A stretch of 44,919 bases of DNA from positions 1 through 44,919 of the forward strand of contig CAIQRS010000268.1 in assembly GCA_903874275.1 (NCBI GenBank). Direction: 5' to 3'. Position 1 is the first letter of the stretch, and every line of letters begins with the position of its first letter. The notes under the pieces were generated by a model that saw only the letters and a list, made by a program, of their open reading frames with translations, ran no database searches and was not told the DNA's origin. Position numbers and translations under genes: made by a program. This document shows, in pieces, positions 1 to 44,919 of the stretch. This stretch comes from an uncultured Anaeromyxobacter sp. Lineage in GTDB: Bacteria > Myxococcota > Myxococcia > Myxococcales > Anaeromyxobacteraceae.

Positions 1-54
1 CTCGACGGCGCTATGCCGTGAAGAGGCAAGGATGCCCTACCGCAGGCCTCCGGA

Positions 55-1098
55 TTATGCCGCGTCCTCGATGCGCGATTGCCAGTGCCGCAGCGCTTCC
101 GGATCGCGACGCGGCATAAAACGCCACGCGGAATAATGCAGGTTATGCCGCTCGCGGCATAAGTCGCAAAGGATCCTCAAGTTCCCGGCTTCCGAGGAGC
201 CTCCCCGCCCACGCGGCACCACGTGGTCGAACTCCAGGCGCAGGGTCGATCCACAGATGCCCCCGCCGTCGAGCGGCCATCGGCACATCCCCCCGTCCCG
301 CTCCCATACCTCCCGCTTCACCTCCGCGCGGACGCGCCCCGGCGCCGCGGCCCGGCCGTTCCGCACCGGCTTCGCACCGACGCCGCGACGCTCCCGGTGC
401 CGGGCGAGGAGGAGGTCGAGGCCAGCCTCGAGGATGGCCTCCTTCTTCGCACCCGGGTGGGAATGTGAGAGCGCGTCGCGCGCGGCGTCGAGCTTTGCGA
501 GAAAGCGCCGCGACACGGTGATGTGCATCCGGCCAAGTTCTTCGGTGAGGGGAATGACCTGAAAAGGGGTCGGTCGAGTCACTCCAAGGAGGGGTTCACA
601 TGGCGGAACCACGACAGGGCTGTCGCAGAGTGGAGCCTCCGGTGTCGCGGCAGGTGTGCGGATCGCCGGTGACGCGGGGACCACGGTCACGAGGTCCCTC
701 GAGGGCGGCCGCTCGACCGGCTTGATCGTGACCGCAACCTCGGCGGCCTCACGCCGGGAGAGAAAGAAGAACCGAGGCAGGACCTCGGCGACGTTTTCTA
801 CCGTGAGTACCTTGGCCACCTCGCCGACGCTCGACAGGCAAATCCGTCCGTCCCGGAGCGGCGCCACGATGTCCGGACACTTCTGGATCATCTCCGCAGC
901 CACCTTCCGGCAATAGGCGGCGCTCTTCGAGAGCTTGAGCTCGCGGTGCAGGAACCAGAAAAGACCCGAAAACCCGAGCTCCGCCCAGGCCCTCTGCCGA
1001 TCGAAGGCGGCGAGAGCGATGAGAAACTCGGCCATGGAATCGCGCTCCCGCGTGAGGAGCTCGGCCAGCCGATCGGCAAGCACGCGTGCATTGCTCAT
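55..1098 (-). CDS. HNH endonuclease
   Basis: About 347 residues when read from the ATG at 1098 (MSNARV...). The frame can be opened 11 codons earlier at a GTG (1131), but neither start has a clear Shine-Dalgarno. The N-terminal half is helical and has no motif I can name. A proline-rich linker and a basic stretch follow. The last roughly 90 residues form an HNH nuclease fold: a Cys pair (CRW... GICGS), the DHVVPRGRGG metal-binding segment, then NLRILCDLCRERHN with a CxxC and the final His. The Cys pairs suggest a structural zinc. Such proteins are often multicopy in myxobacterial genomes and of unknown role, possibly nicking or mobile-element related. No partner gene is next to it. HNH identity is secure; function is not. 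Confidence 0.85.
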   Translation of the reverse strand: MSNARVLADRLAELLTRERDSMAEFLIALAAFDRQRAWAELGFSGLFWFLHRELKLSKSAAYCRKVAAEMIQKCPDIVAPLRDGRICLSSVGEVAKVLTVENVAEVLPRFFFLSRREAAEVAVTIKPVERPPSRDLVTVVPASPAIRTPAATPEAPLCDSPVVVPPCEPLLGVTRPTPFQVIPLTEELGRMHITVSRRFLAKLDAARDALSHSHPGAKKEAILEAGLDLLLARHRERRGVGAKPVRNGRAAAPGRVRAEVKREVWERDGGMCRWPLDGGGICGSTLRLEFDHVVPRGRGGSSEAGNLRILCDLCRERHNLHYSAWRFMPRRDPEALRHWQSRIEDAA

Positions 1099-1151
1099 GC
1101 GTTCAGTGTCGCAAGCGACTCTGACATGCACGCAGGGTCTACAATGGCCGG

Positions 1152-1973
1152 GTGATCTCCCTCCTCCGCATCGCCGGGCTCGTCGCCCTCCTCCTCCTGG
1201 CCCTCGTCGCGGTCGCGGTCCTCGCCCAGCGCCGCCTCCTCTACTTCCCGACCCGGTACGACCTCGCAGCTGCCACGGGCCCCGCTCGCCAGGACGGGCT
1301 GGACGCCTGGAAGGAGCCTGCCGGCGCCTTCGTCGGCTGGCGAGCGCCCCATCCCGGCGGCGCCCCCGTGGCCCGCGCCATCGTCCTCCACGGCAACGCC
1401 GGCACCGCCCTCGACCGAACCTACCTGCGCGACGTCCTCCAGGGACCGGGATCGCCTCGCGTGGAGGTCTACCTCATGGAGTACCCCGGCTACGGCCCCC
1501 GGGAAGGCTCACCATCCGAGGAGTCGATCGTCGCCGCGACCGTCGACGCCATCGACCTCGTCGGCACCGACCTCCCCGTCCTCCTCGTCGGCGAGTCCCT
1601 CGGCAGCGCCGCCGCCGCGCTCGCCGCGGCGGAACGGCCGAAGGTGGCTGGACTCCTGCTCATCACCCCCGTCTCGAGCGTCACCGCGCTCGCCCGCCGC
1701 CACTACCCCTTCCTCCCCTCCGGCCTGGTCCGCGACACCTTCCGCGCCGACCTCGCGCTCCCCAGCTACGGCGGCAAGGCCGCCTTCCTCCTCGCCGGGC
1801 GCGACGAGGTGGCCCCGCCGGACCTGGCCCGCTCCCTCTTCGACGCCTACCCGGGCCCGAAGCGGCTCTGGGAGGAACCGGGAGCGACCCACAACACCCT
1901 TCGGTACCGGCCCGAGGATCCCCTCTGGGCCGAGATCACCGGCTTCCTGCTGGGCTACACTCCGCCCCGATGA
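1152..1973 (+). CDS. membrane-anchored alpha/beta hydrolase
   Basis: 273 residues from a GTG start. Residues 3-25 are a single hydrophobic segment acting as an uncleaved anchor, so the enzyme probably faces the periplasm. The body is a serine hydrolase fold: an oxyanion-hole motif HGNAG (80-84), the nucleophile elbow GESLG (Ser about 149), an acidic residue in LLAGRDEVAPP and the catalytic His in GATHNTL. It resembles the BEM46/YfhR-type family, whose bacterial members mostly have unknown substrates. Its stop overlaps the start of the next gene (ATGA), so it is translationally coupled to the DNA alkyltransferase, though no functional link is evident. The fold assignment is firm; the substrate is unknown. 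Confidence 0.85.
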   Translation: MISLLRIAGLVALLLLALVAVAVLAQRRLLYFPTRYDLAAATGPARQDGLDAWKEPAGAFVGWRAPHPGGAPVARAIVLHGNAGTALDRTYLRDVLQGPGSPRVEVYLMEYPGYGPREGSPSEESIVAATVDAIDLVGTDLPVLLVGESLGSAAAALAAAERPKVAGLLLITPVSSVTALARRHYPFLPSGLVRDTFRADLALPSYGGKAAFLLAGRDEVAPPDLARSLFDAYPGPKRLWEEPGATHNTLRYRPEDPLWAEITGFLLGYTPPR

Positions 1974-2461
1974 CCGCCCTCGCCCGCTTCAAGTCCCCGG
2001 TCGGGACCCTCTCGGTGGAGGCCACCGACGACGGGGTCTGCAGCGTCCGCTTCGGGGGGCGCGACGGGGTGCGTCCGCCCATCAGCAAGAGGACCCGCCA
2101 CAACCTGGAGGCCGGGCTCCAGGCGCTGGCCGACTACTTCTCGGGCCACCCGCCGCTCATGCCGCCCCTCGACCTGCACGGCACCGAGCACCAGCGCATC
2201 GTCTGGGATGCGCTCCAGGGCATCCCCTGGGGGGAGACAATCACCTATGGTGAACTGGCCGGGCGCCTCGGCGGACGCGGGGCCCGGGCCGTGGGGCACG
2301 CCAACGCCCGCAATCCCGTGGCCATCCTGGTGCCCTGCCACCGGGTGGTGGCCGCTGGCGGGAGCCTGGGCGGCTACGCCGGCGGCACCGACAAGAAGGC
2401 CTGGCTCCTCGCCCACGAGGCCGCCCACGGTCCGGTGCTGCGGTCGCCACGCAAGGCCTGA
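1970..2461 (+). CDS. ogt: methylated-DNA--protein-cysteine S-methyltransferase
   Basis: 163 residues. Removes alkyl groups from O6-alkylguanine in DNA by irreversible transfer to its own cysteine (suicide repair). The signature active-site PCHRV is present with the acceptor Cys at about 123, preceded by the conserved GNPxAI-like segment (here ARNPVAILV) and followed by the GGYxGG loop. The helix-turn-helix region (IPWGETITYGELA) that binds the DNA minor groove is intact. The N-terminal domain is short, as in Ogt-type enzymes, and there is no Ada-type regulatory domain. The ATG at 1970 overlaps the previous stop by four bases; the much longer open frame upstream is non-coding GC-rich read-through. 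Next gene starts 9 bp later. Confidence 0.93.
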   Translation: MTALARFKSPVGTLSVEATDDGVCSVRFGGRDGVRPPISKRTRHNLEAGLQALADYFSGHPPLMPPLDLHGTEHQRIVWDALQGIPWGETITYGELAGRLGGRGARAVGHANARNPVAILVPCHRVVAAGGSLGGYAGGTDKKAWLLAHEAAHGPVLRSPRKA

Positions 2462-2470
2462 GGGATTTCC

Positions 2471-2902
2471 ATGCGCGCCGCCGTCGCCATCCTGGGGATG
2501 CTCCTCGTCGCAGCCGATCCCCCCGCGACCGGCGGAGCCACGCTCACCGTCCAGGTCGAGGGGTTGAAGGACGACCGCGGCAAGGTCCACGCCTCCCTCT
2601 ACGCCTCCGAGGACGGCTTCCCCACCCGGCCCGAGAAGGCGCTCCGGCAGGTGGACGTGAAGATCGAGGGCGGCCGCGCCCGCGTGGTCTTCGAGGGGAT
2701 CCCGCCCGGTGGTTACGCGGTCGCCGCCTACCACGACGAGAACGGCGACGGGAAGCTCGACACCGGGTTCCTGGGGATTCCCAGCGAGGGGCTGGCCTCG
2801 TCCAACGACGCCAAGGGATTCATGGGGCCCCCCAGCTTCGAGAAGGCCCGCGTCGAGGTCGGGCCGGGCGAGAATCGCATCGTGATCCGCATCGGATATT
2901 AA
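2471..2902 (+). CDS. DUF2141 family exported protein
   Basis: 143 residues. A short N-terminal hydrophobic segment (about residues 2-16) looks like a Sec signal or anchor. The rest is one beta-sandwich domain of the DUF2141 type: repeated beta strands, the motif GKVHASLYASEDGFP, then PPGGYAVAAYHDENGDGKLDTGFLGIPSEG and a C-terminal strand pair. The DENGDGKLD loop resembles a calcium-binding loop. The family is widespread in bacterial periplasms and has no established function. It ends the hydrolase-ogt run and is followed by an AT-richer gap (2903-3000) holding the promoter region of the next small gene. Confidence 0.8.
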   Translation: MRAAVAILGMLLVAADPPATGGATLTVQVEGLKDDRGKVHASLYASEDGFPTRPEKALRQVDVKIEGGRARVVFEGIPPGGYAVAAYHDENGDGKLDTGFLGIPSEGLASSNDAKGFMGPPSFEKARVEVGPGENRIVIRIGY

Positions 2903-3000
2903 ATATTCACTGACCGTCCTGGAAGAGTTCACACGGAATCGGTTGCGCGCCGCGTCCGCGCGCCACATCGCTCCCTCCTCACCCGCACCAGGAGGTCCCG

Positions 3001-3186
3001 ATGAAGACCGCACTCCGAATCGCCGCCGCCCTCGCCGTCGTCGCCTTCGCGACCCCGGCCCTGGCCTGCTCCGAGCAGAAGACCACCACCGCCTCGGCCG
3101 AGAAGAGCGACGCCACGAAGAAGCAGGCCAGCGTTGCCAAGGTCGAGAAGCAGGCCGCGGTGAAGACCTCGCCCGCCACCCGGTAG
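3001..3186 (+). CDS. small secreted Lys/Ala-rich protein
   Basis: 61 residues, preceded by an excellent ribosome-binding site (caggaggt) seven bases before the ATG, which makes this short frame credible. Residues 1-22 form a classical signal peptide (MKTALRIAAALAVVAFATPALA) with an Ala-x-Ala cleavage site. The remaining roughly 39 residues are rich in Lys, Ala, Thr and Glu, with one Cys just after the predicted cleavage site. The mature part looks disordered and has no recognisable domain. It is a monocistronic unit ahead of a convergent gene. Function unknown. Confidence 0.75.
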   Translation: MKTALRIAAALAVVAFATPALACSEQKTTTASAEKSDATKKQASVAKVEKQAAVKTSPATR

Positions 3187-3221
3187 CGCCCCCGGGCCGG
3201 GCCGAGCCGCCGGCAGGACGG

Positions 3222-4322
3222 CTACGGCCTGGTCCGGTAGTGCTTCGCGAAGTCCAGGAAGAGGTCGCTGGGAGTCTGGTCGAAGCCGAGAGGCTGCATG
3301 AGCAGCAGCCAGCCGACCAGCAGGGCCCGGGCCGTCGAGGCGGCCCGGGCGCCCAGCACCCCCACCGAGAGCGGCGCGAAGAGGAGGACCGCGCCGTGCC
3401 ACCAGTCGTAGATGTCGGTGAGCGCGAGCCCCAGCGCCGAGAGCACCAGGCCCGCCGCCAGCGGACCCCCGTACCACCAGGAGGCCGCCGCCGCCGCGCC
3501 GCTGGCCGCCATCACCGCCCAGAACCTGGCCCCGGTCCCTATGACTCCAAGTGAAGGGTGGAGCGTGTCGAGGTAGAGCTTGGTCACCGGCCACTGGAGC
3601 AGGAAGGTCCCCACCACCACCAGGCCGGCCCCGGCCACCACCGCGATGGCGGTCCAGGGTCGCCGCCCGGGCGGCTCGCGGAGCGCCTGCCAGAGCGCCA
3701 CCGCCCCCAGCGGCACGAGCGCGACGGCGCGGAAGTGGAGCATCCCGGCGCAGGCCAGCCAGAGCAGCGCCGCCCCGGGGCGCCGACGGTGCACCTCCCG
3801 CATGGCCATGGCCCCCGCGCCCAGGAAGGCCGGGTCGTAGAACCCCTGCAGCGCCAGCCGGATCAGGTACACCCAGGCGATCATCCCGATCACCGCACGC
3901 GCCCCCGGCGCCAGGTCGGCGAGCAGCAGGAACATGGCGAGCATGGCCAGGTGGGCGATCACCAGCATCCACAGGACCCCCACGCGGCCGAACGTCTCCT
4001 GCGTCATGGGCACGTACCGGCCGATGAGCGCAGTGGGCAGGAAGACCACGAACATCCCCGGCGGGTAGTTCACCGGCATCTGGGGCCAGGCCCCGGTCTG
4101 CTGGGGATAGGGGATTCCCCGCGACGACTCGACGAGCGGCAGGCGGTAGGCGTCGAGCCCGCGCTGGAGGAAGACCCAGGTGGCGTGGGCGTGGTGCAGG
4201 TGGTCGGTGTAGCCCGCCGACAGGTCGCCGTAGGGGCTCTGGTTGGTGAGGGGGACGAGCGCGGTGAGCCCCAGGGAGACTGCGACCAGCGCGAGGAGCG
4301 CGCGGCGCGGCGGCTTCTCCAT
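3222..4322 (-). CDS. multi-pass membrane protein, GT87/DUF2029-like glycosyltransferase
   Basis: 366 residues with about nine or ten hydrophobic membrane segments. The N-terminal part carries a long periplasmic loop rich in aromatic and charged residues (DHLHHAHATWVFLQRGLDAYRLPL ... MPVNYPPGMF), reminiscent of polyprenol-phosphate-dependent (GT-C) transferases such as DUF2029/GT87, with an acidic residue after TM1 (GYTDHLHH) in the expected catalytic area. It starts 3 bp after the SAM methyltransferase stop, so the two are almost certainly cotranscribed and may modify a surface glycolipid or polysaccharide. The membrane topology is clear; the transferase assignment is by resemblance. Confidence 0.6.
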   Translation of the reverse strand: MEKPPRRALLALVAVSLGLTALVPLTNQSPYGDLSAGYTDHLHHAHATWVFLQRGLDAYRLPLVESSRGIPYPQQTGAWPQMPVNYPPGMFVVFLPTALIGRYVPMTQETFGRVGVLWMLVIAHLAMLAMFLLLADLAPGARAVIGMIAWVYLIRLALQGFYDPAFLGAGAMAMREVHRRRPGAALLWLACAGMLHFRAVALVPLGAVALWQALREPPGRRPWTAIAVVAGAGLVVVGTFLLQWPVTKLYLDTLHPSLGVIGTGARFWAVMAASGAAAAASWWYGGPLAAGLVLSALGLALTDIYDWWHGAVLLFAPLSVGVLGARAASTARALLVGWLLLMQPLGFDQTPSDLFLDFAKHYRTRP

Positions 4323-4325
4323 GGC

Positions 4326-5276
4326 TCAGATCCGCTCGGCGCTCACCAGCATGTTGTCGCCCAGGTTCACCGGCACCGGCCACGCGGTGGGGATGACGCG
4401 GGTCAGCGCGCGGGCCACCGGCGCCAGCGCCGGGAAGCTGGCCCCGAGCTTCCGGAGCAGGTAGCCGGCCGAGACCGTGTGGCTGTAGGTCCCCACGTCG
4501 AGCACGCGGAAGCCGGCCTCCTCGAGCAGGGCCGAGATGGTGGGCCGGTCGAAGTAGACGAGGTGCATGTCCATGAGCCACGGCCAGCGGGCGCCGAGCA
4601 GGCGGGCCACCAGGCTGCCGGTGTCGATGGTGGAGAGGTGGAGGCGCCCCCCGGGCACGAGCAGCATGCGGGCCGCCGCCAGCTCCTCCCGCGGGTCGGG
4701 GAGGTGCTCGACCACGTCCCACATGGTGAGCACGTGGTACCGGTCGGCGGAGTTGGCCCGGACCTCGAGCGGCTCGCCGTGGACGGTGAAACCCTGGGCG
4801 CGGGCCAGCCCTGCGGCCCACCGGGAGAGCTCGAGACCCTCGGCGCGGAAGCCGCGTTCCCGGGCGACCTCGAGGAAGTAGCCACAGTAGGCTCCGACGT
4901 CGAGGAGGCGGCGGCCGCCGGCCGGCCCCAGGGAGCGGATCACGTTCCGGAAGGTGAGGATGCGGTTGTCCCGCTCGGCCATGTACAAGGGGTCGACAAC
5001 CCCGCCGTAGGCCTCCTCCAGCTCCTCGTCGGCCGGCATGGGCCACTGGAAGAGCAGGCCGCAGTCGTCGCAGCAGTAGATGGGCGGGTGGTGGCGGTGG
5101 CCGAAGCTGGTGCAGCGCCAGGCGCCGGCGTCGAGCGCGACCATCTCGCCGCGGGCCGGGAAGCGGAGCGACAGGCGCGCGGCGCCGCAGAGGATGCAGC
5201 GGTCGGGAACGGGCAGCAGGGAGCGAACCGGCTCCCGGGCGATGGCGGTGGATTCCCTCACGAGGGGCGACGTCAT
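4326..5276 (-). CDS. class I SAM-dependent methyltransferase with N-terminal zinc knuckle
   Basis: 316 residues from the ATG at 5276. The frame stays open to 5360, but that would overlap glgC on the other strand. Two CxxC pairs (about C27/C30 and C69/C72) form a zinc-ribbon-like module. The Rossmann domain starts near residue 122: LLDVGAYCGYF is the SAM-binding glycine loop, GLELSRWA the acidic ribose-binding strand, and MWDVVEHLPDP motif IV. This CxxC-plus-methyltransferase architecture is typical of enzymes acting on nucleotide sugars or glycans (Methyltransf_13/23-type). It is the first gene of a two-gene operon with the membrane glycosyltransferase-like protein, and is divergent from glgC. 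The substrate cannot be read from sequence. Confidence 0.82.
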   Translation of the reverse strand: MTSPLVRESTAIAREPVRSLLPVPDRCILCGAARLSLRFPARGEMVALDAGAWRCTSFGHRHHPPIYCCDDCGLLFQWPMPADEELEEAYGGVVDPLYMAERDNRILTFRNVIRSLGPAGGRRLLDVGAYCGYFLEVARERGFRAEGLELSRWAAGLARAQGFTVHGEPLEVRANSADRYHVLTMWDVVEHLPDPREELAAARMLLVPGGRLHLSTIDTGSLVARLLGARWPWLMDMHLVYFDRPTISALLEEAGFRVLDVGTYSHTVSAGYLLRKLGASFPALAPVARALTRVIPTAWPVPVNLGDNMLVSAERI

Positions 5277-5353
5277 AACACCGCCGGCCGGGGCGCGCCA
5301 ACCGCCCTTGCCGCCCCCCGGGTCCCTGCTAGAGTCGCGGGAGGAGGAAGCAC

Positions 5354-6598
5354 ATGACATCGGTCCTGGCGATGATCCTGGCGGGCGGCGAGGGACGGCG
5401 GCTCGACCCGCTGACCCGCGAGCGCGCCAAGCCGGCCGTGCCCTTCGGCGGCCGTTACCGCATCATCGACTTCGTCCTCTCCAACTTCGCCAACTCGGGC
5501 GTGGTGCGGATGAAGGTGCTGGTCCAGTACAAGTCCGACTCCCTCAACACCCACGTGCAGCGGGCCTGGCGGCTCACCTCGCTCCTCAACGAGTACGTGG
5601 AGATCGTGCCGGCCCAGATGCGCTATGGGCCCAAGTGGTTCGAGGGCTCGGCCGACGCCATCTACCAGAACCTGAACATCATCACCGACGAGGAGCCGGA
5701 GCACACCTTCGTCTTCGGCGCCGACCACGTCTACCGCATGGACGTGCGGCAGATGCTCGAGTACCACACCGACAACCAGTCCGACCTGACCGTGGCGGCC
5801 ATCCCGGTGCCGCGGGCCGAGGCCCAGGACTTCGGCATCATCGAGATGGCCGCCGACGGCCGGATGATCGGCTTCGTCGAGAAGCCCAAACCCGGAACCG
5901 AGAAGACCATGCCGGGCGACGACACCCGCTGCCTGGCCTCGATGGGCAACTACCTCTTCCGCACCGACGCGCTGGTGCAGGAGATCGTCCGCGACGCCGG
6001 TGACGCCACCTCGGCCCACGACTTCGGCAAGTCCATCGTCACCTCGATGCACTCCCGCAAGCGGGTCTTCGTCTACGACTTCATGAACAACAAGGTGCCG
6101 GGGCAGTCGGAGAAGGAACTGGGCTACTGGCGCGACGTGGGGAGCCTGGACGCCTACTACCAGGCCAACATGGATCTCGTGGACGTGGACCCGGTCTTCT
6201 CCCTCTACAACTTCGACTGGCCCATATTCACCATCCGTTACAACTACCCCCCGGCCAAGTTCGTCTTCAACAACGAGAAGGACCGGCGCGTCGGCCACGC
6301 CACCGACTCGCTCATCTCCGAGGGCTGCATCGTCTCGGGCGGCCACGTCCACCACTCCATCGTCTCGCCCCGGGTCCGCATCAACAGCTACTCCTACGTG
6401 GAGGGATGCATCCTCTTCGAGGACGTCACGGTGGGGCGGCACTGCAAGATCCGGCGCGCCATCATCGACAAGCACGTGGACATCCCCCCCGGGACGGTCA
6501 TCGGCTACGACCCCGAGGAGGACAAGGCGCGCTTCCAGGTGACCGAGAGCGGCATCGTGGTCATCCCCAAGGGGATGCGGATCGAGCCGAGGGGCTGA
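5354..6598 (+). CDS. glgC: glucose-1-phosphate adenylyltransferase (ADP-glucose pyrophosphorylase)
   Basis: 414 residues, the usual bacterial GlgC length. Makes ADP-glucose and pyrophosphate from ATP and glucose-1-phosphate, the committed step of glycogen synthesis. The N-terminal nucleotidyltransferase signature ([23 protein letters not shown]) holds the ATP-binding glycines and the activator-site region. The catalytic-loop Asp is in [10 protein letters not shown], the glucose-1-P-binding segment is FVEKPKPG, and the C-terminal third is a left-handed beta-helix of hexapeptide repeats ([25 protein letters not shown]...). A GGAGGAAG Shine-Dalgarno lies just upstream. glgA, its pathway partner, is about 37 kb away at the other end of the window. 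Regulation by glycolytic intermediates is expected for the family but not visible here. Confidence 0.96.
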
Positions 6599-6803
6599 AG
6601 CGCCGCCCCGTTGGCCGGTCCCTGCTGCGGCGCACGCTGCCTGGCTGCGCCGGGCAGCCTCCTCCGTCCGCTGCTCGACGTGCCCCGCAGGCACGCCTCC
6701 GCTGCTCCGTCGTCGGGTGCCCGGCTCGCCGACGGCATCGTGTGCCTCGCGACGGGCCCGGCCAGCCGGACGGCGCTTGGAATTCCGGTTACAACAGGGG
6801 GCG
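6599..6803. other. 205-bp non-coding gap with two hairpins
   Basis: No credible gene lies between glgC and the first M16 peptidase. Two inverted repeats are visible: GCTGCC/GGCAGC (6636-6641 with 6653-6658) and CGTGCC/GGCACG (6679-6684 with 6690-6695). Neither is followed by a T-run. They could terminate glgC transcription or be parts of a dispersed repeat. The last 20 bases hold the Shine-Dalgarno of the M16 gene (acaggggg). Confidence 0.35.
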
Positions 6804-8174
6804 ATGACGACCCTCCTCGCCCTCCTCGCCGGCGCCGCGCTCCTGGCAGCCCCCTCCGCCGTGCCCTCCGTCCCGTTCCAGCAGTTCCAGCTGCCGAACG
6901 GGCTCAACGTCATCCTTTCCGAGGACCACACCGCGCCGCTGGTGGGCGTGGAGGTGCTCTACGACGTGGGCTCGAAGGACGAGAAGCCGGGGCGCACCGG
7001 CTTCGCCCACCTCTACGAGCACCTCATGTTCCAGGGTACCGCCAACCTCCCCAAGGGGGAGTCCGACCGGCTCGTCGAGGCGGCCGGGGGAACCGGGAAC
7101 GGCTCCACCAGCATGGACCGCACCCAGTACTGGGAGCAGGTCCCCTCGAACGCGCTGGAACAGATGCTCTTCATCCAGTCGGAGCGCATGGGGCACCTCC
7201 TGCCCACGCTCGACCAGGCCAAGCTCGACAACCAGCGCGAGGTGGTCCGCAACGAGCGGCGCGAGACCTACGAGATGAAGCCCTACGGGCTCGCCATGAA
7301 GACGCTGCTCGAGAACCTCTGGAACCCCGAGTTCCCGTACCACTGGCAGACCATCGGTTCCCACGAGGATCTGCAGGCCGCCTCGCTCGCCGACGTGAAG
7401 GAGTTCTTCCAGCGCTGGTACGGCCCAGGGAACGCCTCGCTCGCCATCGTCGGCGACATCGACCCGGTGAAGACCCGGGCCCTCGTGGAGAAGTACTTCG
7501 GCGGGATCCCGCGGGCCGATCCGCCGAAGCGCGAGGTCGCGCCCCCGATCCCGCTCGCCGCCGAGAAGCGGGTGACGATCCAGGACGCGGTCCAGCTCCC
7601 CCGCCTCTACCTGGCCTGGCAGACGCCCAGGGCCTACGCGGGTGGCGACGCCGCGCTGGAACTCCTCGCCGACATCCTCTCGAGCGGCAAGTCGAGCCGG
7701 CTCCAGAAGCGGCTGGTGATGGACGAGCGGATCGCCCAGAGCGTCATGGCCGTGCAGCAGTCGGAGGCCCTGGCCGGGATGTTCTTCGTCGTCGTCACCC
7801 CCAAGCCCGGGACCCGGGTCGACAAGCTGCGGGCAGCGGTGGACGAGGAGATCGCCCGCATCGCAACGGACGGTCCCACCGCCGAGGAGCTGCAGCGGGC
7901 CAAGAACCGCATCGAGGCGCAGGTGATCTTCTCGCTCGAGCCGGTGGGAGGGTTCGGCGGTCGCGCCGCCCACCTGAACGAGTACTTCTGGGATCGGGGA
8001 GACCCCGGCTACCTGGGGAAGGACCTGGAGCGCTACCGTGCCGTCACCCCTGCCGACGTGCGCACTGCCGCCACGACCTGGCTCGCCAGCGGCCGAAGGG
8101 TCGTGTTGACCGTCATGCCGCAGGTCCCCACGCCGCTCCCCACCACCCCGTCGCCCGCGAAGGAGGCCCGCTGA
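6804..8174 (+). CDS. M16 family zinc metallopeptidase (catalytic subunit)
   Basis: 456 residues from the ATG at 6804, which has a GGGGG Shine-Dalgarno; an in-frame ATG 29 codons earlier falls in the non-coding gap. A signal peptide (residues 1-16, ending APSA) exports it. The inverted zincin motif HLYEH (HxxEH) provides two zinc-binding His and the catalytic Glu, and the third ligand Glu lies downstream in the NERRETYE region. The two halves show the typical M16 duplication: an N-terminal catalytic lobe and a C-terminal lobe starting near residue 215. It probably degrades peptides in the periplasm. Its stop overlaps the next start (TGATG), giving an obligatory pair with the inactive homologue downstream, as in M16B heterodimers. 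Confidence 0.92.
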   Translation: MTTLLALLAGAALLAAPSAVPSVPFQQFQLPNGLNVILSEDHTAPLVGVEVLYDVGSKDEKPGRTGFAHLYEHLMFQGTANLPKGESDRLVEAAGGTGNGSTSMDRTQYWEQVPSNALEQMLFIQSERMGHLLPTLDQAKLDNQREVVRNERRETYEMKPYGLAMKTLLENLWNPEFPYHWQTIGSHEDLQAASLADVKEFFQRWYGPGNASLAIVGDIDPVKTRALVEKYFGGIPRADPPKREVAPPIPLAAEKRVTIQDAVQLPRLYLAWQTPRAYAGGDAALELLADILSSGKSSRLQKRLVMDERIAQSVMAVQQSEALAGMFFVVVTPKPGTRVDKLRAAVDEEIARIATDGPTAEELQRAKNRIEAQVIFSLEPVGGFGGRAAHLNEYFWDRGDPGYLGKDLERYRAVTPADVRTAATTWLASGRRVVLTVMPQVPTPLPTTPSPAKEAR

Positions 8175-9637
8175 TGCGCGCCCGGAATCCCGCAGCGCTC
8201 CTGGCGCTCCTCGCGTTCACGGCCTGCGCCACCGCCCCGGGCCGCCCGGACGCCCAGGCGGCGGCCGTCACCGCTCCCCCGGCGGCTACCACCCTGGGAT
8301 CCGGGGTCCCGCCGCTCGGCATCGCCCCCGACCTGAAGCTCCCGGCCCAGCAGAAGTTCCGGCTCGAGAACGGGCTCTCGGTCCGGCTCGTGGAGTACCA
8401 CCGCCTGCCCATCGTCGCCTTCCACCTCGTGATGCGCGAGGCGGGTGCGGCGCGCGATCCGGCCGACCTCCCGGGCGTGGCCGGGTTCACGGCGGCGATG
8501 CTGACCGAGGGCACGAAGAACCGCTCGGCCTTCCAGCTCTCCGACGAGCTGGGCTTCCTGGGAGCGAGCCTCACCGCCGGCGCCAGCATGGATGCCGCCT
8601 ACGTCTCGGGCGCCGGCCTCTCCCGTGACCTGCCCCGGCTGCTCGCGCTGCTCGCCGACGTCACCATGAACCCGTCCTTCCCCGATTCCGACTTCTTCCG
8701 GGTCCAGGACCAGCGGCGGGTCGGCCTGCTCCAGCAGCGGGACCAGCCCGGCATGATCGCCTCGAAGACCTTCGGGAAGCTCTTCTGGGGAGATCACCCG
8801 TACGGACACTGGATCGGCGGCACCGAGGCGTCGGTCGTGAAGACCCGCCCGGACGACCTGGCCCGGTTCCACGCAGCGCACTGGCGCCCCGGGGCGGCCG
8901 AGATCGTGGTCGTCGGCGACGTGGATGCCGCCTCGCTGCGGGCCGCCCTCGATGCCGCCTTCGCAGGCTGGAAGGGGAGCGACCCGGTCCGGCCCCTGCC
9001 GGCGGAGGGGCCCGCGACCACCCGCAGGGCGGTGCTCGTCGAGAAGCCGAAGGCCTCCCAGACCTTCCTCATCCTGGGGATGCCCGGGATCGCCCGGGGG
9101 GATCCGGACCACGTCCCGGCCGAGGTGCTGTTCCAGGTGCTGGGCGGCGGCTCCGCCTCGCGCCTCTTCCGCGAGATCCGGGAGGACAAGGGCTACACCT
9201 ACGGGCTGTGGGCCCGCGAGTCCGCGCAGCGGCTCGGCGGCGTCTCCTACCTCGGCGGTGGCGTGCGCGCCGACGCCACGCGCCAGGCCATCCAGGACCT
9301 CCTCGGCCAGGTGAAGACCCTGCGCGACGTGCCGGTGCCCGAGGCCGAGCTCGCCGACTCCCGCAACGCCATCATCCTCGGCCTGCCCGGGGATTTCGCC
9401 ACCGCCGCCGGGATCGCCGGGAAGATGGCAGAGCAGGTGGTCTACTCCCTGCCCGACGACCACTGGTCCACCTACCCGGCCCGGGTCCGGGCGGTGTCCG
9501 CCGCCGACGTCCAGCGGGTGGCCCGGCGCGTCCTCGACGTGGACCGGCTCTGCACGGTCATGGTGGGTGATCCGGAGGCGGTGAAGCCCCAGCTCGAGGG
9601 GCTGCCGCTCGGCGACGTCGAGGTCCGCAAGCCGTGA
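8174..9637 (+). CDS. M16 family peptidase homologue, non-catalytic lipoprotein subunit
   Basis: 487 residues. The N-terminus (LLALLAFTAC) looks like a lipoprotein signal with Cys 19 as the lipidation site, although the -3 residue is Phe rather than Leu. Two M16 lobes follow. Where the active partner has HxxEH this protein has GVAGFTAAML, so the zinc site is lost. The C-terminal lobe retains the substrate-binding R/Y segment (REIREDKGYTYGLWARES) typical of the non-catalytic subunit of M16B heterodimers, in which one subunit cuts and the other clamps substrate. Coupled by overlap to the catalytic gene before it and to the nuclease gene after it (GTGA). Confidence 0.88.
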   Translation: MRARNPAALLALLAFTACATAPGRPDAQAAAVTAPPAATTLGSGVPPLGIAPDLKLPAQQKFRLENGLSVRLVEYHRLPIVAFHLVMREAGAARDPADLPGVAGFTAAMLTEGTKNRSAFQLSDELGFLGASLTAGASMDAAYVSGAGLSRDLPRLLALLADVTMNPSFPDSDFFRVQDQRRVGLLQQRDQPGMIASKTFGKLFWGDHPYGHWIGGTEASVVKTRPDDLARFHAAHWRPGAAEIVVVGDVDAASLRAALDAAFAGWKGSDPVRPLPAEGPATTRRAVLVEKPKASQTFLILGMPGIARGDPDHVPAEVLFQVLGGGSASRLFREIREDKGYTYGLWARESAQRLGGVSYLGGGVRADATRQAIQDLLGQVKTLRDVPVPEAELADSRNAIILGLPGDFATAAGIAGKMAEQVVYSLPDDHWSTYPARVRAVSAADVQRVARRVLDVDRLCTVMVGDPEAVKPQLEGLPLGDVEVRKP

Positions 9638-10551
9638 GGGTGCTCCAGAACGAGTTCTCCTGGTCCAAGTCGCGACACGAGAAGTTCGCCGAGTGCCCCC
9701 GTGCCTACTGGTTCCACTACTACGGATCCTGGGGCGGCTGGGACGCCGCCTCCGGACCGGGCACGCGCGAGCTCTACGTCCTGAAGAACCTCTCCTCCCG
9801 ATGGCAGTGGGCGGGGTCGGCGGTGCACGAGGCCATCCGGCACATGCTCAACCGCTCCCGCTTCACCGGGGACCCGAAGTCGCTCGACCGGCTCCTCGAG
9901 GAGACGCGGCAGCGATCCCGGACCCAGTTCGCCGCCTCCCGCGGCAAGAGCTACTGGCGCGATCCCAAGCGCATCCCCGGCCTCCTCGAGCACGAGTACG
10001 CCGAGCCGGTCGGGCCCGAGGAGTGGAAGCGCATCTGGGACGAGGTCATCGAGGGGTCGATCCAGGCCTTCTACGCCAGCCAGACCTTCGAACGGATCCG
10101 CGCCATCCCGGCGGCGCGCTGGCTCACCGTGGACGAGCTCGACTCCTGGAGCTTCGAGGGCACCAAGGTCTGGGTGGCCATCGACTTCGCCTACCGGGAC
10201 GACGACGACCGGGTCCACGTGCTCGACTGGAAGACCGGCAAGGAGCGGGGCGCCGACCACATGCAGGTGGCCCAGTACGTCCTCTACGCGCAGCGCAAGT
10301 GGCAGGTGGCGCCCGAGTCGGTGGTCGGCGGCCTGGTCTACCTCGGGGCCGGCGCCGACCGGGTGGACGTGGCGGTGGACGCGCCGGCGCTCGAGGCGGC
10401 CCAGGCCCGCATGCGGGAGAGCATCGCCGGGATGAAGGAGCGGCTCGACGATCCGGTCCGCAACGCGGCCTCGAAGGAGCGCTTCCCGCAGATCGAGGAC
10501 CACGCCGCCTGCCGCCGCTGCCCGTTCCGCCGGCCGTGCGGACGGATGTGA
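9634..10551 (+). CDS. PD-(D/E)XK nuclease, RecB/Cas4-like with probable 4Fe-4S cluster
   Basis: 305 residues from a GTG overlapping the previous stop. The nuclease core is visible in order: GSAVHE (His 65 as in RecB-type motif I), Asp 184 in VAIDFAY, DWKTGK with Asp 198 and Lys 200, and QVAQYVLY (Gln 211, Tyr 215, QxxxY motif). One Cys near the N-terminus (C21, AECPRAYW) and three at the C-terminus (C293, C296, C302, CxxCx5C) match the iron-sulphur staple of Cas4, AddB and related nucleases. No helicase domain, cas gene or CRISPR is nearby, so it is a stand-alone enzyme acting on DNA ends or single strands by family analogy. Role unknown. Confidence 0.85.
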   Translation: MRVLQNEFSWSKSRHEKFAECPRAYWFHYYGSWGGWDAASGPGTRELYVLKNLSSRWQWAGSAVHEAIRHMLNRSRFTGDPKSLDRLLEETRQRSRTQFAASRGKSYWRDPKRIPGLLEHEYAEPVGPEEWKRIWDEVIEGSIQAFYASQTFERIRAIPAARWLTVDELDSWSFEGTKVWVAIDFAYRDDDDRVHVLDWKTGKERGADHMQVAQYVLYAQRKWQVAPESVVGGLVYLGAGADRVDVAVDAPALEAAQARMRESIAGMKERLDDPVRNAASKERFPQIEDHAACRRCPFRRPCGRM

Positions 10552-10570
10552 GGGCTGATCCGGTGGGCGC

Positions 10571-11728
10571 TCACCCCTTGTCGGGGCGCGCCCAGAGGTC
10601 GGCCATGAACGGTGCGCCGCTGACCGGAAGCCAGGCGCCGCCCTCCGGCCGGAGCACGGCGTGCACCTTGAGCGGCTGGTGGCTGGTGCGCGGGTCGAGC
10701 TCGTGGTGGAGCGGCAGGTTGAAGTAGTAGAGGCGGGTCCCGTTGCCGAAGCGGAGCCGGCAGACGGGAGCCCCGTGGAAGTCGTCGGTGGTGAACTCCG
10801 GCGCCACCACGCGGGCCAGCCGGTGGCGCGGACCCAGGATCACCGAGGAGGCGCCGAACCCGGTCGGGCACGGCTCGCCGATCTCGCTCTCGTTGGAGCT
10901 GTTGGCGAAGACGGTGATGGTGTCCCGCACGCCCGGGGTGTCCTCCAGGTACTCGCCGTAGAAGCCGGAGAGCACGTCGCGGTAGGAGCGGTGGTCGGGC
11001 TTGGGGTTGCACTGCAGCACGAAGAGGGCGTCGAGGGTGCGGCGGGCGCCGAAGTACTGCTGGTTGGCGTGGTCCACGATGCGCCGGATGTTGGAGCCGT
11101 AGAGGTCCCGGTACAGGTAGTCGAGGCAGACCAGCACCATGAAGTGGAAGAAGGCGGGCTGGGCCCGGAACCACCAGAAGTGGCGTCCCCGGTAGAGGTC
11201 GTCGGACTTGTCGAGGAACTCCTCGGCGCGGAAGGGGTGACTCTTGGCCTCGAAGAAGACCCGCACACGTCCGCTCGCCTCCTTCACCGCCACGCAGCAC
11301 CAGTTCACCGGGATGTCCGGCAGGGCCCCGGCGGAGAGATCGTTCTCGACCGCCGGGATGGCGCGCCGGTTGTCGTCGGCGAAGCGGCGCAGGGTGTCGA
11401 GGTACTCGCGCAGCGAGACGTGCTCCAGCCCGAACATGGTCACGGTGTTGGCCCGGAACCGCTCCTTCACGGCCCCGAGGACGTCGTCGAGCCGGGAGGC
11501 CGGGACCGCGGCCTCGGGGAACAGGAGGAAGTGGAGCTTCTGGAAGCGATGGTCCCCGGCCACCAGGTCGAGCACCGTGGACACGTACCGCCAGTGCGCC
11601 TCGCGGTCGAAGAGGGCGAAGCCGGATTCCGCGGCTCGGAGCCGGACCGGGACCTGGGCCACCAGGCAGTGGAGGTGGCTGCCCAGCGCGTAGTCGAGGT
11701 TGACCTCGGTCTCCAGGATCTGGATCAC
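10571..11728 (-). CDS. carbon-nitrogen hydrolase (nitrilase-superfamily)-like protein
   Basis: 385 residues from a GTG at 11728 that overlaps the stop of the NUDIX gene (GTGA). The three nitrilase-fold catalytic segments appear in order: Glu 72 in FLLFPEAAVP, Lys 162 in FFEAKSHPFRAEE and Cys 201 in MVLVCLDYLYRD. The later strands ALFVLQCNPKP, VFANSSNESE and GASSVILGP also fit the superfamily. The protein is longer than a standard amidase, with about 60 extra N-terminal residues and a beta-rich C-terminal tail. It does not match NAD synthetase, Lnt or any named amidase that I can recognise. Function is inferred only as hydrolysis or transfer at a C-N bond. Confidence 0.72.
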   Translation of the reverse strand: MIQILETEVNLDYALGSHLHCLVAQVPVRLRAAESGFALFDREAHWRYVSTVLDLVAGDHRFQKLHFLLFPEAAVPASRLDDVLGAVKERFRANTVTMFGLEHVSLREYLDTLRRFADDNRRAIPAVENDLSAGALPDIPVNWCCVAVKEASGRVRVFFEAKSHPFRAEEFLDKSDDLYRGRHFWWFRAQPAFFHFMVLVCLDYLYRDLYGSNIRRIVDHANQQYFGARRTLDALFVLQCNPKPDHRSYRDVLSGFYGEYLEDTPGVRDTITVFANSSNESEIGEPCPTGFGASSVILGPRHRLARVVAPEFTTDDFHGAPVCRLRFGNGTRLYYFNLPLHHELDPRTSHQPLKVHAVLRPEGGAWLPVSGAPFMADLWARPDKG

Positions 11729-12195
11729 GCCGGTGGCTCCCCGGCGGGCGCCCCGGCCGCTTCCTCCAGCTCCGGGAAGAGCCGGGAGAGGACGTGGCGG
11801 GTTCCCTCCGTGATGGGATAGCGGCCGAGCTCGGCGCGCGGGACCCAGCAGGCCTCGGCGACCTCGGCGGGGTTGGGGGTGACGTCGGGCCGGCTCGGCC
11901 GGCACCGGTAGAAGACGATGACGTGGTGGTCGTTCTCGGCGCCGGGCGCGACCCGCTCGAAGACGTCGAGCAGGCCGCCGACGACGATGTCGATCCCGAC
12001 CTCCTCCCGCACCTCCCGGTGCAGGGCGGAGATCATCGGCTCGCCGAGCCCGATCTTTCCCCCGGGCATCACCCACTGCCCCAGGAAGGGCGGCACGCTG
12101 CGGCGGGTGAGCAGGACCCGCCCCTGGTCGTCCACGATGACCGCGACGACCGAGGTGACGATGTGCTGCTTCCGGTAGAGGCTGCGTGCTCCCAT
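11725..12195 (-). CDS. NUDIX hydrolase
   Basis: 156 residues from the ATG at 12195. The complete NUDIX box is present (G46-x5-E52-x7-REVREEVGI), so the magnesium-binding Glu residues are intact. The N-terminal strands (HIVTSVVAVIVDDQGRVLLTRR) and the WVMPGGK segment are typical of MutT-like or ADP-ribose/CDP-alcohol pyrophosphatases; the sequence does not decide which nucleoside-diphosphate derivative is cut. Upstream lies a 95-bp gap that must hold the promoter. The stop codon overlaps the start of the nitrilase-like gene, so the two products are made together and could act in succession on one nucleotide-derived substrate. Confidence 0.9.
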   Translation of the reverse strand: MGARSLYRKQHIVTSVVAVIVDDQGRVLLTRRSVPPFLGQWVMPGGKIGLGEPMISALHREVREEVGIDIVVGGLLDVFERVAPGAENDHHVIVFYRCRPSRPDVTPNPAEVAEACWVPRAELGRYPITEGTRHVLSRLFPELEEAAGAPAGEPPA

Positions 12196-12290
12196 GCGTG
12201 TCCGGGGGTTGTGCTCCGCGCCTCCCGATCGAACCACCTCGGGCGAGCGATGTCGACCGGACGGAAGGGTGCAGGAGGGGCATCCCGGAG

Positions 12291-12890
12291 CTAGAGCGCG
12301 AACCCGGCGGCCACCTGCGGCACCCAGTAGGCGCAGACCCCGGTGCAGTTCGTGAATACCCTCTCGTAGGCCACACCGAGCAGGAACGTCACCGGTCCCA
12401 CCGAGGCGAAGGAGAAGCCCCCCCGCGCCCCCCAGGCGTCCTGGGGCAGGGAGCCGCCGGAGATGAACCAGTGGGCGTAGTAGCCGCCCACGAACGGCAC
12501 CACCCCGCCCGGGACCGGGAGGAACCAGTCGAGCCCCGGCTTCACCATGAACACGGACTGTGAACTCCCGAAGGCGACTGCCAGGTCCAGGGTGGGGAGA
12601 AGCCCCCCCAGGACGAAGTACCCGACGCCCGCGCCCAGGCTCACCGAACCCTGGCCGTAGGCGAAGGTGGCGCCGAGCGTCCCCCAGAGGCGCAACCGGC
12701 GCAGCGACCACTCCGGGACCGACTCCTGGGCCGGCGGCAGCGCACCCGGCCGGGCCGGTGGTTCGGGAACCGGCTCGACCTCCTCCACCGGCGGGGGCGG
12801 AGGGGGGAGGGGTTGCGCCGGCCCCACGTACTGGGCGAGGGCCAGCCCGGGCGAGAGGGCGAGGAGGAGGGCGAGGAGCGTGCGCCGCAT
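12291..12890 (-). CDS. exported beta-barrel-like protein with Pro-rich linker
   Basis: 199 residues. Signal peptide of about 19 residues (LLALLLALSPGLALA). A Pro/Glu-rich linker (about 25-55) follows, then alternating hydrophobic and glycine-rich strands (LWGTLGATFAYGQGSVSLGAGVGYFVLGG...) and a hydrophobic C-terminal end. This pattern fits a small outer-membrane barrel or periplasmic beta protein with a flexible, possibly wall-spanning N-terminus. Two Cys close together (NCTGVC) may form a disulphide. No named family recognised. Confidence 0.65.
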   Translation of the reverse strand: MRRTLLALLLALSPGLALAQYVGPAQPLPPPPPPVEEVEPVPEPPARPGALPPAQESVPEWSLRRLRLWGTLGATFAYGQGSVSLGAGVGYFVLGGLLPTLDLAVAFGSSQSVFMVKPGLDWFLPVPGGVVPFVGGYYAHWFISGGSLPQDAWGARGGFSFASVGPVTFLLGVAYERVFTNCTGVCAYWVPQVAAGFAL

Positions 12891-12908
12891 GAAATCCAGT
12901 CTATTCGG

Positions 12909-14630
12909 TCAGGGAACCAGCCGCGCCTCGATCCACCCGCGCAGCGCGTTCACCAGCCAGAGCCGCCGCGCCCGCGCCAGGTCGCCGGGATGGAGCCGCC
13001 CCTCCCGCACCTCCCCGCGCGCGAGCAGCCCTTCGCGGAACACGCCGGGCAGGAGCCCGGCGTCGAGCGGTGGGGTGAGCCGATCTCCGTCGATCTCCGC
13101 CACCAGGTTGGTGAAGGTGCCCTCGGTCACCTCCCCCTCGCGGTTCAGGAGGAGCACGTCGAAGGCGTCCGGCCGCTCGGCGCGCCGCCGCTCGTAGGGC
13201 GCGCGCCGGGTGGTCTTGTGGAAGAGCGCCGGATCGCGCCTGTCCACCGGCTCGGCGGAGAAGGTCACCGGGACCGGCCCGGGCGCCTGCTCCGGGAGGG
13301 GCGACCGTTCCACCGTGACCGGGCCTCCCGGGGGCAGGAGGAGGCGCAGCCGCGCGTCGCCCGTCTCGTCCCCGATCCGCCTCCGCAGCGCGTCGAGGTC
13401 GAGGGGGATGCCGTGGTGGCGTGCCGAGCCGGAGAGGCGCGCCAGGTGGCCGTCGAGCAGCGCGACCCGCCCCCCCTCGAGCCGCATGGTCTCGAGCAGC
13501 GTGGGAAGCCCGGGCTCCGACTCGAGGATCCGGGTCTTGGCGAGGGCCTCGTCCCACTCGGCGGCCGGGTTGGAGTCCCAGGTGATTCCACCGCCGGTGC
13601 CGTAGAGTGCCGCGCCGGTGGCCAGGTCCACCTCGGCGGTGCGGATGGCCACGTTGAAGCACGCGTCGCCTCCCGGGGCGATGGCCCCCACCGCGCCGCA
13701 GTACACGCCGCGGGGGGAGCGCTCCAGCCCGGCCACGAGCCGCATCGCGGACACCTTGGGAGCGCCGGTGACCGACCCGCACGGGAAGGTGGCGCCGAAG
13801 AGTTCGGCCAGGTCGGCGCCGGGGCGCAGCCGCGCCGAGACGGTGGAGGTGAGCTGCCAGACCGTGCGCAGCCGCTCCACCTCGAGGAGCGGTCCGGCCT
13901 CCACCGAGCCCACCACCGCCACGCGCCCCAGGTCGTTCCGGAGCAGGTCGGCGATCATGACGTTCTCCGCCCGATCCTTCTCCGAGCCGAGGAGCTGGAG
14001 CCGCGCCGAAAGGTCCTCTTCCGGCCAGCGCCCGCGCCGCGCCGTTCCCTTCATGGGGCGGCAGATCACCCGGTCGCCGCGCCGCAGGAGGAAGAGCTCG
14101 GGCGACGCCGAGATCACCGCGTGGGAGCCGGTCCGGACGTAGGCGGCGTCCCCCGATCCCTGCGCCCCGCGAAGCCTCCGATGGAGTGCGAGCGGGTCTC
14201 CCGCCAGCCGGCCCCGCAGGCGGAAGGTGAAGTTCACCTGGTAGACCGCCCCGGCGGCGACGGCCTCCCGGATCGCCTCCACCGCGGCGGCGTGGTCGGC
14301 GGCATCGAGCTCCGGTGCGGCGTCCACGATGCGCCCGTCGGCGGATCCGGGCGGCGGCGCGGGGAGCGGTGCGTCGTGGACCCCGAACCAGGCGAGCGGG
14401 CCGGGGCCCGGCCGGACCCGGAGGGCCGGGTCGAATGCCGGGGCCGCCTCGTAGGCGACGAAGCCCACCACCCAGCGCCCGGCTCGGGCGGCCCCCTCCG
14501 CGGCTCGCAGGGCCGGGACGACGTCGTCCAGGGCGCGGGCCTCGATCACCGCGCGCGGCGCCCCGAAGGCCAGGGGCCCCCAGCCCGACGAGTCGAGCTC
14601 GACGAGCGCGTGGACGGGCGCGCCGATCAC
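12909..14630 (-). CDS. pabBC: aminodeoxychorismate synthase component I / aminodeoxychorismate lyase fusion
   Basis: 573 residues from a GTG overlapping the M28 peptidase stop. Residues 1-370 are PabB, which aminates chorismate to 4-amino-4-deoxychorismate: the RPMKGTARRG motif with Lys 194 (the PIKGT-type catalytic motif that separates ADC synthase from anthranilate synthase) and CGSVTGAPK (284-292). Residues 375-573 are a fold-type IV PLP enzyme (PabC), which releases pyruvate to give p-aminobenzoate. The PLP Lys is about 472 (FHKTTRR) and EGTFTNL (503-509) is the cofactor-binding loop. The glutamine amidotransferase PabA is not in the window. A much longer open frame upstream in this register is GC-driven and not coding. 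Product feeds folate synthesis. Confidence 0.93.
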   Translation of the reverse strand: MIGAPVHALVELDSSGWGPLAFGAPRAVIEARALDDVVPALRAAEGAARAGRWVVGFVAYEAAPAFDPALRVRPGPGPLAWFGVHDAPLPAPPPGSADGRIVDAAPELDAADHAAAVEAIREAVAAGAVYQVNFTFRLRGRLAGDPLALHRRLRGAQGSGDAAYVRTGSHAVISASPELFLLRRGDRVICRPMKGTARRGRWPEEDLSARLQLLGSEKDRAENVMIADLLRNDLGRVAVVGSVEAGPLLEVERLRTVWQLTSTVSARLRPGADLAELFGATFPCGSVTGAPKVSAMRLVAGLERSPRGVYCGAVGAIAPGGDACFNVAIRTAEVDLATGAALYGTGGGITWDSNPAAEWDEALAKTRILESEPGLPTLLETMRLEGGRVALLDGHLARLSGSARHHGIPLDLDALRRRIGDETGDARLRLLLPPGGPVTVERSPLPEQAPGPVPVTFSAEPVDRRDPALFHKTTRRAPYERRRAERPDAFDVLLLNREGEVTEGTFTNLVAEIDGDRLTPPLDAGLLPGVFREGLLARGEVREGRLHPGDLARARRLWLVNALRGWIEARLVP

Positions 14631-16903
14631 CTCTCGATCCTTACACTTCGGGTGAAGATGGTCACGTCCCCCTCCTGCTGGGTCACCGCCCAGGGCGGGC
14701 GCGCCGCCGCGACGGCCGCGCCGGCTGGCGGCAGGCCCGGCGACTGGTCGGCGACCACCACCTCGAACGGCCCCGGCGTCGAGACGACGAGCTCCACCTC
14801 GATCCCCCCGGGGTGGGCGGGCAGCCGGTAGACCCGCCAGCCGCCGTACCAGCGGGCCAGCTTGGGCACGGGGTCCGGGACGGCCCTCCCCTCGAAGGCA
14901 AAGGATCGAACGTTCACTGAGGGTGGAATTGCCACCTGCAGCTCGGAGGCCCCGCGCGGCGAGCGGAGCCGGGCGCGCCAGCGGACGGCCTCCCCCTCGC
15001 GCACCGCCTCCAGCTCCTCCACCACCGGCCCCTCCACCGGAAGCGGCGCCGCCGGGGCCTCGAAGGACGGCCGGAGCGCGCCCCAGCCGAAGCGGACCCG
15101 GGCCGAGGCGGAGAACGGGGCGGCCGCGCGGACCTGCTCGGGGAGGTGGCCGGTGTCGGTGCTCGCGAGGACGTGGGCCGCGCCGGATGCGGCGTCCTGG
15201 TGGAAGTAGACGATCACCCGCTCGGGCGCGTCGGCGTCGGCGACCGGAAGGAGGACCGCCACGGCGAGCGACACGGCGCCGAGGGTGGCCGGGAGCGCCA
15301 CGGCCAGGGCACGGACGCGGGTCGTGGCCGCCGCGGCGAGGGGCGCGAGCGGCAGGGCGACGAGGGCGACGGCGGCGCCCACGGCGGGGCCGGCCGCGTG
15401 CCCGAGTGCGGGGTAGAGGAGCCACGCCGGCGGGAGCAGGACGAGCCCCGCGGCGACCATGGTGGCGAGGTCGGCGAGGGGCTGGCCCGGCTCCCCGGCA
15501 CGCCGGCCCAGGAGCCCGATCGCGCCGCCGGTGATCGACGGCGCGAGGAGCAGGTAGGAGGCGCCGGGGAGGGTCGCGGCCAGCGCCACCGCGCCTGCGG
15601 CGAGACCGAGGAGGATGCCGGGGCGGAGCCCGGTGGCGGCGCGCCGGCCCAGGACGAGGGCCGGCAGGAGGCCGCCGGCCAGGCCGGCGAGCAGGAAGGA
15701 GGCGACGAGCGGCGCGGGACTCGCCACCCAGGGGCGGAAGATCGGGTCGAGCCCGAGGGCACGCCCCGCGACGAACCCTAGGAGCGCCGCCGTCCCGGCG
15801 GCCAGGGGCAGCGCCAGAACGCCGAGCGCGATCCGCCCCGCGCCCGTCCGCCCGCGACGGAGGTCGTCGGCCGCCGCGGCGACGGCGAGGAGGAGGGAGA
15901 GGAGCGCGAGCGGAAGGGCCCAGCCCTCCGGGAACCGGACCACCCAGCGGCCGAGCAGGTCGAACCAGACCGACTCGCCCCCGGGGCCGCCGGGCTCGGA
16001 GAGTCCGCGCACCAGCGCGAGCGCGCTCTCCCCCTGGTGCTGCACCGAGCGTGGATCGAGGTGGGCCAGGTCGTCGCGGGGCGTGTGGTACCGGACCGCG
16101 CCGTCGATGAAGGCCAGGTTCGCGCCCGTGACGCGGAGGCGCCGCAGCACGGTCAGGTTCGTGTCGTTGGGGAGCAGCCGGTACACCGTGGAGAGGAGCG
16201 AGCTCCCCACCGGGTGCGGCACCCCCGCGGCGAAGCGGCTGGCGACGCGGGCGCCCGACCCGGAGGTCTCGAAGAGCAGGCTCGGGCCCCCGGTGCCGCG
16301 CGCTTCCAGGTTCACCACCGCGCCCACGTCGCGGGCCGCCGGGTCGAGGAGGAATGCCTCCGCGCCGCCCAGCCCCGATTCCTCGGCGTCGTCCACCAGC
16401 AGGACGACGTCGGAGGCGGCCGGCTCGGCGTGGAGCGCCCGGGCGATCTCGAGGACCATGGCGACCCCCGAGGCGTCGTCGGCAGCGCCCGGACCCGCGG
16501 GAACCGAGTCGAGGTGGGCGGAGACCAGCACCGCGGGGCCGCGCCCGCGCCCGGCCACGCGGGCCACGACGTTCGAGACCGGCGTGCAGGTGAGGTAGCG
16601 GTTGCAGGTCACCGATCGCTCGATCCGGGGCTCCACGCCGAGCCCTCGGAACTCCGCGACGACCTGGTCGCGCACCCGCGCGTTGGTCGCCGTCCCGGCG
16701 GGGTGGGGAACGCCGTCGCCGGCGGCGTCGAGCACGCGGCGCAGGTGCGAGAGCGCCCGGCCGGCCGAGAAGGCGCCGGCGGGTGCCGAGGACGGAAGGG
16801 GAGCGGGGGGCGCGAGCCCGAGCCACGTCGCGGCGAGGACCGCCGCGAGGAGGAGGAGTCCGGCGAGGAACGTGCGCCCCGGCATCGGGGGCCATTCTGT
16901 CAC
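14627..16903 (-). CDS. membrane-bound M28 family zinc aminopeptidase
   Basis: 758 residues from GTG 16903, or 752 from ATG 16885; neither start has a strong ribosome-binding site. One N-terminal membrane segment precedes a peptidase domain with the M28 metal motifs: HLDSVP, the bridging Asp in ADDASG, the catalytic pair EE in DDAEESGLGG, the ligand in NLEARGTGG, and a late His (RYHTPRDD). From about residue 335 come eight or so hydrophobic helices, then a C-terminal beta-rich periplasmic domain (from about 560). This matches Fxna/ER-type M28 membrane peptidases. It probably trims peptides in the periplasm. It is coupled to pabBC by a GTGA overlap, although the two functions look unrelated. 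Confidence 0.88.
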   Translation of the reverse strand: MTEWPPMPGRTFLAGLLLLAAVLAATWLGLAPPAPLPSSAPAGAFSAGRALSHLRRVLDAAGDGVPHPAGTATNARVRDQVVAEFRGLGVEPRIERSVTCNRYLTCTPVSNVVARVAGRGRGPAVLVSAHLDSVPAGPGAADDASGVAMVLEIARALHAEPAASDVVLLVDDAEESGLGGAEAFLLDPAARDVGAVVNLEARGTGGPSLLFETSGSGARVASRFAAGVPHPVGSSLLSTVYRLLPNDTNLTVLRRLRVTGANLAFIDGAVRYHTPRDDLAHLDPRSVQHQGESALALVRGLSEPGGPGGESVWFDLLGRWVVRFPEGWALPLALLSLLLAVAAAADDLRRGRTGAGRIALGVLALPLAAGTAALLGFVAGRALGLDPIFRPWVASPAPLVASFLLAGLAGGLLPALVLGRRAATGLRPGILLGLAAGAVALAATLPGASYLLLAPSITGGAIGLLGRRAGEPGQPLADLATMVAAGLVLLPPAWLLYPALGHAAGPAVGAAVALVALPLAPLAAAATTRVRALAVALPATLGAVSLAVAVLLPVADADAPERVIVYFHQDAASGAAHVLASTDTGHLPEQVRAAAPFSASARVRFGWGALRPSFEAPAAPLPVEGPVVEELEAVREGEAVRWRARLRSPRGASELQVAIPPSVNVRSFAFEGRAVPDPVPKLARWYGGWRVYRLPAHPGGIEVELVVSTPGPFEVVVADQSPGLPPAGAAVAAARPPWAVTQQEGDVTIFTRSVRIER

Positions 16904-16939
16904 GCCGCCGGCGGTCGCGAGGGGCGCCGGAAAGGAAGA

Positions 16940-16974
16940 GGCCGGCCCGGGGCAGAGGGTACCCCGGACCGGCC
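16940..16974 (-). terminator. rho-independent terminator of the Big-domain protein gene
   Basis: Arms GGCCGG-C-CCGGGG and CCCCGG-A-CCGGCC pair with one mismatch around a 9-base loop. Read on the minus strand, the hairpin sits 23-57 bases after the stop and is followed by a T/C-rich run. Confidence 0.75.
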
Positions 16975-16996
16975 CGTGCTGCGCGCTGCTGCGCCG

Positions 16997-19333
16997 TCAC
17001 TTCACCTGGACCGGGATGTTCTCCACCTTCGTCCCGAGGGAGGACTGGATGCTGATCGGGTTGGCGCAGCCGACGGCCGTGCCCTGGAATTGCCAGGCGC
17101 CCTGGACGACCGGAGCGGTGCCGATGACCGTTCCACCGACCGTCGCGCCACGGTAGATGGTGATGGTGTTGCCGGTGGAGACGTTGCTCGTCCCCTGCAA
17201 CTGCCACTTGCTGGGGAGCGCGCACTTCCCCGGGCTCCGGATGGCCAGGTTCTCGGCCGAGGCCACGGTGACCGTCACGGTCGCGATGTTCGAGGCCTGG
17301 GCGGTGCCGTTCGCGCTGGGCTGGTTCGACACCTTGTACTGGAAGGTGCGCGTCCCGGCGGTGGTGGCGGTGTAGGTGATCGCTCCCGTGGCCGGGTTCA
17401 GGCTGGTGGTGCCCGTCGTCGGGGGGGTGACGATGGTCACGGTGGCCGGGTCGAGCACGCCGCCGTTGGCGTTGTCGTTCGCGAGCACGTTGATGGTGAC
17501 CGACTGGCCGGCGGTGACGTTGATGGCTCCGGCGGCGGGGTCGTTGAAGGCGGTCGGGATCGGGCCGGCCGGGTCGGCGATGACGTTGACGCTCACGGTG
17601 GCGACGTTGGACGTTCCCAGGGAGTTGGCGATCGTGTACCGGAAGGTGGCGACGCCGGTGGTGGATGGCGGAGTGTAGCGGATCATGGGAACTCCGTTCA
17701 GATCGAAGCCCGGAGTGGCCAGGCCGACGGTCGGCCCAGGCGCGAGCACGGTGATGCCGGCGTTGATGCCCAGCGCGCCGCCGACATCGTTTTCGAGCAC
17801 GTAGATGGGGATGGAGGCCGTGCCCTGGATCACCTCGGCGGTGTCGTCGCCGGCGAAGGGCACGCCACCGGGGAAGGCCGGGTTGGCGACGCCGAGGGCG
17901 GTGTCCATGGTGGCGAGGCCGCCACGGCTGGAGGAGATGCGGACGAAGGCGGGCGGAATGGCGCCGGCCGCGGCGGCGAAGGTCCGCTGGGCGCGGTCGG
18001 CGGTGCCACCGGAGGCGGTCACCACGGCGGCCGGGTAGCCCTCCAGTGCAAGCGTGGCGGGGAGGATGGGGGGCGTCGCGGTCAGGTCGCCCTTGTCGCT
18101 CGACGTCGCGACCACGGTCAGCGTCCCGTCGGCGTAGGCCACGGACTTGATCACGACCTCGTCCACGATGTGGGAGGTGACCGAGGTCGGCGGCACGTCG
18201 CCGCTGTTCGTCACGGTGATCTGGGTGGGGACGTCGGTGCTGGGAGCGGGGATGCCCTGGGCGTACCAGTCGCCGAGGACGGTGGGGCCCGCCATCTTCA
18301 CGGGCGCGACGGACTGGCCGGCGGCGGTCAGCACCGGCGGTGCACCCTGGCCGGGGCTCCGGGAGACGCGCGCCATCACGTCCACCTGCGAGGCGCCGTC
18401 GGTGCGGCCGTAGGAGGCGCGGGTGACGGCGAGGGGGCTCCCCACCGCGGCGTTCGGGTCGTGAAGCATGCCGGTGACGGTGAAGAGATTCTCGCGGATG
18501 CAACGGTCGGCCCTGGTCGGTCCGTCGAAGGGCCCGCACATCTCGAACCAGTTGGTTCCGTACGGGCTGCCGGTGATGTAACGCGGCTTCACGCCGTCGC
18601 CGAGGAAGTAGCGGCTCACGCCGGGGATGAAGGCGCCAGCGCTGGAGGGGAGGACGAGCGGCTGGGCGGCCGGGCCGCCGGGGACCGGGACGAAGGGGAG
18701 GTTCGTGGCCGGGTCGATGAGGGTGTCCTCCACGTGCTGCAGGAACGGCCCGACGCGGCTGGTGAGCGCGTCGGTGAAGTTCCCGGGGGTGAGCCCGACG
18801 TCCTCGTTGAAGATGATGTCGCGGTTGCCGACGCCCGACACCACGTTGGCGAAGGTCTCCGTGCCGTAGGGGTGCGTGACCGTGTAGGTGCCGTCGAACG
18901 GCACGCCGGCGGTGATGCGGATCCGGGCGAAGACCATCTGCTGGCCGATGGCGGCGACGCCGGAGCCGAACGCGGCCTCGAGCGCGAGGACCAGGGTCGC
19001 CCGCTTCCCGGCGGTGGAGGTCGTCATGGGGCTGGAGACCACCCGGTGATAGAAGACCTCGTCGGGGAAGCTGGTGGGGAAGACGTAGGGCAGCGCCGGC
19101 GGCGCCGCGAGGAGGCAGGCGGTCTCCTGGGTCCCCTGCAGGTCGGCCGAGGGGCTGGCGGTGGGGATGCAGATGTCGAGAACGGTGCCGTTCAGGTCCT
19201 GGTACCAGGCCGGAAATCCATGGCCGGGCGGTGCGGGGACGTTCGCGGGTCCGACCCGGTTCAGGTCGGCACGGGCGGAGCTCGCCAGGGCGAGCGTCAT
19301 GGCGACTGCTGTGATCTTGGCGAGCTGCTTCAT
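16997..19333 (-). CDS. secreted protein with tandem cadherin-like/Big_9 domains
   Basis: 778 residues from ATG 19333, chosen because GAGGAG lies seven bases upstream; in-frame codons above it lack a site. Signal peptide (MKQLAKITAVAMTLALASSARA). Residues 23 to about 450 form a beta-rich region of unknown family with several Cys. Then come two or three immunoglobulin-like repeats of the Big_9/cadherin-like type, recognisable by DDTAEVIQG...IYVLENDVGG, TFRYTIANSLGTSNVATVSVNV, and again VTINVLANDNANGG...TFQYKVSNQ...NIATVTVTVA. A C-terminal segment (KWQLQGTSN...) carries two Cys. Such NDN-type repeats are common in adhesins and surface proteins. Probably extracellular or outer-surface. No anchor signal is visible at the C-terminus. 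Confidence 0.78.
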   Translation of the reverse strand: MKQLAKITAVAMTLALASSARADLNRVGPANVPAPPGHGFPAWYQDLNGTVLDICIPTASPSADLQGTQETACLLAAPPALPYVFPTSFPDEVFYHRVVSSPMTTSTAGKRATLVLALEAAFGSGVAAIGQQMVFARIRITAGVPFDGTYTVTHPYGTETFANVVSGVGNRDIIFNEDVGLTPGNFTDALTSRVGPFLQHVEDTLIDPATNLPFVPVPGGPAAQPLVLPSSAGAFIPGVSRYFLGDGVKPRYITGSPYGTNWFEMCGPFDGPTRADRCIRENLFTVTGMLHDPNAAVGSPLAVTRASYGRTDGASQVDVMARVSRSPGQGAPPVLTAAGQSVAPVKMAGPTVLGDWYAQGIPAPSTDVPTQITVTNSGDVPPTSVTSHIVDEVVIKSVAYADGTLTVVATSSDKGDLTATPPILPATLALEGYPAAVVTASGGTADRAQRTFAAAAGAIPPAFVRISSSRGGLATMDTALGVANPAFPGGVPFAGDDTAEVIQGTASIPIYVLENDVGGALGINAGITVLAPGPTVGLATPGFDLNGVPMIRYTPPSTTGVATFRYTIANSLGTSNVATVSVNVIADPAGPIPTAFNDPAAGAINVTAGQSVTINVLANDNANGGVLDPATVTIVTPPTTGTTSLNPATGAITYTATTAGTRTFQYKVSNQPSANGTAQASNIATVTVTVASAENLAIRSPGKCALPSKWQLQGTSNVSTGNTITIYRGATVGGTVIGTAPVVQGAWQFQGTAVGCANPISIQSSLGTKVENIPVQVK

Positions 19334-19385
19334 GATCGGACTCCTCGTGGCGCGGCGAATTGCCGAGCTTGCAAGGTCGAGACAC

Positions 19386-19399
19386 TTGACCAGGGTCAA
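19386..19399. promoter_or_regulatory. perfect inverted repeat upstream of the Big-domain gene
   Basis: TTGACC-AG-GGTCAA, 53 bases upstream of the ATG of the secreted protein on the minus strand, in the 99-bp gap after the AgmX-like gene. Size and symmetry suit a dimeric repressor or activator. The binding protein is not identifiable. Confidence 0.4.
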
Positions 19400-19432
19400 G
19401 GCCCGTCCCTTGATCGAGGGGTGGGTGGTCGA

Positions 19433-20035
19433 TCAGCGGCTCGAACCGCCGCGCCGCTGTGGCGGCTGCTGGCGATTCGCCGGGAGGCTCGAAGAGGGCG
19501 GCTCGGGCGCCGGCTGGGGCGCGATCGAGGGCGGCGGCTCGAGCGAGAAGTCGTAGAGGGCCACTTCACCAGGGGTGAACGAGCCCCCCGGCACCACCTG
19601 GCCGGGCAGGGCCTTCCGGACGCACTCCACGAGCGCCGCCGTGGCGCCGCCCCAGGCCTTCACCGTGGAGCCGAGGACCCCGTAGCCGCCGCTCGACTGC
19701 GCCTCGAGCTCGAGCGTGAGGACGGCCGGGAGGCTGGAGTGCGGAGGATGGCTCCTGAAGCAACCGGCCAGCGGTTCGGAGAGCGCGAGCCTCACGCGGC
19801 CGGACGGCAGCTGCACGTACCGGGGCCCGGGCGGATACCCACCCGGAGCCGCTCCCGGCGCGGCCGCCGGAGCCGGATCCGGAGCGGGAGCCACCTCCAC
19901 CCGGCCAGCCGAGGGCGCGGTCGGGCGCGGTGGCGCGGCCCGGTCGGGCCCGTCTCCCACGAGGAGCACCGCCACCACTGCGATCACGCCCAGGAGGAGG
20001 ATGGCCCCGACGGCCAGGATCAGGAGCTTCTTCAC
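19433..20035 (-). CDS. membrane-anchored AgmX/PglI C-terminal-domain-like protein
   Basis: 200 residues from a GTG overlapping the regulator stop (GTGA). Residues 2-27 are a single membrane helix, followed by a Pro/Ala-rich linker (about 30-75) that could cross the periplasm. The globular part (about 75-165) contains LSEPLAGCFRSH, a central strand pair (AVLTLELEAQSSGGYGVLGSTVKAWGG) and ALVECVRKALPGQVVPGG. Two Cys flank a beta hairpin, the pattern of the myxobacterial AgmX/PglI C-terminal domain and distantly of TonB-C. A second Pro-rich tail closes the protein. Third gene of an operon with a histidine kinase and an NtrC-type regulator, suggesting it is an output or co-sensor of that system. 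Confidence 0.55.
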   Translation of the reverse strand: MKKLLILAVGAILLLGVIAVVAVLLVGDGPDRAAPPRPTAPSAGRVEVAPAPDPAPAAAPGAAPGGYPPGPRYVQLPSGRVRLALSEPLAGCFRSHPPHSSLPAVLTLELEAQSSGGYGVLGSTVKAWGGATAALVECVRKALPGQVVPGGSFTPGEVALYDFSLEPPPSIAPQPAPEPPSSSLPANRQQPPQRRGGSSR

Positions 20036-21402
20036 GGCGCGTCCTTGTCCTTCGTAGCCTCCACCAGGCCCAGGCGCGCCAGCTTCTCGTAGAGCGTGGA
20101 GCGGTGCAGCCCGGAGAGCTCGGCGGCCTTGCCGACCGCCCCGCCGGCCTCGCGCAGCAGGTCCTCCAGGTACCTGCGCTCCCAGGCGTCCCGGGCGGCG
20201 CGGTAGCGCCCCTCCCCGGCGATCTCGGCGGCGCGGGCCGCGATCTCGGGCGGGAAGTCGCCGACGGCGAGGTGGTCGCCGCGCGCCAGCAGGAGCGCCC
20301 GCTCGATGGCGTGCTCCAGCTCGCGGATGTTCCCGGGCCAGGAGTGGTCGAGGAGGGCGCGCATGGCCTCCGCGTCGGGCATGAGCGGTGGCCGGGAGAG
20401 GCGCACCGCGTGCTTCTGCACCATGTGCTCGACGAGGAGCGGGATGTCCTCGCGCCGCTCCCGCAAGGGCGGCAGCCGCATGGGGACGACGCGAAGCCGG
20501 TACCAGAGGTCCTCGCGGAACTTCCCCTCCTGCACCGCCTTCTTGAGATTCTCGTTGGTGGCCGCCACCACCCGCACGTCGGCCTTCTGCGGCTTGCGGC
20601 TCCCCACCGGGATGAACTCGCCGTCCTGGAGGACCCGCAGGAGCTTGGGCTGGAGGAGCGGGGAGAGCATGCCGATCTCGTCGAGGACGAGCGTCCCCCC
20701 CTGGGCCTCGGCGAAGAACCCCGGGCGGGCCTGGTCGGCGCCGGAGAAGGCCCCCTTCTCGTGCCCGAAGAGCTCGCTCTCGGCCAGGTTCTCCGGGATG
20801 GCGCTCATGTTGAGGGCCAGGTAGGGCCCCTTCGACCGGCCCGAGAGGCCGTGGATGGTCCGGGCCAGCACGTCCTTGCCGGTCCCGCTCTCCCCCTCGA
20901 TGAGCACCGGGACGTCGGACGGGGCGATGCGCTCGGCGATGGAGACGATCTCCTTCATCGACTGGCTCTTGCCCACCATCCCCTGCACCGAGAAGGTGCC
21001 CGACAGCTGCTGCTTGAGCCGGCGGTTCTCCCGCCGCAGCGAGCCGTGCTCGCCGGCCCGCTGCACCATGACCTCGAGCTCCTCCGGGTCGAAGGGCTTC
21101 TTGAGGTAGTCGAAGGCGCCGGCCTTCATGGCCTCCACGGCGGTCTCCACCGTGGCGAAGGCGGTCATGATGATGACCGGGACCTCCGGGACCTTGGCCT
21201 GGAAGCGCTTCAGCCCCTCGAGCCCGTCGATGCCCGGCATGCGCAGGTCGGTGACGATGACGTCGAACTCGGCGCGGTCGAGGGCCGGGAGCGCCTCGGC
21301 GACCGACCCGAAGTCGTAGACGTCGAAGCTGCGTGCGATGGCGCGCTTCACCATCTGCCGCGCCGAGTCGAGGTCGTCGATCACCATCACCTGCAGCTTC
21401 AT
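20032..21402 (-). CDS. sigma-54-dependent response regulator, NtrC family
   Basis: 456 residues. Receiver domain 1-115 with phospho-acceptor Asp 52 (VIVTDLRMPG), Thr 80 and Lys 101/102. The AAA+ domain has Walker A GESGTGKD (170-177), the sigma-54 contact loop GAFSGA (217-222, Ser in place of the usual Thr), Walker B GGTLVLDEIG and the arginine-finger segment. A Fis-type helix-turn-helix ends the protein (GGAVGKAAELSGLHRSTLYEKLARLGL). It activates sigma-54 promoters when phosphorylated, presumably by the kinase whose stop overlaps its start (ATGA). Candidate targets inside the window are the two sigma-54 promoters near 26.6 and 28.1 kb, but nothing here proves that. Confidence 0.95.
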   Translation of the reverse strand: MKLQVMVIDDLDSARQMVKRAIARSFDVYDFGSVAEALPALDRAEFDVIVTDLRMPGIDGLEGLKRFQAKVPEVPVIIMTAFATVETAVEAMKAGAFDYLKKPFDPEELEVMVQRAGEHGSLRRENRRLKQQLSGTFSVQGMVGKSQSMKEIVSIAERIAPSDVPVLIEGESGTGKDVLARTIHGLSGRSKGPYLALNMSAIPENLAESELFGHEKGAFSGADQARPGFFAEAQGGTLVLDEIGMLSPLLQPKLLRVLQDGEFIPVGSRKPQKADVRVVAATNENLKKAVQEGKFREDLWYRLRVVPMRLPPLRERREDIPLLVEHMVQKHAVRLSRPPLMPDAEAMRALLDHSWPGNIRELEHAIERALLLARGDHLAVGDFPPEIAARAAEIAGEGRYRAARDAWERRYLEDLLREAGGAVGKAAELSGLHRSTLYEKLARLGLVEATKDKDAP

Positions 21403-22865
21403 GCCTTCTCCCTGGCCCCGGGCAGCCGGATGGTGAACGTGGCCCCCGCCCCGGGCTGGCTCTCCACCGAGACCGAGCCCCCGTGGGCCTCGATCGCCTG
21501 CCGCACGATGGCGAGGCCGAGCCCCGTGCCGGTGGCCTTGGTGGTGTAGAAGGGTTCGAAGACCTTTGCACGGGTCTCTTCGTCCATGCCCGGACCGTCG
21601 TCCCGGACCTGGAGGAGGAGCTCCTCCCCGGCCCGCTCCGCCGAGTACCGGACCACCCCGCCGCCGCCCGGTTGCAGGGCCTGGATGGCGTTCAGCCCCA
21701 GGTTCATGAAGGCCTGGCGCAGGAGCTCCGGGTCGATGCGGATCTCCGGCGCGTCCGGGGCGTAGCGCAGCTCCACCGCCACCGCGGCGGCCTTGGCGGC
21801 CGGCCCGAGCACCTCCACCACCTCGGCGAGCACGGGCTCGGCCGACTGGACCTGGGCCTTTCCCGGCCGGGCCCGCGCGAAGACCAGGAAGCGCTCCAGG
21901 AGCCCCGCCGAGCGGACCACCTCCCGCTTCACCGCCTCCAGGTCGGGGCGGTTCGGGTGCCCCTCGGGCAGCTCGCGGAGCGCCACGGCGTTGAAGCCGC
22001 GAATCACGTTGAGTGAATTTCCCAGCTCGTGGGCGAAGCCGGCGGCGATGCCGCCCAGGGTGGCCAGCCGGTCGGCCCGCAGCACCTCCCGGGTCTTCTG
22101 CTCGACCCGCTCCTCCAGCGAGGCGATGAGCCGCTCGTTCTCCTGCCGCCGCTCCGAGAGCCGGAGCGACATGCGGTTCACCGCGGTCACGAGATCCGCC
22201 AGCTCCCGGTCGGGCGGCACCGGAAGCTGCACCCCGCTCTCCTGGCCGAGCCTCTCGGCGGCCTCCACCACCTGCTCGAGCGGCCGGGCGATGCGCATGA
22301 GGAAGTAGCTGGCCAGCATCAGGCCGACGGCGATCCAGAAGCCGGCCACCACCGCCACGCCCCAGGCCAGCCGCCGCGCGTCGCCCACCACCTCGTCGTG
22401 CGAGTAGTCGAGGTAGAAGGCGCCCACCAGCTCCCCTTCCCGCAGGACCGGGGCGCTGGCCACGATGCCCTCCGGGTGGATCAGCCGCTGCAGGGCCTCG
22501 AGCGGGGTGGCCCCGGGCTGGAAGATGCTGGGCGGGGCGTGCTCGGGACAGGGCTCCTTCCGGACCGACGCGCAGGCCACCAGCGTGCCGCTCCGGTTCA
22601 CCACCCAGACCCGGTCGAAGGGGCCGGCCCGGAGCACGCGCTGCACCAGCGCCTCGAGCGGCTCCTTCCCCCCGGGCTCGACGGAGGAGGGAAGCAGCCA
22701 GCGCGAGGCCGACGGGGCCGAGGAGGCGGCGATGGCGCTCCCCTCGCGGAGCAGCAGCTCCTGGCCGCGCAGGAGGTCCCGCCAGAGCGCCACCGCCGTC
22801 ACCCCGGTGGTCGCGAAGACCACCAGGCCTGCGATGAGGACGAAGAGCTTGAGGCGGAGGGTCAC
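21399..22865 (-). CDS. membrane sensor histidine kinase
   Basis: 488 residues from GTG 22865. TM1 (about 5-28), a periplasmic sensor of about 135 residues holding two Cys (C98, C106), TM2 (about 167-190), a HAMP-like linker (MRIARPLEQVVEAAERL), a coiled coil, then the H-box FAHELGNSLNVIRGF with phospho-His about 279. The catalytic domain has N-box NLGLNAIQAL, G1 DDGPGMDEE, F-box FEPFYTTK and G2 GTGLGLAI. It pairs with the overlapping NtrC-type regulator. Its start is 39 bp from the start of the dodecahaem cytochrome gene on the other strand, so both promoters lie in or next to this tiny gap. Signal unknown; the paired Cys could be redox-sensitive. Confidence 0.93.
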   Translation of the reverse strand: MTLRLKLFVLIAGLVVFATTGVTAVALWRDLLRGQELLLREGSAIAASSAPSASRWLLPSSVEPGGKEPLEALVQRVLRAGPFDRVWVVNRSGTLVACASVRKEPCPEHAPPSIFQPGATPLEALQRLIHPEGIVASAPVLREGELVGAFYLDYSHDEVVGDARRLAWGVAVVAGFWIAVGLMLASYFLMRIARPLEQVVEAAERLGQESGVQLPVPPDRELADLVTAVNRMSLRLSERRQENERLIASLEERVEQKTREVLRADRLATLGGIAAGFAHELGNSLNVIRGFNAVALRELPEGHPNRPDLEAVKREVVRSAGLLERFLVFARARPGKAQVQSAEPVLAEVVEVLGPAAKAAAVAVELRYAPDAPEIRIDPELLRQAFMNLGLNAIQALQPGGGGVVRYSAERAGEELLLQVRDDGPGMDEETRAKVFEPFYTTKATGTGLGLAIVRQAIEAHGGSVSVESQPGAGATFTIRLPGAREKA

Positions 22866-22904
22866 TATCGAAGCCCGGGAGCGTTCGACTAGAATGCCAC
22901 CCCG

Positions 22905-23795
22905 ATGCGGCGGAGGTACCTTTTTTACGTGTTCGTGGTGGTGGGGTGCCTCCTCTTCCTGGCCGCGGTGGCCGGGGCCTGGCGCCTCAAGCGCTTCGTC
23001 GACAGCGACCCCCGCCTCTGCGCGCAGTGCCACCGGGCCAGCCCGGAGTTCTCGCTCTGGGCCGGGGGCACCCACAAGAGCGTGGCCTGCCAGCGCTGCC
23101 ACCATTCCTCCCCGGAGCAGGGGCTCGCCATGCTGCGCGCCTTCGTGGCCGGCCGCTCGCCGGCGGGCACCAAGACCCACGCGCCGGTGGAGATCGGCTC
23201 CTGCGCCTCCTGCCACCTCTCGCACGACGGAAACTGGCCCCAGGTCGGCAATTCCCGCGGCCACCGGATCCACTTCGAGGAGAAGAAGATCGCCTGCGTC
23301 GCCTGCCACGCCGAGGGGATGCACGGCTTCCATCCGCTCACCGAGAGCTGTCGGAAGTGCCACGGGGGGCACACCGTGCGGGCGCAGGGCATGGCGAAGC
23401 TCCACTGCTTCGTCTGCCACGACTTCCTCTCGCCCGACCCGGGCCTCCTGCCCACCCGCCGCGACTGCCTGCGCTGCCACCGCTCCGAGGGGGTCCACCC
23501 GGCCCGCTTCTCCGACGCGGCGCCGATGCAGTTCGACTGCGGCACATGCCACAAGCCCCACGCCGCCACGCCCCGGGAGGCGATCGCGAGCTGCACCGGT
23601 TGCCACGTGGTGGCCGAGACGGCGGGGAAGCACGCCCGCCACCTGAAGCAGGCCTGCACCACCTGCCACGCCCCGCACCTCTGGGCGGCGGGGCGCGCCG
23701 AGTGCGTGGCCTGCCACGCCGCGGCCGACCGGCACGCCGACGGAAAGGGGTGCACCACCTGCCACCTCTTCCGCTCGGCACCCGCGCGGAAGTAG
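22905..23795 (+). CDS. membrane-anchored dodecahaem c-type cytochrome
   Basis: 296 residues with twelve CXXCH haem-attachment motifs, starting near residues 39, 62, 100, 131, 149, 168, 188, 212, 230, 251, 267 and 283: one per about 22 residues. A single N-terminal helix (about 6-26) anchors it, as in NapC/NirT quinol dehydrogenases, and the first haem follows directly. Many further His residues can serve as distal ligands. By family analogy it takes electrons from the quinol pool or another cytochrome and relays them across the periplasm. A TAGAAT hexamer ten bases before the ATG could be a -10 box, which would give a very short leader. Divergent from the histidine kinase gene. Confidence 0.92.
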   Translation: MRRRYLFYVFVVVGCLLFLAAVAGAWRLKRFVDSDPRLCAQCHRASPEFSLWAGGTHKSVACQRCHHSSPEQGLAMLRAFVAGRSPAGTKTHAPVEIGSCASCHLSHDGNWPQVGNSRGHRIHFEEKKIACVACHAEGMHGFHPLTESCRKCHGGHTVRAQGMAKLHCFVCHDFLSPDPGLLPTRRDCLRCHRSEGVHPARFSDAAPMQFDCGTCHKPHAATPREAIASCTGCHVVAETAGKHARHLKQACTTCHAPHLWAAGRAECVACHAAADRHADGKGCTTCHLFRSAPARK

Positions 23796-23840
23796 ACGGG
23801 ACGGGTCCACGGAGAGGGCGGCGAGGCGGATTTGCCGCTC

Positions 23841-23854
23841 TGCGTCTTGACGCA
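23841..23854. promoter_or_regulatory. inverted repeat ahead of the small membrane protein gene
   Basis: TGCGTC-TT-GACGCA, in the 113-bp gap between the cytochrome stop and the next start, 55 bases before the ATG. Either a short stem or a dimeric operator. No T-run follows, so an operator is the likelier reading. Confidence 0.35.
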
Positions 23855-23908
23855 GGTGGACGAAATCCCGAACCTCTCCGGACCGTCTCCTACGGAGGTC
23901 TTCCCCAC

Positions 23909-24229
23909 ATGCGCTTCATGGCACTGATCGTGACCCTCACCTCGTGGCTCATGATCTCGACCTTCGCGTTCCCGCAGAGCGGCCAGTCCTTCCTGCTCTG
24001 CTGGATCGTGTCCCTGCTGGTCTCCGGGATCTCGATCGCCTCGCCGGGGAGGATGAACCTGCGCCTCATCATCGCCGGGCTGGCGTTCATCCTCTTCTGG
24101 TCGGCCATCCTGCTCCCCGACGTCTCCTTCGCGGCACGGGTGAGCAACGGCGCCGTCGGGGCGCTGCTCTTCCTGCTGGGGATCGTCCCCTCGCCGCTGC
24201 GGCGGGACGAGGCCAACTCCCGGGCCTAG
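23909..24229 (+). CDS. small four-helix membrane protein, SPW-repeat-like
   Basis: 106 residues from the ATG at 23909, which has a clear GGAGGT ribosome-binding site. Four hydrophobic helices are connected by short loops: ALIVTLTSWLMISTFAF, FLLCWIVSLLVSGISIA, NLRLIIAGLAFILFWSAIL and VSNGAVGALLFLLGIV. The arrangement, with Trp in helices 1 to 3, resembles two copies of an SPW-type two-helix repeat. Its function is unknown. It has its own ribosome-binding site and a separate upstream gap, so it need not be cotranscribed with the cytochrome. A strong bidirectional terminator follows. Confidence 0.72.
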   Translation: MRFMALIVTLTSWLMISTFAFPQSGQSFLLCWIVSLLVSGISIASPGRMNLRLIIAGLAFILFWSAILLPDVSFAARVSNGAVGALLFLLGIVPSPLRRDEANSRA

Positions 24230-24250
24230 AGCGCATCCCGCAAAGCAGGT

Positions 24251-24290
24251 CGGCCCCGGCCGCCCCTCGTGGAGGGAGCGGCCAGGGCCG
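24251..24290. terminator. bidirectional terminator between convergent genes
   Basis: Sixteen to seventeen base pairs in three blocks (CGGCCC/GGGCCG, GGCCGC/GCGGCC, CCCTC/GAGGG) with a 3-base loop. It lies 22 bases after one stop and 23 bases after the other. Confidence 0.75.
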
Positions 24291-24312
24291 GATGGGTCGT
24301 TCCCGGATTCGA

Positions 24313-26007
24313 CTACGGGTGCGGGTCCTTCTTCTTCTCGACGAGCTCCTCGTACTGCCCGCGGTGCTCCTCCTCGAGCATGGCGTGGCTCATCTTGCCG
24401 GTGAGCCAGACCCAGTTCATGGGGAAGATCGAGGGCTTCAGGTGCGCGTTGTAGAAGTGCACCACGAAGAGGAAGAGCAGGGCCAGCGTGGCCTCCTCGC
24501 CGTGGATGATCTGGGCCGAGGTGAGGAGCCAGTGGGGCGCGTAGGTGGCGAAGAAGACCGGGAACCAGAGCACGAACCCGGTGCCGACCATCATGATCAT
24601 GCCCCAGAACACCGCCCAGTAATCGAACTTCTCCAGGTAGCTGTACTTGCCGTAGGCGGGGCGATCCCCGCCGGCCAGCATGTAGCGGATGTTGTCCCGG
24701 ATCTCGCCGACGTCGCGCGGGCCGGGGAGCATGGAGAAGGCCAGCGTCCGCCGGGCCCCGTGCAGCACGAGGTAGAGGAGGTGGTAGCCGCCGGAGATGA
24801 TGATCATCACCGCGGCGATGCGGTGCAGGAGCGCGGCCCCGTGCGGCCCGCCGAAGAGGCCGAGGATCTTCCGCGAGGTCTCGATGGCCTCCGGGGAGCC
24901 GGCGCCGCGCAGCGGCCACCCGGTCACGCCGAGGAGGATGACGCCCACCAGCATGAGCCAGTGCTGGGCGCGCTGGTGCAGGTCGAAGCGCTGGACGAAC
25001 TGCGACTCCTTGGCCGGGTCGTGACCGTGCCCGGCCTTCCGCATGCGCACCTTGTGGCGGATCTCTGCGAACAGATCGAGGGCCACGTGGCCGGCGAAGA
25101 AGATCAGGGTGAGGGCGGCCAGCCAGGAGAAGACCACGTGGAGGAAGTGGGGGATCTTGCTCTCGCTGTGCGCGGGGTCGTTGTGGGCGACCAGCTTGGC
25201 GAAGTTGTCGTTGGCCCCGGCGTGGCAGCGGCCGCAGGTCCCGGCGCGGTTCTTCCCGGCCACGGGGGAGGCCGGGTCGGTCTTGGCCAGGATCTTGTGG
25301 GCGTTGGGGCGGAGCACCCCCTTCCCGTCCTTCTCGGCGGCGCCGTGGCAGTCGGCGCAGGCGGGGGCCAGCGCCGAGCCGGTGTTGACGAGCCGGCCGT
25401 GGATCGAGTCGTGGAAGGTGACCACCACGTCGCCCTTCAGCCCGGCCTTCTCGACGTAGGCCGGGTCGGCGTGGCACTTCTCGCAGCGCTCGGAGATGGC
25501 CCGCGCGCCGGTGGCGAACGTGGCGCCGGCCGGGGCGGGGGTGGCCACCCCCTTCACGATCTCGTGGACCGATCCGTGGCAGCTCGCGCAGGTGGGGCCG
25601 GCCACCTTGGCGTCGCCCTTCGCCCACTTGCCGTGGACGGAGGCGGCCACCTGCTCGACCACCTCGGCGTGGCAGTTGCCGCAGGCCAGGTAGGCGCGCG
25701 GGGCCGTGCTGGCCTTGAGCGCCTCGGAGCGGGCCACCAGTGCGGCGTCGGCGCCGGTGAGCGGCGCCAGCTCGTGCGGCCCGGGGGCCTGGTAGTCGGC
25801 GTGGCAGTCGGTGCAGCCGAAGGAGGCGTGGACCGACTTGCCGAACTCGGCGGGTCGGACGCCGACCTCGCCCGGCTTCGACGCCACGTGGCAGTCGAAG
25901 CAGGCCTGGTTGGGGTCGGGCGCGGCCGCCTTGGCGGGAGCGTCGGCCGCGGCGGCGGCCATCGGGAACGTCAGGAGCAGCGACAGGAGGAGGGTCTTCA
26001 TTTGCAT
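24313..26007 (-). CDS. heptahaem cytochrome c - cytochrome b fusion (CbcL-like quinol oxidoreductase)
   Basis: 564 residues (or 562 from the ATG at 26001). Signal peptide of about 21 residues, then seven CXXCH motifs near 36, 65, 109, 140, 175, 217 and 258. From about residue 285 come five membrane helices of a HydC/FdnI-type cytochrome b, with His residues inside or flanking the helices (HFLHVVF, FAGHVALDLF, QRAQHWLML, LLHRIAAV, GGYHLLY, VVHFYNAHL) for two b haems. This c-plus-b architecture is that of CbcL of Geobacter, which passes electrons from menaquinol to the periplasm for low-potential metal reduction; that homologue carries more haems. The role here is inferred from architecture. 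Confidence 0.88.
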   Translation of the reverse strand: MQMKTLLLSLLLTFPMAAAAADAPAKAAAPDPNQACFDCHVASKPGEVGVRPAEFGKSVHASFGCTDCHADYQAPGPHELAPLTGADAALVARSEALKASTAPRAYLACGNCHAEVVEQVAASVHGKWAKGDAKVAGPTCASCHGSVHEIVKGVATPAPAGATFATGARAISERCEKCHADPAYVEKAGLKGDVVVTFHDSIHGRLVNTGSALAPACADCHGAAEKDGKGVLRPNAHKILAKTDPASPVAGKNRAGTCGRCHAGANDNFAKLVAHNDPAHSESKIPHFLHVVFSWLAALTLIFFAGHVALDLFAEIRHKVRMRKAGHGHDPAKESQFVQRFDLHQRAQHWLMLVGVILLGVTGWPLRGAGSPEAIETSRKILGLFGGPHGAALLHRIAAVMIIISGGYHLLYLVLHGARRTLAFSMLPGPRDVGEIRDNIRYMLAGGDRPAYGKYSYLEKFDYWAVFWGMIMMVGTGFVLWFPVFFATYAPHWLLTSAQIIHGEEATLALLFLFVVHFYNAHLKPSIFPMNWVWLTGKMSHAMLEEEHRGQYEELVEKKKDPHP

Positions 26008-26077
26008 TAGGTCCGGAGGGAGGCCCCGTGCAGGGGGTGTGCCGGAGCGGCGCAGGATAAAGGTTTGGATTTCAAAA

Positions 26078-26119
26078 GCATTGCGCTGGATCAGATCCGA
26101 CGTTCGCGCACGCATTGCG
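26078..26119. promoter_or_regulatory. candidate operator sites upstream of the cytochrome b/c gene
   Basis: The octamer GCATTGCG occurs at 26078-26085 and again at 26112-26119, 34 bases apart. The second copy sits inside the palindrome ACGCA-T-TGCGT (26110-26120), and between them lies GGATC-A-GATCC (26088-26098). They lie 71-113 bases upstream of the start at 26007, in an AT-richer stretch that suits a promoter. Confidence 0.4.
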
Positions 26120-26147
26120 TTTACAGGGTGCGGACGCAAAAGGAAAT

Positions 26148-26175
26148 GCGGCCCCGGAGTCACCTCCGGGACCGC
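26148..26175 (-). terminator. rho-independent terminator of the first sigma-54 gene copy
   Basis: GCGG-C-CCCGGAG, loop TCAC, CTCCGGG-A-CCGC. On the minus strand a T-rich run (atttccttttg) follows. It lies 30-57 bases after the stop at 26205. Confidence 0.8.
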
Positions 26176-26204
26176 CTGTCTCCCCGAATCCCCGCAGGGA
26201 AAGC

Positions 26205-26510
26205 TTAGGCCTTCGTCTCCTGGGTGGCGGCCTTCGCCGGAGCGACGGAGGTGGTCAGGACGCCGACCGCTGCGCCGGCGACCGCGCCGCCGACCGCGAA
26301 GAGGGAGCCGACGCCCAGGGCGCCCATCACCATGCCGAACATGATGAGCGAGCGGACCAGGAAGGTGGGCTGCACCGGCGTCCCGAAGATCCCGCCGGCC
26401 AGCAGCACGCCCGCATAACCGCCGTAGAGCAGGGCCGGGAGGAGGGCGATGGCGAGGAAGAGGGCCAGGCCGACTGCGGCGCCGATGATGCTGGGGGTCT
26501 TGCGGTTCAT
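26205..26510 (-). CDS. small membrane protein, copy 1 of a duplicated pair
   Basis: 101 residues with two long hydrophobic stretches (about 7-42 and 50-85), probably three or four helices rich in Gly and Ala, and a short polar tail. Residues 1-85 are identical to the product of the gene at 27760-28065; only the last 16 residues differ (TTSVAPAKAATQETKA here). A GGAGAA ribosome-binding site precedes the ATG. It has its own sigma-54 promoter and terminator, so it is a monocistronic unit. I recognise no family. The tandem of identical membrane parts with divergent tails hints at a shared membrane function with tail-specific contacts. Confidence 0.8.
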   Translation of the reverse strand: MNRKTPSIIGAAVGLALFLAIALLPALLYGGYAGVLLAGGIFGTPVQPTFLVRSLIMFGMVMGALGVGSLFAVGGAVAGAAVGVLTTSVAPAKAATQETKA

Positions 26511-26621
26511 GGTGTTCTCCGTGTTTTCCGTGAGCGTTGGTAGACGGGAGGGGTTTCTGCACCTTCCCTGCCAACATCCGGGTCCAGGAATTCCGGGCGG
26601 TTGACGCCTGGCACTGTCGGG
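26257..26621. repeat. 365-bp direct repeat, copy 1 (gene plus promoter)
   Basis: Matches 27812-28178. The coding part differs at only about eight positions, all synonymous. The promoter part keeps the sigma-54 elements and two upstream blocks at the same distances. The offset is 1555 bases within the gene and 1557 upstream, reflecting a two-base difference in the leader. Confidence 0.85.
26557..26574 (-). promoter_or_regulatory. sigma-54 (RpoN) promoter, copy 1
   Basis: Read on the minus strand: TTGGCAGGGAAGGTGCAG, with the GG and GC pairs ten bases apart, as in TGGCAC-N5-TTGCA. The GC element is 49 bases before the ATG at 26510. The same architecture precedes the paralogue. Confidence 0.8.
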
Positions 26622-26633
26622 AATCCCCGACAG
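26590..26633 (-). promoter_or_regulatory. candidate enhancer (UAS) region, copy 1
   Basis: Contains ATTCCGGGCGGTTGACG, shared with copy 2 at the same distance from the promoter, and a perfect palindrome CTGTCGGG-AATC-CCCGACAG (26614-26633), whose left part TGTCGGG is also conserved in position. The palindrome is 17 bases past the SET gene stop and could alternatively terminate it. Confidence 0.5.
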
Positions 26634-26649
26634 GGCGGCGGGGGAGACG

Positions 26650-27072
26650 TCAGGGCTCAGTTGCTCCCGAAGCTAACGGCGTGTCGCCGGCCATCTTGGC
26701 CATCAGGTCTGCGTCGTGGAACTCCTCGTAGTCCACGGTGAGCTCCTCGCCGATCTCGATGTCCCGGATCGCGACGTCGTGCCCGCCGTCCGGCGCGCTC
26801 GTGCCGCGGATGCTGGGTGTCCGGGAGTGGTTCATGAACTTCGCGATGTCGCCGCAGAGGACCCGCTTCTTCAGCACGGGGTGCAGGTAGGTGTAGTGGA
26901 CGAGCAGGCTGCGCAGGTCGTCCCGCGCGCCTGCCACCGCGGCGGGGTCGAGGAGTTGATCCACCCCGGGCACGAACTCCCAGGTCCGCGTCCCGGCGGG
27001 GATCCGTGCATGCGCGAACACGCCCCAGCCGTGGATCGGGCTCCTTCCCAGCCTGACGTCGACGAGAAACAT
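26650..27072 (-). CDS. small SET-domain protein (putative lysine methyltransferase)
   Basis: 140 residues from ATG 27072 with a GGAGG ribosome-binding site. The SET-domain landmarks appear in order: SPIHGWGVFAHARIPAGT (SAM-binding start), a central variable insert, FMNHSRTPS (the NHS motif of the pseudoknot) and GEELTVDYEEF (catalytic Tyr motif). This is a minimal stand-alone SET protein without pre-SET or post-SET zinc domains. Bacterial SET proteins methylate protein lysines, but the target here is unknown. It begins 38 bp after the stop of the unknown membrane protein gene, so the two are likely cotranscribed, and they are enclosed by the duplicated sigma-54 genes. Confidence 0.83.
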   Translation of the reverse strand: MFLVDVRLGRSPIHGWGVFAHARIPAGTRTWEFVPGVDQLLDPAAVAGARDDLRSLLVHYTYLHPVLKKRVLCGDIAKFMNHSRTPSIRGTSAPDGGHDVAIRDIEIGEELTVDYEEFHDADLMAKMAGDTPLASGATEP

Positions 27073-27110
27073 GGAGACCTCCAGAGTGGAATTCGACCAT
27101 GAGTTCCGTG

Positions 27111-27530
27111 CTACGCCTTGCGCTTCTCTTCCACCTCCTTGGCCAGCTCGGCGAGCTTCGGGTCCTCGATCTTCTCGCCTTCGGCCGCCTTCTCGTCGGT
27201 GGCCTTGCCCGTCATGTGCGCGGCGCCAGGAGCCCAGCCCGGGGTGATGGTCGCGCCGAGGTCCTGCGCCGAGCGGCTGAACGCGCCGGTCACTCCGCCG
27301 ACCGCCGTCTTCGCCGCGAGGTACAGGCCGATGAAGGGGAGGAAGACCACCATCAGGCCGCCGAGCACCGGCATGATGGCCAGGGCCGCCGCGGTGTTCA
27401 GCTTCACGTAGTGCTCGGAGGAGGCGCCGGGAAGCTTCTGCCCGTCCTTCTCGATGGGGAAGATCTCCCAGTTGCTCCTGGAGAGGTAGTACCCGCCCTG
27501 CACTGCGCTGCCGCCGTTGATGGTCTTCAT
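27111..27530 (-). CDS. unknown membrane protein with charged C-terminal tail
   Basis: 139 residues from ATG 27530 (ribosome-binding site AGGGAG). The N-terminus is polar (GGYYLSRSNWEIFPIEKDGQKLPG). One or two hydrophobic helices (about 46-80, TAAALAIMPVLGGLMVVFLPFIGLYLAAKTAVGGV) follow, then a segment with Trp and His, and a highly charged tail rich in Lys and Glu (about 110-139) that probably forms a helix or coiled coil. No family recognised. First gene of a probable operon with the SET-domain protein. Its Lys-rich tail would be a natural methylation substrate, but that is speculation. Confidence 0.7.
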   Translation of the reverse strand: MKTINGGSAVQGGYYLSRSNWEIFPIEKDGQKLPGASSEHYVKLNTAAALAIMPVLGGLMVVFLPFIGLYLAAKTAVGGVTGAFSRSAQDLGATITPGWAPGAAHMTGKATDEKAAEGEKIEDPKLAELAKEVEEKRKA

Positions 27531-27691
27531 GGTCTGTTCTCCCTTTCTGAGGAGGAGTGTGCTCCATCGAGCGGGCGACCGATATTGGGAGCAGTCCCGA
27601 GGCGGCGGACATTGAATCCGGGTGGAGGCTCGGGAAAACACCCCAACCCGGATGGGTGCCCAGGCGCCCAGGCACCATTCACCGAACGCGA

Positions 27692-27719
27692 AGAGGCCAG
27701 CCCTCGCGGACTGGCCTCT
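27692..27719 (-). terminator. hairpin terminator of the second sigma-54 gene copy
   Basis: Perfect 9-bp stem AGAGGCCAG/CTGGCCTCT with a 10-base loop, 41-68 bases after the stop at 27760. No T-run follows. The rest of the gap 27531-27691 shows no gene; it must hold the promoter of the unknown membrane protein, but I see no sigma-54 match there. Confidence 0.55.
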
Positions 27720-27759
27720 CGTCTCGTCGGGCCCCTGGCCCGCAGTGAACGTCCTGAAC

Positions 27760-28065
27760 TTACGACTTCGTTGCGGCCGGGGCAGCGGCCCTGCGGGCCG
27801 GGGTCTCGGCGAGGACGCCGACCGCGGCGCCGGCGACCGCGCCGCCGACGGCGAAGAGGGAGCCGACGCCCAGGGCGCCCATGACCATGCCGAACATGAT
27901 GAGCGAGCGGACCAGGAAGGTGGGCTGCACCGGAGTTCCGAAGATCCCGCCGGCCAGCAGCACGCCCGCGTAGCCGCCGTAGAGCAGGGCCGGGAGGAGC
28001 GCGATGGCGAGGAAGAGGGCCAGGCCGACTGCGGCGCCGATGATGCTGGGGGTCTTGCGGTTCAT
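27760..28065 (-). CDS. small membrane protein, copy 2 of a duplicated pair
   Basis: 101 residues, identical to the 26205-26510 product through residue 85; the tail differs (AETPARRAAAPAATKS). Hydrophobic segments and ribosome-binding site (GGAGAA) are the same as in copy 1. It has its own sigma-54 promoter and hairpin terminator. On its upstream side it is divergent from the LytS/LytTR two-component pair. The near absence of non-synonymous change between copies means either recent duplication, gene conversion or strong constraint on the membrane part. Confidence 0.8.
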   Translation of the reverse strand: MNRKTPSIIGAAVGLALFLAIALLPALLYGGYAGVLLAGGIFGTPVQPTFLVRSLIMFGMVMGALGVGSLFAVGGAVAGAAVGVLAETPARRAAAPAATKS

Positions 28066-28178
28066 GGTGTTCTCCGTCGGTCCGTCGTTTGGGTTGATAG
28101 ACGAGGGGAACTACTGCACCCGGCTTGCCAGGTTGGCGGCAGCCTGATTCCGGGAGGTTGGCGGTGTGGGATGTCGGG
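27812..28178. repeat. 367-bp direct repeat, copy 2 (gene plus promoter)
   Basis: Partner of 26257-26621, same orientation. Recombination between the two would excise the SET-domain and unknown membrane protein genes. Sequences beyond both edges are unrelated, apart from partial matches. Confidence 0.85.
28114..28131 (-). promoter_or_regulatory. sigma-54 (RpoN) promoter, copy 2
   Basis: Read on the minus strand: CCTGGCAAGCCGGGTGCA, GG and GC ten bases apart; GC is 51 bases before the ATG at 28065. Just downstream, GTCTATCAAC matches GTCTACCAAC of copy 1. Confidence 0.8.
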
Positions 28179-28192
28179 GATTCCAGATTCCA
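28147..28192 (-). promoter_or_regulatory. candidate enhancer (UAS) region, copy 2
   Basis: ATTCCGGGAGGTTGGCG starts 31 bases, and TGTCGGG 56 bases, from the GC element, exactly as in copy 1. Two tandem GATTCCA units (28179-28192) replace the palindrome arm. The rest of the roughly 300-bp gap (28193-28365) shows no gene, only a small GGCCT/AGGCC hairpin (28222-28233) and the ribosome-binding site of the kinase. Confidence 0.45.
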
Positions 28193-28365
28193 CGTCCTGA
28201 AACGGCGAGGGCCCACGGCGAGGCCTTCAGGCCGAGCAGGCTTCTTCTGAGGATCCACTCGCCTTCAGTGACTCCCCGCTCATCCCGACCTGGCGACCAT
28301 TCATCCGAAGCGCCATACGGGGGAGGCTGCCGCCCGCTACGGTTGCGGCCGGGAGGAGTCCGGAG

Positions 28366-29421
28366 ATGATCGAGGGCACGGTGCCGACCGAGGGACGAAA
28401 GCGAAGCGTGTGGTGGGTGGATCCATGGTGGACGAGGCCGCTCGTGCCGCTCCGCTGGCTCGCGCCTCCGCTCCTCCTCCTGAACACGTTGGTCGCGTAC
28501 GCGGCGTCGCTCAACCCCGGAGGCCCGGTCTGGGAACGGGTCGAGGGCCTGGGAGCAGGCTTCGCCTTCGGCGCCATCCTGATGTTCCTGCACTGGGGCA
28601 CGCGCACGGCCGGGCGCGGCGTCGCACGCGTCGTCTACCTGGGCGCCATGGCCACCTCCGTGGCCACGGTGGCCTTCCTCCTGCGGGAGGCCGTCCGGGG
28701 CTTCTCCGCGGGGGTCACCGGGGAATCGCTCCCGTCCTACCCGGGCTGGTCTGGCCTCGCCACCTGGGCCTTCGGCAGCCTCGTCATCGGCATTGTCCTC
28801 GACCAGGTCGACAGGCGCCGCGCCCAGGCCGAGCTGCTCGCCCGCCAGCTCCGCGAGGCCCAGGACGCCGCGCTTCGCGCCCGGCTTGCCCCCCACTTCA
28901 TCTTCAACGCGCTCGGAACCCTGCAGGCCCAGATCGAGAAGGACCCTGCCGCGGCCACCGACACCGCAGACCGGCTGGCCCGCCTCTTCCGGCAGGCGCT
29001 CTCCGCCGCCGGGCGGCCCCTCGTGCCGCTGCGCGAGGAGCTCGAGTTCGTCGAGGCCTACCTGGGCATCGAGCGGGCCAGGCTTGGCCATCGACTCCAG
29101 GTGAAGATCGACGTGCCCGAGGAGCTGGAGGAGATCGAGATCCCGCCGCTCTGCCTCCAGACATTGGTCGAGAACGCGGTGCAGCACGGCATCGCACCGC
29201 GCGAGGACGGCGGCGAGATCTGGATCCGGGCCCGCCGCGCCGGACCGGGGGAGAATCCCGGGATCGTGCTCTCCGTGGACAACCCGCTCGCCCCGTCGTC
29301 GCGTCCCGGGACCGGAACGGGGCTCGAGGCGCTGCGGGGTCGGCTTCGCAACCCGGGCGACCTCACCATCTCCTCGGCAGCCGGGGCCTTCCACGCCGAG
29401 TTCTGGTGGAGCGCGGCGTGA
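28366..29421 (+). CDS. LytS/YehU-type sensor histidine kinase
   Basis: 351 residues. Four hydrophobic helices in the first 150 residues (VPLRWLAPPLLLLNTLVAYAA, FAFGAILMFLHWG, VYLGAMATSVATVAFLL, LATWAFGSLVIGIVLDQ) form a membrane sensor with little exposed loop. A coiled coil leads to the His_kinase domain: ARLAPHFIFNAL with the phospho-His in PHFIFN, characteristic of the LytS family. An ATPase domain follows with N-box LVENAVQHGI and a glycine loop GTGTGLEALRGRL. Upstream GGAG is the ribosome-binding site. Its stop overlaps the start of the LytTR regulator. The ligand is unknown. It lies divergent from the sigma-54-driven small membrane protein gene. Confidence 0.9.
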   Translation: MIEGTVPTEGRKRSVWWVDPWWTRPLVPLRWLAPPLLLLNTLVAYAASLNPGGPVWERVEGLGAGFAFGAILMFLHWGTRTAGRGVARVVYLGAMATSVATVAFLLREAVRGFSAGVTGESLPSYPGWSGLATWAFGSLVIGIVLDQVDRRRAQAELLARQLREAQDAALRARLAPHFIFNALGTLQAQIEKDPAAATDTADRLARLFRQALSAAGRPLVPLREELEFVEAYLGIERARLGHRLQVKIDVPEELEEIEIPPLCLQTLVENAVQHGIAPREDGGEIWIRARRAGPGENPGIVLSVDNPLAPSSRPGTGTGLEALRGRLRNPGDLTISSAAGAFHAEFWWSAA

Positions 29422-30113
29422 ACGGCTGCCCGCTGCGCATCGTGGTGGTGGAGGACGAGCCGCTCGCGCTGGCCCGGCTCTGCGACCTCCTCGCCGAGCA
29501 GCCGGGGGTCGAGGTGGTCGCACGGGCAGCGAACGGCCGGGAGGGGCTCGCCGCCGTGGCCGCGCACCTCCCCGACGCGGTCTTCCTCGACGTGGAGATG
29601 CCGGGGATGAGCGGGACCGAGCTCATGCACGTGCTCCCCGCGCCGCGCCCGGAGGTGGTCTTCGTGACCGCCTTCCCGCAGCACGCGGTGGAGGCCTTCG
29701 CCGGAGGGGCGGTGCACTACCTGCTGAAGCCGGTGAGCCGCGTGGGGGTGGCCCAGGCGCTGTCGCGCCTGCGGCCCAAGGACGACCCGCTGCAGGAAGC
29801 GTGGCTGCGCATCCCGGCGCGGCGGAGGGGTGGGACGCGGCTGCTCCGGCCGGAGGAGGTGGACGCGCTCGTCGCCGACCTGGGGGACTGCGCGGCCTGG
29901 ACCGCGGAGGGGGAGCTGCCGGTGGACGGGACGCTCGCCCACTGGGAGGAGAGGCTGGAGTCGAGCGGGTTCGTGCGTGTGCACCGGAAGGCGCTGGTGC
30001 GGCTCGCGGCGGTGAGGGAGATCTCGTCGGACGACGAGCTCGTCCTGGGTGGGGGGAGGATCCCCGTCAGCCGGCGAAGGCTGGAGGAGCTACGGAAAAG
30101 GTTCCGGGGGTAG
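29418..30113 (+). CDS. LytTR-family response regulator
   Basis: 231 residues from a GTG that overlaps the kinase stop (GTGA); a second in-frame GTG lies four codons earlier. The receiver domain holds the acidic pair VVVEDEP, phospho-Asp in AVFLDVEMPGMSG, Thr in FVTAFPQ and Lys in YLLKPVS. The C-terminal LytTR DNA-binding domain (about 125-231) contains the typical SSGFVRVHRKALVRLAAVREI and GGRIPVSRRRLEELRKRF segments. LytTR regulators bind pairs of short direct repeats, so nearby targets would be recognisable if the motif were known. Works with the upstream LytS-type kinase. Confidence 0.92.
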   Translation: MNGCPLRIVVVEDEPLALARLCDLLAEQPGVEVVARAANGREGLAAVAAHLPDAVFLDVEMPGMSGTELMHVLPAPRPEVVFVTAFPQHAVEAFAGGAVHYLLKPVSRVGVAQALSRLRPKDDPLQEAWLRIPARRRGGTRLLRPEEVDALVADLGDCAAWTAEGELPVDGTLAHWEERLESSGFVRVHRKALVRLAAVREISSDDELVLGGGRIPVSRRRLEELRKRFRG

Positions 30114-30153
30114 GACGGCCTCGTGGATGAGGCGGTGCGGCGGGGTGGTTCTT

Positions 30154-30173
30154 GCGCCGGCTGAAGCCGGCGC
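30154..30173. terminator. hairpin between convergent regulator and mreB genes
   Basis: Perfect 8-bp stem GCGCCGGC/GCCGGCGC with a TGAA loop, only three bases from the mreB stop and 40 bases after the regulator stop. It can act in both directions. No strong T-run on either side. Confidence 0.6.
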
Positions 30174-30176
30174 TGC

Positions 30177-33024
<2,848 letters not shown>

Positions 33025-33051
33025 GGAGTCTCTCGGGCGGTGCGAGGAGCC

Positions 33052-33498
33052 TTACGCCTCGGCCTCGACCTTGACCTTCACCTTGCCGACCACGTCGGAG
33101 TGGAGCTTCACGCCCACCTCGAAGTCGCCGAGCGTCTTGAGAGGCTCGGCGAGGTCGATGGCGCGACGGTCGATCTGGACGCCGCGCCCGGCGAGCGCCT
33201 CGGCGAGGTCCATGGCGGTGACGGAGCCGTACAGCTTGTCCTGCTCGCCCACCTTGCGCTTGAACGAGAGCGGGGTCTCGGAGAGGCGCCTGGCGACGGC
33301 CTCGGCGCTGGCCTTGAGCTTCGCGGCCTTGGCCGCGGCCACCGACTTCTGGTGCTCCACTTCGCGGATGTTCTTGGGGTTGGCGAGGACCGCCAGGCCG
33401 CGGGGGATGAGGAAGTTCCGCCCGTAGCCGGGCTTCACCTCGACGAGCTCGCCGCCCTTGCCCAGGTTGTACACGTCTTCTCGGAGGATGAGCTTCAT
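33052..33498 (-). CDS. rplI: 50S ribosomal protein L9
   Basis: 148 residues, the usual L9 length. The N-terminal domain [37 protein letters not shown] is the 23S rRNA-binding signature. A long connecting helix (about 42-75) and the C-terminal domain ([14 protein letters not shown] ... [23 protein letters not shown]) follow. Last gene of the rpsF-rpsR-rplI operon, nine bases after rpsR. L9 spans neighbouring ribosomes and helps keep the reading frame. Confidence 0.97.
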
Positions 33499-33507
33499 GT
33501 CTCGCTC

Positions 33508-33960
<453 letters not shown>

Positions 33961-33962
33961 GG

Positions 33963-34418
33963 CTATTCCTCTCCCCGGTCGTCGGCGACGGGATCGAACG
34001 GTTCCTCGCCGCGTTCACCGCGCTCGCCGAACTCGGGGCGCGGGCGCTCCTCCTCGACCGGCGCGACCACCACGTCGGCCTCGACCTGCCGTGCGTCGAG
34101 GTCGATGTCGTCGGCGACCCGGATCGACTCGAACTTGGTGACCACGTCGAGCATCTTCAGATTGCGCTCGAACTCGGCGACCAGGCCCGGCTTGCCCAGG
34201 TACAGGCAGTGGATGTAGAGCGCCTTCTGCAGCTTCGCGACCGGGAAGGCCGTCTTGCGACGCCCCTGGTTCGTGAAGCGGATCACCTTGCCACCCTCGC
34301 GGCTCACCACCGCGCGGAGGCGCTCCTTGATCTCTTCCACCTGCTCGTCCGGGGTCTCCGGCTTGATCAGGTAGGTTGTCTCGTACTCGCGCACGAGACG
34401 CTTCTGGATTTCGGCCAT
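33963..34418 (-). CDS. rpsF: 30S ribosomal protein S6
   Basis: 151 residues from ATG 34418 with an AGGGGAG ribosome-binding site. The ferredoxin-like S6 domain is residues 8 to about 108: [49 protein letters not shown], and [19 protein letters not shown]. The last roughly 40 residues form an acidic, Arg/Glu/Pro-rich tail ([31 protein letters not shown]), longer than in E. coli but reminiscent of its glutamate-modified tail. S6 forms a complex with S18 encoded directly downstream. A structured leader precedes the gene. Confidence 0.96.
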
Positions 34419-34426
34419 TCTTGAAA

Positions 34427-34470
34427 CTCCCCTCGGATTCGTGCAGCGGCGGTTCACCCGCCGCGAGGAG
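34427..34470 (-). promoter_or_regulatory. structured rpsF leader, possible S6:S18 autoregulatory element
   Basis: In the transcript, CUCCUCG (34470-34464) can pair with CGAGGGGAG (34435-34427), which contains the rpsF Shine-Dalgarno. Between them is a perfect 7-bp hairpin GCGGCGG/CCGCCGC (34446-34464). A CCG triplet flanks the basal stem. S6:S18-binding leaders with a CCG bulge next to a hairpin are known in many bacteria. This match is by shape and is not proven. Confidence 0.4.
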
Positions 34471-34513
34471 CCCGTGAAACCTGTCTCCCCGGAGCCCAAT
34501 GCCCCGGGGCCAC

Positions 34514-35092
34514 TCACTCCGCCGGCGACTTCCGGCGGTTGAACTCGTTCATGGCCTTCGCGGCCCCGTCCACCACCACCACCCTCGCCGCCGCCGCCCC
34601 CCGCTCCACCACGTCCACCACGTCGCGGTCCTCGGCGCGCGGGAAGCGCCCCAGGACCCAGTCGGCGGGGTCCACCTGAGCCGGCGGCCGCCCCACCCCC
34701 ACGCGCACCCGGGCGTAGTCCGGGCTTCCCACGTGGGCGTTCACGCTCTTCAGGCCGTTGTGCCCTCCATGCCCGCCGCCCACCTTCACCTGCACCCGGA
34801 ACGAATCGAGCTCCAGGTCGTCGTGCACCACCACCAGGTCGGCCGCTGGGAGCTTCCAGAACCGCATCGCGGCTCCGACCGCCTCGCCCGAGTGGTTCAT
34901 GTACGTCTGCGGCTTCACGATCCAGAACCGCTCGCCGCCCGCCACCGCCTCCGCGACCTCCGCCCCGAACTTGCGGAGCGTGAAACTGGCCCCGGTCATC
35001 CGGGCCACCTCGTCGGCCACGAGGAATCCAACGTTGTGCCGGGTCCGAGCGTAGTCGGGACCGGGGTTGCCGAGGCCCACGAGCAGCTTCAA
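34514..35092 (-). CDS. pth: peptidyl-tRNA hydrolase
   Basis: 192 residues from a TTG start, with AGGA eight bases upstream. Releases tRNA from peptidyl-tRNAs that drop off the ribosome. The family signature is intact: [20 protein letters not shown] (catalytic His in RHNVG), [41 protein letters not shown] (Asp and His of the active site) and RVRVGVGRP. The length is normal. Nine bases separate it from rplY, a common bacterial pairing (prs-rplY-pth). Downstream lies the 95-bp leader region of rpsF. Confidence 0.96.
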
Positions 35093-35101
35093 GCGTGGGT
35101 C

Positions 35102-35863
35102 CTACTTCTTGCCGCCACCCTTGGCGTCGCCACCCTTGGCCGGTGCGGCGCCCTTGGCGTCGCCCGGCTTGCCCGGGGCCGGAGCCGCGCCCGGTGCGGC
35201 GCCCGGAGCCGCGCCAGCGGCGGCTCCCGGAGCAGCGCCGGCGGCGGGGGCACCCTCGACGGCGCCCGCGACGGCGGTGGGAGCAGCGACCACCTCCTCC
35301 TTCTCGGGCACGGCGACGTAGGCGATGACGTAGTCGGTGGCGTACTTGATCTTCGAGCCCTGGGGCGACTTCAGCTCCGACACGTGGAGCGAGTGGCCGA
35401 TCTTGATCGGGGTGACATCGACCTCGATCTGCACCGGGATGCTCTCGGGCAGCGCCTCGACCGTGACCTCGTGGGTGGAGACGGAGAGGATGCCGCCGGC
35501 GGCGACGCCCTCGGCCCTGCCGGTGGTGACGACCGGGACCTTCACCAGCACGGGCTTGTCGAGGGCGACCTCGAGGAAGTCGGCGTGCAGGAGCCTTCGG
35601 CTGACCGGGTCGACCTGGTAGTCCTTGAAGAGGACCTTCTTCACGCCGCTCTCGAGCTGGAGCGTGATGAGGGTGTTCCGCTTGTGCGGGGTGGCGATGG
35701 CCTTCATCACCGCGCCCGGGTCCACCGAGACCGGGGTGGGCTTGGCCTGGAGGCCGTAGACGACGGCGGGGATGAGGCCGCCCTGGCGCAGGCGGCGGGC
35801 CGGGCCCTTGCCGTTTCCGGTGCGGGACTGGGCGGCGAGGAGATTCTGGACGTTATCGGACAT
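35102..35863 (-). CDS. rplY: 50S ribosomal protein L25/CTC with Ala/Pro/Gly-rich C-terminal tail
   Basis: 253 residues, longer than the usual CTC form of about 200. Residues 1-95 are the 5S rRNA-binding L25 domain (RTGNGKGPARRLRQGGLIPAVVYG ... HADFLEV). Residues 96-187 are the TL5/CTC beta domain (KVPVVTTGRAEGVAAGGILSVSTHEVTVEALPESIPVQIEVDV). From 188 the protein becomes low complexity: repeated AAPGAA units, then KGGDAKGGGKK with a basic end. Start supported by GGGAGGAA. The tail is likely disordered. It may contact rRNA through its Lys residues, which is inference. Confidence 0.95.
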   Translation of the reverse strand: MSDNVQNLLAAQSRTGNGKGPARRLRQGGLIPAVVYGLQAKPTPVSVDPGAVMKAIATPHKRNTLITLQLESGVKKVLFKDYQVDPVSRRLLHADFLEVALDKPVLVKVPVVTTGRAEGVAAGGILSVSTHEVTVEALPESIPVQIEVDVTPIKIGHSLHVSELKSPQGSKIKYATDYVIAYVAVPEKEEVVAAPTAVAGAVEGAPAAGAAPGAAAGAAPGAAPGAAPAPGKPGDAKGAAPAKGGDAKGGGKK

Positions 35864-35953
35864 TGATTCCTCCCAACGGACTCCGCGGCCGTTCCGGCGC
35901 GCGAGGGGCTGGTGGTGGAAAATCCCCGGCCCTGGGTGAAGATGGATTGAGGG

Positions 35954-35968
35954 GCGGCTTTTAGCCGC
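35954..35968 (-). terminator. hairpin between prs and rplY
   Basis: Six-bp stem GCGGCT/AGCCGC with a TTT loop in the 133-bp gap after the prs stop. Could terminate or attenuate transcription into rplY-pth. No T-run follows on the minus strand. Confidence 0.4.
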
Positions 35969-35996
35969 AAACCCCGGTCACGTCAAGGGGTTCGGA

Positions 35997-36950
35997 TCAG
36001 ACGAAGAGGCTGGAGAGCGAGTCGGAGCTCTGGATGCGCCGGATCGCCTCGGCGAGCAGCCTGGCCGAGCTGACCTGCTGGATCTTGGGGCAGGCCTGGG
36101 CCTGGGGGGAGAGCGGGATGGAGTCGGTGACCACCACCGACTCGATGGGGCTCTTCGCGATGCGGTCCACCGCCGGCCCCGACAGGACCGCGTGGGTGGC
36201 GTAGGCGTAGACCTTGAGGGCCCCCTTCTCCTTGATGGCGGCGGCGGCCTGGGTGAGCGTCCCGGCGGTGTCGATCATGTCGTCGAGCAGGATGGCCACC
36301 TTGCCGGCGACGTCTCCGATGACGTTCATGATCTCGGCCACGTTGGCCTTGGTGCGCCGCTTGTCCACGATGCCCAGCGCGGCGCCCATGCGCTTCGAGT
36401 AGGCGCGGGCGCGCTCCACGCCGCCGGCGTCGGGCGAGACGATGATCAGGTTTTCGCTGTCGGTGAACTGCCGCTTCATGTGCTCGAGCATGATGGGCGC
36501 GGCGTAGAGGTGGTCGAAGGGGATGTTGAAGAATCCCTGGATCTGCCCGGCGTGCATGTCCATCGAGACCACGCGGGTGACGCCGGCCGCCTCGATGAGG
36601 TCGGCCACGAGCTTGGCGGTGATGGGGACGCGCGGCGCCACCTTGCGGTCCTGCCGCGCGTATCCGTAGTACGGGATGACCGCGCAGATGGAGCCGGCCG
36701 ACGAGCGCTTGAGCGCGTCGGCCATGATGAGGAGCTCCATTAGATTATGGTTGGCGTTGGGGCTCGTGGACTGGATGATGAAGGTGTCGGTGCCCCGGAC
36801 GTTCTCGCCGATCTCGACCTGGATCTCGCCGTCGGAGAAGGCGCCCACGCTGGCGGCGGAGAGCTCGCGTCCGAGGTTCTGCACGACCGCCTTGGCCAGC
36901 GCCGGGTTCGAGTTGCCGGCGAAGACCTTGTAGAAGTTTGGGTTGCCCAT
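35997..36950 (-). CDS. prs: ribose-phosphate pyrophosphokinase
   Basis: 317 residues, standard length. Makes PRPP from ribose-5-phosphate and ATP for nucleotide, His and Trp synthesis. Clear motifs: [13 protein letters not shown] at the N-terminus, the class I segment [16 protein letters not shown], the catalytic flexible loop [18 protein letters not shown], the divalent-metal/PRPP signature [18 protein letters not shown] and the ribose-5-P loop [13 protein letters not shown]. It starts 30 bp after spoVG in the cluster ispE-spoVG-prs-rplY-pth, an order seen in many bacteria. The stop is followed by a hairpin. Confidence 0.97.
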
Positions 36951-36980
36951 GAGGGGCGCTTTATACCGCGCCGGTGGCGA

Positions 36981-37277
36981 CTAGACGAGCCCGTCGGCGC
37001 CGCCGGCGGCCACCGCCGGCCCGCGGGCCAGTTCCCGGTCGTACTCCGACAGGATGATCCGCTCCATCCGTTCCCGGGTCTCGGCGTTGAGCGGGTGGGC
37101 GATGTCCTTGAAGGTCCCGTCCTTGCGCCGCTTGGCGGGCATGGCCACGAAGAGCCCGGTGGTCCCCTGGATGACCTTCAGCCCGCGCACCACGAAGCAG
37201 CGGTCGAGGGTGATGGTGACGTAGGCCCTCAGCTTGTCCTCGTCGACCGGGAAGATGCGGACCTCGGTGATCTCCAT
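36981..37277 (-). CDS. spoVG: SpoVG-family nucleic-acid-binding regulator
   Basis: 98 residues: MEITEVRIFPVDEDKLRAYVTITLDRCFVVRGLKVIQGTTGLFVAMPAKRRKDGTFKDIAHPLNAETRERMERIIL. This matches SpoVG throughout, including the GLFVAMPxKRRxDGxFxDIxHPxNxExR core. SpoVG binds DNA and RNA and controls septation or sporulation genes in Firmicutes; its role in Gram-negative bacteria is little known. Its 5' end lies inside the 3' end of ispE: the two overlap by 49 bases in different frames. Confidence 0.95.
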   Translation of the reverse strand: MEITEVRIFPVDEDKLRAYVTITLDRCFVVRGLKVIQGTTGLFVAMPAKRRKDGTFKDIAHPLNAETRERMERIILSEYDRELARGPAVAAGGADGLV

Positions 37278-38140
37278 GGTACGGCTCCCCGCATCCGCTC
37301 AAGCGAGCGCGCAACGATGACGTCCACTTCCCGTCCTTCGAGCCGACGCCCGGCGAGGCGCCTCGCCGCGGCACGAGCCGATCGGAGATCGGCGTATGAT
37401 CCGACGACCGTCGGCCCGCTTCCTGACATCATAGGCGCACACCCACCCACCTCTTCAAGCCACCCCAGGAGCGTTTCGAGCGACGGGTGGCGTGCGACGC
37501 AGGGCGCCATGAGGTCGTTCTCGGGGCGGCGGGCCGACGCCCTGCCGCGCCGCGGCACACCGGCCCCGCGATCCAGATCGAGCCAGCGGTAGGCGTCCCC
37601 GGCCCGGATCGCCAGCGAGGGGTCGCGCGGGTACAGGAGCACGAGGTGGCGGGGCGCCACGCGGGCCGGCCGGAGCCGCTCCCCGCGCCCCCCGGCCCAG
37701 GCCGGACCGGAACCCAGGAAGAACGGGACGTCCGAGCCGATCCCGAGGGCCACCTCGGCGAGGAGCCCCCGATCGCGGACCCTCCAGGCCCGGGCGAGGC
37801 AGCGAAGCGTGGCCGCCGCGTCGGCGCTCCCGCCCCCCAGCCCGGCGACGACCGGGATGCGCTTCTCGATGCGGATGTCGATCCGGTCCCGGCGCCCCAG
37901 CCGCTCCCGCAACGCCGAGGCGGCGCGGGCGGCGAGGTTTCCCTCCCCGTCCAGGTCGGGGCGCCCGGGGCAGCGGCAGGTGACCGGACCCGGGCGGTCC
38001 CCCACCGTGACCCGGACCTCGTCGGCGAGGTCGAGCGGCACGAAGAGGGTCGAGATCTCGTGGAAGCCGTCGGGGCGGGGCGGACCCACCCGCAGGACCA
38101 GGTTCACCTTGGCGTGGGCCGGGCAGCGGAGGGGGATCAC
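37229..38140 (-). CDS. ispE: 4-diphosphocytidyl-2-C-methyl-D-erythritol kinase
   Basis: 303 residues from GTG 38140. Phosphorylates CDP-methylerythritol, the fourth step of the MEP isoprenoid pathway, with ATP. GHMP-kinase motifs: AHAKVNLVLRVGPPRPDGFHEISTLF at the N-terminus, the glycine-rich ATP loop PVVAGLGGGSADAAATLR, GSDVPFFL, and the C-terminal GCAPMMSGSGPTVVG. The last roughly 20 residues extend across the start of spoVG and are rich in Arg and Ser, so this tail may be a by-product of the overlap. First gene of the housekeeping cluster running down to rplI. Confidence 0.95.
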   Translation of the reverse strand: MIPLRCPAHAKVNLVLRVGPPRPDGFHEISTLFVPLDLADEVRVTVGDRPGPVTCRCPGRPDLDGEGNLAARAASALRERLGRRDRIDIRIEKRIPVVAGLGGGSADAAATLRCLARAWRVRDRGLLAEVALGIGSDVPFFLGSGPAWAGGRGERLRPARVAPRHLVLLYPRDPSLAIRAGDAYRWLDLDRGAGVPRRGRASARRPENDLMAPCVARHPSLETLLGWLEEVGGCAPMMSGSGPTVVGSYADLRSARAAARRLAGRRLEGREVDVIVARSLERMRGAVPWRSPRSASSRSTRTS

Positions 38141-38205
38141 TCCCCGTTCCTAGCACGACGAGGGCGCTTGCCGCCCCCGCGCCCGGGGGACTAGGCTGCC
38201 CGCCC

Positions 38206-38241
38206 ATGCAACACCCCTACGTCGGCGTGGTGGAGGAGTAG
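38206..38241 (+). other. possible 11-codon leader ORF
   Basis: ATG to TAG encoding MQHPYVGVVEE, ending two bases before the GTG of the next gene, with that gene's GGAGGAG ribosome-binding site inside it. It has no Shine-Dalgarno of its own. Chance occurrence is quite possible. Confidence 0.2.
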
Positions 38242-38243
38242 CC

Positions 38244-38954
38244 GTGGCCGAGGAGAAGCGTCCCGCGCCGCGGCGCAGCCCGATCCTGCCCCTGCTCCTC
38301 GCGGTGGGGCTGGCCGTCGCGGTGGCCTGGCTGCTCGCCGAGCGGAACGCCCGCCAGTGGTGGATCGTCCCGGAGGACGGGAAGGTGGTGGTGAAGAAGG
38401 GGGTCCTCTTCGTCACCGGGAAGACCGCCTTCCAGTCGGCCGACCCCGAGACCGCCCGGACCTACGCGCCCATTCCCGCGCCGCAGGGGGGAGCCGCGGT
38501 CGCCGAGACCCCCTACGAGGACCGGGCCGAGCTCGACCAGGCGCTCTTCGACCTCCTGGCCGGCTGGGCCAGGGCCGACATCCAGTCCCAGCAGATGGAG
38601 CGCATGGAGCGGGCGCGCGGCTACCTGGGGCGGGCCTCCCGCCTGGCCGGGCTCTCGCCGGCGCAGCGGGAGCAACTGCGCGTGCTGCAGGCCGAGACCG
38701 CCTTCCAGGAGGCGGTGGAGCACCTGACGCAGGGGGCGAACGCGCTGCGCCGCGCCCTCGAGGGGCTCAGGCTCGCGGCCGAGGCCCGCGGCCCGGTGGC
38801 GGCCGAGGCGGCCGTGCTGGAGAAGTCGCTCGAGCCGGTGGCCGCCTCGACCGGGCAGCTCATGCTCGAGGCCAGCCGATTCGCGGCCGAGCGCTACCGC
38901 CCGGCGCAAACCGCCCCGGGCGCGCCGGTGCCCACCGGCGCCCCGCCGCGCTGA
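38244..38954 (+). CDS. single-pass membrane protein with helical periplasmic domain
   Basis: 236 residues from GTG 38244, preceded by GGAGGAG. A basic N-terminus (AEEKRPAPRRSP) and one membrane helix (about 13-31) are followed by a short beta segment (WWIVPEDGKVVVKKGVLFVTGKTAFQ) and then about 130 residues of Ala/Glu/Arg/Leu-rich helix with heptad-like spacing (roughly 95-215), ending in a Pro/Ala-rich tail. Probably anchored in the inner membrane with a helical bundle in the periplasm. No known family recognised. It is read just before the GH57 gene (6-bp gap), so it may belong to the glucan operon. It is divergent from ispE. Confidence 0.7.
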   Translation: MAEEKRPAPRRSPILPLLLAVGLAVAVAWLLAERNARQWWIVPEDGKVVVKKGVLFVTGKTAFQSADPETARTYAPIPAPQGGAAVAETPYEDRAELDQALFDLLAGWARADIQSQQMERMERARGYLGRASRLAGLSPAQREQLRVLQAETAFQEAVEHLTQGANALRRALEGLRLAAEARGPVAAEAAVLEKSLEPVAASTGQLMLEASRFAAERYRPAQTAPGAPVPTGAPPR

Positions 38955-38960
38955 GGTATC

Positions 38961-41123
38961 GTGCCGACCATGAAGCCGGTCCGGCTGGCCATCCTCTGGC
39001 ACATGCACCAGCCGCTCTACCGGGAGCCGGCGACGGGCACCTACGTGCTCCCCTGGGTGCGGCTCCACGCCACCCGGGCCTACGCCGACATGGCCTGGAT
39101 CCTGGAGCGCCATCCCGGGATCCGGGTGACGGTGAACTTCACGCCGGTCCTGCTCGACCAGCTCGAGGACTACGTGGCCGGCCGGGCCCGCGACGCCATC
39201 CTGGAGATCTCGGCCCGCGACCCGGCCGACCTCTCCCCGGAGGAGCGCCGCCGGCTGCTCCACTCCTTCTTCATGGTGGACTGGGACCGCTCGGTGCGCC
39301 CGGTGCCGCGCTACCTCGAGCTGCTCGAGAAGCGCGGGAGGGACCTCTCCCGGGTGGACCTGGACGAGGTCGTTCCGACATTCACACTGGGTGAATATCG
39401 CGACCTTCAGGTCCACTTCAACCTGGCCTGGATGGGCTTCGGGGCGCTGGAGGACGACCCGGCGCTGCGCGAGCTCGCGCAGCGCGGCCGCGACTTCGAG
39501 GCCGCCGACGTGGAGCTGGTCCTGGCCGCCCAGCGCAGGATTCTCGCCGACGTCCTGCCGCGCTGGCGAGCGCTCGTCGGGCGCGGTCAGGTGGAGCTCT
39601 CCACCACGCCCCACCACCACCCCATCCTGCCGCTGGTCTGCGACAGCGACGTGGCCGCCCGGGCGCTCCCCGGGGTGGCCTTGCCTCCCCGCTTCGCCTG
39701 GCCCGACGACGCCCGGCGCCAGACCGCCGACGCGCTCGCGAGCCACGCCCGGCGCTTCGGCCGTCCCGCCGCCGGGATGTGGCCGGCCGAGGGGTCGGTC
39801 TCGCCCGAGGCCCTCGCGATCCTGGCCGGCGAGGGGGTGGCCTGGGCCGCCTCCGACGAGGGGGTGCTGCTCCGGTCGCTTCCCCCGGCGAGCCCGCGGG
39901 CCCTCTCGCTCTACCGCCCCTGGCGCGCCGCCGCCGGCGACCGGGAGATCGCCATGCTCTTCCGGGACCGGGGGATCTCCGACCTGGTGGGGTTCAGCTA
40001 CGCCCGGCAGCCCGCCGACGTGGCCGCGGCCGATTTCACCAGGCGTGTCGTGGAGGCCGGCGAGGCCTGGCGGCGCGACGGCGGCAAGGGGGCGGCCACG
40101 GTGGGGGTCTTCCTCGACGGCGAGAACCCCTGGGAGCGCTACGTGCGCTCCGGCCACGACTTCCTCGACGCGCTCTACCGCTCCCTCGGGACGGACCCCC
40201 GGGTGCAGACGGTGACCATGTCCGAGGCGGTGGTCGGTGCGGAGGGGCCGCCCATCCCCCGCATCCACTCCGGGTCATGGATCGAGGCCTCCTACCGCAT
40301 CTGGATCGGCCACCGGGAGGACCGGCTGGCCTGGACGGCGCTGGGGCGGGCCCGCGAGGCGGTGGAGAAGGCCAAGCTCTCGGGCGCGCCCGCCGACAAG
40401 GTCGAGCACGCCCTGCGCCACCTCATGGCCGCCGAGGGTTCCGACTGGTACTGGTGGTATGGGGAGGACTTCTCCACCGAGAACGCCGCCGAGTTCGACG
40501 CCCTCTTCCGGGGGCACGTGCTGCGGGCCTGCGAGCTGCTCGACCTGGCGCCGCCGCAGGAGGCGCTGCAGCCCATCAAGCCCACCGGGCGGGGCGCCCT
40601 CGAGGCCAAGGCGCTGCGCGAGCCGACGGCCCTGCTCCGGCCGGTCATCGACGGGCGCGAACCCGACTTCTTCGAGTGGCAGGGCGCCGGGGTCCACCGG
40701 CCCGGCCGCGGCCGCGGGTCGATGTTCGGCGGGGCCCCGACCTTCTCGGCCCTGCACTGGGGCTTCGACGAGGTGAACCTCTTCCTGCGGCTCGATCCCG
40801 ATCCCGAGGCGCAGCCTCCCGACCGCATCCGGGTGACCCTGCTCGGTCCCCTCGGCCCCTCGCGCCTGGAGTTCCCGGTGGTGAAGGACGGCGTCCCGCG
40901 CCCGGTGCGGCGCAACGGCGTCGACGTCGGCCGGGCCGTCCTGCTCAAGGTCCTGGAGGTGGAGATCCCGTTCGCGCCGCTGGGCATCTGCCGGGGCGAC
41001 GAGCTGGTGATGTCGGTCGAGGCCCTGGCCGGCGAGGTCGAGCTGGAGCGCATCCCCCGCTCCGGGTACCTGCCGCTCTCGGTGCCGGGCACCGATTTCG
41101 AGCGGATCCACTGGCGCGTGTGA
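38961..41123 (+). CDS. glycoside hydrolase family 57 (alpha-glucan-active)
   Basis: 720 residues from GTG 38961; an ATG at 38970 is an alternative, but GAGG is better placed for the GTG. The family's five conserved regions are visible: WHMHQPLY at the N-terminus, ELSTTPHHHPILPL, GMWPAEGSVS with nucleophile Glu 277, VFLDGENPWE with acid/base Asp 386, and a distal helical region (HLMAAEGSDWYWWYGEDFST). GH57 includes alpha-amylases, amylopullulanases, 4-alpha-glucanotransferases and branching enzymes; the WYWWYGEDFST segment is typical of the amylase/pullulanase type with C-terminal extension. No signal peptide, so it acts on cytoplasmic glycogen or maltodextrin. Clustered with galT-like and glgA. 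Confidence 0.9.
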   Translation: MPTMKPVRLAILWHMHQPLYREPATGTYVLPWVRLHATRAYADMAWILERHPGIRVTVNFTPVLLDQLEDYVAGRARDAILEISARDPADLSPEERRRLLHSFFMVDWDRSVRPVPRYLELLEKRGRDLSRVDLDEVVPTFTLGEYRDLQVHFNLAWMGFGALEDDPALRELAQRGRDFEAADVELVLAAQRRILADVLPRWRALVGRGQVELSTTPHHHPILPLVCDSDVAARALPGVALPPRFAWPDDARRQTADALASHARRFGRPAAGMWPAEGSVSPEALAILAGEGVAWAASDEGVLLRSLPPASPRALSLYRPWRAAAGDREIAMLFRDRGISDLVGFSYARQPADVAAADFTRRVVEAGEAWRRDGGKGAATVGVFLDGENPWERYVRSGHDFLDALYRSLGTDPRVQTVTMSEAVVGAEGPPIPRIHSGSWIEASYRIWIGHREDRLAWTALGRAREAVEKAKLSGAPADKVEHALRHLMAAEGSDWYWWYGEDFSTENAAEFDALFRGHVLRACELLDLAPPQEALQPIKPTGRGALEAKALREPTALLRPVIDGREPDFFEWQGAGVHRPGRGRGSMFGGAPTFSALHWGFDEVNLFLRLDPDPEAQPPDRIRVTLLGPLGPSRLEFPVVKDGVPRPVRRNGVDVGRAVLLKVLEVEIPFAPLGICRGDELVMSVEALAGEVELERIPRSGYLPLSVPGTDFERIHWRV

Positions 41124-41154
41124 TCGGCCGGGACATCGGATAAGGTCCGCCCCC

Positions 41155-42348
41155 GTGAAACGCCAGGCCTCTCTCGGCATCCTCTTCCTCGTGGTCTTCG
41201 TGGACCTGCTCGGGTTCGGGATGGTCATCCCGGTGATGCCGATCTACGCCGAGCACCTGGGCGCCTCGGAGGCCGCCACCGGCTGGCTCAGCACCGGCTA
41301 CTCCCTCATGCAGTTCGTCTTCGCGCCCATCTGGGGACGCCTCTCCGACCGGGTGGGGAGACGGCCGGTGCTTCTCGTCTCCATCGCCATGACCGCGCTC
41401 GCCTTCGTGCTCTACGGGGTGGCGGCCAGCTTCGCGGTGCTGCTCGTGTCGCGCCTCTTCGCCGGCGCCGCCACCGCCAACATCGCCATCGCCCAGGCCT
41501 ACGTGGCCGACGTGACCACCCCGGAGGGACGGGCCAGGGGCATGGGCATGATCGGCGCCGCCTTCGGGCTGGGGTTCGTCTTCGGCCCGGCGGTGGGCGG
41601 GCTCCTCGCCGGGTACTCGCTGGCCGCACCGGGGCTGGCCGCCGCCGCGCTCTCGCTGGTCAACCTGGTGGCGGCCTTCATCCTCCTCCCGGAGCCCGCG
41701 CAGCACGTGGCGGCCACCCGGTCCCGGGGCCGGTTCGAGGCCCTCCTCGGCGAGCTCCGGAAGCCCGGGATCCGCCGGATCCTCTTCATCTACCTGGTCG
41801 TCACCCTGGCCTTCAGCGCCATGGAGGCCACCTACGCCTTCCTGGCCCAGCGCCGCTTCGGCCTCGGCGAGCGGCACGTGGGGTGGGTCTTCGCCTACAT
41901 CGGGGTGATCGTGGTGCTGGTGCAGGGAGGGCTCATCGGCCCGCTCACCCGGCGCTTCGGCGAGAAGAGGCTCCTCGTGGCCGGGTCGCTCCTGCAGGGC
42001 GTGGCGCTGGCCGCGCTGCCCTTCGCCAACGGCGTGGCCGGGCTGCTCCTCGCCAGCGCGCCGCTGGCCCTCGGGTCGGGGCTCGCGAGCCCCAGCATCA
42101 TGTCGATGCTCTCCCGGCTCAGCCGGGCCGAGGACCAGGGTGGCACGCTCGGGATCGGCCAGTCGGCGTCGGCGCTGGGAAGGATCATCGGCCCGCTGGC
42201 CGGGACGACCTCCTTCTCTGCCTGGCACGCCGCCCCGTACCTGGGGGGCGCCGCGCTCATGGCCATGGGCGCGGCCGTGGCCGCAACCGTCTCGGTCCCC
42301 AAGGGCGACGACGGGCCCTCCCGGGGCGCGGTGACGCCCTCGTCATGA
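41155..42348 (+). CDS. major facilitator superfamily transporter, TetA-like
   Basis: 397 residues from GTG 41155 with twelve predicted membrane helices. MFS signature GRLSDRVGRRPVLL between helices 2 and 3, the acidic residue in helix 1 (VFVDLLGFGMVIPVMPIY), helix 4 arginine (LLVSRLFAGAATANIAIAQAYVADVT) and helix 5 motif C (GAAFGLGFVFGPAVGG), which marks drug/H+ antiporters. Related repeat in the second half: GPLTRRFGEKRLL. It sits between the GH57 and galT-like genes in the same orientation. It could export a drug or move a sugar; motif C favours efflux. Confidence 0.88.
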   Translation: MKRQASLGILFLVVFVDLLGFGMVIPVMPIYAEHLGASEAATGWLSTGYSLMQFVFAPIWGRLSDRVGRRPVLLVSIAMTALAFVLYGVAASFAVLLVSRLFAGAATANIAIAQAYVADVTTPEGRARGMGMIGAAFGLGFVFGPAVGGLLAGYSLAAPGLAAAALSLVNLVAAFILLPEPAQHVAATRSRGRFEALLGELRKPGIRRILFIYLVVTLAFSAMEATYAFLAQRRFGLGERHVGWVFAYIGVIVVLVQGGLIGPLTRRFGEKRLLVAGSLLQGVALAALPFANGVAGLLLASAPLALGSGLASPSIMSMLSRLSRAEDQGGTLGIGQSASALGRIIGPLAGTTSFSAWHAAPYLGGAALMAMGAAVAATVSVPKGDDGPSRGAVTPSS

Positions 42349-42362
42349 GGTAGACTCCGCGC

Positions 42363-43358
42363 ATGCCCGAGCTGCGGAGGGACCCGATCGTCGGGCGCTG
42401 GGTGATCATCGCCACCGAGCGCGCGCGCCGCCCGAACCAGTTCCGCCGCGCGGAGGACCCGCCCGGCGGCCTCTGCCCCTTCTGCCCCGGCCACGAGGAC
42501 AAGACCCCCGCCGAGGTCCACGTGTCGGGCCGCCCCGCCGTCCCGGCCAACGTGCCGGGCTGGAAGGTGCGCGTCGTTCCCAACCGCTACCCGGCCCTGA
42601 TGATCGAGGGGGACCTGGATCGCGAGGCGGTGGGCATCTACGACCAGATGAACGGGGTGGGCGCCCACGAGGTGGTGATCGAGACGCCCGACCACTCCCG
42701 GGACCTCTCCGAGCTCTCCGACGCCGAGGTCACCGAGGTCCTCTTCGCATTCAAGGCCCGGGTCCTCGATCTCAAGAACGATCCGCGCTTCCGCTACATC
42801 CTGATCTTCAAGAACCACGGCTCGGCGGCCGGGGCGACGCTGGAGCACACCCACAGCCAGCTCATCGCGCTGCCGGTGACGCCGCGACAGGTGGCCGACG
42901 AGATCGACGGCGCCAGGCGCCACCACGAGCACCGCGAGCGCTGCATCTACTGCGACATCGTCGGGCAGGAGCGCAAGGACCGCACCCGGCTGGTGTTCGA
43001 GAACGAGGAGTTCGTGGTCTTCGAGCCCTGGGCGCCGCGCAGCCCCTTCGAGACCTGGATCGTGCCGCGCCGCCACGAGTCCAACTTCGAGGCCGAGCCC
43101 AAGGAGCGGCTGGCCTTCGCCGCCCAGGCGTTGCGGGTCACGCTCGCCAAGCTCATGACCGGGCTGGGGCGCCCGGCCTACAACTTCATGGTGCACTCCA
43201 ACCCGCTCCGCGACACCGCGAGCCCCTCCTACCACTGGCACATCGAGGTGGTGCCGGCCCTCACCCAGGTGGCCGGCTTCGAGTGGGGAAGCGGTTTCCA
43301 CATCAACCCGGTCCCGCCCGAGGAGGCGGCCGACTTCCTCCGAAAGGTCGCCGTCTAG
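42363..43358 (+). CDS. galT: galactose-1-phosphate uridylyltransferase-like HIT-fold enzyme
   Basis: 331 residues from ATG 42363, 14 bp after the MFS gene. N-terminal LRRDPIVGRWVIIATERARRPNQF, zinc-type pairs CPFC (about 38-41) and CIYC (about 198-201), NRYPAL, and the HIT active site EHTHSQLIALP with the nucleophile His 164 (HxHxQ). A final WHIEVVP adds the distal His/Glu. Canonical GalT transfers UMP between UDP-glucose and galactose-1-P. No galE or galK occurs in the window, and the gene lies directly before glgA, so the true substrate may instead be ADP-glucose or another nucleotide sugar. Gene symbol given for family only. Confidence 0.85.
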   Translation: MPELRRDPIVGRWVIIATERARRPNQFRRAEDPPGGLCPFCPGHEDKTPAEVHVSGRPAVPANVPGWKVRVVPNRYPALMIEGDLDREAVGIYDQMNGVGAHEVVIETPDHSRDLSELSDAEVTEVLFAFKARVLDLKNDPRFRYILIFKNHGSAAGATLEHTHSQLIALPVTPRQVADEIDGARRHHEHRERCIYCDIVGQERKDRTRLVFENEEFVVFEPWAPRSPFETWIVPRRHESNFEAEPKERLAFAAQALRVTLAKLMTGLGRPAYNFMVHSNPLRDTASPSYHWHIEVVPALTQVAGFEWGSGFHINPVPPEEAADFLRKVAV

Positions 43359-43371
43359 CCCGGCCCACCCC

Positions 43372-44814
43372 ATGGACGTCCTCTTCGTCTCCTCCGAGGT
43401 TGCCCCCTTCTCCAAGACCGGCGGGCTGGGCGACGTCGCCGCGTCCCTGCCCGGCGCGCTCTCCGCCCGTGGCCACCGGGTGGCGGTGGTCACGCCCCGC
43501 TACGGCGGGATCGACCCGCAGCGGCACGGGTTCACCTGGCTGACCACCTCGCTGGAGGCCCGCGGCGAGCGCTGCGGGCTGTGGCTCAAGAAGGGCGGGC
43601 CGGGTACACCCGCAGTGTACCTCCTGGAGCACGACCTCTTCTATGGGTTTCGCCGGAACCCCTACGGCGAGGGCGGCAGCGACTACCCCGACAACCCGGC
43701 CCGCTTCGCCTTCCTGGCCCGGGCCGCCCTCGAGCTTCCGCGGGCGCTCCAGTTCCGGCCGGCGGTGGTCCACTTCAACGACTGGCAGACGGCGCTCGGC
43801 CCCTGGTTCCTGCGCGCCGAGCACCACGACGACCCGTGGCTCGCCGGGGCGCGCAGCGTCTTCACCATCCACAACCTGGCCTACCAGGGCATGTTCGCGA
43901 AGTCGTTCATGGACCTCCTCGGGCTCCCCTGGTCGATCTTCCGTCTCGACGGCGGGGTCGAGTTCCACGATCAGCTCAACTTCATGAAGGCCGGGCTCTC
44001 CTTCGCCGACGCCCTCACCACCGTCTCGCCCAACTACGCCCGCGAGATCCTCACCGTCGAGGGCGGCTACGGCCTCGACACCGTGCTGCGCAGCCGCAGC
44101 GGCGACCTCTTCGGGATCCTGAACGGCATCGACGACCGGGAGTGGGACCCGGCCCGCGACCCGCACCTCCCGGTCCACTACGACCGGCGCGACCTGCGAG
44201 GCAAGGTCCGGGTCAAGGCGGCCCTGCAGGCCGAACTCGGACTCCCGGTGAAACCCCACGTCCCGCTGGTCGGTCTGGTGGGGCGGCTGGCCGACCAGAA
44301 GGGCATCGACCTGCTGGCGGCGGCCACGCCGGCGCTGCTCCGCTCCGACGCCCAGTTCGCCCTGCTGGGCAGTGGGCAGCGGGAGTTCGAGGAGTTCTTC
44401 GCCTGGGTGGGGCGCGAGCGCCCCGACCGCTTCGCGGCCCGCATCGGCTTCGACGAGGGGATGGCCCACCGCATCGAGGCCGGCTCCGACCTCTTCCTCA
44501 TGCCCAGCCGGTTCGAGCCCTGCGGGCTGAACCAGATGTACAGCCTGCGCTACGGCACGCCGCCGGTGGCGCGTGCCGTGGGCGGGCTCGTCGACACCGT
44601 GGAGGACTACGACGGGTGGAAGCGCGGCAACGGCTTCCTCTTCGGGCCGCTCGACCCGGTGGCGCTGGTGGTGGCGACGCGGCGCGCCCTCGACGTCTGG
44701 CGCGACGTCCGCGCCTGGCGGGGGATCCAGGAGCGCGGGATGGACATCGACTTCTCCTGGGAGAGGAGCGCCGAGCGGTACGAGGCGCTGTACCGGGGGC
44801 TGGCGGAGGGGTAG
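43372..44814 (+). CDS. glgA: glycogen synthase (ADP-glucose type)
   Basis: 480 residues, standard GlgA length. Transfers glucose from ADP-glucose to the non-reducing end of an alpha-1,4-glucan (GT5). The N-terminal KTGGLGDV loop binds ADP-glucose; HFNDWQTAL and FTIHNLAYQGMF are GT5 hallmarks. The second Rossmann domain contains VGRLADQKGIDLL, SDLFLMPSRFEPCGLNQMYSLRYGTPPVARAVGGLVDTV (the E-x7-E type catalytic and nucleotide-binding segment). 13 bp after the galT-like gene. With glgC (5.4-6.6 kb) and GH57 it makes a glycogen synthesis/turnover set. Followed almost at once by a tandem repeat. Confidence 0.96.
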   Translation: MDVLFVSSEVAPFSKTGGLGDVAASLPGALSARGHRVAVVTPRYGGIDPQRHGFTWLTTSLEARGERCGLWLKKGGPGTPAVYLLEHDLFYGFRRNPYGEGGSDYPDNPARFAFLARAALELPRALQFRPAVVHFNDWQTALGPWFLRAEHHDDPWLAGARSVFTIHNLAYQGMFAKSFMDLLGLPWSIFRLDGGVEFHDQLNFMKAGLSFADALTTVSPNYAREILTVEGGYGLDTVLRSRSGDLFGILNGIDDREWDPARDPHLPVHYDRRDLRGKVRVKAALQAELGLPVKPHVPLVGLVGRLADQKGIDLLAAATPALLRSDAQFALLGSGQREFEEFFAWVGRERPDRFAARIGFDEGMAHRIEAGSDLFLMPSRFEPCGLNQMYSLRYGTPPVARAVGGLVDTVEDYDGWKRGNGFLFGPLDPVALVVATRRALDVWRDVRAWRGIQERGMDIDFSWERSAERYEALYRGLAEG

Positions 44815-44817
44815 GGG

Positions 44818-44919
44818 GTGGTCCGTGACGGTGGTCCGTGACGGTGGTCCGTGACGGTGGTCCGTGACGGTGGTCCGTGACGGTGGTCCGTGACGGTGGT
44901 CCGTGACGGTGGTCCGTGA
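44818..44919. repeat. 13-bp tandem repeat (GTGGTCCGTGACG), cut by window end
   Basis: Seven complete identical units and an 11-base partial unit starting four bases after the glgA stop. Each unit contains GTC-CGT-GAC, an interrupted palindrome. The array continues beyond the window, so its true length is unknown. It is a minisatellite; spacing and unit size exclude a CRISPR. Confidence 0.95.

Follow-up and report, generated by a model that had tools for sequence, protein, structure and literature searches.

A 44,919-nt contig (C268) of the 5.07-Mb genome of an uncultured Anaeromyxobacter sp., referred to here in its entirety as the window, carries two copies of a gene for a 101-residue membrane protein, M101, with a SET-domain gene and a gene for a 139-residue membrane protein between them. 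This arrangement raises the question of which genes M101 works with and what controls it: does it form a unit with the genes enclosed by its two copies, or does it belong to a different system encoded nearby?

M101 is a dispersed, unnamed multi-copy family

The two 101-residue open reading frames, copy A (26205..26510, minus strand) and copy B (27760..28065, minus strand), have residues 1-85 in common, as a sequence-only reading of this DNA had reported. Their nucleotide sequences agree at 246 of the first 255 positions but at only 25 of the last 51. The source genome contains six M101 copies, and a protein search recovered M101 in 23 of the 24 genomes of the bacterial family; one relative gave nine matches, partial ones included, and the others mostly gave two. 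Draft genomes probably contain more copies than were counted, because contigs end in or beside M101 genes, as was seen for C15, C63, C137 and C143 of genome G016 and for C329 of genome G020.

M101 matched no Pfam or NCBIfam model, and a Foldseek search against the PDB returned only matches with E>3 and no useful fold; on these two grounds, membership in a known family was ruled out. Literature searches retrieved no paper describing the protein, and its sequence contains no haem motif. An AlphaFold2 model predicts a two-helix hairpin with helices at residues 5-42 and 50-87 (mean pLDDT 84). M101 is a dispersed, unnamed multi-copy family. A second conserved location lies beside a hisC-like (histidinol-phosphate aminotransferase) gene (L144, L158, L160, L161, L163, L164); the copies there are away from any cytochrome gene, and their promoter layout is unchanged where checked.

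M101 genes share a sigma-54-type promoter and fixed upstream sites

Each copy in the window is preceded by a GG-N10-GC box of the sigma-54 (-24/-12) type, TGGCAGGGAAGGTGCA for copy A (26558..26573, minus strand) and TGGCAAGCCGGGTGCA for copy B (28115..28130, minus strand; pattern search). The distance from the end of the box to the ATG is 47 bases in copy A and 49 in copy B, close to the 49-51 bases given earlier. Two further upstream blocks, described in the same reading, are likewise present at equal promoter distances in both copies. The outer block is a palindrome and putative activator site whose centre lies 50 bases upstream of the box; it is perfect in copy A (GTCGGGGATTCCCGAC, 26616..26631, minus strand) and degenerate in copy B (ATCTGGAATCCCCGAC, 28173..28188, minus strand). 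The middle block, CAACC-N-CCCGGAAT, reads CAACCGCCCGGAATTC in copy A (26588..26603, minus strand) and CAACCTCCCGGAATCA in copy B (28145..28160, minus strand) and is kept across the M101 upstream regions of the family. Over the 106 positions that run from 90 bases before the box to its end, the copies agree at only 54; because these matches are concentrated in the palindrome, the middle block and the promoter, the blocks represent a footprint that goes beyond the trace of a recent duplication.

Across 47 distinct M101 upstream regions, a TGGCA-N7-TGCA sigma-54 box was found in 41, compared with 2.2% of shuffled sequences. Of the six regions that lack it, three belong to the second gene of a tandem pair, and others to copies that seem truncated or lie near contig ends. 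In 38 of the 41 boxed copies, the centre of a GTCGGG-N4-CCCGAC palindrome is found 48-50 bases upstream of the box. A weaker palindrome is present roughly 20 bases beyond it, at 67-73 bases; 30 of 40 sequences score at least 8/12 at this position, whereas only 2-9 of 40 do so at other positions. The spacing between box start and ATG ranges from 44 to about 100 bases, whereas that between palindrome and box is fixed, which is the pattern expected of an activator site.

Scans of the source genome, conducted as pattern searches, found the perfect GTCGGG-N4-CCCGAC sequence only twice in the whole 5.07 Mb, both times upstream of an M101 gene, and found the combined upstream-site and promoter pattern at all six M101 genes. 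When the search was extended to 24 genomes, the three-block layout occurred almost only at M101, with a few other matches, some of them at contig ends, that were assigned to no gene. The source genome encodes a single RpoN (PF04552, E=1.5e-64, at C180). Sigma-54 control of M101 is a well-supported prediction from these patterns, and their conservation, both inside and across phyla, lends strong support to the earlier proposal that RpoN drives the duplicated gene.

M101 is linked to cytochrome and two-component genes

In several Anaeromyxobacter species, M101 stands first in a series of genes whose other members code for a bc fusion, an NrfH-like multihaem cytochrome, a histidine kinase and an NtrC-type regulator. 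The window contains every one of these partner genes at 20032-26001, with the gene for the multihaem cytochrome inverted, as it also is elsewhere in the genus. The bc fusion (24313..26001, minus strand) combines seven CXXCH motifs and a membrane domain resembling Ni_hydr_CYTB, formate dehydrogenase gamma and cytochrome b561 in one chain; a sigma-54-like box, CGGCACACCCCCTGCA, lies upstream of it (26029..26044, minus strand), and similar boxes precede many orthologues. Adjoining the fusion, in a conserved arrangement, is the gene for a membrane-anchored cytochrome with 12 CXXCH motifs (22905..23795, plus strand). This protein resembles the NrfH/NapC quinol-oxidising family in its N-terminal anchor and first haem region (TIGR03153, E=1e-5) and differs from NrfH in scoring far below the model's cut-off and in having many more haems. 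The membrane histidine kinase (21399..22865, minus strand; 488 residues from a GTG start) is conserved in the cluster, and the NtrC-type sigma-54 response regulator (20032..21402, minus strand) completes it.

The partner gene set recurs in the flanks of 10 of the 41 other M101 loci. Among 195 Myxococcota genomes, M101 is present in 26, and strong bc-fusion orthologues, defined by a strict threshold (E <=1.1e-60) chosen after the table had been seen, occur in exactly those 26; weaker bc-fusion matches occur without M101 in seven further genomes. Family member G011 (92% complete) lacks both M101 and the bc fusion. Fisher tests of the association gave p ~1e-33 (strict) and 3e-26 (loose) over all genomes, and 1e-6 and 1e-4, respectively, outside the family, values that are inflated by genome relatedness. 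The conserved partners of M101, which went unmentioned in the earlier reading, are the bc fusion, the 12-haem cytochrome, the histidine kinase and the NtrC-type regulator.

Nitrospirota relatives carry the same promoter type and another palindrome

A profile scan of named genomes recovered M101 relatives with 28-43% identity from many Nitrospirota and one member of the Desulfobulbaceae. All 20 lead genes in these organisms have a TGGCA-N7-TGC box (once TGT), and in nearly all of them TTTGCA-N4-TGCAAA occurs as one palindrome or two, with centres some 51 and 80 bases upstream; the 12 boxless relatives are mostly second genes of tandem pairs. The 20 boxed lead genes with their different palindrome thus indicate that sigma-54 control has been conserved and the enhancer sequence has not. 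The neighbouring genes differ among Nitrospirota loci: they encode an NrfH-like cytochrome with ten haems, a heptahaem protein accompanied by a cytochrome b on its own chain, or NrfD/FeS proteins. An NtrC-type regulator is often nearby, and a multihaem gene lies within the examined flank at 17 of 33 loci. Beside the NtrC-type regulator at four Nitrospirota loci (L185, L187, L193, L195) there is also a glycine-rich membrane ORF of about 94-112 residues, which is not M101.

The response regulator of the operon is the candidate activator

The regulator in the window has the receiver aspartate (VTDLRMPG), a Walker A motif (GESGTGK), the GAFSGA loop and a Fis-type helix-turn-helix; across orthologues the loop reads GAFTGA or GAFSGA, and the latter also occurs in DVU3305 (PMC4641369). 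Orthologues encoded beside the bc fusion are 70-92% identical within the family and about 50% identical in two distant Myxococcota. The recognition region reads GLHRSTLYEKL in Myxococcota versus GIDLATLYRK in Nitrospirota, a difference that runs parallel, as a correlation, to the palindrome type (GTCGGG versus TTTGCA). The layout of the sigma-54 enhancer has been kept between phyla while its sequence has changed, probably along with the DNA-binding helix of the regulator. From these observations we infer that the operon's own response regulator activates M101.

It is also conceivable, if rather unlikely, that the regulon is of this same type and that M101 answers to an enhancer-binding protein other than the regulator of the cytochrome operon. 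In Anaeromyxobacter proper, a sigma-54-like box precedes the bc gene but the upstream repeats differ from those of M101, and one genome, G008, has another sigma-54 activator gene just upstream of M101, two observations that would fit a separate activator. Against it, in three genomes of genus g5 whose cytochrome cluster lies apart from M101 (L237, L238, L246), the bc operon carries a related palindrome together with a sigma-54 box; the palindrome type tracks the recognition region of the operon's regulator across phyla; and this regulator is the only one recurrently linked to M101/bc loci. The G008 gene (L019, contig C420, ~2.4-3.1 kb) encodes a different activator with a GAFTGA loop and is immediately upstream of M101; the standard M101 promoter was not found at this locus.

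Proposed role of M101 in a quinone-linked cytochrome module

On balance, we lean towards a sigma-54 regulon governed by the operon's own response regulator, in which a quinone-linked cytochrome module is made together with M101 as its helical-hairpin membrane companion. This reading starts from what the genomes contain, namely the family, its promoters and upstream sites, the operon and the co-occurrence, and would add to it a binding regulator, a signal and a physical role for M101. The membrane histidine kinase would sense a respiratory or redox cue and phosphorylate the NtrC-type regulator encoded in the cytochrome operon, which would then occupy the two palindromes, some 50 and 70 bases before the -24 element, and promote transcription by sigma-54. 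Its target would be M101 and, in some genera, also the bc/cytochrome operon. M101 would thereby be produced on demand as a small hairpin of the inner membrane, alongside the multihaem cytochromes, and may serve the bc-type complex as a subunit with an accessory or membrane-organising function; the extra copies in the genus would raise its dose. Such an accessory or organising role appears the most likely and most economical one in this genomic context. Against a direct part in the complex, M101 has neither a haem motif nor a fold match. Further points against the overall reading are the differing repeats before the bc gene in Anaeromyxobacter, the other activator gene in G008, the roughly half of Nitrospirota loci whose examined flank shows no multihaem gene, and the seven genomes with a weaker bc homologue and no M101.

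Somewhat less probable than a separate activator is a membrane-stress response resembling phage-shock, in which M101 would be made through sigma-54 under envelope stress and the link to cytochromes would be secondary. A small, hydrophobic, sigma-54-driven protein would suit such a response, as would the many copies away from cytochromes, at the hisC site and at about half of the Nitrospirota loci; the near-perfect co-occurrence of M101 and the bc fusion in Myxococcota and the operon linkage with cytochromes in two phyla argue against it.

The regulon with M101 as a companion of the cytochrome module can be taken one step further, to a tentative proposition that we would hold with distinctly less confidence: in Myxococcota, Nitrospirota and some Desulfobacterota, the quinone-linked complexes of multihaem cytochromes may have M101 as a hitherto undescribed core component in the membrane, whose sigma-54 control was kept across phyla while regulator and enhancer changed together, and whose promoter-carrying copies were amplified in one lineage.

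Relation to known cytochrome systems

In the CbcBA system of Geobacter sulfurreducens, the b and c parts are encoded by separate genes, unlike the fusion in the window, and the regulator, BccR, is sigma-54-dependent. CbcBA is a bc-type inner-membrane cytochrome that functions near the energetic limit (Joshi et al. 2021, cited in PMC12307469), and the bc fusion resembles it in being a bc-type inner-membrane cytochrome. CbcL of the same species has c and b domains in one chain, carries nine c haems and serves the step between quinone and periplasm (PMC9129911). The fusion in the window is likened to it by domain make-up, a multihaem c domain plus a membrane b domain in a single chain, and differs in having seven c haems; the available text of PMC9129911 makes no mention of an M101-like companion of CbcL.

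A parallel in regulation is the Ohc octahaem cytochrome operon of Desulfovibrio, which encodes a membrane cytochrome and has a linked sigma-54 activator gene, DVU3142, with a predicted promoter and activator sites (PMC4641369). The module in the window likewise couples a membrane cytochrome operon to a linked sigma-54 activator gene; DVU3142, however, is a one-component regulator, whereas the regulator here belongs to a two-component pair. Sigma-54-run membrane cytochrome operons with a linked activator had thus been predicted already (PMC4641369), and the new element is the uncharacterised protein M101; the excerpted text of that paper contains no description of a dispersed family of small membrane genes under the Ohc sites.

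An unannotated membrane protein family is hereby placed in a respiratory context and given a regulator that can be tested; the existence of cultivated Anaeromyxobacter species makes both amenable to experiment. If M101 does work in bc-type complexes, it would be an overlooked component of electron transfer from quinone to cytochromes.

The SET-domain and 139-residue genes are judged to be bystanders

The SET-domain gene (26650..27072, minus strand; 140 residues, Pfam SET E=4e-12) and the gene for the 139-residue membrane protein with a Lys-rich tail (27111..27530, minus strand) are indeed located between the M101 copies, as first described. The SET gene starts 38 bases after the 139-residue gene on the same strand, and its NHS and ELTVDY motifs are intact. 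The earlier idea of a four-gene module containing both is contradicted by their distribution. The SET gene is single-copy in the source genome, has relatives in 9 of the 24 family genomes, in unrelated places, and lies beside none of the 41 other M101 loci; the 139-residue gene is near one of the 41, and in G015 the region joining M101 to the bc fusion contains neither gene. The SET module was rejected on both co-occurrence and position, the failure of its genes to occur together in relatives being an outcome that the earlier reading had itself named as refuting it.

The 139-residue protein comes from another multi-copy family, with nine matches in the source genome, and across the 195 genomes the two proteins overlap in distribution within the bacterial family and not beyond it. 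Its gene copies lack a sigma-54 box, bar one chance-level match among distant relatives, and have a different conserved block instead, so shared RpoN control was rejected for this gene; of the proposed RpoN control of the membrane parts, the portion concerning M101 is supported and that concerning the 139-residue protein is not. That the genes form a stress- or envelope-responsive unit, with the SET protein methylating lysine-rich or membrane neighbours, is therefore very improbable: adjacency, a common strand and close spacing in the window speak for it, and the intact catalytic motifs are the one point in favour of lysine methylation, but the scattered SET distribution and the boxless 139-residue gene both oppose it. 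The placement of the two genes between the M101 copies looks lineage-specific, and we judge them, from these comparisons, to be local passengers.

The block upstream of the 139-residue gene (27531-27641, minus strand), with copies in L091-L110, reads approximately CCGGAATCAA ... CTCGGGA.CTCTCCCAATATCGG, and is perhaps a promoter for another sigma factor. The 139-residue genes frequently occur in tandem pairs. Divergent from M101 copy B, at 28366-30113 (plus strand), the window also encodes a histidine kinase resembling LytS (Pfam His_kinase E=8e-20) and a response regulator that is likely of the LytTR type.
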